47,850 nt of DNA, taken from a virus. The notes below the pieces were generated by a model, which was given only the letters and a program-made list of their open reading frames with translations, was not told the origin of the DNA and ran no database searches. The stretch's first letter is position 1. The number at the start of each line of letters is the position of its first letter. The translations under genes were made by a program, and so were the position numbers. Location of the stretch: positions 1 through 47,850 of IMG/VR virus record IMGVR_UViG_3300042868_003340; one strand, written 5' to 3'. Below are positions 1 to 47,850 of the stretch, piece by piece.

Positions 1-55
1 ATTAGCAGCCTAACAGCCGCTTAGGGTAAGACATACCTCGTAACAGAAACTCTAG
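1..55 (+). ncRNA. ssrA: Possible 3' end of a permuted tmRNA (partial)
   Basis: The window opens with TTAGCAGCCTAA, which reads Leu-Ala-Ala-stop like the end of a tmRNA proteolysis tag. It is followed by CAGCCGCTTAGGG, which resembles the segment after the tag stop in known tmRNAs (E. coli has LAA-stop then a GCTTAG-containing strand). A terminator follows only about 30 nt later, so no 3' tRNA-like half is present downstream. That order fits a circularly permuted, two-piece tmRNA, in which the coding piece is last. Only a few dozen bases are visible, so this is a weak call. It could equally be the end of an unrelated gene. Confidence 0.3.
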
Positions 56-81
56 AAAGCACCTTCGGGTGCTTTTCTTTT
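56..81 (+). terminator. Intrinsic terminator with UUCG tetraloop
   Basis: An eight-base stem, AAAGCACC/GGTGCTTT, is closed by a TTCG tetraloop and followed by a T-rich tract. This is a textbook rho-independent terminator. It ends whatever transcript enters the window from the left, possibly a tmRNA. Confidence 0.85.
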
Positions 82-180
82 GACTAAAATTTCTTAAATT
101 GTAATCTTATTGTAATACACCGACACATAAATATTAATACTCGCCCGCTGACGGCGTACAATGTGATAAGTAGTCAGCAG

Positions 181-205
181 TAGGAACTTAGGTTCCTATT
201 TTTTT
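181..205 (+). terminator. Intrinsic terminator
   Basis: A seven-base stem, TAGGAAC/GTTCCTA, has a TTAG loop and is followed by seven T residues. It is the second terminator before the first + strand gene. The bases between it and the first terminator hold no convincing ORF, only an AT-rich stretch with a TAAATATT box near 125-134 that resembles a T4-like late promoter. Confidence 0.8.
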
Positions 206-306
206 GGACAAAATTTATAGAAACATGTCAACTGATTCAGAAGCTATCGCGTTATATATATATGTAGGGGAATAATTCTTTCTACATAACCAAAAGGAAA
301 TTTGAA

Positions 307-549
307 ATGAAATTGATCGCAACTCTAATTGCAACTATGTTTGCCGCCACCGCCTTCGCTGCTGAGCCAGCTAAGAAAGAAGAAAAGAAAGTAGAAGCCA
401 AGCCTGCTGTTACAGCACCGGCACCTGCTGCTAGCACAGCTACCCCCAGCGCACCGGCTGCTAAAGCCGATACTAAAAGTGACGCCAAAGCCGCTCCCGC
501 TAAAAAGGACGACAAAAAGCCTGCTGACGCAGCTCCAGCTAAGAAGTGA
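307..549 (+). CDS. Secreted Ala/Lys/Pro-rich protein
   Basis: This 80-residue protein starts with a Sec-type signal peptide: MKLI, then a hydrophobic Ala-rich stretch ending near AFAA at about residue 19. The mature part is almost entirely Ala, Lys, Pro, Asp and Thr, with no predicted fold. AAAGGAAA precedes the ATG at good spacing. It could be a periplasmic or wall-binding polypeptide, or a polycationic tail that binds nucleic acid or peptidoglycan. No family is recognised. The minus-strand protein at 35843 has a similar membrane-anchor plus Lys/Ala/Pro composition. The next ORF continues in the +1 frame directly after this stop. Confidence 0.75.
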   Translation: MKLIATLIATMFAATAFAAEPAKKEEKKVEAKPAVTAPAPAASTATPSAPAAKADTKSDAKAAPAKKDDKKPADAAPAKK

Positions 550-727
550 TTTTGAAGACAGCGACGATGAGTTAAATGAAGAATTAGACTTTCATGTTTC
601 TTATCGTCGTCCTAAAGTAGTCAGTAACTCCGTTGTTATTGATGACGAACTCTCTGACTACGTTAAATTCAGATTATATCTTGCTAGACAACTAGCTATG
701 AAGAAATATTATGAAAAATGGACATAA
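548..727 (+). CDS. Acidic/basic small ORF without a clear start
   Basis: The frame from just after the previous stop codes about 59 credible residues: an acidic stretch rich in Asp/Glu, then a mixed segment ending in a Lys/Tyr-rich helix. No ATG lies in frame in this part. The open frame extends upstream to a GTG at 479 inside the previous gene, with no good ribosome site. The options are a GTG start at 479, a +1 frameshift at the AAG-TGA stop of the previous gene giving one longer secreted protein, or an indel that split a single gene. No homologue is recognised. Confidence 0.4.
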   Translation, partial: DFEDSDDELNEELDFHVSYRRPKVVSNSVVIDDELSDYVKFRLYLARQLAMKKYYEKWT

Positions 728-745
728 GGCCCTACGGGGCCTTAT
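724..745. terminator. Bidirectional hairpin between convergent genes
   Basis: ATAAGGCCC/GGGCCTTAT forms a nine-base stem with a TACG loop. It sits exactly between the + strand ORF ending at 727 and the convergent lipoprotein gene, so it probably ends both transcripts. It lacks a long T tract. Nearly the same stem recurs at 1630. Confidence 0.65.
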
Positions 746-746
746 G

Positions 747-1490
747 TTATGGACTAGTAGTATTGTTTGTGGTTGTCGTCGTCACAGTTGGTTGTAACTG
801 TGGGATAACATCAATAACTGCCTGGATACTTGTATTGGAAGCATTACTTACATTAGTAATGGCAGTATTACTGCTAGCATTTACCGCAGTAACAGCAGTC
901 AATCCAGCTGCCGCAGTAGTGCCAACTTGTCCAATACCTGTGTTAGCAACTGTAGTAATCGCAGTCAATCCTGCGGCCGCAGTAGTTCCTACTTGAGCAA
1001 TACCTGCCTTAGATACATCAGTTACAGCAGTAAATCCTGAATTAGCAATACCAGTATTAGAAGTTGCCATATTGCCATTCATTGTGGCAAATGTTGCATT
1101 TGTGCTTTGTGCCACTGCGGCAGCATTATTGCTCTGTGTGATGGCAACTTGACGATTGGCTGAAATGCCATAGATGTTGGTCAAACTAGGCAGTAACACA
1201 CTGGTCCATTGTAGGACAGTGTCACCAAAAGATTTTGGTGGAGCGACTTGTTGAACTCGTGGACCATTGCCACCTTGTGATCCAAAGTTGATGCTCATTA
1301 CAGCAGCAACACGGGCACCAGGATCAGCAGTTTTGGCAATTTCAGTCAGTGCTTGATACCTTGCGGTATCAGACATAACCTGTGCTTGAGCAATGCTTTG
1401 TTGTGTTTCGGCATATAACTTGTAGTCATTAGATGCACATCCAGATAGTAATATTAGACTGCAGGCAGCAGCCATTAAGGTTTTTTTCAT
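747..1490 (-). CDS. Outer-membrane-type lipoprotein with internal repeats
   Basis: This 247-residue protein begins with a lipoprotein signal: a Lys-rich start, a hydrophobic core and lipobox LSGC with Cys18 as lipidation site. Residues 40-110 are mixed. The C-terminal half is low-complexity Ala/Thr/Asn/Val. It includes two near-identical units of about 21 residues at 163-183 and 185-204, each built on QVGTTAAAGLTA. The end is Thr/Asn-rich. AGGAAA lies 7-8 nt before the ATG. A TAAATATC box about 90 nt upstream suggests late expression. It may be a cell-surface or lysis-related lipoprotein, but no family is recognised. Confidence 0.75.
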   Translation of the reverse strand: MKKTLMAAACSLILLSGCASNDYKLYAETQQSIAQAQVMSDTARYQALTEIAKTADPGARVAAVMSINFGSQGGNGPRVQQVAPPKSFGDTVLQWTSVLLPSLTNIYGISANRQVAITQSNNAAAVAQSTNATFATMNGNMATSNTGIANSGFTAVTDVSKAGIAQVGTTAAAGLTAITTVANTGIGQVGTTAAAGLTAVTAVNASSNTAITNVSNASNTSIQAVIDVIPQLQPTVTTTTTNNTTSP

Positions 1491-1577
1491 AAGATATTTC
1501 CTAGTTGTTAGGAAACCCCTTAAGAAAAGATTCTCTTGCTGACCGCAATCCTCTCCTAATACAATGTAGGTTTCAAA

Positions 1578-1588
1578 GATATTTATTG
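1578..1588 (-). promoter_or_regulatory. T4-like late promoter box
   Basis: The minus strand reads CAATAAATATC, matching the TAAATA core of late promoters in T4-like phages. It lies upstream of the minus-strand lipoprotein gene, leaving a leader of roughly 80-90 nt. Confidence 0.45.
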
Positions 1589-1629
1589 AAACTAAATGTA
1601 AATTGATCTATATCCGAACTGCTGGAATA

Positions 1630-1656
1630 AAAAGGCCCTACGGGGCCTTTTGTTTT
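1630..1656. terminator. Bidirectional terminator
   Basis: AAAAGGCCC/GGGCCTTTT with loop TACG is followed by GTTTT on the + strand and by a T run on the minus strand. It insulates the ahpC promoter from the minus-strand lipoprotein promoter region. Confidence 0.7.
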
Positions 1657-1704
1657 ATTAATTACTGACATAGGAAAAATCAATGGAAAACCATGAGTTT
1701 TTAG

Positions 1705-1733
1705 TTGATTCCTATTGTAAATAAATGTACAAT
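1705..1733 (+). promoter_or_regulatory. Sigma70-like promoter of the ahpC cluster
   Basis: TTGATT at 1705-1710 and TACAAT at 1728-1733 are 17 bp apart. The leader then carries a small hairpin, ACAGAA/TTCTGT, before a strong AAAGGAG ribosome site. A TAAATAAAT stretch within the spacer might also act as a late box. Confidence 0.5.
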
Positions 1734-1787
1734 AAACACATACAGAATTGTTCTGTAAATTTTCATTTCACACACAAAGGAGATAAT

Positions 1788-2327
1788 ATGAAAACAGTTG
1801 GCGACAAATTAGAAAAATTCGCAGTCACAGGGGTAAAGTTTGGACAACCAGAAGATGCGTTCTTCGAAATTACAGACACGAGTTTCCCAGGCAAGTGGAA
1901 AGTAATCGTTTACTACCCAAAGGACTTTACATTCGTTTGCCCTACAGAAATTGTAGCCTATGACAAACTAGCCGCAGACTTTGACGACCGTGATGCTGTA
2001 TTGCTCACAGGTTCAACAGACAATGAGTTCTGTAAAGTTAGCTGGCAAACTGCTCACCCGGATCTAAAGAAAATTCGTCATAATCAATTTGCAGACACAC
2101 AGCGTGGTGAGTTGAGTTTAATTGAGCAGTTAGGCGTATTCTACGCACCGGCAGGCGCTGCACTTCGTGCAACGTTCATTGTTGATCCAGAGAACGTTAT
2201 CCAGCACGTTACTGTAAATAACTTAAACGTCGGTCGTAGTCCAGAAGAAACACTTCGTGTTCTAGACGCATTACAAACTGGCGAACTATGTGCCTGCAAC
2301 CGTACTGTTGGAGGAGACACTCTATAA
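1788..2327 (+). CDS. ahpC: Peroxiredoxin, AhpC type
   Basis: This 179-residue AhpC/TSA peroxiredoxin reduces hydrogen peroxide and organic hydroperoxides in the cytoplasm. The peroxidatic Cys51 lies in FTFVCPTE. The C-terminus carries Cys168 and Cys170 in LCACN, the arrangement known from actinobacterial AhpC, which is reduced by the thiol partner AhpD. That partner is encoded two genes downstream, so the sequence itself supports an AhpC-AhpD couple. The start is placed at 1788 because AAAGGAGAT is ideally spaced there. An upstream in-frame ATG at 1725 falls in the promoter. The protein is close to full family length. Confidence 0.92.
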   Translation: MKTVGDKLEKFAVTGVKFGQPEDAFFEITDTSFPGKWKVIVYYPKDFTFVCPTEIVAYDKLAADFDDRDAVLLTGSTDNEFCKVSWQTAHPDLKKIRHNQFADTQRGELSLIEQLGVFYAPAGAALRATFIVDPENVIQHVTVNNLNVGRSPEETLRVLDALQTGELCACNRTVGGDTL

Positions 2328-2337
2328 GGTTAAAAGT

Positions 2338-2670
2338 ATGAACTATCACGTACACGTTTATTGGAACACTGCATCAGAAAGAATATGGGCATTACACCTG
2401 CGTTCTAAGCTAAGAAAATTAGGATGCACAATTGGTTATCCGTACGATACTCCGATTGGCCCACATCCTATTCCTATGTTTCAAGCAACATATACTTCGG
2501 ATAATCAAGCTGAAGTAGAAAGCATGATGACATCTCAACGTAGTGGACTACGTGTTTTACTACATGAGAGTATCAATAACGACTTACGTGATCATACAGA
2601 AGGTGCCCGCTGGCTCGGTGAGCCAGTTGCACTAGACCTAGAGTGGCTTGCTACTAATCAAGACAATTAA
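2338..2670 (+). CDS. DOPA 4,5-dioxygenase-like protein
   Basis: This 110-residue protein has the pattern of the DOPA 4,5-dioxygenase family (extradiol aromatic ring cleavage, non-haem iron). A HVHVYW motif has His4 and His6, GPHP.PMF has His43, LLHES has His76, and the D(L)RDHT segment has His86, followed by WLGEP.ALD. The start is set at 2338, ten bases after the ahpC stop. It lies between ahpC and ahpD, so it is probably co-transcribed with them. A phage-borne member may act on catechols or simply share the fold. The substrate cannot be read from the sequence. Confidence 0.8.
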   Translation: MNYHVHVYWNTASERIWALHLRSKLRKLGCTIGYPYDTPIGPHPIPMFQATYTSDNQAEVESMMTSQRSGLRVLLHESINNDLRDHTEGARWLGEPVALDLEWLATNQDN

Positions 2671-2678
2671 GGATTATT

Positions 2679-3197
2679 ATGACAGCATGGGTAGATGCTC
2701 TTAAAGAGCAAAGCATTCCTGAGTATGCTAAAGATACAAAACTCAACATCGACGCAGTTATTAAGCGTAGTAGTTTGCCAGTTGAAGAAGCAGAAGCTAT
2801 TGCATTGGCAGCGGCATTTGCTACCGGCAATAGTAAATTATGGACATGGATCCATAGTCAACTTGCAGATCGCAAAGAAGCCGATGCGGCACTAACAGCC
2901 GCTAGTATTATGGCACAAAACAACATTTGGTATCCCTACGTTGAAATGGCGGGCGATCCTCAACTAACGGGGTTACCTGCTCAGTTGCGTATGAATGCTA
3001 TTGCATCACACGGCGGCACCACAAAGGCTAAGTTTGAAGCATATAGTCTTGCTGCCAGCATTGTTGGCAAATGTGAGTTTTGCGTAAAAGCCCATTACGA
3101 TGGTTTGAAAACTATGGGTTATACTGTTGAGCAGTTGAGAGACATCGGCAGAATAGCGGCAGTAATGAATAGTGTAGCAAAGGTGTTGAATAGTTAA
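2679..3197 (+). CDS. ahpD: Alkyl hydroperoxidase AhpD
   Basis: This 172-residue all-helical carboxymuconolactone-decarboxylase-family protein matches AhpD along its whole length. Cys132-x-x-Cys135 with His139 forms the CxxCxxxH redox centre. Glu120 in the KFE segment fits the proton-relay Glu of characterised AhpD. In known systems AhpD passes electrons from lipoylated dehydrogenase components to AhpC. Here it follows ahpC and the dioxygenase-like gene with 8 bp spacing and an AAGGATTATT ribosome site. A terminator follows. A second, truncated copy of its C-terminus lies at 4425-4544. Confidence 0.9.
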   Translation: MTAWVDALKEQSIPEYAKDTKLNIDAVIKRSSLPVEEAEAIALAAAFATGNSKLWTWIHSQLADRKEADAALTAASIMAQNNIWYPYVEMAGDPQLTGLPAQLRMNAIASHGGTTKAKFEAYSLAASIVGKCEFCVKAHYDGLKTMGYTVEQLRDIGRIAAVMNSVAKVLNS

Positions 3198-3212
3198 ATT
3201 AGTTGACTAAGT

Positions 3213-3239
3213 GGGGCTACTCAGGTAGCCCTTTCTTTT
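3213..3239 (+). terminator. Intrinsic terminator of the ahpC-ahpD cluster
   Basis: GGGCTAC/GTAGCCC with loop TCAG is followed by TTTCTTTT, 17 bp after the ahpD stop codon. Confidence 0.85.
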
Positions 3240-3240
3240 G

Positions 3241-3250
3241 GCTAAATAAC
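3241..3250 (+). promoter_or_regulatory. T4-like late promoter box
   Basis: GCTAAATAAC immediately follows the ahpD terminator and lies about 54 bp before the ATG of the fibre-like gene. This is the expected place for a TAAATA late promoter driving a virion gene. Confidence 0.45.
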
Positions 3251-3303
3251 AAAACATACTCTGATTTTAGCACACTCATTGTATGCCCGTTTAGGACAAT
3301 ACA

Positions 3304-4434
3304 ATGACTATTAGAAAACTCGTAAGTAAAGCAGTAGCAGGCACCGTGGGTGCGTATGTGGGTCGAGCAGGTGAAATATCCTTTGATCCTGTAATAGGCG
3401 CACTTAAACTATCCAACGGTGTAACTCCGGGCGGCATAGCAATCACAGAACCTACAGTAATCAACACAGGAGACAATCGTTGGTATGTCGATCCCAGCAG
3501 AACAGACATAAATCCTGCCGCATCAACTGGCAATATCAACAACCCATTCCTTACTATCACAGCCGCATTGGCCTATATTGAAGCACGAATAGCAGACGGT
3601 TCATTGAGCGAATTTAATCCAACTGCCAATATTGTTCTAAATCCACAGTTTATCGTATTGACCAGTTCGACTACAGAAGATGTAAACTTAACTCGCGGGC
3701 ACATTTATATTGTAGGTGATACTCCAGATGCTGGACACGTGCCTATTTGGATCCAAGGACATGTAACTATCACTCCGGGCGGTGCTACCAAGGCCGCAAA
3801 TGATTTTGGCCTGTTCCATGTGGCTGTATTACCCACTGGCAACTTCCACGGTGTTAAGGTAACTGGCTCTGCGGCTTGCCGTGTGTACTTGGAAGATGTT
3901 TATGTTTATCAAGGATCTAGTGGTTATAGTTGTGTGTACCAAGACAACAGTGATGCGACTACTAAACTAGAACTGGTTGACTGCCACACTAGTAGAGCCA
4001 GTGGATCAACATTTTTAGTAGATATACAAAGTGCTTACTGTCTGATTACTAATCTTGAAACTAACGGTCAAGGGCAAGTATTAAACTTTGCTAACGCAGC
4101 AACTGGCACTATGATGTCCAGTACGATTGATGCTAGTGTTGGCGCAGTTATTACTCTAAGCGGAACTGTACAGTTTGGTATGGGTAACTGTATTCTAAAC
4201 AATACAAGTGCTGGAGCAAATAGTTACGGGGTTAGCATGAGTGGAACAGCCAGTATGCAGTTTGGTGTGTGTACATTTAACATACCAGTCGCACAGGCAA
4301 CCAATCGTGCTATCAACGGTGTGGCTGGTAATGTGGTATTATACTCTGGACCCATTTTCCAATACGGATCTACAGATAAGATATCAACAGCAATAACATT
4401 GATTGCTTTAGACACCACGTTTACTGCGGTGTGA
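3304..4434 (+). CDS. Fibre-like virion protein with beta-helix
   Basis: This 376-residue protein has a short N-terminal segment with GEISFDP...LSNGVTPGG. That pattern resembles the small beta N-domain of phage fibres and tropism determinants. It is followed by a long stretch rich in Gly, Ser, Thr, Asn and Val that looks like a right-handed beta-helix (pectate-lyase-like fold), about residues 60-360. No catalytic motif is visible. The role is probably a tail fibre, spike or head decoration. A late-promoter box precedes it. Its 3' end abuts, in another frame, the truncated remains of an ahpD gene, as if this gene was inserted there. Confidence 0.75.
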   Translation: MTIRKLVSKAVAGTVGAYVGRAGEISFDPVIGALKLSNGVTPGGIAITEPTVINTGDNRWYVDPSRTDINPAASTGNINNPFLTITAALAYIEARIADGSLSEFNPTANIVLNPQFIVLTSSTTEDVNLTRGHIYIVGDTPDAGHVPIWIQGHVTITPGGATKAANDFGLFHVAVLPTGNFHGVKVTGSAACRVYLEDVYVYQGSSGYSCVYQDNSDATTKLELVDCHTSRASGSTFLVDIQSAYCLITNLETNGQGQVLNFANAATGTMMSSTIDASVGAVITLSGTVQFGMGNCILNNTSAGANSYGVSMSGTASMQFGVCTFNIPVAQATNRAINGVAGNVVLYSGPIFQYGSTDKISTAITLIALDTTFTAV

Positions 4435-4544
4435 AGGCACATTACGAAACATTGAAGAAAGAAGGCTACACAGTAGAACAACTTCGTGACATTGGCCGTA
4501 TAGCCGCAGTAATGACAAGTGTTGCTCGAGTAGTAGCAAACTAA
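4425..4544 (+). pseudogene. Remnant of a second ahpD (C-terminus only)
   Basis: In the frame starting with TGC at 4425, 39 residues up to the TAA at 4544 closely match the last 38 residues of the intact AhpD at 2679. Both contain KAHY, GYTVEQLRDIGRIAAVM and SVA. Synonymous positions differ widely, so this is an old or independently acquired paralogue and not a recent duplication. The first Cys of the redox pair survives at most as the initial TGC, and the second is lost. There is no start codon or ribosome site. The 5' part appears to have been replaced by the fibre-like gene. Confidence 0.8.
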
Positions 4545-4557
4545 TCGACAATACTCC

Positions 4558-4594
4558 AAAGGGTCTTGACAGGCCCTTTTTTTACGACTATAAT
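4558..4594 (+). promoter_or_regulatory. Composite terminator-promoter
   Basis: AAAGGGTC/GGCCCTTT forms a terminator stem (one G-T pair) followed by a T run. Its six-base loop is TTGACA at 4566-4571, a perfect -35 box. TATAAT at 4589-4594 lies exactly 17 bp further on. The element would end the upstream transcript and start the next one. The downstream ATG is at 4600, only five bases after the -10, so the new transcript is probably leaderless. An almost identical copy is at 47646. Confidence 0.8.
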
Positions 4595-4599
4595 AATAC

Positions 4600-4848
4600 A
4601 TGGGAACACAAACAGATTATTTTAATAAAATTGGGTATAAACATACTTACGATATTGGAGATAGAGTTTTTGGTTACTTCAAAAAGATTCCGTTTATTGG
4701 AACAGTGGGAAATGATCGATTAATCAATCACACTATTGGACCAGAAGTTACAATTCACTTAGATTTACCAATGCGGTTGACGGATGGTCTGAAATCATTT
4801 ATAATTGTTAAACACAAAGACATTAAGTCTAAGTTAAAAGAATACTAG
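4600..4848 (+). CDS. Small phage protein, leaderless
   Basis: This 82-residue protein has no recognised domain. It contains YKHTYDIGDRVFGYFKKIPFIGTVG, split by Gly turns, then a stretch of beta-type residues (PEVTIHLDLP) and a Lys-rich helical end. It resembles small conserved T4-like phage proteins of unknown role. The ATG lies five bases after a strong TATAAT with no ribosome site, pointing to leaderless translation. Its YKHTYD motif recurs as YKHSYD at the start of the gene at 47687, which follows the same promoter cassette. Confidence 0.7.
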   Translation: MGTQTDYFNKIGYKHTYDIGDRVFGYFKKIPFIGTVGNDRLINHTIGPEVTIHLDLPMRLTDGLKSFIIVKHKDIKSKLKEY

Positions 4849-4865
4849 TTTGGAAAGATGTAATA

Positions 4866-5180
4866 ATGATCAAGTGGCCGACATTTAATTGGTTTAAGCA
4901 ACCAACTTATAGTACTGATGCACGAGACGATCTGCAAAAAATTGCAGATGACATGAATAAAGTAATGCCAATAACTTTTCCAGAAATGCCAACAGTTGTA
5001 CAACCAATTGCTCCTCACTGTCATTATACAGTGGGCAGTGATGCAAATAATAATGTAGTACTCAAAGTACATGCAGTCGGTGGCGCTACTCTTACACTAA
5101 CAATGAATGATTCAGCAACACACCATATGATTCGATTGTTAGAGGCGGCAATTGTGGAAACGGAAGATAGCGATGATTGA
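4866..5180 (+). CDS. Hypothetical phage protein
   Basis: This 104-residue protein is unrecognised. It begins with an aromatic segment (WPTFNWFKQP), followed by a helical region to about residue 35, a Pro-rich link, and a beta-type segment (VLKVHAVGGATLTLTM). The C-terminus is acidic. It has no membrane segment. A GAAAGATG site precedes the ATG. It overlaps the start of the SGNH hydrolase gene, so the two are probably translationally coupled. Confidence 0.65.
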   Translation: MIKWPTFNWFKQPTYSTDARDDLQKIADDMNKVMPITFPEMPTVVQPIAPHCHYTVGSDANNNVVLKVHAVGGATLTLTMNDSATHHMIRLLEAAIVETEDSDD

Positions 5181-5586
5181 TTGTCTTATTATTGGTGACA
5201 GCATTGCAGTTGGTACAGCTATGGCTCGTCCAGAATGTGTAAGTTATTCTCGAGGTGGCTGGAATAGTTGGCAATGGAACAAAGACTATCTAGCCAAAGC
5301 ATCTAGTCAGCCTGCCCAAACTGTGATTATTAGTCTTGGGGCAAATGATCACAAGGGTGTTAAGACTGAAGCAGAACTTCGCAAGATGCGTGAAGCAATT
5401 AAAGGCACCCGTGTGTTTTGGATTAGCCCCGGTAAAGAACGTAAACCTGTTCCCCAAGATGCTATTGAACGTATTGCCAAGGAATACGGAGACATTGTTT
5501 TAGATCGTCCTATGAAACTTATGAGTGCAGATGGTATCCATCCTACTGGCAAGGGATACAAACACATTGCCAATTTAACTAGATAA
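5173..5586 (+). CDS. SGNH/GDSL-family hydrolase
   Basis: This 137-residue protein carries the block residues of the SGNH hydrolase family. GDSI has the nucleophile Ser10, LGAND has the oxyanion Asn, and DGIHPTGKGY near the C-terminus has the catalytic Asp/His. Family members hydrolyse esters on lipids, sugars or peptidoglycan. It is short for the family but all blocks are present. There is no signal peptide, so it acts in the cytoplasm or in the virion. The start at 5173 is preferred because GGAAG lies about eight bases upstream. An in-frame ATG at 5152 is possible. It overlaps the previous gene by eight bases. Confidence 0.8.
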   Translation: MIDCLIIGDSIAVGTAMARPECVSYSRGGWNSWQWNKDYLAKASSQPAQTVIISLGANDHKGVKTEAELRKMREAIKGTRVFWISPGKERKPVPQDAIERIAKEYGDIVLDRPMKLMSADGIHPTGKGYKHIANLTR

Positions 5587-5597
5587 AGCAATATTAT

Positions 5598-5825
5598 ATG
5601 AGAGTAATTTTAGTTATTACATTGTTACTACTAGTAGGGTGTGCTACTAACCCAGATGTAGAGAAAAGTATGAGCCGCGACAAAACAATGAATGACATGG
5701 CTAAAACTGCTCTTATAAACGAAATGCTCAACAGTCCAGACCCGGCTGTGCGGTTAGAAGGGGCAAGAGCTGCTAAAGAGTTTATTAATCCAAAGAAAAG
5801 TTTTTTGGATATTTTGATAAAATAA
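5598..5825 (+). CDS. Small lipoprotein
   Basis: This 75-residue protein has a lipoprotein signal: MRVI, a hydrophobic core and LLVGC with Cys15 as lipidation site. A helical, charged mature part of about 60 residues follows. Size and topology resemble Rz1-like outer spanin components or other phage lipoproteins. No inner-membrane spanin partner is evident next door, so the role is open. It lies 11 bp after the SGNH hydrolase gene and just before the promoter of the NAD block. Confidence 0.65.
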   Translation: MRVILVITLLLLVGCATNPDVEKSMSRDKTMNDMAKTALINEMLNSPDPAVRLEGARAAKEFINPKKSFLDILIK

Positions 5826-5829
5826 TCAC

Positions 5830-5858
5830 TTTACAACAGGAAAAAAATCCTGTATAAT
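5830..5858 (+). promoter_or_regulatory. Promoter of the NMNAT-Nudix gene
   Basis: TTTACA at 5830-5835 and TATAAT at 5853-5858 are 17 bp apart. The spacer holds the inverted repeat ACAGGA/TCCTGT around an A6 loop. The -35 begins three bases after the lipoprotein stop codon. Confidence 0.75.
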
Positions 5859-5875
5859 AAATATATACAGCAAAG

Positions 5876-5891
5876 AGATAGACTCCGAGCG
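5876..5891 (+). promoter_or_regulatory. Shared leader element, copy 1
   Basis: GAGATAGACTCCGAGC lies in the 5' leader of the NMNAT-Nudix gene. The same 16 bases, with one change, lie in the leader of the NAMPT gene at 7849-7864. The match is not part of either promoter or ribosome site, so it may be a regulatory RNA element or a protein-binding site common to the two NAD genes. Confidence 0.5.
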
Positions 5892-5914
5892 TACATTATT
5901 CAAAGGATTTTTGA

Positions 5915-6934
5915 ATGTCAAAAAAATACGATACCCTCGTTCTCATCGGACGTTTTCAACCACTTCACAACGCTCACCTTGAGATTATCAAGCGAGCCAC
6001 AGCACTAACTAATCAGTTGGTCATAATCACAGGTTCGGGCAAACAGCCACGCACCTACAAAAACCCATTTACAAGTTTCGAACGTGAACGCATGATTAAG
6101 GCGGCGGCCGGGGGATTGGCCATGCAAGTCTATGTTGAAGAAAACATTGACACCATCTACAATGACCAAGCATGGGCTGTTCGAATCCAGGGCATTGTTA
6201 GCAAGTATCGTACACTAGGCGGACAAGTTGGTATTATTGGACACAAGAAAGACGACAGTTCTTTTTATCTTGACATGTTCCCACAGTGGGGATACGAAGA
6301 TGTTGAGCTAATCGAATTTCTTAGTGCAGTTAACATTCGCGACCTGTACTTCAAACGAGATGTCAACATGTCATTCATTAAAGGTGTAGTTCCAGAAACT
6401 ACCTTTGATTTCCTAATGAAGTTTAAGGATACTACTGAATACGAACAGATCATCCGAGAACGTGAGTTTGTAGCCAACTACAAAAAGCAGTATGCAAGCC
6501 TGCCCTATCCTCCTATCTTTAGCACTGCTGATAGTGTTGTGATCTGTAGCGGTCATGTGCTTATGATCAAACGCCGTGCTGAGCCAGGCAAGGGTCTGTG
6601 GGCACTTCCGGGTGGCTATGTCAATGCCAACACTGACAAATCAGTAGAGGATGCAGCCATTCGAGAACTGCGTGAAGAAACACTAATCAAGGTTCCTGCT
6701 CCAGTGTTGCGTGGTAGTATTGTTCGCAGTAAGGTGTTTGATGCAGTTGACCGTAGTCCGCGAGGTCGTATTATCACTCACGCATTCCACATTGAACTGC
6801 CTGACGGCGAGCTGCCAAAGGTAAAAGGCGGCGATGATGCTGAAAAAGCACGTTGGGTTCCTATTGCCGAAGTTCGCAGTGAAGAATGTTTCGAAGACCA
6901 CTACGAAATCATACAACACTTCTTGGGAGCATAA
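5915..6934 (+). CDS. nadM: Bifunctional NMN adenylyltransferase / Nudix hydrolase
   Basis: This 339-residue two-domain protein joins NMN and ATP into NAD+ and carries a Nudix pyrophosphatase. The N-terminal nucleotidyltransferase domain (about 5-185) has GRFQPLHNAH with His18 and His21, and the SAVNIR segment (137-142) in place of ISxTxxR. The Nudix domain (about 200-335) has GGYVN and the REL.EE core at 250-255. The Glu usual at the start of the Nudix box is not in its canonical position. The known NadM-Nudix fusion has the same order and length. Its neighbours are a macro domain and NAMPT, giving a two-step nicotinamide-to-NAD+ route. The gene has its own promoter and AAAGGA ribosome site. 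Confidence 0.93.
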   Translation: MSKKYDTLVLIGRFQPLHNAHLEIIKRATALTNQLVIITGSGKQPRTYKNPFTSFERERMIKAAAGGLAMQVYVEENIDTIYNDQAWAVRIQGIVSKYRTLGGQVGIIGHKKDDSSFYLDMFPQWGYEDVELIEFLSAVNIRDLYFKRDVNMSFIKGVVPETTFDFLMKFKDTTEYEQIIREREFVANYKKQYASLPYPPIFSTADSVVICSGHVLMIKRRAEPGKGLWALPGGYVNANTDKSVEDAAIRELREETLIKVPAPVLRGSIVRSKVFDAVDRSPRGRIITHAFHIELPDGELPKVKGGDDAEKARWVPIAEVRSEECFEDHYEIIQHFLGA

Positions 6935-6935
6935 T

Positions 6936-7133
6936 ATGAACGAACGAATTAAAGAACTTGCTAGACAGGCAGGACTAATTGCACCCTATGGTAGTGATCG
7001 TGAGGGGTTGAGTGATTTTGATTACAGAGAATTTGCCGAGTTGATTGTGAAAGAATGTGCCGATGTTGCTGCCAACCATGATGCATTGGACATTTACGAA
7101 GAGATTAGAGAACATTTCGGAGTTGAAGAATGA
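6936..7133 (+). CDS. Small tandem paralogue 1
   Basis: This 65-residue helical protein begins MNERIKELARQAG and contains a FAELIVKEC core before ending in EHFGVEE. The start at 6936 follows the previous stop by one base. It overlaps the next gene by ATGA. The next protein has the same beginning, core and end, so the pair is a tandem duplication. Proteins of this pattern are widespread in large phages, with unknown function. Confidence 0.75.
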   Translation: MNERIKELARQAGLIAPYGSDREGLSDFDYREFAELIVKECADVAANHDALDIYEEIREHFGVEE

Positions 7134-7351
7134 ACGAACGAATTCTAGAACTTGCTGATAAGGCTGTTGAAGACATGCCCTCTGGTCCTTGGAACATTCC
7201 TGATGAATTTTGCAAAAAGTTCGCCGAGTTGATTGTCGGGGAATGTACCGAGTCTCTGTGGACCGAAGAATGCTATAACAGTGATTTGGCATTAGAAGAA
7301 TTTGAAAGAAACAGTGCCAAGATTAAACAACATTTTGGAGTTGAAGAATGA
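7130..7351 (+). CDS. Small tandem paralogue 2
   Basis: This 73-residue paralogue of the preceding gene shares MNERI.ELA at the start, FAELIV.EC in the middle and QHFGVEE at the end. The central part differs and is longer. ATGA overlaps join it to both neighbours, so the pair is translated between NMNAT and the macro-domain protein. The function is unknown. Because the overlaps are so tight, these proteins may be made in step with the NAD enzymes. Confidence 0.75.
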   Translation: MNERILELADKAVEDMPSGPWNIPDEFCKKFAELIVGECTESLWTEECYNSDLALEEFERNSAKIKQHFGVEE

Positions 7352-7809
7352 CATTAAAACATACTAAAGGTAATCTACTCGACCTAGCAGAAGAAGGCCT
7401 GTTCGATGTAATTATTCAAGGCTGTAACTGCTTCAACACCATGGGCGGCGGCATTGCTCGCGAGATTCGTGAACGTTATCCAATGGCAGCTACAGTAGAC
7501 AATGAAACCCTTAAGGGCAACTACTGCAAGTTGGGAAATTTTACTACTGCCTTTACCGGCAAGTTTTTGATTGTTAATGCCTACACTCAATACAATATGA
7601 GTCAGGGGTCTGATGTTTTTGAATACACTGCCTTTCAATTAATTTTAGAAAAACTAACTTTTGTTTATCCCGGCAAACGATGGGGCATCCCCTACATCGG
7701 AATGGGACTAGCAGGTGGAGATAAGGATGTTATCATTCCAATGATTGAGTGGTTCTCTGACAGGGTTTCTCTCGAAAACGGAACGGTGACATTGGTAGAA
7801 TTTAGTTGA
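7348..7809 (+). CDS. Macro-domain protein (ADP-ribose binding)
   Basis: This 153-residue single macro domain has KGNLLDLA at the start, GCNCFNTMGGGIA at 25-37 (the ADP-ribose binding loop with its conserved Asn) and IPYIGMGLAGGD near the end. The family binds or hydrolyses ADP-ribose derivatives such as ADP-ribose-1''-phosphate and ADP-ribosyl groups on proteins or nucleic acids. It sits between NMNAT-Nudix and NAMPT, so it probably handles the ADP-ribose side of NAD metabolism during infection, for example products of NAD-cleaving defence enzymes. Which reaction it performs cannot be read from the sequence. Confidence 0.85.
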   Translation: MTLKHTKGNLLDLAEEGLFDVIIQGCNCFNTMGGGIAREIRERYPMAATVDNETLKGNYCKLGNFTTAFTGKFLIVNAYTQYNMSQGSDVFEYTAFQLILEKLTFVYPGKRWGIPYIGMGLAGGDKDVIIPMIEWFSDRVSLENGTVTLVEFS

Positions 7810-7834
7810 CACAGAAATAGGTCTGTGTTATACT
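7806..7834 (+). promoter_or_regulatory. Promoter of the NAMPT gene
   Basis: TTGACA at 7806-7811 overlaps the TGA stop of the macro-domain gene. TATACT at 7829-7834 is 17 bp downstream. A seven-base inverted repeat, ACACAGA/TCTGTGT, spans the -35 end and the spacer. Confidence 0.75.
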
Positions 7835-7848
7835 ATAAGCAAGTCCTG

Positions 7849-7864
7849 GAGATAGACTCCGGGC
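7849..7864 (+). promoter_or_regulatory. Shared leader element, copy 2
   Basis: GAGATAGACTCCGGGC in the NAMPT leader matches 15 of 16 bases of the element at 5876. Here the flanks can pair as CCTGGAG/CTCCGGG around loop ATAGA. In copy 1 the left arm pairs poorly, so the primary sequence seems to be what is conserved. Confidence 0.5.
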
Positions 7865-7887
7865 AATTTTAATAAAGGAATTTTATT

Positions 7888-9294
7888 ATGAAACTCGCAA
7901 AAAACATTATCCTTAATTCGGATAGCTACAAATATAGTCAATTTAACCAGTACCCTGCAGGTACTGAGTATGTATATTCGTATATCGAATCGCGTGGCGG
8001 CAAATGGAACGACACTGTTTATTTTGGACTGCAAGCATTTATTAAAGAGTATCTTACTACCCCAATTACAAAGGAAGACATTGATGTTGCAGAAGCCATT
8101 ATCACAGCACACGGCGAACCGTTTAACAGAGCGGGTTGGGACTACATCTTGGACGCCCATGGAGGTCGACTGCCCGTCGTTATCAAGAGCGCACCAGAGG
8201 GACTTATCATCCCCACAAAAAACGTGCTGGCTACTATCGAAAACACCGATCCAAAATGCTTCTGGCTTACAAGTTTCTTAGAAACTGCATTGCTTCGTGC
8301 AATTTGGTATCCAACCACTGTAGCCACTAACAGCTACGAATCTAAGAAACTCATTCTTGCCGCATTGGAGAAAACCGGTGATCCTAGTCTTATTGATTTT
8401 AAGTTGCACGACTTTGGTGCTCGCGGGGTGTCTAGCATGGAGAGTGCTGGAATTGGAGCGGCCGCCCACCTCGTTAATTTTATGGGCACAGATACTATTA
8501 CTGGCCTTCTTTTTGCTCGTGAGTTCTATAACGCTGGAATTGCTGGTTTCTCTATACCTGCAATGGAACACAGCACCGTAACTAGTTGGGGTAAAGAAAA
8601 TGAAGTTGACTCGTACCGCAATATGGTCAAGCAAAACGCCAAGGCCGGCGGCATCTTTGCCGCAGTCTCGGACAGCTATGACATTTACAAAGCCTGCGAA
8701 CTCTGGGGAACGGAACTTAAACAAGACGTTCTTGACAGTGGAGCAACTTTGGTCGTCCGTCCAGACTCGGGCAACCCCAGTGACGTGGTTGTAAAATGTT
8801 TGTATATCTTGGAAAAGTACTTTGGAAGCACTACCAATGCAAAAGGATTTCGTGTTCTAAACCCAGCAGTACGTATCATCCAAGGTGATGGTATCGACCA
8901 CGCTAGCATTCACAGCATTTTGTTCTGCATGGAAATTGCAGGCTTTAGTGCAGACAACGTGGCATTTGGACAAGGTGGCGCATTATTGCAAAGCATCAAC
9001 CGCGATACAATGCAGTGGGCAATGAAGTGTTCCGCAGTCGGAGTTCGTGAAGGCGAGTTCCTTGAATGGCGCGATGTTTACAAAGATCCTGTCACTGACA
9101 GCGGCAAGCGTAGCAAGCGAGGTCGTGTAACACTTTGGGAATCAGGTGGCGAATATCAAAGCTCTGTTACCCAACCAATGGGATGGACTGACAAGGGCAT
9201 GAAATGGAATCATGTTCTTGAAGAAGTATATCGCGACGGAGTGCTGGTAAAAGAAATCACCTTTGACGAAGTTCGGGCAAACGCTCGCAAATAA
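7888..9294 (+). CDS. nampt: Nicotinamide phosphoribosyltransferase
   Basis: This 468-residue enzyme condenses nicotinamide with PRPP to NMN, the substrate of the NMNAT three genes upstream. The length matches the NAMPT family. Visible active-site features are His228 in PAMEHSTVTSWG, Asp293 in RPDSGNP, and GDGID at 333-337. The FNQYP segment near residue 20 is also characteristic. An AAAGGAA ribosome site lies eight bases before the ATG. It has its own promoter and the leader element shared with NMNAT. A terminator/promoter composite follows. Together with NMNAT it fits the phage NAD+ reconstitution pathway of the NAMPT type. Confidence 0.95.
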   Translation: MKLAKNIILNSDSYKYSQFNQYPAGTEYVYSYIESRGGKWNDTVYFGLQAFIKEYLTTPITKEDIDVAEAIITAHGEPFNRAGWDYILDAHGGRLPVVIKSAPEGLIIPTKNVLATIENTDPKCFWLTSFLETALLRAIWYPTTVATNSYESKKLILAALEKTGDPSLIDFKLHDFGARGVSSMESAGIGAAAHLVNFMGTDTITGLLFAREFYNAGIAGFSIPAMEHSTVTSWGKENEVDSYRNMVKQNAKAGGIFAAVSDSYDIYKACELWGTELKQDVLDSGATLVVRPDSGNPSDVVVKCLYILEKYFGSTTNAKGFRVLNPAVRIIQGDGIDHASIHSILFCMEIAGFSADNVAFGQGGALLQSINRDTMQWAMKCSAVGVREGEFLEWRDVYKDPVTDSGKRSKRGRVTLWESGGEYQSSVTQPMGWTDKGMKWNHVLEEVYRDGVLVKEITFDEVRANARK

Positions 9295-9298
9295 AAAT

Positions 9299-9337
9299 AA
9301 CAAGGGGCTTTACAACCCCTTGTTTTTATTGTATAAT
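9299..9337 (+). promoter_or_regulatory. Composite terminator-promoter
   Basis: AACAAGGGG/CCCCTTGTT followed by a T run is a terminator for NAMPT. Its eight-base loop contains TTTACA (9309-9314). TATAAT (9332-9337) lies 17 bp on and would start the AAA ATPase transcript. Confidence 0.8.
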
Positions 9338-9371
9338 TTATAGATAGTAACAACACACCGAGAGACATACA

Positions 9372-10463
9372 ATGTCATACTTTTTGAAATCAGGCAACAC
9401 CTTCCGAGTCTCTGCTAAAGAGGCAATGGACATCCGTGAGCAACTACCTGCAGGCAACTATGTTGTCAAAGAAATGCCAATGGACGGGCCACTTTACCTT
9501 GAAATGATTGACAGTTTTGAAGTCAAAGGTAAGAAGTATGGTGACTTGAATAAGAACACAGATCGTATTCTTAACACATTCATGAGCCGTCCTTCTAGCA
9601 CCGGCGTAATGCTTGCCGGTGAAAAAGGCTCTGGTAAGAGCTTGCTGGCAAAGAACTTGTCAATCGAAGCTGCCGCTCGTATGCAGATTCCTACTATTGT
9701 TATTAACGCTCCTTGGGTTGGTGACAAGTTCAACAGCTTTATCCAAAGCATTGAGCAACCTGTTGTGATCTTGTTTGACGAGTTTGAAAAGGTATACGAT
9801 TCAGACGACCAAGAAAAGGCATTGACCTTGCTAGATGGTGTATTCCCTAGCAAGAAGTTGTTTGTCTTGACCTGTAACGACAAGTGGCGTGTGGACCAAC
9901 ACATGCGTAACCGTCCTGGTCGTATCTTCTACATGTTGGACTACAAAGGTCTTGACTCAGCGTTCATTACTGAATACTGTAACGATAACTTGAAGCCAGA
10001 CTTGTTGAAGCACACAGAGAAACTGTGCCAAATCGCCAGCTTGTTTGCTCAGTTCAACTTTGACATGTTGAAAGCAACTGTTGAAGAAATGAACCGTTAC
10101 GATGAAGAACCACAAGATGCTCTGCGTATGCTAAACGTCAAACCAGAGTTCGACAGCGGTAACAAGTTTACTATGAAGTTGATCAGAGACGGTGAAGAAG
10201 TTAAGACGACAGATATGGAGAGCACCGAATGGAAAGGCAACCCACTTCAGAGCCAAGTTACTGTACATGTCAGAGAGTATGAGGACACCAAGGACGATGA
10301 CGGCGACTTGGATTGGAACTGGGGCAACATTAAGTTCGATCCTAGCCATATCAAGAAAATTGATAGCCAATCTGGCAAGTTTGTGTTTGCCAATGCAGAA
10401 GGCGTACAATTGGTTCTAAGCAAGGTTCAAGACCGTAGCTACAACTATATGGATGCGTTCTAA
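9372..10463 (+). CDS. AAA+ ATPase
   Basis: This 363-residue protein has a central AAA domain: Walker A GEKGSGKS at 83-90, Walker B ILFDEFEK near 133-140, a TCND sensor-1-like segment and RNRPGR as likely arginine finger. The N-terminal 60 residues and the C-terminal 130 residues are phage-specific. The C-terminus is acidic (a run of DDDGDLDWNW). Related ATPases are common in T4-like marine phages, but their client is unknown. It stands alone between two terminator-promoter elements, so it is transcribed as a single gene. Confidence 0.85.
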   Translation: MSYFLKSGNTFRVSAKEAMDIREQLPAGNYVVKEMPMDGPLYLEMIDSFEVKGKKYGDLNKNTDRILNTFMSRPSSTGVMLAGEKGSGKSLLAKNLSIEAAARMQIPTIVINAPWVGDKFNSFIQSIEQPVVILFDEFEKVYDSDDQEKALTLLDGVFPSKKLFVLTCNDKWRVDQHMRNRPGRIFYMLDYKGLDSAFITEYCNDNLKPDLLKHTEKLCQIASLFAQFNFDMLKATVEEMNRYDEEPQDALRMLNVKPEFDSGNKFTMKLIRDGEEVKTTDMESTEWKGNPLQSQVTVHVREYEDTKDDDGDLDWNWGNIKFDPSHIKKIDSQSGKFVFANAEGVQLVLSKVQDRSYNYMDAF

Positions 10464-10481
10464 TCCATAAGTTGGACAAAT

Positions 10482-10525
10482 AAACCCCTATACTGATTGA
10501 CAGTGTGGGGGTTTTCTTGTATAAT
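10482..10525 (+). promoter_or_regulatory. Composite terminator-promoter
   Basis: A long stem, AAACCCC...ACTG paired with CAGT...GGGGTTT (14 pairs including two G-T), has loop ATTGA and a T-rich tail. TTGACA (10497-10502) begins in the loop. TATAAT (10520-10525) follows after 17 bp. It ends the AAA ATPase gene and starts the next unit. Confidence 0.8.
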
Positions 10526-10602
10526 ATACATAAGGTTGAAATAAAAGTAAACCGAAACATAGTTTAACCCGCTGAAATCAAGTAAGCACCTAAGGAAATT
10601 AA

Positions 10603-11820
10603 ATGTCAGTAATGTCACTCGTAGCCAAACAAACTCGCGCTACAAAATCCAAACCCTACAATAAAAAAGAAGCAATCAATGCTTTTGTAAAACCTTACGC
10701 AATTCCGTTCGAAATGAAAGATGACGCAATTGACCTGCGTGAAATGTGTAAGAATTACCCCAACGAAATTATTCCACTTGAAGATATTCATAAAGCAATT
10801 ATAACCGTAATCGGTCCTAAGTACAATGTACTTAAAGTTCCTTATGATCCAAGTGGAGGTGCTGTTATTCATTATCCTAATCCGAGTGTTAGTCCGCGAT
10901 TTGGTTACATTGAATGGATTGAAGGTTATCTCTGGCCTATCTTCCAACGTGACGTTGCTCCTAATCACGTTGAAAAAATTGATAAAGACTTTGATTCAAC
11001 AGCAGTGATTGTTCCATGTGCTATTAAAATCACACTTACTGAAGGAACCCTCAAAGGCAAGACCATCTATTGTATTTGGGACGGACATCATACTATGCAG
11101 GTGTGTCGCCTTGAAGGATATACTAAGTTTCCAGTATGGTACATTGATGTTGATCATGTCTCTAACGAGATGTTGGAAGATGCAGGGTTTGGTCTTACAG
11201 ACGAAGAACGAATTAAGTATGGTGCTTTTGTTGCAGGCACTAACATGCGCCGGATCAACGGCAAGAACAAACGACCACTGAGTGCGTATGACGACTTCCT
11301 TATTGGTGTAGAAACTCGTGATGCACAATATGTTAGCATGATGAACATCCTTAAGAAACACAAGTGTGTTCCTAAACGTCATGCTACTATGGCTGGTGCA
11401 TTTACTCAGATTAAAAGTGGGATTGAGTGCTACGAACTTACAGACGACACTGGTGTCAAAGGAACATTCTGGGATCGCGCACTGAAGTTTCATCGTGCTA
11501 ATTGGCCGGCTGCTCCGCTGACATTGGAAATTTTTCGTCCATTGAGTTACTTGTACCAACGAGCTGCCATTGAAGGATTTACTTTGAATGCGGCATTTGA
11601 TACTGAGTTGGCTGCAATGTTGATTGCTAAATGGGGTGATGCCGACAGTGTACAACAAAAGATCAAAGACAGCTATTGGAGGGCTTACGCTAACAGCAAA
11701 GTTAAAGGTCAGATTCCTGAACACGATAAAGATCGAGTGTTGAATGGGTTGATTAATTTCTACACTCAGAATGGTGGAAAAGTTATGTTACCATCTCCCA
11801 CTTGCCAGTGGAAGGTATAA
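10603..11820 (+). CDS. ParB-fold (ParB/Srx-like) protein
   Basis: In this 405-residue protein, residues about 110-200 have the layout of a ParB-like nuclease/NTPase domain. A strand with a basic segment is followed by IWDGHHTMQVCRLEGY, equivalent to the DGHHR-type motif, and a closing strand VWYIDVD. The C-terminal half is helical. ParB-fold proteins in phages serve as nucleases, CTP/ATP-dependent clamps or kinases. Which applies here is unclear. AAGGAAATTAA precedes the ATG. A GIY-YIG-like gene follows with one base between stop and start. Confidence 0.65.
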   Translation: MSVMSLVAKQTRATKSKPYNKKEAINAFVKPYAIPFEMKDDAIDLREMCKNYPNEIIPLEDIHKAIITVIGPKYNVLKVPYDPSGGAVIHYPNPSVSPRFGYIEWIEGYLWPIFQRDVAPNHVEKIDKDFDSTAVIVPCAIKITLTEGTLKGKTIYCIWDGHHTMQVCRLEGYTKFPVWYIDVDHVSNEMLEDAGFGLTDEERIKYGAFVAGTNMRRINGKNKRPLSAYDDFLIGVETRDAQYVSMMNILKKHKCVPKRHATMAGAFTQIKSGIECYELTDDTGVKGTFWDRALKFHRANWPAAPLTLEIFRPLSYLYQRAAIEGFTLNAAFDTELAAMLIAKWGDADSVQQKIKDSYWRAYANSKVKGQIPEHDKDRVLNGLINFYTQNGGKVMLPSPTCQWKV

Positions 11821-11821
11821 T

Positions 11822-12217
11822 ATGCAGGACAATAAACTATTTTATATTTTCAAAGACCCGTTAGGGTCTATTGATAGCAAGATTGGTATTACTGGTCATC
11901 CGGCAGTACGACTGGGAGTATATCAAAACAGTTACAGTCGTAAAAGTCATGTAGCATGTTTTGATGTTGTCTACGTCGGTCCGGTGCAGGCTATTGCAAG
12001 TTTAGAAAAGGCAGTGAAACAAACACTTGATTGGCATATTGAACGAGATGGGCGTGGGGCAAGTGAGTGGATTGCCCAAACATATATTGCTATTGAGGCA
12101 CAAATTGATTCTTTAATTGACGGCTATAAATTCAAAATAACTAAAGTTCCAAAAAAGTATCTTCCGTTGACCACAGATAATTTGGAGAAATTTCTAAAAG
12201 AAGTGGTTGACAAATAG
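11822..12217 (+). CDS. GIY-YIG-like (T5orf172/Mug113 type) nuclease
   Basis: This 131-residue protein fits the T5orf172/Mug113 branch of GIY-YIG proteins. YIFKDP and KIGITGHPAVRLGVYQNSY carry the expected Arg. A strand VVYVG and a helix LEKAVKQTLDWH with the family Glu follow. Such proteins are predicted DNA endonucleases. The start at 11822 directly follows the ParB-fold gene. An in-frame ATG at 11771 would overlap it by 50 bases and lacks a better ribosome site. The stop codon lies within the promoter of the next gene. Confidence 0.65.
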   Translation: MQDNKLFYIFKDPLGSIDSKIGITGHPAVRLGVYQNSYSRKSHVACFDVVYVGPVQAIASLEKAVKQTLDWHIERDGRGASEWIAQTYIAIEAQIDSLIDGYKFKITKVPKKYLPLTTDNLEKFLKEVVDK

Positions 12218-12235
12218 GTAAAACCACTGTATAAT
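12202..12235 (+). promoter_or_regulatory. Promoter with inverted repeat
   Basis: TTGACA (12207-12212) and TATAAT (12230-12235) are 17 bp apart. AGTGGTT at 12202 pairs with AACCACT at 12222, placing part of the -35 in one arm and the rest in the loop. It drives the HExxH gene and overlaps the end of the preceding CDS. Confidence 0.75.
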
Positions 12236-12263
12236 AACTACATAGACACAAAGAAAGCCTATT

Positions 12264-12659
12264 ATGGAATTTATGGTTGAATCACGTAGCCCAACAATAC
12301 GTAAGTTTTTTGAAGCTATTTTGCCTTCAATGATTGAACAACTTAATCTCCAAAATAGTCGCAAGCTGTTAATGGTTAAAGTTGATAAAATTGATAGCCA
12401 AGGTGTTACTATTCCAATGGATTCAATTGATACGTATCTGATTGTGGTTAACAAACAGAATATTACCCAAATGGGAATAACACTTGCCCATGAGATGGTG
12501 CATGTTAAACAAATGGCCAAGGGTATTTTGAAAAGCCATGCCAAAGGTAATACTTGGAACGGCAAACTGTATACTAAAAAGACAAAGTATTTAGATCAAC
12601 CGTGGGAACAGGATGCTTTTTCGAAACAAGAATTGGTGTTCCGTAGATCAATAATTTGA
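12264..12659 (+). CDS. HExxH metallopeptidase-like protein
   Basis: This 131-residue protein has a zincin motif, LAHEMVHVKQ, with His76, Glu77 and His80. A candidate third ligand is Glu115 in PWEQDAF. The segment before it (TYLIVVN) forms the edge strand usual in small SprT/gluzincin-type phage proteins. It may be a peptidase or a metal-binding nuclease-associated factor. No substrate can be inferred. It is a single-gene unit between two promoters. Confidence 0.7.
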   Translation: MEFMVESRSPTIRKFFEAILPSMIEQLNLQNSRKLLMVKVDKIDSQGVTIPMDSIDTYLIVVNKQNITQMGITLAHEMVHVKQMAKGILKSHAKGNTWNGKLYTKKTKYLDQPWEQDAFSKQELVFRRSII

Positions 12660-12688
12660 TTGACAACTTGGTAAAACCGTGCTATAAT
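12660..12688 (+). promoter_or_regulatory. Promoter of the rII region
   Basis: TTGACA (12660-12665), a 17 bp spacer and TATAAT (12683-12688), preceded by TGC (extended -10), lie one base after the previous stop codon. It drives rIIA and rIIB. Confidence 0.8.
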
Positions 12689-12720
12689 ATATACAGACAA
12701 ACACACTATAGAAAGTTTTT

Positions 12721-14889
12721 ATGATTCTTAGTAACGCTCCCCAAAATGAAGCTATCCTGAGCAACGTTGGCGAGATTGGCGAGTTCCGTATTCGTAACTC
12801 TGCTAAAGCCTTTTCCATTCTTAGCTCGGGTTTGTATGCAAACAAAATTCGAGCAGTAGTCCGAGAGCTGAGTTGCAATGCTGTCGACAGCCATGTTGCC
12901 GCAGGCCGGGCCACACATCCGTTTGATGTGCATCTTCCTAATGCATTAGAACCACATTTTTCAATCCGTGATTACGGTACTGGACTTTCACATGATCAAG
13001 TTACACAAATTTACACTACCTATTTTGAATCTACTAAGACTAATAGTAACGCCTTCATTGGAGCTCTCGGCCTCGGTAGTAAGTCTCCTTTTAGTTATAC
13101 TGATAACTTCACTGTAACTGCTATCCAAAATGGTAAGAAGGGCATCTACACTGCTTTCATCAACGATACTGGTGTTCCTAGTATTGCACTGATGATGACT
13201 GAAGCTACCGACGAGCCTGCCGGTGTTGAAGTTAAGTTCTCTGTTAATGAACGGTATGACTTTGACAAGTTTCGTCAAGAAGCCCGCATTGTTTACAAGT
13301 TCTTTGCTCTGCGCCCTGTCGTTAGCGGTAGCAACAGCTTTGAATTTGAAGATGCAGAGTACGAAAGCCGAGACATTATTCCCGGTGTTCATTCTTACAA
13401 GGGTCGCTCCGGTAGTGTTGCCATTATGGGTAATATTGCTTATCCGATCGATGTTCCGGCGGCTGACACCAGTTTAGGTGACTTACGTGGAATGCTTAAC
13501 TGCGGACTTGAGTTGCACTTTGGTATCGGCGAGTTGGACTTCCAAGCTTCGCGTGAAGGCTTGAGCTACATCCCTAGTACTATTGAAGCTATCAAGAACA
13601 AGTTAGAATCATTGAATGCCGCGTTGGCAGTGGTAATTGCTAAAGAAGCAGATGCTATTCCCAACCTGTGGGACCGTGCTGTATTCTTGTACAAGAAGAA
13701 AGAGCACCGCCTGTGGACTGGGGCTGTGAATAAGTATGCCATTGACACAAACTTGCCTACTTACAATACTAAACAGTACAGCCAAATGGCTCGCTTTGAT
13801 TTCAAAGTTGAGGACTTGGCCTCCAAGTACAACATTGTAATTAAACAGTTAAGTCAACACCGCGGAAGCAAGACTGTAACCAATGGTAAGAGCGTTACTG
13901 AGTATGCAGATAACCATGCAAAGGATGCCAATGGACATTATATCACTTGGCAAGAATGGCGTATTGGTGTAGATGACACCAGCCACTTTATTATCAATGA
14001 TTTGAAGACTGGTGCTAGCGAACGTGCTCGTTATCACTACAAGGAAACTGGTTGTGATGTTTACAGCCGTGCTATTTGGATTTTGGAAAAAGCAGACAAG
14101 ACCAAGGCAATGGACACTGCGGCATTCTTTGCCACTATCCAAGAACCTCCATTGGCTCGTCGCTTTGCGGCAAGTACGTTGAAGCAACGTGATCGTGAGA
14201 AGTTGGGTAAGAACGTTACTATCCTTAGTCTCCAAAAACGTAACACTGGTAACTATCGTCGCAGTGACGAAGATATGGTATGGCGTGATGCGGGTAAGGC
14301 TGATACGTTCGACACTACTACTACCTTCTATTATGTTCCGTTGAGCGGCTTTACAATGCAGAGTGCCAAAGGTTATACTAGTGGTGCCGAATTGTACGAT
14401 GACGTTAAGGGACTGCCTGGATTGTTTTCTGGAACTATCTATGGTGTTCGTAAGAGCGACATCGAAGAGATCAAGAAGATGAAAAACTGGATCAACTTTG
14501 AGGATCATGTTGCCGCAACATTGAATGGCAAAGATACTGCAAAGATTTTGATGAGTTTGGTTAAGAGCCGACTTGACAATGCGGACATTTTGCAGTACAA
14601 TAATCAAGTACTGGGACTGATCGATAGCAATAGCCCCTACACTAAGATTGTAGAAACTTTTGCTAAAGTTGAAAAGTTTCAAGGTAACTCTTACAATGTT
14701 GAACGCTTGTTCCGACGTTTTGCACCTAGTGCTAATCTTAGCCCAGATGCATTGTTGATCAAGTACAACAACGAAATGAAAGCGGTGACTAGTAGGTATC
14801 CGCTTTTGAACAAGCTAAACACCTACCGCTGTGAGGCGAGCGATATCGCCGAATATGTTAATTTGATCGACGCAAAAAAAGGTATTTGA
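12721..14889 (+). CDS. rIIA: rIIA-like protein with GHKL ATPase domain
   Basis: This 722-residue protein is almost the length of T4 rIIA. The N-terminal GHKL (HATPase) domain shows the N-box RELSCNAVDSH (48-58), the G1 box DYGTG (84-88) and GLGSKSPFSYTD (117-128). In T4 the rII proteins associate with the membrane, affect lysis timing and allow escape from the RexAB exclusion system. The biochemical role is still unsettled. It is followed by rIIB after one base and then by small membrane proteins and an SPFH protein, consistent with membrane function. Confidence 0.92.
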   Translation: MILSNAPQNEAILSNVGEIGEFRIRNSAKAFSILSSGLYANKIRAVVRELSCNAVDSHVAAGRATHPFDVHLPNALEPHFSIRDYGTGLSHDQVTQIYTTYFESTKTNSNAFIGALGLGSKSPFSYTDNFTVTAIQNGKKGIYTAFINDTGVPSIALMMTEATDEPAGVEVKFSVNERYDFDKFRQEARIVYKFFALRPVVSGSNSFEFEDAEYESRDIIPGVHSYKGRSGSVAIMGNIAYPIDVPAADTSLGDLRGMLNCGLELHFGIGELDFQASREGLSYIPSTIEAIKNKLESLNAALAVVIAKEADAIPNLWDRAVFLYKKKEHRLWTGAVNKYAIDTNLPTYNTKQYSQMARFDFKVEDLASKYNIVIKQLSQHRGSKTVTNGKSVTEYADNHAKDANGHYITWQEWRIGVDDTSHFIINDLKTGASERARYHYKETGCDVYSRAIWILEKADKTKAMDTAAFFATIQEPPLARRFAASTLKQRDREKLGKNVTILSLQKRNTGNYRRSDEDMVWRDAGKADTFDTTTTFYYVPLSGFTMQSAKGYTSGAELYDDVKGLPGLFSGTIYGVRKSDIEEIKKMKNWINFEDHVAATLNGKDTAKILMSLVKSRLDNADILQYNNQVLGLIDSNSPYTKIVETFAKVEKFQGNSYNVERLFRRFAPSANLSPDALLIKYNNEMKAVTSRYPLLNKLNTYRCEASDIAEYVNLIDAKKGI

Positions 14890-14890
14890 A

Positions 14891-15958
14891 ATGAGCTATC
14901 CATATTTGATCCAAGGATCTAACATCGTTGTGGTAATTGGTAACAAGAGCCATACTATCAGTAAAACCCACATTACCTACCAAAAGGTACTTGATGCTAT
15001 TAAGGCCAGTGAGTGGGATCTGGTTAAAGACATCATCGAACCCAAAAAGGTTGTGTTGAACTACGGCGCAGGTAATGTGTCTATCCAAGGCGAAACCTTG
15101 TACTGGAAAGGACAAGTTCTCAACACTGGATTGGCCACACGCATGATTGCCATGTTGCAAGAAGGCTTTCCAATTGAGCCAATGGTTGCATTTATGGAAA
15201 ACTTGTATGCTAACCCTAGCAAGCGAGCAGTCACAGAGCTGTACGGTTTCTTGGAAAAGAACAACTTGCCAATTACTCCAGATGGTCACTTCCTTGCCTA
15301 TAAGAAAGTACGTCATAACTTCTTGGATGTACATTCCGGTACTATGGATAATAGTCCAGGTACTGTTGTTGAAATGGAACGCAACAAGGTCGACGACAAC
15401 AAGGATCAAACTTGCTCCACGGGTCTGCATTTCTGCGGTATTAGTTACTTGAGCCAATTTGGCGGAGACCGTACAGTTATTGTCAAAATCAATCCTGCTG
15501 ATGTTGTAAGCATTCCAAGTGACTACAACGAAGCTAAGGGTCGTGCTTGCCGCTACGAAGTTATCGGTGAGATGGGAGTTAGTGCAGAAGATGCGTTTGA
15601 CAAATCAGTACAAAGCAATGCAAATGGTACCCAAACTGTTCGAGCACCTGCTCCTGAACCCAAAGTTAATCACGGTCCGTTCAGCAAGGGTTACAGTGAT
15701 GGCTTTTATGACAAAGGCTATAACGATGGTGAATATTACGGCTTTCGCGAAACTACTGCTTATGAAGCAGGGTTCGATGCTGGCGCAGAAGATCGTGAAG
15801 ATGGTACACCAGAACGCTATCGTTATGAGCCAAAGGCAGTATCTACTCCTGCGGGTTGGACTCGCAATGCCGACGGCAAAGTAAGTCCTCCTCCTGGAAC
15901 TACCTTTACTGCTCAAGGTGGTGCTTGGCCCTTTCCAAATAAGGATCAATCAATATGA
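14891..15958 (+). CDS. rIIB: rIIB-like protein
   Basis: This 355-residue protein is longer than T4 rIIB (312). The family core lies at about 130-230: FLAYKKVR, DVHSG, a Cys/His segment TGLHFCG and a VKINPADVVSIPSDYN stretch. The C-terminal extension (about 260-310) has Gly-Tyr/Asp repeats of the form GY.DG and AGFDAG, then a Pro-rich tail. It follows rIIA directly with an AAAGG site and overlaps a 58-residue membrane gene by ATGA. Confidence 0.88.
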   Translation: MSYPYLIQGSNIVVVIGNKSHTISKTHITYQKVLDAIKASEWDLVKDIIEPKKVVLNYGAGNVSIQGETLYWKGQVLNTGLATRMIAMLQEGFPIEPMVAFMENLYANPSKRAVTELYGFLEKNNLPITPDGHFLAYKKVRHNFLDVHSGTMDNSPGTVVEMERNKVDDNKDQTCSTGLHFCGISYLSQFGGDRTVIVKINPADVVSIPSDYNEAKGRACRYEVIGEMGVSAEDAFDKSVQSNANGTQTVRAPAPEPKVNHGPFSKGYSDGFYDKGYNDGEYYGFRETTAYEAGFDAGAEDREDGTPERYRYEPKAVSTPAGWTRNADGKVSPPPGTTFTAQGGAWPFPNKDQSI

Positions 15959-16131
15959 TTAAACTTTGGCTTGCATTTGCGGTCTTTGCTATTCTACTTC
16001 ACTTTGGCATTACTGCTTTGAGAAATATGAACGGTTTGGAACAATTGGCCTTGACAAAAAGCATAGGTTATAGTATACTTGTATCACTGGCAGCAGCAAT
16101 GTTGATGACAGTGATCTATATTAATTTTTAA
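15955..16131 (+). CDS. Small two-helix membrane protein
   Basis: This 58-residue ORF overlaps the rIIB stop by ATGA. Two hydrophobic segments (about 4-18 and 38-56) are separated by a short polar loop containing EQLALTKS, suggesting an inner-membrane hairpin. The promoter for the downstream genes lies inside its coding sequence. Position next to rIIAB and SPFH suggests a membrane or exclusion role, but no family is recognised. Confidence 0.6.
   Translation: MIKLWLAFAVFAILLHFGITALRNMNGLEQLALTKSIGYSILVSLAAAMLMTVIYINF
16051..16079 (+). promoter_or_regulatory. Internal promoter for the SPFH gene
   Basis: TTGACA (16051-16056) and TATACT (16074-16079) are 17 bp apart within the coding sequence of the 58-residue membrane protein. 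It would give separate expression of the 28-residue peptide and the SPFH lipoprotein. Confidence 0.6.
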
Positions 16132-16139
16132 GGACTTAT

Positions 16140-16226
16140 ATGATCAATGATCGTTGGCTCAGGCCCGTATATTTTTCGTTGGGCTTTGTCGTTTGTTTTT
16201 ATCTTTTTTCTACCGGAGTTATCTAA
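16140..16226 (+). CDS. 28-residue membrane peptide
   Basis: The ATG at 16140 follows AAGGACTTAT. The peptide has a charged start (MINDRWLRP) and one hydrophobic helix, and ends directly before the ATG of the SPFH gene (no gap). Coupled translation with the SPFH protein is likely. It is too small for family assignment. Confidence 0.45.
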   Translation: MINDRWLRPVYFSLGFVVCFYLFSTGVI

Positions 16227-17024
16227 ATGAATCGTTTTATTAAAGTTGGTTTTGTTGTCGCCGCAGTTGCTCTAACTTCTGCTTGTACCCGTATTGAAAC
16301 TGGTGAGGTCGGAGTGCGAGTTGGGTTCGATAAACAGGTTCAGAGTGGTGAGTTGATTCCGGGCTCGTTCAATCAAACACTAATCGGTGATGTACTTACA
16401 TTTCCAGTTAAAGACGTTAATGTGTCTTTAGAAAATATGACACCTGTAGCCAAAGACAATTCAACCATGAAAGACTTGGATGCTGTGGTTGTTTACAACA
16501 TCAATCCACAACAAGTGTCAGAACTGTATGCTACTAAGAATAAGGCATTCCACGCCGAGTTCAAAGGTGATACCTATGTGATGTACAACTATATTGTTCA
16601 GAATGCTCGTAATGCCATCTACAAGGCAGCACGTAAATACGAAGCATTGGACATGGCAGACAATCGCGGTGAAATGGAAAAGTTCATTCAAGATGAAATC
16701 GTTCGCAACTTAGCAGAAGAAAAACTAGACGGTAGTATTATGATTAGCCAAGTGTTGATTCGTAACGTTGTACCCGCAGACTCAGTTGTTGAAAGTGCCA
16801 ATGCATTAGTTCGAAGCAAGAACGAGTTGAAGCAGAAGGAAGTTGAAGTTAAGACTGCTGAAGCCGAAAGTCGTCGTATGGCAGCTTTGGCTAACAACTC
16901 TGGAGCAAGTATTGCATTCATGCAGGCACAGGCCATGTTGAACATCTCCGAAGGTATCAAGAACGGTCAAGTACAGACCATTGTAGTTCCTAGCAACTTC
17001 AATGCATTGATGATGCCAAAATAA
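16227..17024 (+). CDS. SPFH/prohibitin-domain lipoprotein
   Basis: This 265-residue protein has a lipobox, LTSAC with Cys20, then an SPFH (band 7) domain at about 23-190 beginning GEVGVRVGFDK. A long charged coiled-coil follows (Glu/Lys/Ala-rich, about 195-225), then the C-terminal segment QTIVVPSNFNALM. SPFH proteins form ring-shaped membrane assemblies that control proteases or membrane patches. A lipid anchor in place of the usual N-terminal helix is unusual. The context beside rIIAB and two small membrane proteins suggests membrane protection or superinfection exclusion. A terminator follows. Confidence 0.85.
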   Translation: MNRFIKVGFVVAAVALTSACTRIETGEVGVRVGFDKQVQSGELIPGSFNQTLIGDVLTFPVKDVNVSLENMTPVAKDNSTMKDLDAVVVYNINPQQVSELYATKNKAFHAEFKGDTYVMYNYIVQNARNAIYKAARKYEALDMADNRGEMEKFIQDEIVRNLAEEKLDGSIMISQVLIRNVVPADSVVESANALVRSKNELKQKEVEVKTAEAESRRMAALANNSGASIAFMQAQAMLNISEGIKNGQVQTIVVPSNFNALMMPK

Positions 17025-17042
17025 TTGTACAATAACAAGAAT

Positions 17043-17066
17043 AAGGGCCATTGCGGCCCTTTTCTT
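17043..17066 (+). terminator. Intrinsic terminator
   Basis: AAGGGCC/GGCCCTT with loop ATTGC is followed by TTCTT. It lies 18 bp after the SPFH gene and only 11 bp before the next ATG, so the next gene probably depends on read-through or lacks its own leader. Confidence 0.8.
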
Positions 17067-17077
17067 ACATAATAAAA

Positions 17078-17356
17078 ATGATTTCATTTAACTTCAATAT
17101 CCGCAATCCGTGGAGCACTACGTTTAAGAACTTATGGTGTCGGGCGTATAATACTCCGTTCAAAAACAAGTACATTGAGTTAGAGATTACTAGAGATTTT
17201 ACTTTAGTATCCTTTATGTTCAATTGGACTGTACGCCAAAGTCATGCAGGGCTAGACTTAGAGATAGGTGTGTTTGGGTATAACGCACATTTTAATTTCT
17301 ATGATAATCGTCATTGGAATGTAGAATTAGGTTGTTATTGCAAATATGATGAATAA
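17078..17356 (+). CDS. Conserved phage protein of unknown function
   Basis: This 92-residue protein is rich in aromatic residues and beta-type segments: FNFNIRNPW near the start, FKNLWCRAYNTPFKNKY, and YDNRHWNVE near the end. The look is typical of a conserved small T4-like phage family without known function. The start at 17078 is chosen over an in-frame TTG at 17051, which lies inside the terminator hairpin. No clear ribosome site is present. Confidence 0.65.
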   Translation: MISFNFNIRNPWSTTFKNLWCRAYNTPFKNKYIELEITRDFTLVSFMFNWTVRQSHAGLDLEIGVFGYNAHFNFYDNRHWNVELGCYCKYDE

Positions 17357-17371
17357 TATACTTCATAAGTG

Positions 17372-17400
17372 TTGACAACAGACTAATTTTATTGTATAAT
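17372..17400 (+). promoter_or_regulatory. Promoter, leaderless type
   Basis: TTGACA (17372-17377), a 17 bp spacer and TATAAT (17395-17400). The next ATG is at 17406, five bases downstream, so transcription would start at about the ATG itself. Confidence 0.8.
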
Positions 17401-17405
17401 ATTAT

Positions 17406-17663
17406 ATGACATTTACATTACATGACAGCAAAATACATACCATTAAACCTGGTAATCGTAATTTTCAAATCATGTCTGGTTTGGTTGTAGCTTCTAGGGC
17501 CGCTTTTGAAATCTCTGAAAACTGCCCTAGGAGATACGGTGAGGCAATAGAAACTGCTATCAACAATGGCTGGCTTATTCCTGTTGCTAATGTAACAGAA
17601 CGTGAACTATTGTTTATAGGACTAAATCAGAGACCAAATCTACTGATTGACACTTGCAACTAA
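17406..17663 (+). CDS. Hypothetical protein, leaderless
   Basis: This 85-residue protein has no recognised domain. The N-terminal part is beta-like (HTIKPGNRNFQIMSGLVV). The middle holds a Cys, RRYGEAIETAINNGW and a helix. The ATG is five bases after the -10 box and lacks a ribosome site. It heads the unit that includes the glycosyltransferase. Confidence 0.65.
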   Translation: MTFTLHDSKIHTIKPGNRNFQIMSGLVVASRAAFEISENCPRRYGEAIETAINNGWLIPVANVTERELLFIGLNQRPNLLIDTCN

Positions 17664-17689
17664 GATAATTATTAAAATAAAGGACAAAA

Positions 17690-18514
17690 ATGTCAAAAGG
17701 CAAACTTAACATACCTACTGCAAAAAAACCGCAACAAATTCCCACACGCAAAGCAACCATTCCGACTATTAGAAATGACTTGCCTGGTGCGGCTAATAAA
17801 AACGTACCGTTGACTAAAGCAAGTCCGTTTCCCACTCAATCAGCTATGTCTCCAAAGACAATGGGTAATCCGTCAAAGACCCCTAGCATAATGATTGCAT
17901 GTCCGTCTATGGAAATGGTTAATGCAGAATTTGCACAGCATCTAGCAATGGCCGCTGCCAATATGGTAGCGCACGGTATTAAAATTAATTGTGCTTTCAA
18001 TATCGGAAGTGTCATTACAATTGCTCGAAGAAATCTTGCAGATATTTTCATGAAGAGTGATTTTGATTACATTTGGTGGGTTGACAGTGATATGAAATTC
18101 CCAATCGATGCGCCGTTACGTATGCTCAAACGTAATGTACCGATTGTTGGATGTAATTATCGTAGACGTCGATTCCCGAATCCAAACTTTACAGGTATGA
18201 CCGGGACTCCCGGAAAGTTCGTAGAGTTTCAAACCACAGACACTAGCCCAGCGATGGAACAAATTGATGTTCTACCACATGGCTGTGTATTAGTACATCG
18301 TTCTGTATATGAAAAAATTACTGGACCTTATTACCTGCAAGAATTTGTACCAGAACTTAACTTAGAAATTGGAGAAGACATCTTCTTCTGTCAACAGGTT
18401 AAGAAGGCAGGCTTTGAAATCTGGTGCGATCAAGAGTTAAGTCGAGAAATTGCCCATATAGGTATTTTTCACTTTAACTACAATCTTAGTGTTGAGCAAC
18501 CCCCAAAAGCGTAA
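17690..18514 (+). CDS. GT-A fold glycosyltransferase
   Basis: In this 274-residue protein, after a Lys/Pro/Thr-rich N-terminal 60 residues, a GT-A (family 2-like) domain runs from about 65 to 270. It has PSIMIACPS, RRNLADIF, the DSD metal-binding motif in WWVDSDMKFP, VGCNYRRRR, and GEDIFFCQQVKKAG near the end with a closing His-Ile-Gly. Such phage enzymes transfer sugars to DNA bases, virion proteins or host glycans. The acceptor is unknown. The basic N-terminal tail might bind nucleic acid. AAAGGACAAAA precedes the ATG. Confidence 0.8.
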   Translation: MSKGKLNIPTAKKPQQIPTRKATIPTIRNDLPGAANKNVPLTKASPFPTQSAMSPKTMGNPSKTPSIMIACPSMEMVNAEFAQHLAMAAANMVAHGIKINCAFNIGSVITIARRNLADIFMKSDFDYIWWVDSDMKFPIDAPLRMLKRNVPIVGCNYRRRRFPNPNFTGMTGTPGKFVEFQTTDTSPAMEQIDVLPHGCVLVHRSVYEKITGPYYLQEFVPELNLEIGEDIFFCQQVKKAGFEIWCDQELSREIAHIGIFHFNYNLSVEQPPKA

Positions 18515-18526
18515 AGGCAAATTAAT

Positions 18527-18694
18527 ATGTACGAATCTATCGAAATCCGAAAAGTCCAGAACGGCGTAATTGTTACACTACGCAGTGAGGAAGATGAGGA
18601 TAAGGAGTACGTCTATGATACAGACCGTAAAGCGATCAAATTCGTCAAAGATCTACTTGAGTTAAAAACTAAAGATAAGATTTCGGTAGATTAA
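18527..18694 (+). CDS. Small acidic phage protein
   Basis: This 55-residue ORF starts with MYESIEIRKVQNG, followed by an Asp/Glu-rich turn (SEEDEDKEY) and a helix rich in Lys. An AAAGGCAAATT site precedes the ATG. The pattern matches a small conserved family in large phages with unknown role. It is 12 bp after the glycosyltransferase stop. Confidence 0.65.
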   Translation: MYESIEIRKVQNGVIVTLRSEEDEDKEYVYDTDRKAIKFVKDLLELKTKDKISVD

Positions 18695-18701
18695 AAATGT
18701 T

Positions 18702-19190
18702 ATGAAAAAAGAATACAAAATTAAAGATCGAGTATGGATTCATTTAGGTGAACGTAAACTTGTGGACGGCCGCGTAGTTGAGATTGTCGATTTGTCGCAT
18801 TTGAAGGAAGGGCATAGTCCAGATCGCGAATTATATATTATCGAAATAAAAACAGGAATTGATGACATTTACGAAGTTCGAGACTTCAATCAGATAAGTC
18901 CAGATGCTAGCGGTCCGATCAATTTGTTTAGGCATATTAAAGATGATCTATTAAAAAATCAACGTTACTTAAACAAGGTGGGTATTAAGATGCCAATGGA
19001 TGGTCCCCATCCATTAGCTGACCTAATAGAAGATGTTGGTCAAGACCCTGCTGATCCGACACCTGAACAGATCCATGCAGCAATTGAACGATCTGAAAAA
19101 GAAAATACAACTACAATTTTTAAGCCTGCAACCAAACGCCCGGCAAGGAAGAATTTTGCAAAACGCAAAACACCAAACGCAGGCGCTTGA
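18702..19190 (+). CDS. Hypothetical protein with basic tail
   Basis: In this 162-residue protein, residues 1-65 look like a small beta barrel (KIKDRVWIHLG...GRVVEIVDL...YIIEIKTG), possibly SH3-like. The middle is helical. The last 25 residues are Lys/Arg/Pro/Ala-rich, suggesting nucleic-acid contact. No family is recognised. It lies seven bases after the previous gene. Confidence 0.6.
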   Translation: MKKEYKIKDRVWIHLGERKLVDGRVVEIVDLSHLKEGHSPDRELYIIEIKTGIDDIYEVRDFNQISPDASGPINLFRHIKDDLLKNQRYLNKVGIKMPMDGPHPLADLIEDVGQDPADPTPEQIHAAIERSEKENTTTIFKPATKRPARKNFAKRKTPNAGA

Positions 19191-19482
19191 TAGCTTACAG
19201 CATATTGTAAATAGTTGGATACAATTGGCAGCAGATCCTTATATTATAGCTCGTATGATCGATAAGAAAAGGAAAACTTCCATTGTATTAGAAGAAGTTT
19301 GGCCAGCTGATGAACCCTACAATAACAGTAGTGGTACATTAGATAATATGGTTGCGTGGGTTACAACTGAATTAGAAAAATTACCAACTGTTCGGCGCAC
19401 TGCTTGGGATACTTGGGAATTTGACACTAGACGAGAAGCTGAAAGATTTGTTATAATGTATAACCTAAGATGGACAAGGTAA
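19156..19482 (+). CDS. Hypothetical protein with TTG start
   Basis: The open frame is credible from about 19156 to 19482 (108 residues). A TTG at 19156 has AAGGAAG five bases upstream, and no ATG is as well placed. Upstream in-frame ATGs at 19033 and 19075 would overlap the previous gene deeply. The protein has a helical start and a C-terminal segment, RRTAWDTWEFDTRREAERFV, that looks like a compact alpha/beta unit. The function is unknown. It overlaps the next gene by 13 bp. Confidence 0.55.
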   Translation: MQNAKHQTQALDSLQHIVNSWIQLAADPYIIARMIDKKRKTSIVLEEVWPADEPYNNSSGTLDNMVAWVTTELEKLPTVRRTAWDTWEFDTRREAERFVIMYNLRWTR

Positions 19483-19772
19483 GATATATCGAATTCGACA
19501 AAGACGGCTATCGTTGTGTAGAAGAAATACACAAGGTGGTTGTGCATCGATTTAGAATGGGCGATGTTGAAGATCCAGACTTGTATGCTGCTCAACCAAT
19601 ACACGAATGGGAACAGAGTGATGCAGGCAAGTTTGTTATGGAAAATGCTGTAGATACACCAGAATGGCACAGGCAGTTAGATCCCATGTCATATGGACAT
19701 CAATATGCTATAGTGGCGGAACTTGAAAAGAAGAAACTTTCCGAATTTTATTTAAGATTCAAAAAAACGTAA
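19470..19772 (+). CDS. Hypothetical protein
   Basis: This 100-residue protein begins with a strand-rich part (VRYIEFDKDGYRCVEEIHKVVVHRF), followed by PDLYAAQPIHEWEQSDAGKF and HQYAIVAELEKKKLSEFYL, a pattern common in small conserved phage proteins. No membrane segment or motif is visible. It overlaps the previous gene by 13 bp, so coupling is likely. Confidence 0.65.
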   Translation: MDKVRYIEFDKDGYRCVEEIHKVVVHRFRMGDVEDPDLYAAQPIHEWEQSDAGKFVMENAVDTPEWHRQLDPMSYGHQYAIVAELEKKKLSEFYLRFKKT

Positions 19773-19782
19773 AGGAATTTAT

Positions 19783-20622
19783 ATGCGCTCGCATTACTGG
19801 ACATGTTCAAAATTTGCAGACTGGATTCGAGGCACGAAAAAGCTCGGAGCAGGTACATCCGAAGAATGGGATGAATGGACTACTGCGGCTCAAATGAAAC
19901 ACAGCTTCCGTTACTGGTTAGCTGAAGAAGGTTTAGACATCCTTCAAAAAATTGTCTATTGGCCAACGGACAAATTATATGCTATCAAATATTATATCAA
20001 CAACCGATTTGTTTCTCGTACTCATAGCCTTACCGCTCATCCCCGGGATATTAAACCTGGCCAGTGGCAAGACGTGGGGAACCGCTTTTTGCCTTGCCTA
20101 TTCAATGAGCTGGTTGATTTTGTTGAAGTAGAATCAGCATGGATGCACATTGCCTGGGGTAGTAAAGAAGATAAAGCAAAATACAATCCTCCTTTCTATG
20201 CCACTGGTTGGTTTCGCTGGCGTACATGGCGTTGTCCACAGGCGGGCCTCGATCATCTCGATTGGGCAATGACACTTACATTTAGCAACGATATGGGTGT
20301 TGAAGAAGGCAGCGAACACCACGGCAAGCCCACTGGACAGGCCATCCGTGCAAAAGAAATCAAAGAACTTTACACATGGTGGACTGTGACCTATCGTGCT
20401 CGCCCTGATCCATACGATGCTAGTGGTTGGACTGCGGCATGTGAAGCAAGCCGAATTGCCAATGGCGGCAAGCTAAGTTTCAGTACTCCGAAGGATCCTG
20501 TTCTTAAGAAGGCACAAGACAAGGCTCACAAGCTGTTACAAAAGATCGAAGCAGACTACGAAAAAGAAGACGAAGCTATGATGATTCGTTTGATCAAAGC
20601 TCGTGATAGTCTATGGACCTAA
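19783..20622 (+). CDS. Conserved phage protein of unknown function
   Basis: This 279-residue protein is unusually rich in Trp and Tyr (for example FADWIRG, GWFRWRTWRCP, LYTWWTVTYR). The C-terminus is a charged helix. It begins MRSHYWTCSKFADW after AAAGGAATTTAT. It contains no signal peptide or nucleotide-binding motif. The even composition and length suggest a real, folded family found in large phages, but no function is known. Codon use is like its neighbours. Confidence 0.7.
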   Translation: MRSHYWTCSKFADWIRGTKKLGAGTSEEWDEWTTAAQMKHSFRYWLAEEGLDILQKIVYWPTDKLYAIKYYINNRFVSRTHSLTAHPRDIKPGQWQDVGNRFLPCLFNELVDFVEVESAWMHIAWGSKEDKAKYNPPFYATGWFRWRTWRCPQAGLDHLDWAMTLTFSNDMGVEEGSEHHGKPTGQAIRAKEIKELYTWWTVTYRARPDPYDASGWTAACEASRIANGGKLSFSTPKDPVLKKAQDKAHKLLQKIEADYEKEDEAMMIRLIKARDSLWT

Positions 20623-20624
20623 CT

Positions 20625-20786
20625 ATGCTGTGCTGTCAAGCGCCAAAAAATTACTCAGAAGATTACGATTGTTACTATTGTCAGCCTTGTAACATTTGGT
20701 TAGAAGATACATGTAAAGATCCAACCTGTGAGTTTTGCACTCAACGACCCGATAGCCCTTTAGGAGATAAAAATGGCAACACGTAA
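20625..20786 (+). CDS. Small Cys-rich, probably zinc-binding protein
   Basis: This 53-residue ORF starts two bases after the previous stop. Eight Cys residues occur: CC at 3-4, then the pairs CYYC and C..C patterns around residues 16-22, 32 and 37-40. One or two zinc knuckles are likely. It overlaps the next gene by 14 bp. No family can be named, and it could also bind Fe-S. Confidence 0.5.
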   Translation: MLCCQAPKNYSEDYDCYYCQPCNIWLEDTCKDPTCEFCTQRPDSPLGDKNGNT

Positions 20787-21054
20787 AAAGAAAGAAACAA
20801 TAACAATGGAAATGCCCGGCACGATCGGTGGGGCAAAAATTATTCTGCCAGAAAATATGCCTTCGGGCGTCTGGCCAATTATAAACCAAGGCAGGCATCT
20901 AACTGTGAAAACATTTGAAGATGGTCGAACAGAACTTATTTGGGATGACGAGGCCTTGCTCAGAGATGTAAGAGATGCTATACTAAGTTACGAAAGCAGA
21001 ATTCCTGTTTTAGAAAAAAAGAAAGCAAAAAATGCAAGATCCAAAACAAATTAA
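20773..21054 (+). CDS. Hypothetical protein
   Basis: This 93-residue protein has a Lys-rich start, then GGAKIILPENMPSGVWPIINQG, a short beta segment and a Lys-rich tail. GGAGATAAAA precedes the ATG. No motif is recognised. It overlaps neighbours on both sides and is probably part of one polycistronic message running to 22561. Confidence 0.6.
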   Translation: MATRKKKETITMEMPGTIGGAKIILPENMPSGVWPIINQGRHLTVKTFEDGRTELIWDDEALLRDVRDAILSYESRIPVLEKKKAKNARSKTN

Positions 21055-21268
21055 GGTTGTGTTTTCACCCGGTTCGTTTGATAATTTCGAAGGCACACAA
21101 GAAGAGCTTGACGAATTCATTGCTGAAATTACTGCAATGTTTCAAGATCCTGAAAAGATGATCGAAATGTCTAGACCGTTGGACATGGATGATCTTTCCG
21201 AAGATGACGAAGAAATAATTTCAAAGTTCTTGCAAGCTGATAATACGTCTACCCGAGTATTGCAATGA
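21032..21268 (+). CDS. Hypothetical acidic protein
   Basis: This 78-residue protein begins with the strand KVVFSPGSFDNFEGTQEEL, followed by acidic helices (LSEDDEEIISKFLQ). The layout fits small conserved phage proteins of unknown role. It overlaps the previous gene by 23 bp and the next by ATGA. Confidence 0.65.
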   Translation: MQDPKQIKVVFSPGSFDNFEGTQEELDEFIAEITAMFQDPEKMIEMSRPLDMDDLSEDDEEIISKFLQADNTSTRVLQ

Positions 21269-21606
21269 CTCCACAACCAGTTGCAGAAGGTATTTTGCTT
21301 CGAAAAGATTACGGTGATGCCAAGATCTATCAAATTGTCTGCGAATGCGGAGACTGTGATCACTCACACGATGTGTGGGTAGAAGCAGAAGATCACGGAG
21401 TAACTGTTACAATTTATTCCAAACAAAAAACAAAATGGTGGCAATCAAATCGTTGGAAGATTATTTGGACATTGCTAACCAAAGGATATGTTGAACGTGA
21501 GTCCAATATCATCATGTCTGAGCAACAAGCTCTTAACTATTCGGAAATCCTAAAAAAGGCAACAGACGATGTTAAAGAATTCCGCAAACAAAGAAAGCCA
21601 GTTTAG
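21265..21606 (+). CDS. Conserved phage protein with Cys cluster
   Basis: This 113-residue protein includes VCECGDCDHSHDVWVEAEDHG. It is followed by KTKWWQSNRWKIIWTLLTKGYVERES, a combination seen in a widespread conserved phage family. The Cys and His residues could bind a metal. The function is unknown. It overlaps the previous gene by ATGA and the next by 38 bp. Confidence 0.7.
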   Translation: MTPQPVAEGILLRKDYGDAKIYQIVCECGDCDHSHDVWVEAEDHGVTVTIYSKQKTKWWQSNRWKIIWTLLTKGYVERESNIIMSEQQALNYSEILKKATDDVKEFRKQRKPV

Positions 21607-21751
21607 ACACTGGGTCCGTAATATTTGGTTCGACAATGCTCAAGAACGGGCTGAGTTCAAAGAACTTCCGTACACAATGGAAGAATATTATCAAAAATAT
21701 AAATGGTGGTTAAAGCGTGAGTACCGATTCCAAACCAAGCAAAAGTCCTGA
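21569..21751 (+). CDS. Small hypothetical protein
   Basis: This 60-residue protein has a strong aromatic content in FRHWVRNIWF and EEYYQKYKWWLKREYRF. AAGG lies nine bases before the ATG inside the preceding gene. It overlaps neighbours at both ends. No family is recognised. Confidence 0.55.
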   Translation: MLKNSANKESQFRHWVRNIWFDNAQERAEFKELPYTMEEYYQKYKWWLKREYRFQTKQKS

Positions 21752-22265
21752 ACGACATACTTTTCAAGCCGAACAGTATGTCAAACGCTGTGAAGAAAAA
21801 GGTGAAGAACCCGACGAGGCGTATCTAAACATCTATAAGTCAGCACAACAGCGTGATGAAGAGAATATAGTTGATCCAAAATGGGCTGAGAATAACATGG
21901 AGCACGATCTCCGTAGCACCCAATGGATTTTAGAAAAAGCACGGGCAAGTGACAGTTATGCTCAAAATCTCTATGCCGCAATCTGTAACAACGATTTTCA
22001 AAAATTAGAAGTTATTCCCATCCTTAAGAATCAGACCTGGAGTGCCTCGTGGCGATATGCCGGTGGCATTATTGCAGACATGCGGCAAGAGGGCGATTAC
22101 ATCGATTGGTACTGTAGTGGCATTCGAAATGATACTGGCTACGATCCAGACATAAACATAGCTTTCCCAAACGGCTATGTTCCGGAAAAGGTAGTCACTG
22201 ATGAGATTCGAGAAGACCTAAAACGACTTGGTTGGATAGTTGTGGACCAAAATGATGAGTTCTAA
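21717..22265 (+). CDS. Hypothetical protein with GTG start
   Basis: This 182-residue protein starts at a GTG at 21717, overlapping the previous gene by 35 bp. It has charged helices up to residue 60. A mixed domain follows with WSASWRYAGGIIADMRQEGDY and WYCSGI, conserved-looking in phages, and an acidic end. No catalytic motif is visible. The true start could be a later codon. The last base of its stop is the first base of the next ATG. Confidence 0.65.
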   Translation: MSTDSKPSKSPERHTFQAEQYVKRCEEKGEEPDEAYLNIYKSAQQRDEENIVDPKWAENNMEHDLRSTQWILEKARASDSYAQNLYAAICNNDFQKLEVIPILKNQTWSASWRYAGGIIADMRQEGDYIDWYCSGIRNDTGYDPDINIAFPNGYVPEKVVTDEIREDLKRLGWIVVDQNDEF

Positions 22266-22561
22266 TGAGCAGATCTATAATTCTATCCGAAGCCCAATGG
22301 CTTAAAATTTATAATCATATTGCCAAAACTTATCCGCCTAGTGTGTTGCTTATTCGCAACAAGATGAGAGAAGTTCTAGGCTTTACATCCAGAACACATG
22401 AGGAATGGATAGCTCAAGAAGTTGACGTTAAAGATATCAGGTACAACACCAAATATTGTATAAAAACTATACACTTAGATTTCTATAATGAACCAAAACG
22501 AACAATGTTCCTACTAAAATATTCTGAGTATTTGGATAAAACTGGTATTACCGACTCTTGA
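22265..22561 (+). CDS. Hypothetical protein
   Basis: This 98-residue protein begins SRSIILSEAQWLKIYNHIAK. A basic middle and a beta segment (TIHLDFYNEPKRTMFLLKY) follow. No family is recognised. It shares one base with the previous stop codon. Its own stop codon is overlapped by the -35 of the next promoter. Confidence 0.65.
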   Translation: MSRSIILSEAQWLKIYNHIAKTYPPSVLLIRNKMREVLGFTSRTHEEWIAQEVDVKDIRYNTKYCIKTIHLDFYNEPKRTMFLLKYSEYLDKTGITDS

Positions 22562-22586
22562 CAAACAGCCGCTTTGGCTGTATAAT
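22558..22586 (+). promoter_or_regulatory. Promoter with hairpin spacer
   Basis: TTGACA (22558-22563) and TATAAT (22581-22586) are 17 bp apart. The spacer is a perfect inverted repeat, ACAGCC/GGCTGT, which ends inside the -10 box. The -35 overlaps the stop codon of the preceding gene. It starts the unit 22618-26195. Confidence 0.8.
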
Positions 22587-22617
22587 ATAACTATACTGAA
22601 ACAGCAAGGAGCACAAA

Positions 22618-23835
22618 ATGGCAACAGTGGCAGGCGTAAAAATCAAAGTTAAAGCAAAACCCGTAAAGGTAACTTCGCAATCTATCCGCGAAAACGCAAA
22701 ACGAGATCATAGCCCAACTTGGGCCGGTGCAGCCGAAATGACTGCTGATCAATTTTCTAACTACTTCCGATTTGCAATGAAATATTACAATATGGAAGTC
22801 AGTTCAAAAGAGTTGAAGCCTAAGGTAATTGATTGGATGGGCCGTAATGGCTACGATAAATCCACTATCTCGCAGTTTAAGAAAACTAAAGATTGGCGCT
22901 GCCACACTACATTGGGTGCTATCGCTGCCTGTTTAATTCGAGGCATGCCTTCACAACGTGACGACTTTAATCAAGGTCGAGATACTGTCGAGTGGATTAA
23001 ATCTGAGATTGCTAATGTAATTGAAGCGGGCAAACACGATATCGAAGTTGTTGAAGAAGTAAAAGGGTCTAAAACAACCGCAGTTCCTGTTATTAACATT
23101 CAAGATCGTCTGCGTGAAGCCGCAGGTGGCATGAGTGAAGAAATTGATGCCGCGATCGATGCATGGATTACTGACCCAGAGGCGTTTAACCCTAAGGACA
23201 TTAAGGTTGTTAATCTACTCAAAGGCAAGGGTGCCAAAGCCGCTCACTCTCGGTTGATTAAGGGGTACTTTCAGCGTAACTATGATGAACTGTTAGAACT
23301 GTCTAGCGGTAAAGCAGATGAGCAATTGAAAGAGGCATACAAGCATAACAGCCGCAAGAATGTTAACAAGCTGATTGAATTCTACGCCAGCATTATGGCA
23401 GCATGTGAGCAGATTGCCGCTGAACAGAAAGTTCTTAAGAAACCTCGTGCAGCCAAAGTTAAGCCTGCAGAAGACCTTGTTAAGAAGTTGAAGTTTATGC
23501 TGACTGATACTAAACTTGGTATTACAAGTGTACCTCCTGCAACAATTATTGGTGCTCAAGGATGTGTTGTATTCAATGTCAAAACTCGTAAGATTGGTTA
23601 TTATATTGCCAAGACTAGTTCGGGGCTCGGTGTTAAAGGTACATCGTTAACTGAGTTTACTGAGAAGAGTTTCCAGAAAACATTGCGTAAGCCGGCTGAG
23701 CAGTTAAAAGAGTTCAAAGAGCAAAACACACAAAAGCGTTTTGAAACCTGGTTTACTAAAGGTGTCAAGACTACTGAGACTGTATTGAACGGTCGCTTTA
23801 ATGAAGATACTGTTATTTTGAAAGTATATAAATGA
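22618..23835 (+). CDS. Conserved phage protein, DNA-binding-like
   Basis: This 405-residue protein has a very basic N-terminal 35 residues (Lys/Val-rich). Helical regions follow, including SNYFRFAMKYYNME and STISQFKKTKDW. A Lys-rich linker lies near residue 280, and a C-terminal alpha/beta part contains GCVVFNVKTRKIGYYIA. The arrangement suggests a nucleic-acid-binding protein, but no named domain is recognised. It has a strong AAGGAG ribosome site and its own promoter, so it is probably abundant early. It overlaps the next gene by ATGA. Confidence 0.65.
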   Translation: MATVAGVKIKVKAKPVKVTSQSIRENAKRDHSPTWAGAAEMTADQFSNYFRFAMKYYNMEVSSKELKPKVIDWMGRNGYDKSTISQFKKTKDWRCHTTLGAIAACLIRGMPSQRDDFNQGRDTVEWIKSEIANVIEAGKHDIEVVEEVKGSKTTAVPVINIQDRLREAAGGMSEEIDAAIDAWITDPEAFNPKDIKVVNLLKGKGAKAAHSRLIKGYFQRNYDELLELSSGKADEQLKEAYKHNSRKNVNKLIEFYASIMAACEQIAAEQKVLKKPRAAKVKPAEDLVKKLKFMLTDTKLGITSVPPATIIGAQGCVVFNVKTRKIGYYIAKTSSGLGVKGTSLTEFTEKSFQKTLRKPAEQLKEFKEQNTQKRFETWFTKGVKTTETVLNGRFNEDTVILKVYK

Positions 23836-24110
23836 AGTACGTTTATTTTATAAAATGGCTAGGTAAGAAAATTGTTACCAATATTAAAAGTTGGGATCGT
23901 TGGATGTACGGGTGGCTTATTACCTGCGCCTGGGGTCCCACTGCATTTGCTGAGAAAGAGAACTATCCAACTGCTTTTAATTATTTTATTGCCTTTGTAC
24001 TAGTGTTCTGGGTTGGATACGGTGTAATTTACACAAGCATTAAGAATGCTTATCAAAAGTTCCAAGAAGAACAAGATCGTATAGTAAGTCATTTGAAAGA
24101 TGTTAATTAA
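23832..24110 (+). CDS. Membrane protein
   Basis: This 92-residue protein has a clear hydrophobic helix at about 49-70 (FNYFIAFVLVFWVGYGVIYT) and a weaker one near 27-40. The C-terminal 20 residues are charged and helical. It is coupled to the previous gene by ATGA, and the next ATG follows its stop directly. The function is unknown. Confidence 0.65.
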   Translation: MKYVYFIKWLGKKIVTNIKSWDRWMYGWLITCAWGPTAFAEKENYPTAFNYFIAFVLVFWVGYGVIYTSIKNAYQKFQEEQDRIVSHLKDVN

Positions 24111-24566
24111 ATGAAGAAAATTTATTATGAAAAGGTCGGGCGAAGATATAAGCCTGTTGCAGAGTATGACAATGACTACATGGATAGTTTTCCAAAAGGT
24201 AACCATCTTGTCATGTGTTATCCCGGCGGTAGCAGTCGTCGATTTAACATTGACCCAGATTATGCAGGGTTGATTGCGGCTTCTAGAGTTATGGAAGATG
24301 CTATGAGCAAGGCTGTAGTAAAAGCCAGCGAGATGCGCCCGCACAGTACGCCTATTACTGAAAAACAAAAGAAGGCGTGGGAGAATTTAGCCAAGGCATT
24401 TGATAACGATCGATATTATATTGAAATGCCAAGTGCCAGAGAAATTGCAGAAGCGGGGGTAAAGGCTTTACAAGAAGAAGCAAAGGTGCTATACTCTAAT
24501 GAAGCAGTTCGTAAAGCGTATGAACATTTTATTTTAATGTGTCAATTAACTAAGGAATCAAAATGA
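24111..24566 (+). CDS. Conserved phage protein of unknown function
   Basis: This 151-residue protein has MKKIYYEKVGRRYKPVAEYD, followed by FPKGNHLVMCYPGGSSRRFNIDP and a long charged helical C-terminal half. The layout is that of a conserved protein in T4-like phages. No catalytic site is evident. It overlaps the next gene by ATGA. Confidence 0.65.
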   Translation: MKKIYYEKVGRRYKPVAEYDNDYMDSFPKGNHLVMCYPGGSSRRFNIDPDYAGLIAASRVMEDAMSKAVVKASEMRPHSTPITEKQKKAWENLAKAFDNDRYYIEMPSAREIAEAGVKALQEEAKVLYSNEAVRKAYEHFILMCQLTKESK

Positions 24567-25135
24567 TTACAATGAAAGAATGGATGGAACTAGTCGACTA
24601 CAAGATCACTGAAGGTGGTGATTATGGTTGGCAATGTTATGGACCAAATGCCTATGCTCTAGATAGCTGGAATGGTGTTCACGGCAAGGGCGGATACAGT
24701 TTTAGCATTGTGTTCAGCACTAAGACACAAAAGGTCTACGAAGTAAGTGTGTGCGATTACACTAATGATCGTGCCTACCGTATGATCAATCCTAGCAAAG
24801 TTGAAAAGCATAGCAAGGAATCAACAGACCGCGGAGTTAATCTAAATGAAGCATGGGACGATGTTGACTATATTGATCTTGAAGTTGATGATGACTTTAT
24901 TCAAAAGTGCCTGGCTATTAAAGCCGGAGAGGACTACGATACTAAAGTTAGTATTCCTATAGACTTTACTGATGAAGAACTGTTAACCTATATGAAGCTC
25001 GCTCACGAGCGCGATGTGACATTTAATCAACTAGTCGAAGATGCACTGCGAGATGCAATAGCAGAATACGAACGTGATCCTGAAGGTGCCAAGGCTCGAG
25101 CAGAGCAATGGAAAGTGGAGCATGACCTTACCTGA
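24563..25135 (+). CDS. Hypothetical protein with RHH-like C-terminus
   Basis: In this 190-residue protein, residues 1-130 form a globular part with GDYGWQCYGPNAYALDSW and YSFSIVFSTKTQKVYEV. Residues 130-175 read PIDFTDEELLTYMKLAHERDVTFNQLV split over two helices, like the helical part of ribbon-helix-helix proteins. DNA binding is possible but not shown. It overlaps the next gene by 14 bp. Confidence 0.6.
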   Translation: MITMKEWMELVDYKITEGGDYGWQCYGPNAYALDSWNGVHGKGGYSFSIVFSTKTQKVYEVSVCDYTNDRAYRMINPSKVEKHSKESTDRGVNLNEAWDDVDYIDLEVDDDFIQKCLAIKAGEDYDTKVSIPIDFTDEELLTYMKLAHERDVTFNQLVEDALRDAIAEYERDPEGAKARAEQWKVEHDLT

Positions 25136-25364
25136 CGAACGGTATCGGGCAGTAGTACAGACTCAGAAGTTTTTACTAGAGATTCTGTCTACTCCTCGAG
25201 TTCCTAAATCCATTAAAGACAGTGCTAGATATTGTCTACGTCACTATCCTAGTGAATGGGATATGCAACAGGCAGCAGAAAATTGCCCCGATGTATTTCA
25301 AGAGCGTATGGAACCTTTGTATCGAATGGTAAAGGCTTACGAACAGGACAAAGAAAATGAGTGA
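25122..25364 (+). CDS. BPSL0761-like small protein
   Basis: This 80-residue protein has the pattern MTLPDERYRAVVQT..FL, then RVPKSIKD.AR..LRHYPSEWDM and PDVFQERMEP. That matches a small family found in proteobacteria and phages (BPSL0761 type) with unknown function. The start at 25122 fits that family and gives a GGA site about ten bases upstream. A longer in-frame start at 25074 is less likely. Confidence 0.65.
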   Translation: MTLPDERYRAVVQTQKFLLEILSTPRVPKSIKDSARYCLRHYPSEWDMQQAAENCPDVFQERMEPLYRMVKAYEQDKENE

Positions 25365-25773
25365 AGAATATGATGCTTTTGAAAAACGTCTGACTGAAAA
25401 GTATCCTGCTATGTTCTCACAGCCGTATGGTGGTATTGCTGTAGGTAAAGGCTGGTGGCCTATTATGGAAGCATTGTGTAGCAATATCCAACACTATCTC
25501 AACTGGATTAATAAGAATCGTGAGACACGCCCTGTTGTTGAACAGGTAGTAGTAGCACAGATCAAAGAGAAGTTTGGCGGCCTGCGCTTCTACTACGATG
25601 GTGGGGACGATAAGATTCAAGGAATGGTTCGAATGGCAGAGGCTTGGGCGGATGCAGTTTGTGAAGACTGCGGTGCACCTGCTACTAAGAAGACTACAGG
25701 TTGGATTAGAAACGTGTGTGATAAACATTTTGAAGAGCGCGAAGCCGCAAGAAAAGAAAGGTTTGCAGAATGA
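25357..25773 (+). CDS. Conserved phage protein with zinc-ribbon end
   Basis: In this 138-residue protein, the N-terminal part includes KYPAMF and GKGWWPIMEALCSNIQHYL. The middle holds QIKEKFGGLRFYYDGGDD. The C-terminus, CEDCG...GWIRNVCDKHF, has Cys/Cys/Cys/His spacing for one zinc. It is a recognisable conserved family in phages and some bacteria, without known function. It overlaps the next gene by ATGA. Confidence 0.7.
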   Translation: MSEEYDAFEKRLTEKYPAMFSQPYGGIAVGKGWWPIMEALCSNIQHYLNWINKNRETRPVVEQVVVAQIKEKFGGLRFYYDGGDDKIQGMVRMAEAWADAVCEDCGAPATKKTTGWIRNVCDKHFEEREAARKERFAE

Positions 25774-26195
25774 AAATTGGACTAAGTTATAGCCGGTGCG
25801 TCCTTGACATTGTTGAGGGTCGAGTAGGTATTGATGATATACTCGTAGTTGTTGCTCGTACAGATTTCGATCCACGAGATGACAAACAATGGGAAGGCAT
25901 TTGGTCAGGTTATTGCCTTGGTGGCAGAAGTAACCCTGAATGGGGCAATTACAATTTTGACAGCAAGGAAGATGAATTAAAATTCCGTACTGTAAGTATT
26001 GTTCTGTGGGATGAAGGTAAACTTCACCAACCTCGCAAATTTGGTGCACGGCCACATCGCCGATCTGAGTTTTGGCTTGAAACAGTATTACCTAGTGAAG
26101 AACTAAATCGCAATTCTGCGGCAAAAAAAGCGTGGGACAATTTTCAGGTCGTTGCTGGCCTGACAAATACAAAATTAGATAAGGATTACCAATAA
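25770..26195 (+). CDS. Conserved phage protein of unknown function
   Basis: This 141-residue protein begins [19 protein letters not shown], then holds [14 protein letters not shown] and [12 protein letters not shown], and ends with a Lys/Asp-rich helix. The sequence pattern suggests a folded alpha/beta protein conserved in large phages. No active site is recognised. It shares its last base with the ClpP start codon (TAATG), so translation is coupled. Confidence 0.65.
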
Positions 26196-26785
26196 TGAGT
26201 TTAATTCCAATGGTCATTGAAAAGACCGGAACAGGTGAAAGAGCTTTTGACATTTATAGTCGATTGCTTAATGAACGAATCGTTTTCTTGAACGGTCCAG
26301 TTGACGATCATAGTGCCAATGTTATTGTTGCCCAATTTCTTCATCTTGAAAGTTCAGATGCAGACAAAGATATTCATTTTTATATCAATAGTCCCGGTGG
26401 TGTTGTTACCGCAGGTATGAGCATTTATGATACTATGCAATTCATTAAACCTGATGTTTGCACATATGTAATGGGCCAAGCATGTTCAATGGGGTCGTTG
26501 TTAGCTAACTCAGGTGCTGCCGGAAAACGTTATATGTTGCCTAATGCTCGACACATGATTCATCAGCCAAGTGGTGGCGCACGTGGTCAAGCTACAGATA
26601 TGCAGATCCAAGTTGAAGAGATTCTAAAAATGAAGAAATCGTTAACCCAACTTTATGTTAAGCATAACAGCAAGGGTAAGACATATGCACAGTTTATTTC
26701 TGACATGGAAAGGGATAAATTTATGAGTGCCGAGGAGGCGCTTGAATATGGACTTATCGATAAAATCGTTGAAAAACGTAATTAA
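26195..26785 (+). CDS. clpP: ClpP-family serine protease
   Basis: This 196-residue protein is full length for the ClpP catalytic subunit, a chambered peptidase that works with Clp ATPases. The triad is complete: Ser98 in GQACSMGS, His123 in [10 protein letters not shown] and Asp174 in MERDKF. The N-terminal SLIPMVIE and INSPGG segments also match. No Clp ATPase is in the window, so it may pair with host ClpX/A or act as a processing protease. It overlaps the peptidoglycan endopeptidase gene by 38 bp. Confidence 0.93.
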
Positions 26786-27575
26786 AGCTCTAATTGTCTT
26801 TAGTGCGCTAGTTAGCCCGGTTTATGCTGTACAACATAGTGTGTTAGCCACAAACTATGTTGTACAGGATTTAGATACTGGGGAAATTATTACAGAAAAG
26901 AATTCTTTAGAAATACGAAGCATTGCATCCATTACTAAAGTAATGACAGCTATAGTGGTGTTAGATGCAGGACAAGACTTAGATGAAGTAATTGTATATC
27001 GCCCGTTTAAGGGGGTTAGTTCTAAGTTACCTAACGGAACATCTATTACTAGAGCAAAATTATTGCTGATTACTCTTATGAGTAGCGATAACGGTGCAGC
27101 CAAAACGTTAGCAACTCACTATCCGGGTGGAGAGGAATCGGCAATTGCAGCTATGAATGCAAAGGCACGAGTTCTAAATATGCTAGATAGCCAATTTTCA
27201 GATCCCACCGGCTTATATACTGACAATTTAAGCACGGCACGTGATCTTATTAAGCTGATAAGTTATGCATATTCGTATCCTATTATACGAGATTTTTCAA
27301 CAAAATCGTCATTAAGAGTTCAAATTTCCGGCAAAAAGAAGCGATATATTGATTTTAGAACTACTAACTATCTAGTGAGTAACGACAATCATGTGTTGCT
27401 TAGTAAGACAGGTTGGATACGGGCAAGTGGCGGATGCCTTATTATGATTGTACAAGATCAAGGCAAGAGGCTAGCAGTAATCCTGCTAAATAGTAGAAAC
27501 ACCATAACTCGAATAAGAGATGGGCTACTATTAACGGGATATAACAATGTCAGAAATCAACGGAATTTTAGATAA
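26748..27575 (+). CDS. pbpG: Murein DD-endopeptidase, PBP7/PbpG type
   Basis: This 275-residue serine peptidase of family S11 cleaves D-Ala-mDAP cross-links in peptidoglycan. A signal peptide ends near VYA (about 27). Catalytic motifs are SITK (61-64), SDN (113-115) and KTG (220-222). The stretches LMSSDN, HYPGG, AMNAKAR and STARDL closely follow PbpG/PBP7 and fit it better than PBP5. The C-terminal extension is absent. The start at 26748 is chosen for GAGGAGG nine bases upstream inside clpP. An in-frame start at 26727 lacks this. Export suggests wall remodelling during lysis or virion release. Confidence 0.88.
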
Positions 27576-28467
27576 CTCCACACAACAAGTCGTAGTTTTA
27601 TCAGACGACAAGATTACTCTAAGGGGCAACGTCAAAATACACGGAGTACTAGACGTTGGTTTAATTAAGACTACTGAGATCATTGCGGATTCGAGATTTG
27701 AAAAGAAGTTTCTTACCTTTGCAGCACCTGAAGGTACTGATCTTGCAGGTACTGGTTTAATCTGGGCAGATAAAGTTCAAAATAAACAACTGGTATATAG
27801 ATCCAACCCGGACCGTTTCTTCTTTTCTGAACATTTAGAACTACCTTCTGATAAGGCTATTATCGTTGACGGTACTCCGTTGCTAACTTATAGTGAGTTA
27901 GGTGCTACTGTTATTTCAAGTAATTTGAGAAAAGTAGGAACACTAAAAGAGTTAAAGGTTGGCGGTAACGTTAATTTAGGCGATACTGTATTTTTTAGTC
28001 CTGCCAATCAAAGATTTAGCATTGGTATTGAAGAATCCAACGCATTATTCTCTATATATGATAATGTGTATGATGTTGAGTTTGTTGTCGAAGGCAATGA
28101 ACACGGAAATGCCAAAGTAGGAACCTATAATAACAAAGGTTTAGACTTTGTTACAGGCAATCAAACTCGAGTAAGCATTGGCCAGAATGGGAATATTACA
28201 TTAGGTACTGAAAGTACACAAACTATCTTAAATGGTAAGGTAGGCATAAATGTTAAAAACCCTAAAGAAGCATTAGAAGTCGCCGGAAATATTAAATTCC
28301 AGGGTAAGCTGTTCGCAACGGCAGATAATCAACCAACAGAAGGATCATACCAAAAAGGTGATATTATTTGGAATTCTGAGCCGTTGCCTTCTAAGTATAT
28401 TGGATGGGTGTGTACTGCTAGCGGAAATCCAGGTATCTGGGCACCGTTTGGTTTAATAGCGGGATAA
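27547..28467 (+). CDS. Tail-fibre-like virion protein
   Basis: This 306-residue protein is beta-rich and has fibre features. It has repeated strand-turn units. Around residues 235-255, GKVGINVKNPKEALEVAGN is the motif commonly found before the tip of phage fibres. The C-terminal knob is YIGWVCTASGNPGIWAPFG. No autocleaving peptidase domain is present. It overlaps the endopeptidase gene by 29 bp and shares a base with the next start. Confidence 0.75.
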   Translation: MSEINGILDNSTQQVVVLSDDKITLRGNVKIHGVLDVGLIKTTEIIADSRFEKKFLTFAAPEGTDLAGTGLIWADKVQNKQLVYRSNPDRFFFSEHLELPSDKAIIVDGTPLLTYSELGATVISSNLRKVGTLKELKVGGNVNLGDTVFFSPANQRFSIGIEESNALFSIYDNVYDVEFVVEGNEHGNAKVGTYNNKGLDFVTGNQTRVSIGQNGNITLGTESTQTILNGKVGINVKNPKEALEVAGNIKFQGKLFATADNQPTEGSYQKGDIIWNSEPLPSKYIGWVCTASGNPGIWAPFGLIAG

Positions 28468-28796
28468 TGAAAGATAAATTAGCCACATACATTAAAGAGT
28501 TAGAGACAATTGATAGGCATAGACAAAAGTGGACATTACTAGGTGCAGCCACTGTTGTAACTATTTTGTTCATATTATTTGATTGGGATGATCTAGAAAA
28601 ACGCCATCTATTATGGGCAGTTCTTTCTTTTGGATTAGTAATAAGTGCAGCATGGTGGTATTGGACTATGCGAATGATTAAAACATTATTGGCAACCAAA
28701 CATAATGAAATTACAGTGTTAAGTGAGTTGAACGATGCTGTTGTTGATATTCGAGCACAACTTAAAAAAGATTTCCCCGATAACTTGACAAAATAA
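28467..28796 (+). CDS. Two-helix membrane protein (possible holin)
   Basis: This 109-residue protein has a charged N-terminal helix, then two membrane helices (about 24-40 and 49-68) joined by a short charged loop (DWDDLEKRH), and a charged C-terminus. The size and topology are compatible with a holin. The position one gene after a wall endopeptidase supports this only weakly. The stop codon lies in the spacer of the next promoter. Confidence 0.6.
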   Translation: MKDKLATYIKELETIDRHRQKWTLLGAATVVTILFILFDWDDLEKRHLLWAVLSFGLVISAAWWYWTMRMIKTLLATKHNEITVLSELNDAVVDIRAQLKKDFPDNLTK

Positions 28797-28813
28797 ATAT
28801 CTGTCTGTATAAT
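28785..28813 (+). promoter_or_regulatory. Promoter of a structured leader
   Basis: TTGACA (28785-28790), a 17 bp spacer and TATAAT (28808-28813). The spacer contains ATAAATATC, a late-type box, so early and late signals overlap here. Confidence 0.75.
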
Positions 28814-28917
28814 GTAACAATGCAATATGATATTGCACTGTATGTTACAGCGGTCTTGGTGTCACTCCCGCTATATAAACTCTGCCACCTATGCTATAAT
28901 TAACATAGGAGAAAATA
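28814..28917 (+). ncRNA. Structured leader or small RNA
   Basis: After the -10 box the sequence can fold into successive hairpins. TGCAATA/TATTGCA with loop TGA is enclosed by GTAAC/GTTAC. AGCGG/CCGCT comes next, and CCTATG/CATAGG lies just before the next ribosome site. A 27-codon ORF (28820-28903), starting six bases after the -10, could be a leaderless leader peptide with a hydrophobic middle. This region is the leader of the PTPS-like gene or an independent small RNA. The structure is inferred by eye only. Confidence 0.4.
28890..28903 (+). promoter_or_regulatory. Extended -10 promoter
   Basis: TATGCTATAATTAA contains TGC-TATAAT, an extended -10 box without a good -35. The identical 14 bases occur at 34754-34767 before the UV endonuclease gene. 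Here they sit in the loop of the CCTATG/CATAGG repeat. Confidence 0.5.
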
Positions 28918-29424
28918 ATGGCAAATCTACAACCCGTACAATATAAGTACACCTCGACTAAAGAGTATATTGACGCATTTCCTTGCGCTTATCGTCAATG
29001 GCGAGCTGACTCGCATTGTAATCTAAATCACGGTTACAGCTTTTCAATGAAGTTCTATTTTGGAACCAACGACCTAGACGTTCGTAATTGGGCGGCTGAC
29101 TACGGCGGCCTAAAAGAACTTAAAAAGATCTTAGAAGATCAATTTGATCATACTACACTAGTGTCACAGGATGATCCAGAACTAGAGTTCTACAAAGAAA
29201 TGGAACGCCGTAAGTTAGCTAAACTAACAATCTTACCTAGGGTAGGCTGTGAAGGGTTGGCAGATATGCTGTACAAATATGTAAACGGTGTTTACATTCC
29301 AGACTTCTGGGGCGAAGGAGAAAGTAAACGTCTGTGGTGCTATCGCGTAGAAGTTCGCGAGACACAGGCTAATATGGCTTTCCGTGAAGGTCACCGTGAA
29401 TGGAACGAGGACTTGTTTGCATAA
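28918..29424 (+). CDS. PTPS/QueD-family protein with altered metal site
   Basis: This 168-residue protein has the fold pattern of 6-pyruvoyl/6-carboxy-tetrahydropterin synthases. The pattern comprises FPCAYRQW, C-N-L-N-H-G (Cys34, His38), FDHTTL (Asp77, His78), the DDPE turn and VEVRET with the substrate-anchoring Glu. Two of the three usual zinc His residues appear as Tyr (Tyr25 and Tyr40), so metal binding or chemistry may differ. His33 might compensate. Family members make 7-deazaguanine or pterin precursors. The AGGAGAAAATA ribosome site is strong. The next gene starts in its stop codon. Confidence 0.75.
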   Translation: MANLQPVQYKYTSTKEYIDAFPCAYRQWRADSHCNLNHGYSFSMKFYFGTNDLDVRNWAADYGGLKELKKILEDQFDHTTLVSQDDPELEFYKEMERRKLAKLTILPRVGCEGLADMLYKYVNGVYIPDFWGEGESKRLWCYRVEVRETQANMAFREGHREWNEDLFA

Positions 29425-30047
29425 TGTTAGAAACTATTTGTGATATTATGGTAGACGCTTATAAGCGTAACTGGATCACAAGTCGTGATGGCAATGTTAG
29501 TATTCGTCATCACGACAGAGATCACTTTTATATTACACCTAGTGGTGTACGTAAGCAGACTCTACAACCTGATCAGTTTAAGAAGATTAAAATTGTAAGT
29601 AGTTCAATGTGGGAAGAAGAGTTTTATAGCGACATTAGTGCTAACCTTCGGCCTAGCGGAGAACTACCATTGCACTTTGGCCTACAAAAGAGTATGGGTC
29701 AACATTCAAATGATGTTCGAGTAGTTGTACACGTTCATCCTACGTACTGTATTGCTGCCATGCACGCCGGTATTGACCTAAGTACAATTAGTTCAGCGTT
29801 TCCAGAACTCAATCGCTACACAAAAGTGGCTAAGAATGTAGGGGATGTACCTCCAATTAGCCAAGAGCTTGCAGATCGTTGTCATGAAAATCTGTGGCTT
29901 CGAAAAGATGGCTCTATTGGTTTTGATATTGTAGGCATCAAAGGTCATGGAGTAGTTGCTATTGATACTAGTCCATGGCGAGCGTACGAGCACATAGAAA
30001 GATTAGAACACATTTGCAAGATTGTACTTGCGGCGGGAAAATATTAA
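29424..30047 (+). CDS. Class II aldolase/adducin-family protein
   Basis: This 207-residue protein has the motifs of zinc-dependent class II aldolases: RDGNVSIR and FYITPSGV, PSGELPLHF with the catalytic Glu, HVHP with two zinc His, and IKGHGVVA with the third. Family members cleave or epimerise phosphorylated sugars (fuculose-, ribulose-phosphate). Its substrate is unknown. It shares the stop/start TAATG with the PTPS-like gene. It may supply small aldehydes or sugars to the nucleotide-sugar genes downstream. Confidence 0.85.
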   Translation: MLETICDIMVDAYKRNWITSRDGNVSIRHHDRDHFYITPSGVRKQTLQPDQFKKIKIVSSSMWEEEFYSDISANLRPSGELPLHFGLQKSMGQHSNDVRVVVHVHPTYCIAAMHAGIDLSTISSAFPELNRYTKVAKNVGDVPPISQELADRCHENLWLRKDGSIGFDIVGIKGHGVVAIDTSPWRAYEHIERLEHICKIVLAAGKY

Positions 30048-30048
30048 C

Positions 30049-30681
30049 ATGAGTTTTTTAGTAGCCAATCTTCCACCAGTAAAATGTTTTGTTCGTAGAG
30101 AATTTCTGTATGACTTTGAGAAAGAGCACGGGGAACTCGAACCTTGCTGGTGGATATCGATAAAATCTCAAAGAAGCCAAGCATTTAGAATTGAATCGTA
30201 CTTAAATCAATATGGTGCGTTATATGATAAACTTCCACTACACGCATATTGTTGGAAACCTATAGAAGGTGATCCGTATCCGTTAGACTTTTTACAATTA
30301 TGGAACAGCATGTCTTATGATGTTACTGTGATTAGAAAAGCAATGATAGCAAATATGAGATGTAAAATTAAGATGAAAGATGGGTCTTGGTTAGGCGGCG
30401 AATATCTTTTTACTGTTGATTCTGCACATCCAGATTTTAATATTATAGATTGTGGTCATAGTGAAGATGTCGAGGATCATAAATCTTTTAACTTTATCAA
30501 ATGTGACAATGGTCAATTTGCCGCACAACCAAATAATCGTATTGTTATTTTAGAACCAGCAAGTAATCCTAAAGAAATGAAAATACCAGATTTCAATGTC
30601 GCTACCACTAGATGGAATGTTGAAATGGATCCAAAATGGGACTATGGATTACCGGATAACAAATGGCGAATGAATGAATAG
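30049..30681 (+). CDS. Conserved phage protein of unknown function
   Basis: This 210-residue protein begins MSFLVANLPPVKCFVRREFLYDFE, with CWWISIKSQRSQAFRIESYL and LPLHAYCWKP further on and a beta-rich C-terminal half. It has the look of a conserved protein in large phages, with many aromatic residues and no signal peptide. The start at 30049 directly follows the aldolase stop. Confidence 0.65.
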   Translation: MSFLVANLPPVKCFVRREFLYDFEKEHGELEPCWWISIKSQRSQAFRIESYLNQYGALYDKLPLHAYCWKPIEGDPYPLDFLQLWNSMSYDVTVIRKAMIANMRCKIKMKDGSWLGGEYLFTVDSAHPDFNIIDCGHSEDVEDHKSFNFIKCDNGQFAAQPNNRIVILEPASNPKEMKIPDFNVATTRWNVEMDPKWDYGLPDNKWRMNE

Positions 30682-30716
30682 TTCTATTCAATTAACAATA
30701 TAAAAGAAAATCAAGT

Positions 30717-31901
30717 ATGAAAAAATCAATAGCGGTCATTGGTGCCGGTATTGCTGGACTTACAACAGCCTACTATCTTGCACGAGAAGGATATAGCGTT
30801 ACTGTTTATGAAGCAGAGCGCTATCCTGCGATGAAGACCAGTTTTGCCAATGGTGGACAAGTGTCAGTTAGCAATAGCGAGGTGTGGACAACTTGGAGCA
30901 ATGTCAAAAAAGGCATTAAGTGGATGTTCAAAAAGGATGCACCATTGCTAATCCGTCCTCGACTGGATTGGGCACAATGGAAGTGGATGGCAAAGTTTTT
31001 ATATTATACTGCTACTGGTGTTTACGAAAAGAACACAAAAGAAACTATTCGACTAGGATTAGAGGCCAGTAAACTCTACAAAGAGATTGGTTTTGAAGAA
31101 GGCATGAGCTTTAATCAAAGTCCTAGTGGTATCTTACACTTTTATAAAGATCTTACCTACTTTGAACATGCTAAACAAGCACAATCTATCTATCAAAGTA
31201 ACGGAGTTGCATGGGACATACTGGGACCAATGCAAACAAAATCATTAGATAGAACACTCGTCGATGTTAAAGATATTGTAGGTGGTGCCTGGACATGGCA
31301 CGATTGGACTGGAGACATTCATAAGTTTTGCTATCAGCTAGCGAATATTTTAGAAAAGAAATACGGTGTTACATTTCATTACAACTGGAAAATAAATCAT
31401 CTTGAAGAAGTATCATACTACAATGCTGTAGTTGTTGCCAACGGTGTTGGTTCTGAGAAATTAGCTAATAGCGTTGGAGATAGTTTAGGGATTTATCCTG
31501 TTAAAGGATACAGTATCACAATTAACAATGTTGAGGCAAAACATTTGCCTACGGTAAGTTTATTAGATGATCAGGCTAAAATTGTTACAGCCAGTTTAGG
31601 CAATAGATTCCGTGTTGCAGGAACTGCTGAACTGGCAGGAGAGAATTATGATATTAGACGCGATCGTATTCAGCCATTATTAGATTGGGTGCATACTAAC
31701 TTTCCTAATATCAATACGCACGATTACACACAATGGGCATGTTTGCGTCCAATGACTCCAAATATGATGCCTGTTGTACATCAGAGTAAAAAAATCAATA
31801 ATATATTTTATCATGCAGGACACGGACATCTAGGATGGACATTAAGTCCTGCAACAGCAAAACAAGTAGTGGAATTAATAAAACATGCAAATGACAGATA
31901 A
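30717..31901 (+). CDS. dadA: D-amino-acid dehydrogenase (DadA-like)
   Basis: This 394-residue FAD oxidoreductase of the DAO/DadA family has the dinucleotide motif IGAGIAGLTTAYYLAREG at 7-24 and Glu at the end of the second strand. SFANGGQVSVSN, characteristic of DadA, and HLGWTLSPATA at the C-terminus follow. DadA removes the amino group of D-amino acids such as D-alanine, feeding electrons to quinone. In a phage with a PBP7-type endopeptidase it could recycle D-Ala, but that link is inference. It overlaps a 46-residue ORF. Confidence 0.85.
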   Translation: MKKSIAVIGAGIAGLTTAYYLAREGYSVTVYEAERYPAMKTSFANGGQVSVSNSEVWTTWSNVKKGIKWMFKKDAPLLIRPRLDWAQWKWMAKFLYYTATGVYEKNTKETIRLGLEASKLYKEIGFEEGMSFNQSPSGILHFYKDLTYFEHAKQAQSIYQSNGVAWDILGPMQTKSLDRTLVDVKDIVGGAWTWHDWTGDIHKFCYQLANILEKKYGVTFHYNWKINHLEEVSYYNAVVVANGVGSEKLANSVGDSLGIYPVKGYSITINNVEAKHLPTVSLLDDQAKIVTASLGNRFRVAGTAELAGENYDIRRDRIQPLLDWVHTNFPNINTHDYTQWACLRPMTPNMMPVVHQSKKINNIFYHAGHGHLGWTLSPATAKQVVELIKHANDR

Positions 31902-32025
31902 GGATTGGTTAGAAAGAATAACCATAGCATATAAGGCATATCCATACCCAAATAAAGACATTGAAAAGTTTGTTAAATGGATATATGAGCAGTACGGTAT
32001 AATACACCCAAAGGACGAAAAATGA
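31885..32025 (+). CDS. 46-residue hypothetical protein
   Basis: This small ORF overlaps the end of dadA by 17 bp and the next start by ATGA. The sequence is TDKDWLERI, a Tyr/Pro-rich turn (YKAYPYPNKD) and a Lys/Trp helix. Tight coupling on both sides and even composition support it. The function is unknown. Confidence 0.5.
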   Translation: MQMTDKDWLERITIAYKAYPYPNKDIEKFVKWIYEQYGIIHPKDEK

Positions 32026-32801
32026 TCACTCTTATTGGGCACGGCTATGTCGGCAAACATATTTCCGAAGAGTTAGTTAATCAAAAAATTCCATACCATT
32101 GGATTAGACACACTGATGCAATTGCCAAGGATACTACTGTGATTATCAATGCGGCTGGCTACACCGGCAGTCCTAATGTCGATGCTTGTGAAATTCATAA
32201 GCAAGACACTATAGATGGAAACGTTGCATGGCCACTTACATTAGAACTTAACAATCCTAATATTCCAATTGTTCATATTAGCAGTGGATGTGTGTACACC
32301 GGATATGACAAACACTTTACCGAAGAAGACACACCTAATTTTAATTTTGACAACGGTAGTTTTTATAGCGGATCTAAATCGCTTGGTCAAAAATTATTAG
32401 AACCATTTATGCACAAGAGTTATCTACTTCGTATTCGTATGCCGTTTGGCGACGCTGATCATCCTAAGAATTTCTTGACTAAGATGAAAAAATACAGTAA
32501 ACTAATTAGTTACGACAATAGTTTAAGTTATATGCCAGACGTTGCATTAGTTGCAGTAGCTATGGCAACATCTAAAAATATTCCTACAGGAATTTATAAT
32601 GTATGTAATCCCGGATTTAGTAACGCTAAAGAAATTGTTAACATGATGGGCATTAGTAAAGAGTTCTTTACTGAGGAAGAATTTAGAAATGCAGTTGTTG
32701 CCGAGAGGAGTAATTGTATTTTAGATACTAGTAAATTAGAACGTGTTTTTCAGATACGTTCAATCACAGAAGCATTAAAAGAGGCAATTAGCAAAATATG
32801 A
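32022..32801 (+). CDS. RmlD-like nucleotide-sugar reductase/epimerase
   Basis: This 259-residue extended short-chain dehydrogenase has GHGYVGKHI near the start (nucleotide binding), [23 protein letters not shown] and YSGSK with the catalytic Tyr/Lys. This pattern is closest to dTDP-4-dehydrorhamnose reductase and the plant/viral epimerase-reductase type. The N-terminal glycine motif is shorter than usual. It is coupled by ATGA to the next epimerase gene, so the two probably act on the same nucleotide sugar. Confidence 0.8.
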
Positions 32802-33733
32802 AAAAAGTTTTAGTAACCGGCGGAGCAGGATTTTTGGGAAGTCACCTTTGCGAACGATTAGTAAACGAAGGACATCATGTTCTTTGTGTGGACAATTATT
32901 TTACAGGTAGCAAACAAAATATCTATCATTTGTTGGATAATAAAAATTTTGAAGTGATTAGACAAGATATCTGCTTGCCGCTATACGTCGAAGTTGATGA
33001 AATTTATAATCTCGCCTGTCCAGCAAGTCCGTTCCATTATCAGTATGATCCTATCCACACTATGAAAACTAGTGTGATTGGATCTTATAATCTACTTGGT
33101 CTTGCTAAAAGAACTGGTGCTAAAATTTTACAAGCTAGTACTAGCGAAATTTATGGCGATCCTAAAGTACATCCACAGCCAGAAGAGTATTGGGGAAATG
33201 TAAATCCAATTGGTATACGTAGTTGTTACGACGAGGGTAAACGTGCTGCTGAAACTTTGTTTATGGATTATTACCGAGTACACGATGTTAAGGCTAAAAT
33301 TGTACGTATTTTTAATACATACGGACCGAGGATGGCTACAGAAGATGGAAGGGTAGTAAGTAACTTTATTGTTCAAGCACTACGGGGCAAAGATATTACC
33401 ATCTATGGTGATGGTATGCAAACTCGAAGTTTTTGTTATGTTGATGATCTGTTAGATGCTATGCAGGCTATGATGAATAACACAGACGACGAATTTATCG
33501 GACCTGTTAACATTGGCAATCCAGGAGAGTTTACCATGTGGGACCTAGCACATAAGGTAATCAAACTAACTGGCAGCAAGAGTCAGATCTTACAAATGCC
33601 GTTGCCGCAAGATGATCCAAAACAACGTAGGCCAGATATTACCCTAGCAAAGAATATGCTCAAGTGGGAACCGACAATTAATCTAGAACAAGGTTTACTC
33701 AAAACAATTGATTATTTTCGTAAAAACATATAA
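32798..33733 (+). CDS. uxs: UDP-xylose-synthase-like decarboxylase
   Basis: This 311-residue extended SDR has [11 protein letters not shown] (7-17) and Asp32 for NAD+, NLACPASP (71-78) and [20 protein letters not shown] (115-136). Tyr144 and Lys148 lie in SCYDEGKR. These stretches are diagnostic of UDP-glucuronate decarboxylase, which makes UDP-xylose. NAD+ is its tightly used cofactor. The product could modify virion proteins, DNA or host surface glycans. It is coupled to the preceding RmlD-like gene. Confidence 0.88.
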
Positions 33734-33741
33734 AATAAATT

Positions 33742-34239
33742 ATGGAACATAACTATACTCCCCCAGCTTTGGATTTTACTGAAAGCAAAGATCCTATTGA
33801 AACTCGATATCATGCTATCAAATCAATGTTGAGCGAATACGAGTGCATTGTTAATTTTACTAAAGTAAACGGTGAACTGCGATCGATGCCTTGTACACTT
33901 AGAGAAGATACAATGCCAGCATCTACACGAGTGTTAAAGGATGATATTGTAGAAGCAGAAGCACCTACTAATTTTGATCTTATAACAGTATGGTGTACTG
34001 ATATGCAGGCATGGCGTGCAATGCGTACTATGAATGTTATTAGTGTTATACTCCCTCCTAAGAAATGGGTTATAACTGTTGAAGAAGATCCTGAAACAGG
34101 TGATGCAATTTTGCCATTGCCTCCTGAATTGATAAAATTACAGGGGTGGAAAGAAGGTGATACATTAACTTGGGAAGATAATAAAGACGGATCCTGGGCA
34201 TTGTCTAAAAAGGATGATACTGATGAAAATAGGATTTAA
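33742..34239 (+). CDS. Two-domain protein (DUF2693-like plus AbrB-like)
   Basis: In this 165-residue protein, residues about 35-115 contain INCF-type strands with FTKVNGELRSMPCTL, as in the DUF2693 phage family. WCTDMQAWRAMRTMNV follows. Residues about 120-160 read PLPPELIKLQGWKEGDTL, the pattern of AbrB/SpoVT-like beta DNA-binding or oligomerisation domains. A regulator is possible. It overlaps the cytidylyltransferase gene by 17 bp. Confidence 0.65.
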   Translation: MEHNYTPPALDFTESKDPIETRYHAIKSMLSEYECIVNFTKVNGELRSMPCTLREDTMPASTRVLKDDIVEAEAPTNFDLITVWCTDMQAWRAMRTMNVISVILPPKKWVITVEEDPETGDAILPLPPELIKLQGWKEGDTLTWEDNKDGSWALSKKDDTDENRI

Positions 34240-34723
34240 TTGTAGTTCTTTTGATTTATTCCATGCAGGGCATGTTACCATGCTTAAAATGGAGAAAGAA
34301 ATGTGCGACTATCTATTAGTTGCACTACAAGTCGATCCAACAATCGACAGGCCCGGCATTAAAAATAAACCAGTACAGAGCATCTATGAAAGATATGTGC
34401 AATTACAAGGTTGCAGGTATGTTGATGAAATCTTAGTTTACCAAACTGAACAAGATTTGCTTAACTTAATCCAAACACAAACTATCCATATTAGGTTTCT
34501 TAGTGAAGAATATCTAAATAGAGACTTTACCGGAAAACAATATTGCCTTAATAATGGTATAGAATTACATTATCATAAAAGACAGCATCAATACAGTAGC
34601 ACAGATCTACGCAAACGAGTATATCAACTCGAATTGGAAAAAATACAAACTACCGATTCTGTTGTTGGTATTCCGCAACACAGTCCAGAATTACTAACGA
34701 AGTACAAGGATAGCACAAGTTGA
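34223..34723 (+). CDS. Cytidylyltransferase-like nucleotidyltransferase
   Basis: This 166-residue protein has the HxGH motif of this superfamily in FDLFHAGHVTML near residue 15, and YSSTDLRKRV near residue 130 corresponding to ISSTxxR. It fits glycerol-3-phosphate cytidylyltransferase/RfaE-type enzymes, which activate phosphorylated polyols or sugars with CTP or ATP. With the aldolase and two sugar-nucleotide enzymes upstream it suggests a small glycan-precursor pathway. The start at 34223 is chosen for AAAAGGATG upstream. An ATG nine bases earlier is possible. Confidence 0.8.
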   Translation: MKIGFNCSSFDLFHAGHVTMLKMEKEMCDYLLVALQVDPTIDRPGIKNKPVQSIYERYVQLQGCRYVDEILVYQTEQDLLNLIQTQTIHIRFLSEEYLNRDFTGKQYCLNNGIELHYHKRQHQYSSTDLRKRVYQLELEKIQTTDSVVGIPQHSPELLTKYKDSTS

Positions 34724-34753
34724 ATATAATGATGCTAGGTGAATTGTTAAAAT

Positions 34754-34767
34754 TATGCTATAATTAA
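34754..34767 (+). promoter_or_regulatory. Extended -10 promoter
   Basis: TATGCTATAATTAA, identical to 28890-28903, carries TGC-TATAAT with no good -35 at 17 bp. It lies about 27 bp before the UV endonuclease ATG. Confidence 0.55.
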
Positions 34768-34794
34768 ACAACAGTCACACTTAGAAAGTTATTA

Positions 34795-35802
34795 ATGAAA
34801 AAAATCGGATTTGCATGTAAATGGATCGATAATCCGTCTCAAGTCAACGGTATTAAGCCAAATGATGACGCTAAGAAGTACAATACCGGCTCTACGACCG
34901 TTGCATGGTTAAATAGACAGAGCAAAGCTGTAGCCGAACAAAAACTCTGGGACTTAATGGTTCAGAATATCGAATCTACTCGGTTGCTTGTCAAACGTGT
35001 AGGAGGACTAGATGAAAATCTTAGAATGGTACGACTCAGCAGCGATATATTACCTGTGTACACTCAGTCGATTTGGGGCGGGTTTTGGCGGACTCCCGAT
35101 GTTAGAGCATATTGTGAAAGAGCATTTGGAGACGTGGGAGCTTTGGCTCGTGCGTCTAACGTTCGGTTGTCTATGCATCCTGGTCAGTTTACTGTGTTGG
35201 CATCTGATAACCCTGACATAGTAAATCGAAGCATTGAGGAATTTGAATATCATGCGGATATGGTCAGATGGATGGGGTTTGGTCAAAGATATCAGGACTT
35301 TAAGATCAACGTCCACATCTCCGGTAGAGCCGGTCCCGATGGTATTCGGTCTGCCCTCAAACGCCTTACCCCCGAAGCAAGAAACTGCATTACCATCGAA
35401 AACGAAGAAAACTCATGGGGACTCGACTCTACCATTGAGCTTGCAAAAGACTGTGCCCTTGTACTTGATATACACCACCACTGGTGCCGTGAAGGAGAGT
35501 ATATTAAACCCACCGACGATAGATTTAAGAGGGTAGTCGAATCCTGGAGAGGAGTTCGTCCAGTAATTCATTACTCAGTTAGCAGAGAAGAATGGCTTCC
35601 TGGACACTGCAAGGATACGTTGCCTGACATGGCACAACTATTAGCAACTGGATTCAAAAAACAGAAGTTACGTGGTCATAGTAACTTCTTTTGGAATAAT
35701 GCAGTAAATGAGTACGCACTTACATTCTTAGACCATACAGATATCATGTGTGAGTCTAAGGGTAAGAATCTTGCTAGTTTTGCACTAGCAAGTACTCTCT
35801 AA
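34795..35802 (+). CDS. uvsE: UV damage endonuclease (UvdE/UvsE)
   Basis: This 335-residue TIM-barrel endonuclease nicks DNA 5' to UV photoproducts and other lesions. Diagnostic stretches are RLSSDILP, RLSMHPGQF, ITIENEENSWG and VLDIHHHWC, which carry the His/Glu/Asp metal ligands. IHYSVSREEW, near the end, also matches. Length and order fit the family. Phages of sunlit waters often carry such genes. It is a single-gene unit with its own extended -10 promoter and a strong terminator. Confidence 0.93.
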   Translation: MKKIGFACKWIDNPSQVNGIKPNDDAKKYNTGSTTVAWLNRQSKAVAEQKLWDLMVQNIESTRLLVKRVGGLDENLRMVRLSSDILPVYTQSIWGGFWRTPDVRAYCERAFGDVGALARASNVRLSMHPGQFTVLASDNPDIVNRSIEEFEYHADMVRWMGFGQRYQDFKINVHISGRAGPDGIRSALKRLTPEARNCITIENEENSWGLDSTIELAKDCALVLDIHHHWCREGEYIKPTDDRFKRVVESWRGVRPVIHYSVSREEWLPGHCKDTLPDMAQLLATGFKKQKLRGHSNFFWNNAVNEYALTFLDHTDIMCESKGKNLASFALASTL

Positions 35803-35816
35803 ATTTCTACTCAATA

Positions 35817-35840
35817 AAAAAGCCCCTTTCGGGGCTTTTT
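35817..35840. terminator. Bidirectional terminator
   Basis: AAAAAGCCCC/GGGGCTTTTT with loop TTTC, flanked by A and T runs, ends both the UV endonuclease gene and the convergent minus-strand gene. Confidence 0.9.
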
Positions 35841-35842
35841 CA

Positions 35843-36178
35843 TTAGGCTTTCGGAGCCCTTGGCTTTGTTGCAGGTGCTTTTTTGGCCGCTGCCGGCTTT
35901 TTAGTCCCTGTAACTTTTTTAGCAACTACTGTTTTAACACTAGCATCTGCAACTTTAGGAGCACGAGGCTTACGTGGTTGCTTTACAGGGGCAGCTTCGA
36001 CTTTAGGAGTCTCAACAACTTCTGTAATAACAACCGGCGTATCTGCTACAGGAGCAGGCTCATCAACCTTATATGGTGCAACAGGTGTAGAAACCTGTGC
36101 CGGTGGCGTAGCTTCTGTTCTAAAGAACAGCCAATAAACTGCCGCAGCAGCGATTAAAAGAATAATAATTAATTCCAT
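35843..36178 (-). CDS. Membrane-anchored Lys/Ala/Pro-rich protein
   Basis: This 111-residue protein has one N-terminal membrane helix (ELIIILLIAAAAVYWLFF), then a Pro/Val/Glu-rich linker to about residue 65. The C-terminal 45 residues are histone-H1-like: Lys, Ala, Pro, Thr with several KKP/KAP units. It could tether DNA or peptidoglycan to the inner membrane. A divergent TAAATA box lies about 30 bp upstream, suggesting late expression. The protein at 307 has a related composition. No family is recognised. Confidence 0.75.
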   Translation of the reverse strand: MELIIILLIAAAAVYWLFFRTEATPPAQVSTPVAPYKVDEPAPVADTPVVITEVVETPKVEAAPVKQPRKPRAPKVADASVKTVVAKKVTGTKKPAAAKKAPATKPRAPKA

Positions 36179-36204
36179 TTTGTTTTTCCCTTTGAAAAAT
36201 ATAC

Positions 36205-36229
36205 GTTTATTTAACCTCGAATAAATACC
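36205..36229. promoter_or_regulatory. Divergent late promoter boxes
   Basis: GGTTAAATAAAC on the minus strand (36205-36216) faces the membrane-anchored gene. GAATAAATACC on the + strand (36219-36229) faces sufC. The two TAAATA cores are back to back. Confidence 0.5.
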
Positions 36230-36250
36230 ATATCAAGAAATTGATATAAA

Positions 36251-36283
36251 AAGGAGGAAACGTTGAATTATCAACACCCTTAG
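36251..36283 (+). promoter_or_regulatory. Orphan ribosome site with six-codon ORF
   Basis: AAGGAGG at 36251-36257 is a perfect Shine-Dalgarno sequence, but no gene of normal size follows. Six bases on, TTG at 36263 opens a six-codon frame ending at TAG 36281-36283. It lies in the leader that a late transcript would carry into the sufC-like gene, so it may be a leader peptide or a translational standby site. Confidence 0.4.
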
Positions 36284-36308
36284 CGGAACACTGTTGAAAA
36301 GAGCTGAC

Positions 36309-36338
36309 TTGACTTTTAGGTCAATAATAATTTATAAT
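36309..36338 (+). promoter_or_regulatory. Promoter with operator-like repeat
   Basis: TTGACT (36309-36314) and TATAAT (36333-36338) are 18 bp apart. TTGAC...GTCAA is an inverted repeat overlapping the -35. The sufC-like ATG at 36345 is six bases after the -10, indicating a leaderless transcript. Confidence 0.65.
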
Positions 36339-36344
36339 TACTAA

Positions 36345-37070
36345 ATGCTAACAATAAAAAACGTATCCGCAACAATAGATGCAACTGATCTATTAACTGA
36401 CATTTCATTACAAATCGATCCAGGTGAAATACATGCAATTTTAGGCCCAACAGGGTCTGGCAAAAGTAGCCTTGCTCACTTAATTTCCGGGCATCCGGAT
36501 ATTTCTCAAATTGAGGGGACTATAACTTACAACAAAAAAGACCTATCTAAATTGGATAGTAGCAGTCGTAGCGCAATGGGGATCTACATTGCGTTCCAAA
36601 CAGTTCCGGAAATTATAGGTCTTAGCAATTTTGACTTTGCTAAACTAATACTCAAAACAAAGAAAGATAAAAGAACCGAACATGAAATAGAAAGAGATTA
36701 TAAGACATTATCTACTATGTTAGCGTTACGTCCTACTCACGGATCGCTAATGATGGATTATGACGAATTGGCTCCGTCAGAATTTAGAAAGAATGAAATT
36801 CTTTTAATGTTACTAATTAATCCAAGTCTAATTATCATTGACGAAATTGATACTGATTTAGACGAGGAAGATATAGCCGTAGTCGGTGCTGTACTTAACA
36901 GTTGCATCGACGATAAAAGTTCACTGATCTTAATTACTCATAATAGAACACTACTAGATATAGTTGTACCTACGCATGTACACATATTAGTAAATGGGAA
37001 AATAAAAGAACAAGGTGGCCCAGAATTATATAAAAGGATCATAGAAGATGGCTATTCACAGTTTTCTTAA
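36345..37070 (+). CDS. sufC: SufC-like ABC ATPase
   Basis: This 241-residue ABC-type ATPase is of the Fe-S cluster assembly branch. Walker A GPTGSGKS is at 34-41, the Q-loop Gln is in AFQTVPE near 85, Walker B LIIIDE at 162-167 and the H-loop His199. NEILLMLL after the signature and DEIDTDLD match SufC. The ABC signature itself is degenerate: L-A-P-S-E (142-146) in place of LSGGE, which may weaken ATP hydrolysis. It overlaps the SufD-like gene by 23 bp. The ATG is just six bases after the -10. Confidence 0.85.
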   Translation: MLTIKNVSATIDATDLLTDISLQIDPGEIHAILGPTGSGKSSLAHLISGHPDISQIEGTITYNKKDLSKLDSSSRSAMGIYIAFQTVPEIIGLSNFDFAKLILKTKKDKRTEHEIERDYKTLSTMLALRPTHGSLMMDYDELAPSEFRKNEILLMLLINPSLIIIDEIDTDLDEEDIAVVGAVLNSCIDDKSSLILITHNRTLLDIVVPTHVHILVNGKIKEQGGPELYKRIIEDGYSQFS

Positions 37071-37872
37071 AGCAGAAAAGGGAGATCCAGATTGGCAATT
37101 TTCACCGGAAAATTATTTCGGAAAAGAATTCAAACTGATCGATGCTAGTACAATAGAGCTAGCAGAAAATCAAAGCAACCTAATGGTTCTTCGACAAACT
37201 CCCACAGAAAAAGATTTATTAGCAAAGCATATTAAGATTGAAGTAAAAGATGAATCTAAATTAGATTTAATCATCCTTAATGAAGCGAATGATAAACTGC
37301 AACAAATTTTCTTATATGATATTCACGTACATCAGGGTGCTGGCATTAACTTAGGAATCTTTGCCAAAAACGGCAAATTTAATAAACATATCTTTCAGGT
37401 ATATTTAGAAGCTGGAGCTGAATTTAACAACTACGGACTTATGTTTAACGACTGTGGCGGCGATACAGAAATTATCACCAAAGTAGTTCATCAACATGAA
37501 GATAGTCATAGTACACAGTTTGTTCTAGGAATGTCCGGTAAAGACAGTCAAACTGTCTATCAAGCAATGACTATATTAGATGAAGGTGCCGACGGAAGTG
37601 AAGCTAACATCGAATCAGATAACATTATCATGGAAGAAGGTGGTCGTTGCTATTCTAAACCAGATATCTATGCCGATTGCAATAATGTCCGATCTTCACA
37701 TGGATGCACTACTCAGTTCTTAGATGAAGACAAAATTTATTATCTACAGACTAAAGGCATAGAGTTCGATAAAGCCAAGGAAGTCATTATAAAAAGTTTT
37801 CAAAATAGAGTGTTTGATGTTATTCCTTACGAAGACATTAAAGAAGAAGTAAAGCAACTATTTTCTAATTAA
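37048..37872 (+). CDS. sufD: SufD/SufB-like Fe-S scaffold protein
   Basis: This 274-residue protein is shorter than host SufD (about 420) because the N-terminal part is reduced. The beta-helix core and C-terminal domain are present. KPDIYADCNNVRSSHG contains the conserved His of the SufD cluster site. LDEDKIYYLQTKGI and a final helix with AKEVIIKSF follow. The Cys typical of SufB at this site is a Ser here, so it is SufD-like. With SufC it could remodel the host SufBCD complex. No other suf gene is visible in the window. Confidence 0.82.
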   Translation: MAIHSFLKAEKGDPDWQFSPENYFGKEFKLIDASTIELAENQSNLMVLRQTPTEKDLLAKHIKIEVKDESKLDLIILNEANDKLQQIFLYDIHVHQGAGINLGIFAKNGKFNKHIFQVYLEAGAEFNNYGLMFNDCGGDTEIITKVVHQHEDSHSTQFVLGMSGKDSQTVYQAMTILDEGADGSEANIESDNIIMEEGGRCYSKPDIYADCNNVRSSHGCTTQFLDEDKIYYLQTKGIEFDKAKEVIIKSFQNRVFDVIPYEDIKEEVKQLFSN

Positions 37873-37900
37873 GTATGGCGTCATAAAGGTTTACTATTTT

Positions 37901-37911
37901 AGGTAAATATC
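37901..37911 (+). promoter_or_regulatory. T4-like late promoter box
   Basis: AGGTAAATATC lies between the sufD-like gene and the giant virion gene, about 70 bp before its ATG. A good AGGAGA ribosome site follows. Confidence 0.5.
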
Positions 37912-37981
37912 TTTATGACAGCTATAAATTGGATTATGTTAGCAGATAATCTGCACTCTTTTTTGTGTATAGGAGACTAAA

Positions 37982-40900
37982 ATGTCGTACAATCCTATCA
38001 CTTCTATATCAGGAAACGGTGTTCTAGGGCAGGTAACTGCTACTATAACTACCGGTTCATCTTTTTGGAATATTGTAACACACAATATGCCAGGCCAAGC
38101 CATCACTGGCACCTTCCCTAATAGTCAGAACAGTTTTTCTATTCTTTCTCAGAATTTTAATTACACATGGCCATATAGAGGCGGCAAAAATTTACCTAAT
38201 CCTGCTACTAGAACAACTACTCCTACTGGGGAAGTTGGTATTAGTGCAATTGGAGTTGTACTTTATAATTCAAGATCGCCTATAACTGTATCTGGGCAAA
38301 ACGGAACTATATGGAATCTTAACTCAGTTGTTGCAAAAATATTTGGTGAAGATATATACGGCGGTAGACCTACTGGTACTGGTATCTACAATTATCACGA
38401 TAACGGTTTCATTAAAAATAATGCATGGGGATCAATAACAACATCAACGTTTAGTGGTGGTAGCTATACACAGTTGGCCGACGGCCATAGTAAAATAATC
38501 GGTTGGGCAAAAGACGGATATCCTATTTACGGGCCATTCGGATATCAAACACCTTTAGATATTTTTAGTCCGGTTGTACGTATGCAGTCTGGCTATCAAA
38601 TTAACTTACGAACTAATCGACCAATTACTAGAAATGTAGTTGTTAACGGTGCCGTGACATCATCAACTAGTTTCCTTGTTTATAGCACATCGGGCATTAC
38701 CACTGGCTTGGATCTGTCGGGCGCCACACTTACTAGTCCAGCCAAGATTATAGGAATATTTGGAACAACAATTACTGTAAAAAATCCGGTAACATTGGCG
38801 GCTGGTAGTATATTAACGGCAAGCTACACACCGGGTACATTTGTTGAAGATTGGACACACTATGCTTCGGATAATGTTCTTGATATTTTCAATGGAAGAT
38901 ATTGCGTAACTCCAGAATATCCTAACGGAACTTATGCATATTTCTTAACAACAGATACATCAAATAATCCAACATATCCATATATTGTAGGTCCTAGTTT
39001 TTACGGATCTACAACTATAGATAGTACAAACACTCAATTAACAAATATCATTCCGGCGTTGGGAGTATTAACACCTTCGTTTTCATCAACAATAACCAAT
39101 TATACAATTACTGTTGATAACATTAATACATCAACACGATTTACTGCTTTTATAAGTAGTCCATTATCTAGTCTAAGATTCAACGGCCAGCCACTTGGCT
39201 CCGGAGTGTTATCACCTAGTATACCAATTAGTGTAGGATTAACTACTTCTACCTTTGCAGTAACATCTCAGTATCAAACTACTTCTACATACAGTGTTAC
39301 CGTTAATCGATTAAGAAAGTCAGTAAAAGATTTATCTAATTTGTTGTTGTCAGTTGGGACTCTATCTCCTGTATTTGATGCCAACGTAACTAGTTATTCT
39401 GTTACATATAATACAGCTCAATCTAGCATTGATATTACTGCGACTCAGTTAGACGCAGAATCTAGTATTATAATTGAGGGAAGTGCAGCAACGTCCGGGT
39501 TGGCAGCAACTGTTAATTTATCCTATGGTGTAAATGTTATCGAAGTTGTAGTTATTGCAGAAGATGAAACTACAAAAACATATACAATTAACGCCACTCG
39601 ATTAAGCAACATTGCCGGATTAAGTGGAATTACTACTAATCGAGGATTAGTTAGTCCTACGTTTAATCAAAATATATATGCATATTCATTAACAGTAGAC
39701 AATACAACTACTTCTATTAATGTTAGTGTAGATCCAATAGATACCTTATCGCAGATTTATATTGATGGGGTGTTAACATTAGCAAATACATTATCAGATC
39801 CTATTAATCTAACTATAGGATTTAATCCTATAGGTATTAGAATTATATCATCTGACGGATCAACAACTCAAAATTATAGAATTAATGTTGACCGTATAAA
39901 GAGTGGTATTTCAACATTAGATGCAATTTCTTTAAGTAGTGGTAGTTTATCTCCCTCTTTTAGTACTGGCACAACATCATATACTGTTAATTTAAGCAAT
40001 CTAACTACTGGTATTAGCGTTACTGTACAACCTACAGAAATTAATGCTAATATTAAAATAAATGATATTACTGTCAATGCAGGAGCTACGTCACAACTAA
40101 TTCCGTTGAATGTAGGATCTAATCAAATTGAGATTATTGTTACATCTCACAGCGGTATTGTACAGACTACCTACACTGTTATAGCGACTAGAGCAGCTAG
40201 TGCAATAAGTAGCCTAAGTAATTTATTAGTATATAACGCTGTTTTATCGCCTAGTTTTTCTTCGGGTGTTTACAACTATTCTGATACCGTAACTTTTAAT
40301 ATTCAAAATACTGTTGTTAGACCAACCAGTACAGATGTTAATTCTACGATTAGAGTAAACAATGTATCTGTATTATCTAATCAAGAAAGTCAATCTATAC
40401 CCTTAGTAATAGGTGTAAACACTGTCACTACAGTAGTGACTGCTCAAGATGGAATTTCTACATCTACTTATAGAGTGGTGCTAACTCGTAGAGATAATTT
40501 TGATGCAACATTGGCTCTATTATCTATAAATGTAGGAACATTAACTCCTGCATTTGATACAAATGTAACAGATTATTCTGTAAATTTATTACATAATGTA
40601 ACAGAACTAGAAATAAGTGCTATTGCATCTGACGCTGATATAACTGGTATTTTAATAGACAACGGAGTTGATCTAGTAACAACATCGACTTCTAACATAA
40701 TTGCAAATATTCCATTATACGGATCAATATACAATAATGCATGGGACGGGTTAACCGCTATTGAGATTATTGTATTGGCTGCAGATGGCGATAGTTATAA
40801 AAGCTATAATATTAATGCCACTAGATCAGCAAGCACAATCTCTACGCTAACTAATTTAACAATTAATTTATCTGGATTACAACCAACATTTGATCCTAAC

Positions 40901-43900
40901 GTAACTGAATACTACTTAGGTGTACCATATGCTACAGATCGTGTTAAGGTAACTGCTACTGCTGCATATCCGTTACAAGAATTAGTTATAAATGGAACTA
41001 TAACAACGTCTAGTCAGGCAAGTAACGATATTCTATTATATGTGGGAAATAATACTATTCCTGTATTGTCAATTGCGGCAGATCGGAATTATAGTACAGG
41101 TTATAACATTTTTATCAATCGGGCATCTCTTGGGTTGGATACTAATTCATTATTATCTAACTTAGAATTGAGCATCGGAACATTTAGTACTAATTTTAAT
41201 TCCAATGTAACTTCTTATCAAGTCAATATTCCGTACTCAGTAACTGAACTTGCTGTTAAACCTACTAAACAACGATCTAGTGCTAGTATTGAAGTTAATA
41301 ATCTAAATGTAATTTCTGGACAATTTAGTCCACTAATCTCTCTTGCAGTCGGTATCACTACAATTACCGTGTTAGTTACCGCAGAAGATAATACTACAAA
41401 AACAACATATACTATTACAGTTACTAGAACTGGCAATGTTGTTAGTTCGTTATCTAATCTATATGTTAGTGCCGGACAGTTAGATAAACCATTCAGTCCT
41501 ACAGAAACACAGTATTCAGTTAATGTAAAACATTCTACAAATCAAATATCAGTAAGACCATTTACTACCGACGACCAAGCAGTAGTTAGTGTCAACACGC
41601 TGGCGTGTACTCCTAATGAATGGTCAGCACCAGTTAACTTAAATGTAGGAGAAAATGTTGTTACTATTAGAACGGTAGCCGGAGATTTATTCAACGAAAC
41701 CATTTATCAAATTAAATTTATTAGAGCTGTTGCTGGAGTTGTAGATCCTACTGATTTATTTTTAGTCGATGCTACTAATATTTCTGCAAATTTTATTGCT
41801 CCAAATATTTTAAGAATATTCACAAAGGTTAATACTAACATTGTAACAAGAGGAACATTTCCTAATTTTTCAAATACCTGGACAGCGTCTTTACAGAATT
41901 TAGAAATTGTGTTTCCTTATAGAGGCGGTGAGAATCAACAAGCTGTAACAAAATTAATTAGATCAACTGATTCCACTATTGGTATTACTGTAGTAGGAAT
42001 TCCTATTAAAAGTCCTACAATAGGTGAAACTGTTGCAGGACTTAACGACACTGAATGGACAATTAATACAGTGTTTACCGGAGTATATGGTAATGATATC
42101 TACGGCGGATTAACTGGTCCTAATGGTTATTATTATGCAGACAATAGATTTGTATATAACGGTGGATGGAATAACACTCCTGAGTGGTATGGATTTATGA
42201 CGCATCCGGATGGCCACAGTAGATTATTAGGATACGCAGCAGACGGATATCCCATTTACGGACCGTACGGCTATTCAAAACCATTAACGTCTTACAGTAC
42301 CGTTACAGAAATGATATCTGCATATTCTGTAAAAATTGGACCAAACAGACCAACAGGAAAATCGATAACTTATAACGGTAATGAATTAGGTGCTAACATT
42401 CAATTGAATTCAACTGAGGGTGTAGCTAAAGGAATGCGAGTAACCGGAAGTCCAATTAGTACATCGACTAATGTTGTTGTCCTCAGTGTTAATACTATAA
42501 CAAATTATATTGGATTAAATCAGGCATTGTTGCTTGGTCCATTTGCATATAACCTAACAGTGAGTTATTCAGAAGGTGCATTCATTGAAGATTATTATTA
42601 CGATCCTGCTAAAACTTCTGCAACCTTAGATGTACATAATGGAAGATACTGTGTAACACCAGAGTACCCATTTGGAACATACGCTTATTTTTCTACAGGG
42701 GCTACTAAGCCAGAATATCCATATTTCATAGGAAATACTTTTTATGCGCCGCTAACCACAATCGATGCTAGTATTAAAAGTCCGCCTACTTGGGTAACAC
42801 CTGTTGGATTTATTGTTACAGCAACTGAAGGTATATCCATAAGTAGAACGGTTACTGCTACAGGTGGCGGAATTTCATACAAATTAATTTCTGGACAATT
42901 GCCACCTGGCATGGCAATTAATACATCCACTGGTGCAATATCTGGAACTCCTGCTATTGTATATCAAACAATAACATCAGACTTTATTGTTAGAGCAACT
43001 AATCAATGGGGAGTCATTGACAGAAAGTTTTCAATAGATGTCAAAGGGGCAACACCGCCTGTAATTACTACACCGGGACCCAGGCCAGCTGTTGGACCTA
43101 GCGGAGAAAGATATCTAGTAAACGGCCAAATAGTAGATTTTCAATTTAGTGCTACATCAGATATTTTACCGAGTGGTAAGAGTCTATTCTACTTTGTTGA
43201 AGATGGAGACGGTCAGCTTCCGCCAGGATTAACTCTTACATCCACAGGAAGATTGTACGGTCAAGTACAGGATAATTTGTCCTTGTTCTATAGAGCGGCC
43301 AGTGATGGAAGATACGATGCTGACTTGTATGATTTGAATCCGTATGAGCATGTAAGCATTCAAGAATTTGGAATTAAAAATAAATTTGTTAATCGTGTTT
43401 ATAGATTCTCGTTATCAGTATCTAACGGATTGGCAACTAAGAAAGCAGAATATACTATTGATGTTAATGATCCGGCAACCTATGCTGAGATAGGACCGTA
43501 TCCAGTTCCAGTACAATGGATAACTCCTACAAATTTAGGTAATGTTAGATCCAATACAAATATTGTAATTTCTTTAGAAACTCATGACTGCGACGAAGGC
43601 GGTGGTGCCGTTACTTATGACTGGTTTTCTGCCAATAATGGCGATCTATCAGTTGTGCCCGAAGGGTTATCTTTAGACGGTAATAGTGGTGTTATTAGTG
43701 GATTTATTAGATACACTCCTATATACAGTACAACTTATAATTTCAAATTAAGAGTTTACAAAACTAGTGTATTAACTGGTAGTACAAGTTATAGAGAAAA
43801 AAGTTTTAGTTTAACTGTATTAGGTTCAGTTATTAGCAGTATGGTGTTTGAGACTGGGACCGTTGTTGGCTTGTTATATCAAGGCGAACAGAGTGAATTA

Positions 43901-44815
43901 GCTATTACTGCAATTCATTCTGACACTTCATTAAACATAAATTATTCATTGCAAAGCGGTAGTTTGCCTCCAGGATTATCATTATCAATTGATGGTGCTA
44001 TACAAGGAGTAGTAAGTTATAATACTGCTACAACTGTTACTACAACTTATAGTTTTTCAGTTAAAGCAAAAGATAGTAGTCTTACTAACGAAATAATTGG
44101 AAACTTTAATATAGCTGTTTATCCTTATCAAGGTAAAAAATATACTAGTATTTTCATGCAGCCTCTATTAAGTCTAGACTCTAGATCAATGTATGAACAA
44201 TTTATAAATGATCAAAGTATATTCAATCCTGCATTGTTGTATAGAAAATACGATCCGGCATTTGGTATACAAACTTCTGTAAAATATGTAATAGAACATG
44301 CTATTGAAGAATTAAAGGTAGCGAGTTATGTACCGGCATTACAACAATATTTTAGCAGGAAAAAATTACAATTTGGATCAATAAAATCTGCATTTGCAAC
44401 AGATGCAGAAGGTCGTACAACATACGAAGTTGTATACGTAGAGTTATTTGATAATTTAGTAAATCAAAATGGTGTACCGATCGGTGCTTCTGTAGAATTT
44501 GAAAATACTATCAATTACCCGAGCAGTATTAATAATATGCGGGTTGCATTAGAAAGCGTAGGACAAACTGACGAATATCTATGGCCAAAGTTCATGAGGA
44601 CAGTACAAGGTGATACCGGCATGCCGCTAGGTAGAATATTATGTATGCCAATTTGTTTCTGCTTACCAGGTAGGTCAGTTACGGTCATAAACAGAATTAA
44701 TAACAGTGGATTTAATTTTAAGATGATTAACTTTGATGTAGATAGGATTGTCGTCCTAAATACCTCAGACAATAATACAACTAAATATTTGCTGTTCCCG
44801 AATAAAGAGGTATAA
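37982..44815 (+). CDS. Giant YHYH/cadherin-like virion protein
   Basis: This protein has 2277 residues. By eye the order is as follows. A YHYH domain spans about 60-345, with YNYHDNGF and DGHSKIIGW...DGYPIYGPFGY. Nine cadherin-like beta-sandwich repeats of 93-110 residues span about 350-1253; each opens with L.NL...G.LSP.F and closes with TY.I...R. A second YHYH domain spans about 1290-1600. Putative Ig-like repeats with LPPGL..S..G.ISG lie at about 1610-2050. A distinct C-terminal module spans about 2050-2277, with many aromatic residues. No signal peptide is present. It is probably a long tail or baseplate fibre that contacts the host. YHYH domains may bind metals or sugars. Confidence 0.85.
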   Translation: MSYNPITSISGNGVLGQVTATITTGSSFWNIVTHNMPGQAITGTFPNSQNSFSILSQNFNYTWPYRGGKNLPNPATRTTTPTGEVGISAIGVVLYNSRSPITVSGQNGTIWNLNSVVAKIFGEDIYGGRPTGTGIYNYHDNGFIKNNAWGSITTSTFSGGSYTQLADGHSKIIGWAKDGYPIYGPFGYQTPLDIFSPVVRMQSGYQINLRTNRPITRNVVVNGAVTSSTSFLVYSTSGITTGLDLSGATLTSPAKIIGIFGTTITVKNPVTLAAGSILTASYTPGTFVEDWTHYASDNVLDIFNGRYCVTPEYPNGTYAYFLTTDTSNNPTYPYIVGPSFYGSTTIDSTNTQLTNIIPALGVLTPSFSSTITNYTITVDNINTSTRFTAFISSPLSSLRFNGQPLGSGVLSPSIPISVGLTTSTFAVTSQYQTTSTYSVTVNRLRKSVKDLSNLLLSVGTLSPVFDANVTSYSVTYNTAQSSIDITATQLDAESSIIIEGSAATSGLAATVNLSYGVNVIEVVVIAEDETTKTYTINATRLSNIAGLSGITTNRGLVSPTFNQNIYAYSLTVDNTTTSINVSVDPIDTLSQIYIDGVLTLANTLSDPINLTIGFNPIGIRIISSDGSTTQNYRINVDRIKSGISTLDAISLSSGSLSPSFSTGTTSYTVNLSNLTTGISVTVQPTEINANIKINDITVNAGATSQLIPLNVGSNQIEIIVTSHSGIVQTTYTVIATRAASAISSLSNLLVYNAVLSPSFSSGVYNYSDTVTFNIQNTVVRPTSTDVNSTIRVNNVSVLSNQESQSIPLVIGVNTVTTVVTAQDGISTSTYRVVLTRRDNFDATLALLSINVGTLTPAFDTNVTDYSVNLLHNVTELEISAIASDADITGILIDNGVDLVTTSTSNIIANIPLYGSIYNNAWDGLTAIEIIVLAADGDSYKSYNINATRSASTISTLTNLTINLSGLQPTFDPNVTEYYLGVPYATDRVKVTATAAYPLQELVINGTITTSSQASNDILLYVGNNTIPVLSIAADRNYSTGYNIFINRASLGLDTNSLLSNLELSIGTFSTNFNSNVTSYQVNIPYSVTELAVKPTKQRSSASIEVNNLNVISGQFSPLISLAVGITTITVLVTAEDNTTKTTYTITVTRTGNVVSSLSNLYVSAGQLDKPFSPTETQYSVNVKHSTNQISVRPFTTDDQAVVSVNTLACTPNEWSAPVNLNVGENVVTIRTVAGDLFNETIYQIKFIRAVAGVVDPTDLFLVDATNISANFIAPNILRIFTKVNTNIVTRGTFPNFSNTWTASLQNLEIVFPYRGGENQQAVTKLIRSTDSTIGITVVGIPIKSPTIGETVAGLNDTEWTINTVFTGVYGNDIYGGLTGPNGYYYADNRFVYNGGWNNTPEWYGFMTHPDGHSRLLGYAADGYPIYGPYGYSKPLTSYSTVTEMISAYSVKIGPNRPTGKSITYNGNELGANIQLNSTEGVAKGMRVTGSPISTSTNVVVLSVNTITNYIGLNQALLLGPFAYNLTVSYSEGAFIEDYYYDPAKTSATLDVHNGRYCVTPEYPFGTYAYFSTGATKPEYPYFIGNTFYAPLTTIDASIKSPPTWVTPVGFIVTATEGISISRTVTATGGGISYKLISGQLPPGMAINTSTGAISGTPAIVYQTITSDFIVRATNQWGVIDRKFSIDVKGATPPVITTPGPRPAVGPSGERYLVNGQIVDFQFSATSDILPSGKSLFYFVEDGDGQLPPGLTLTSTGRLYGQVQDNLSLFYRAASDGRYDADLYDLNPYEHVSIQEFGIKNKFVNRVYRFSLSVSNGLATKKAEYTIDVNDPATYAEIGPYPVPVQWITPTNLGNVRSNTNIVISLETHDCDEGGGAVTYDWFSANNGDLSVVPEGLSLDGNSGVISGFIRYTPIYSTTYNFKLRVYKTSVLTGSTSYREKSFSLTVLGSVISSMVFETGTVVGLLYQGEQSELAITAIHSDTSLNINYSLQSGSLPPGLSLSIDGAIQGVVSYNTATTVTTTYSFSVKAKDSSLTNEIIGNFNIAVYPYQGKKYTSIFMQPLLSLDSRSMYEQFINDQSIFNPALLYRKYDPAFGIQTSVKYVIEHAIEELKVASYVPALQQYFSRKKLQFGSIKSAFATDAEGRTTYEVVYVELFDNLVNQNGVPIGASVEFENTINYPSSINNMRVALESVGQTDEYLWPKFMRTVQGDTGMPLGRILCMPICFCLPGRSVTVINRINNSGFNFKMINFDVDRIVVLNTSDNNTTKYLLFPNKEV
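44755..44763 (+). promoter_or_regulatory. Possible late promoter box
   Basis: CCTAAATAC within the end of the giant gene lies about 55 bp before the next ATG. It matches the TAAATA core seen before other virion genes here. Confidence 0.3.
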
Positions 44816-44817
44816 TA

Positions 44818-45762
44818 ATGACAAGTGCAATTTCAACTGTTGGCTTAGATGCTGAATTTCCAATCCCTGGTCGCGATAACGATAGTCAGGGGTTTCGTAC
44901 TCGATTTAGCGTCACAAAAACTGGATTAGAAGTTGCGGCGGAGGAAATTAGTTTATTACAGGCTAACAAGGCAGATTTAATTGAACAAAGCGTGTTTACA
45001 AATTCAACTCCTAGTTATTCTACAGAAACTGGTGCAGTTGTAGTTGCAGGCGGAATGGGGGTTGGTGGAGATGTTTATATTGGTGGATTTTTATCTGTTA
45101 ACGGCGGTAGTGCGCTAACATCAGCTACTAGTATTGCTTCTACCACTACTGATGTTATTATGACCGGTACATTTGGTACACCTATTTTTGCACTGGCATC
45201 AACTTTAAGTGGAATTAAAAAATGGAGAGGTCCAAATACATTTAGTCCTGCAACAACATACGATTATGCAGGATCTTCTTCTACCAATGTGTTTATTTCT
45301 ACTACTGCAACTTCAGCAGACATTGTTGCATTACATTCCAGAATAACAAGTTACGGTGTTGCACTTAAATTGGACATGAAAGTTTCCAACGGTGGTAATA
45401 AGTACATCAGTTTTATTAAAACGGACGGTAGTAATAACGAGACAGAGTTAGGTAATATTAATTTGAACACTAACGGAACTACGTTACAGTTTAACAATAG
45501 TTTAACATTTACTGCCGGATTAGCAGTTAGTGCAGGTGGCGTAATTGTTACTGCTGGCGGTGCAACTGTTACTGCTGGAGGACTAACTGTATCAGCTGGC
45601 GGCGCAGTAATAACGGGAGGATTAAGACTTCCATCACCAGGTACTGTTCCTGCTACAACGTCAACAACTGGCATTATCGGACAAGTTACATTTGATACCG
45701 ATCACATCTATGTATGTATAGGCACAAACCAATGGAAGAGAGCCGCTTTGGCTAGCTGGTAA
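44818..45762 (+). CDS. Fibre-like virion protein
   Basis: This 314-residue protein has an N-terminal segment (GFRTRFSVTKTGLEVAAEEISLLQ) resembling the attachment part of virion proteins in marine phages. The middle is beta-rich. A run of short alternating repeats (AGGVIVTAGGATVTAGG and similar, about 238-265) looks like a thin beta shaft. The tip ends TDHIYVCIGTNQWKRAAL. It starts two bases after the giant gene, with AAAGAGG upstream, and is probably co-expressed with it. Confidence 0.75.
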   Translation: MTSAISTVGLDAEFPIPGRDNDSQGFRTRFSVTKTGLEVAAEEISLLQANKADLIEQSVFTNSTPSYSTETGAVVVAGGMGVGGDVYIGGFLSVNGGSALTSATSIASTTTDVIMTGTFGTPIFALASTLSGIKKWRGPNTFSPATTYDYAGSSSTNVFISTTATSADIVALHSRITSYGVALKLDMKVSNGGNKYISFIKTDGSNNETELGNINLNTNGTTLQFNNSLTFTAGLAVSAGGVIVTAGGATVTAGGLTVSAGGAVITGGLRLPSPGTVPATTSTTGIIGQVTFDTDHIYVCIGTNQWKRAALASW

Positions 45763-45767
45763 TAATT

Positions 45768-46010
45768 ATGTATCATCCACTTTTAGATAATCCTGCAAAT
45801 CTTAAAGATGCAGAACTAGAAAATAGAATTTTAGATTTAACTAAAAAATACCATATTGCTGCAAGAATGGGTCAAGGTATAGTATGCGAGCAAATTATAA
45901 CCATACTAAGTTCGTTAAAAGATGAACAATCTAGACGTGCCCACGATATGATTAAAAAGACTCAAAGCAACCAAAATAAAAATCTCGACGATTTAATCAA
46001 TGTGACTTGA
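45768..46010 (+). CDS. Small helical hypothetical protein
   Basis: This 80-residue protein is predicted largely helical from its composition: LENRILDLTKKYHIAARMG, then a second helix, ending in an Asn/Lys/Gln-rich tail. No Cys pairs or membrane segment are visible. It follows the fibre gene by five bases and could be a small virion or chaperone component. It is not recognised. Confidence 0.6.
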   Translation: MYHPLLDNPANLKDAELENRILDLTKKYHIAARMGQGIVCEQIITILSSLKDEQSRRAHDMIKKTQSNQNKNLDDLINVT

Positions 46011-46035
46011 TTTTTAATTTTGTTGGTTGTATAAT
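46007..46035 (+). promoter_or_regulatory. Promoter, leaderless type
   Basis: TTGATT (46007-46012) overlaps the preceding TGA stop. TATAAT (46030-46035) follows after 17 bp. The ATG at 46042 is six bases further. Confidence 0.7.
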
Positions 46036-46041
46036 CTATGT

Positions 46042-46566
46042 ATGCAGATCGATAATTACGGTAGAACAATATTAAATCCTAACGAAGCGTTTGATGCTTT
46101 ATATTCTGGTAAGATTGCCAATATGGCAGATTTATATTTGGATGACAAAAATCTTGTCAACCAATATAACAGAGCAATCTACGAAAATGCAGATAAAATT
46201 CCAGAACTACACACGATAGACTCAACTCCATTTGACAATGTTAAATTATTTGACAAGTCTAACCAATGCGATTGGTTCATGCCTAAAGAATATAGAGATT
46301 TTGAAATTGTGGGATTTTTGTTAGATCAGACTCAAAATGAAGAACAATACCAAAGAGTAGTTACAGAGCTTGAATTGTTTATTCAACATAATATGATCGA
46401 CCTCTTAAAATACCTTAAATACTTAGTCGATGCTATGCGTGAAAACAAGATAGTATGGGGAGTAGGTAGAGGTAGTTCAGTAGCAAGTTATTGTTTATAC
46501 TTACTGGGAGTACATAAAATTGACAGCATTAAGTACAACCTCGACATAAAAGAATTCCTAAAATAA
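46042..46566 (+). CDS. DnaE-like fragment (C-family polymerase motif)
   Basis: In this 174-residue protein, the C-terminal 40 residues, WGVGRGSSVASYCLYLLGVHKIDSIKY split at 139-165 and ending LDIKEFLK, match the start of the palm of bacterial DNA polymerase III alpha. There GPGRGSAAGS...LGIT.IDPL.Y.L.FERFL is found. The protein stops before the catalytic Asp residues, so it cannot be a polymerase. It may bind polymerase partners or nucleotides. The start at 46042 is chosen since the earlier TTG at 46027 overlaps the -10 box. Translation is probably leaderless. Confidence 0.7.
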   Translation: MQIDNYGRTILNPNEAFDALYSGKIANMADLYLDDKNLVNQYNRAIYENADKIPELHTIDSTPFDNVKLFDKSNQCDWFMPKEYRDFEIVGFLLDQTQNEEQYQRVVTELELFIQHNMIDLLKYLKYLVDAMRENKIVWGVGRGSSVASYCLYLLGVHKIDSIKYNLDIKEFLK

Positions 46567-46576
46567 AGGTAAGATC

Positions 46577-46888
46577 ATGAGAAAAATTTATACAACATTT
46601 CAAGGCAAATCAGTTGACATGGATCAATTGTTACAGAAGAACGAAACAATGCCAGCCGTGGGCAATGTTCGAGTAAACGCCAGGGGTGACGAATTAGGAC
46701 CCGATGGTAGTATTATTCGAAGCAGGGAATCTGTTCTTTCTGAATATTACGATAGTAATCCTACTTCTGTAATCGATGACGATATTTCATTGAGTAAGGT
46801 AAAGATTCAAAACAGAAAACCAGCTACTACAGAAGCAGCTCCTGTTGCTGAATCACCTATTAAAATAAAGAGCAAGGATACAAAATGA
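46577..46888 (+). CDS. Conserved phage protein of unknown function
   Basis: This 103-residue protein contains GKSVDMDQLLQKNETMPAVGN, VNARGDELGPDG and ESVLSEYY, a pattern seen in a small conserved family near chaperonin genes of T4-like phages. The C-terminus is Lys/Pro/Ala-rich and probably disordered. An AAAGGTAAGATC site precedes the ATG. It overlaps the co-chaperonin gene by ATGA, hinting at a shared role in virion assembly. Confidence 0.65.
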   Translation: MRKIYTTFQGKSVDMDQLLQKNETMPAVGNVRVNARGDELGPDGSIIRSRESVLSEYYDSNPTSVIDDDISLSKVKIQNRKPATTEAAPVAESPIKIKSKDTK

Positions 46889-47262
46889 CCGTAAAAGGTA
46901 CGATACGACCCCTTGGTAGCAAAGTGCTCATTTCGAATATGAATTTTGGAATGGAAAAGACTAGAGGAGGAATTTTGTTACATAGCGACGATGCAAAAAG
47001 TTCGGGTATCCATCCTCGCTGGGGCAAAGTATTTGCAGTAGGTCCTGAACAAACAGAAGTCAACGTAGGTCAATGGATTTTACTAGAACACGGTCGTTGG
47101 AGCCGCGGTCACAAGTACGAATCTGAAAATGGCGAAACATTTGATATACGTCTTGCAGACTTAGATGCTATACTATTGGTAAGTGACGAAGAACCAAATG
47201 ATGCTATGAGAGTTACACCCGGAGCATTTAACCTTAACGTACCTAATCAAACTCCAACTTAA
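46885..47262 (+). CDS. GroES/gp31-like co-chaperonin
   Basis: This 125-residue protein has the GroES barrel layout: IRPLGSKVLISN at the start, TRGGILLHSDDAKSSG as the mobile-loop region, RWGKVFAVGPE, VGQWILLEHGRWS and LADLDAILLV. In T4, gp31 replaces host GroES to fold the capsid protein in GroEL. Residues after about 105 form a phage-specific tail. It overlaps the previous gene by ATGA and precedes the MazG-like gene by one base. Confidence 0.85.
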   Translation: MTVKGTIRPLGSKVLISNMNFGMEKTRGGILLHSDDAKSSGIHPRWGKVFAVGPEQTEVNVGQWILLEHGRWSRGHKYESENGETFDIRLADLDAILLVSDEEPNDAMRVTPGAFNLNVPNQTPT

Positions 47263-47263
47263 T

Positions 47264-47641
47264 ATGACAAATCCATTTAGAGATCAAGATAAATTTATGA
47301 CTGCCTGCGGGCAAAGTGTGGGATCGTTTAACGAAGCACAATATAAGTTATACTGTGATTTAATTGACGAAGAATTTAATGATGAATTCAAACAAGCATT
47401 AGCATCCAATGACCGTGTCGAACAGTTAGATGCACTTATTGATATTTTAGTTGTTACTATTGGTGCTATCCATAGTGGCGGCTTTGATGCTGAAGGGGCC
47501 TGGAAAGAAGTAATGCAGACTAATTTTAATAAGATTGATAAAGAGACTGGTAAAGTGCGTAAGCGCGAAGATGGTAAGGTTCTTAAACCTGTGGGTTGGA
47601 AATCTCCTCAGTTAGAACCATTTGTTGTTACAACTAAGTAA
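47264..47641 (+). CDS. MazG-like NTP pyrophosphohydrolase
   Basis: This 125-residue all-alpha protein resembles the MazG/phosphoribosyl-ATP pyrophosphatase group. LYCDLIDEEFNDEF carries the acidic metal-binding helix, and DALIDILVVTIGA carries the second Asp pair. GAWKEVMQTNFNKID and the conserved end KREDGKVLKPVGWKSPQLEPF follow. The end pattern is common in phage members. It may hydrolyse modified or excess nucleotides. It is the last gene before the composite terminator-promoter. Confidence 0.75.
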   Translation: MTNPFRDQDKFMTACGQSVGSFNEAQYKLYCDLIDEEFNDEFKQALASNDRVEQLDALIDILVVTIGAIHSGGFDAEGAWKEVMQTNFNKIDKETGKVRKREDGKVLKPVGWKSPQLEPFVVTTK

Positions 47642-47644
47642 ACC

Positions 47645-47681
47645 AAAGGGTCTTGACAGACCCTTTTTTTACGACTATAAT
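47645..47681 (+). promoter_or_regulatory. Composite terminator-promoter
   Basis: AAAGGGTC/GACCCTTT is a perfect eight-base terminator stem followed by a T run. Its loop is exactly TTGACA (47653-47658). TATAAT (47676-47681) is 17 bp on. From CCAAAGGG to TATAAT it differs from the element at 4556-4594 by a single base. The next ATG is five bases after the -10. Confidence 0.85.
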
Positions 47682-47686
47682 ATAGT

Positions 47687-47850
47687 ATGGGCTATAAACA
47701 TTCATACGACACAATGATCGCAATAAAAGAAATTAGAGCAGCCGCTCTAGAATGTTCAAATCCAAGAAACGATGGATTCGTTTCATGGGGAATAAAACAA
47801 GATCTATACCAAGTCAAATGGATGCTTGACGACTTACTTAGAAATTGTCC
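47687..47850 (+). CDS. Hypothetical protein, cut by window end
   Basis: The first 54 residues of a gene run off the window. It begins MGYKHSYDTMIAIKEIRAAA and continues with a helical, Trp-containing stretch. The ATG is five bases after a strong -10 box, so the message is probably leaderless. YKHSYD matches YKHTYD in the gene at 4600, which sits behind the same regulatory cassette. No domain is recognised in the visible part. Confidence 0.6.
   Translation, partial: MGYKHSYDTMIAIKEIRAAALECSNPRNDGFVSWGIKQDLYQVKWMLDDLLRNC

Follow-up and report, generated by a model that had tools for sequence, protein, structure and literature searches.

The window – here the whole stretch of viral DNA that was analysed, a linear 47.85-kb fragment from IMG/VR – carries a gene for a SufC-like ABC ATPase followed by one for a short SufD-like protein, whose start codon lies inside sufC, with an overlap of 23 nt between the two reading frames. 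The pair and its conserved neighbours are laid out as follows:

34795–35802, plus strand: UvdE-like UV endonuclease (PF03851), the conserved upstream neighbour of suf (45 of the 56 loci compared)
36345–37070, plus strand: SufC-like ABC ATPase of 241 aa, signature-less (TIGR01978 match, AF2 model)
36444–36470, plus strand: Walker A, GPTGSGKSS, its Lys invariant in 41/41 distinct relatives
36768–36782, plus strand: degenerate ABC signature, LAPSE (FSGGE in E. coli), from motif alignment
36828–36845, plus strand: Walker B, LIIIDE, its Asp invariant and its Glu present in the window
36936–36947, plus strand: H-loop, THNR, its His present in the window
37048–37872, plus strand: short SufD-like β-helix protein of 274 aa (PF01458 at 119 bits, AF2, Foldseek)
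37078–37095, plus strand: N-terminal SufD motif KGDPDW, with DPDW invariant in 41/41
37648–37650, plus strand: Cys201 of SufD, within GRCYSKP (Cys in 34/34 SufCD-only pairs)
37699–37701, plus strand: His218 of SufD, aligned to E. coli SufD His360
37982–44815, plus strand: giant YHYH/cadherin-like structural protein, the downstream neighbour (PHROG baseplate wedge/virion protein, PF14240, PF12733)

The sufC model TIGR01978 is by far the leading NCBIfam match of the SufC-like protein at 187.7 bits – below the curated cut-off of 212.8 for this equivalog – and the top PDB sequence matches are the SufC proteins of E. coli and Thermus. Its AF2 model (pLDDT 94) most closely resembles SufC of the SufC–SufD complex (2zu0 chain C; TM 0.93, rmsd 1.6 Å). 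An earlier note on this DNA had described a SufC-like protein with intact Walker A, Walker B and H-loop and with LAPSE in place of the signature, and this description is confirmed. The SufD-like protein covers positions 14–232 of the 232 in the SUFBD core model PF01458 and scores 142 bits on the sufD model TIGR01981, under the cut-off of 222. Only SufB, SufD and SmsB are found among the significant Foldseek matches of its AF2 model (pLDDT 93) in the PDB, and this model comprises a whole β-helix and three C-terminal helices. The same note had called the protein short and lacking much of its N-terminal domain: the N-terminal helical domain is indeed absent from the model, whose core begins near residue 27, but the β-helix core is nearly complete, and both the SUFBD core and the C-terminal SufC-binding helices are present.

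Scans with both proteins and with alignments placed an overlapping sufC–sufD pair at the same site in about 50 IMG/VR contigs, several of which, at 200–354 kb, therefore come from large phages. The pairing is unbroken throughout the family, the reading frames are intact in every full-length copy, and the locus is syntenic: UvdE comes first, then a small ORF on the minus strand and, in many cases, an Fe/Mn superoxide dismutase, after which the suf block leads up to the giant structural gene.

Three stages can be distinguished at this one locus. In stage (i) (L035, L036, L040 and L089), sufB, sufC and a short sufD share the locus with sufS, an A-type carrier gene and SufE/SufT; SufC has an ASGGE signature, its Walker B motif retains DE, and the His of the H-loop is present. 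In stage (ii) (L037–L039 and L078–L083), sufB is missing from a block of sufC, sufD, sufS, IscU and an A-type carrier, and the SufC signature reads STPSE or ASAGE, with a Walker B DD. In stage (iii), which comprises the window and 33 more distinct pairs, sufC and sufD stand alone at the locus. SufC is thus canonical in every relative that encodes SufB and non-canonical in every relative that does not. When whole records were searched with PF01458, a second SUFBD protein turned up in those whose SufC is intact (G017, G018, G021 and G038–G041) and in none of the other 35, those of 326–354 kb included; most SufCD-only contigs span the entire sufB site, and no SufB with the cluster Cys is encoded in the window's 47.85 kb. 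Equivalent searches of SufCD-only records yielded no SufS (PF00266); two of the records encode IscU (G005 and G016; PF01592), and five encode A-type carriers (G005, G009, G010, G016 and G023; PF01521). In G005 (278–280 kb) and G016 (282–284 kb), a separate IscU gene is flanked by two A-type carrier genes, distant from sufCD.

Residues were counted over 41 distinct pairs: 34 SufCD-only, four with SufB and three that carry SufS without SufB. Lys40 of Walker A and Asp170 of Walker B, the positions for Mg-ATP binding, are conserved in all 41 (hence in 34/34 SufCD-only pairs each), and Gln85 in 33/34 SufCD-only pairs. An intact SGG signature, by the SufC alignment, occurs in none of the 34 SufCD-only pairs – Gly148 being retained in 0/34 and Gly149 in 2/34 – and is missing also from the three SufB-less pairs that carry SufS. 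The earlier note's inference of a phage SufC/SufD-derived pair with altered ATP chemistry is thereby supported, and the signature alignment on which it was to be checked reveals the opposite of a usually normal phage SufC, such that a local mutation is ruled out. Other catalytic positions of SufCD-only pairs have been given up less uniformly: Walker B Glu171 is retained in 25/34 and lost in 9/34, the H-loop His203 retained in 16/34 and lost in 18/34, and one clade has lost both Lys152 and Glu171, which in resting SufC form a salt bridge (PMC6006206). The four SufB-carrying pairs, by comparison, retain every catalytic SufC residue and the SufD His.

In SufD, the equivalent of the cluster-site His360 is present in all seven pairs with SufB and/or SufS and in only 4/34 SufCD-only pairs (lost in 30/34). 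The earlier note's statement that SufD keeps the cluster His and not the SufB Cys accordingly holds for the window, where His218 is present and Ser190 occupies the position of SufB Cys405, but not for the family. Cys201, on the other hand, is found in every SufCD-only pair, in some of which (L006, L027 and L085) it is the sole Cys of SufD, whereas position 201 is Ala in six of the seven pairs with SufB and/or SufS, and Cys201 occurs in one of the four SufB-carrying pairs. It belongs to a set of fixed residues peculiar to SufCD-only SufD (Ala59, Asn78, Gln117, Asp139, Gln168, Asn192 and Cys201) and lies on the same strand as Pro205, four residues ahead of it. As Pro205 aligns with Pro347, which together with His360 has been placed at the SufD dimer interface (PMC6006206), the invariant new Cys presumably sits on a dimer-interface strand.

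A second enzyme of the operon has undergone a comparable change in SufB-less relatives, in which the following SufS homologues lack the catalytic Cys:

L078: 7980–9164: Cys-less SufS homologue
L082: 9464–10648: Cys-less SufS homologue
L037: 8797–9801: Cys-less SufS homologue

In L078–L083 the catalytic Cys motif has changed from GFLCAQP to GHLNARP, and in L037/38 the PLP Lys has gone along with the catalytic Cys; the IscU next to these SufS genes retains its three Cys residues. SufS of L078/L082 is under purifying selection (dN/dS 0.053). Since SufC and SufS have both lost catalytic residues yet selection on them has been kept, two enzymes of the operon have become retained pseudoenzymes.

In the SufC tree, all SufCD-only sequences form one branch (100/99, or 94/98 once the motif columns are removed), and L078–L083 are nested in the SufB-carrying clade (95/88); the SufD tree likewise places L037, L078 and L082 within the SufB-carrying clade (95/86) and gives a SufCD-only branch at 100/100. 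Because the SufCD-only branch is separate and L078–L083 are nested in the intact clade, these topologies support two independent losses of sufB, signature decay having accompanied sufB loss at least twice. A sign test for the co-loss of sufB and the signature did not reach significance, there being too few independent events. Mapped onto the SufD tree, the H-loop His changed at least eight times, Glu171 three times, Cys201 once, and Lys40 and Asp170 not at all. Both sufC and sufD are under strong purifying selection, with dN/dS of 0.02–0.18 between signature-less SufC pairs and 0.01–0.23 for SufD where dS could be estimated, which argues that the pair is not decaying; the mean column identity in the family is 58–67%.

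The conserved SufCD pair probably acts through binding rather than catalysis. More specifically, we suggest from these sequence comparisons that it is the retained remainder of a phage SUF operon with a binding-only role on host Fe–S assembly proteins, a reading to which we would give a probability of roughly 0.4. The ancestral phage operon (sufB–sufC–short sufD–sufS–sufE/T–iscA) would have had no further need for catalysis once SufB was lost. A SufC2D2-type complex would probably still assemble, in which SufC, retaining Lys40, Gln85 and Asp170, may bind Mg-ATP without turnover – the lost signature presumably preventing it from closing as an ordinary ATPase dimer does, or from turning over like one. 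Such a complex could dock on host Fe–S assembly proteins, with SufB and SufC as the obvious candidate partners, through the end strands of SufD and the dimer face of SufC, and would act there as a non-productive subunit that restrains or re-times host SUF during infection. What points to binding alone is that SGG is absent from SufB-less pairs and intact in those with SufB; loss of catalysis, rather than its adjustment, is favoured because SufC integrity tracks the presence of phage SufB and because SufS, too, has lost its Cys. Against this reading, the window SufC, which retains Glu171 and His203, could hydrolyse ATP if a canonical host SufC supplied the signature, and a decoy has no need of an invariant new Cys.

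That Cys is the core of a different account, possible but on the whole unlikely, in which the pair is a stand-alone holder of metal or Fe–S: a SufD homodimer, clamped by ATP-bound SufC, would hold iron, sulphide or a cluster at a new site around both Cys201 residues and deliver it to proteins of the phage or the host with no ATP cycle involved. Its appeal lies in the fixation of Cys201, to which the SufD tree gives a single origin as the old ligand His360 disappears, in the nearness of this Cys to the Pro347 equivalent at the dimer interface (PMC6006206), and in the IscU and/or A-type carriers that several members encode elsewhere and the superoxide dismutase that in many adjoins sufC. With a single Cys per subunit, however, a dimer can supply no more than two thiolate ligands, and cluster binding is not known for any SufC2D2. 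Less probable still is the earlier note's own proposal, that the phage pair substitutes for host SufCD with altered ATP control, taken here to mean a SufB–C–C–D complex with one altered ATP site that maintains the Fe–S supply. A mixed dimer of host and phage SufC would indeed have one complete site, made of phage Walker motifs and the host signature, and since the window lineage retains Lys40, Glu171 and His203 together with SufD His218, replacement is possible there. For the family it is unlikely: E. coli SUF requires SufC Lys40, Glu171 and His203 and SufD His360 (PMC6006206), all of which except Lys40 have been lost repeatedly, and the phages that carry SufB have kept a canonical SufC. The proposal is thus unsupported as a general explanation.

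A role outside Fe–S biology, for instance as a virion or assembly component, seems to us about as improbable as replacement. In most contigs the pair adjoins baseplate- or tail-like genes, just ahead of the giant structural gene, but its upstream neighbours are auxiliary (UvdE, superoxide dismutase and QueD) and related phages have whole SUF/ISC modules at the same site. As to a functionless, decaying remnant, the loss of several catalytic motifs might suggest one, yet the low dN/dS, intact frames, column identity and unbroken pairing leave it almost no credence, pseudogene decay being ruled out by the first two.

ABC proteins with degenerate nucleotide sites, in which Walker A and B are retained and the signature is lost, offer a parallel for phage SufC. 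Unlike the asymmetric ABC pairs with one degenerate half, phage SufC is a cytosolic non-transporter of which every copy is degenerate. E. coli SufBC2D/SufC2D2 (PDB 5awf and 2zu0) shares with the phage pair the homologous SufC and SufD core folds and the C–D gene order; it differs in that the phage record has no SufB, the phage SufC has lost its signature, Glu171, His203 and SufD His360 are dispensable in the phage family, and the phage SufD has acquired Cys201 but has no N-terminal helical domain. SmsC2B2 of the SMS system (Methanocaldococcus, PDB 9h78) is likewise encoded by two genes, for an ATPase and a short β-helix partner devoid of a long N-terminal domain. SmsC, however, is a working ATPase whose Cys-bearing C-terminal tail binds a [4Fe–4S] cluster (PMC12192291), whereas phage SufC ends in EDGYSQFS with no Cys tail, and the window SufD-like protein scores 24 bits on the SmsB model against 142 on SufD. 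Phage Fe–S auxiliary genes have been reported before, namely nifU/iscU and sufE in viromes (PMC8940887), but these are, as far as reported, single canonical genes, whereas here an ATPase/β-helix pair has lost catalysis. A search of open-access papers turned up no description of a sufCD pair in phages.

The SufC ATPase is regarded as essential for SUF, and phages nonetheless keep SufC and SufD without SufB or a normal ATPase. With graded intermediates at one locus and strong selection, the family offers a testable case for a SufC–SufD role beyond cluster assembly, and it suggests that phages may steer host Fe–S metabolism by pseudoenzymes in place of active auxiliary enzymes. A broader formulation, 'pseudo-SUF' – a phage lineage having made a complete Fe–S operon into non-catalytic pseudoenzymes, namely SufC and in some members SufS, and a short SufD, which control or sequester host assembly by binding – is put forward tentatively, as something rather short of an even chance; if true, it would make SufC2D2, which in E. 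coli is considered probably not physiological (PMC6006206), a dedicated, physiological complex.

Some further observations concern the origin and surroundings of the pair. Among 84,980 species genomes of bacteria and archaea, a scan guided by profiles and using two peptide patterns recovered only distant SufB/D proteins (17 matches at 20–28% identity), on which ground a bacterial origin of the close family was rejected. Host assignment through RIIA and NAMPT was uninformative, the matches being scattered over many hosts. INPHARED gave distant SufC/SufD matches only, judged to be mostly host-type or contaminant DNA; one such record, of Microcystis phage MaAM05 (MW495066.1, 261309–273876; L015), was rejected as a close relative. 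Towards its end it has a complete suf operon of bacterial type together with panB and panC, possibly host or contaminant DNA. In the window, 30022–30681 matches PHROG 3704 'ferredoxin' at 257 bits, with no Pfam match and a Cys pattern unlike that of an ordinary ferredoxin, and the label may be wrong. The window has no superoxide dismutase gene beside its sufCD or elsewhere; the Fe/Mn enzyme (PF00081/PF02777) is encoded at L006:1830–2396 and in about 25 relatives, mostly immediately upstream of sufC. The small minus-strand ORF between uvdE and sufC (35843–36178), conserved in about 32 relatives, encodes a product with a membrane-like N-terminal segment and a Lys/Ala/Pro-rich tail. Finally, the more distant large phages L098 and L099/L100 have a full SufB, a canonical SufC and a still shorter SufD of about 190 aa.
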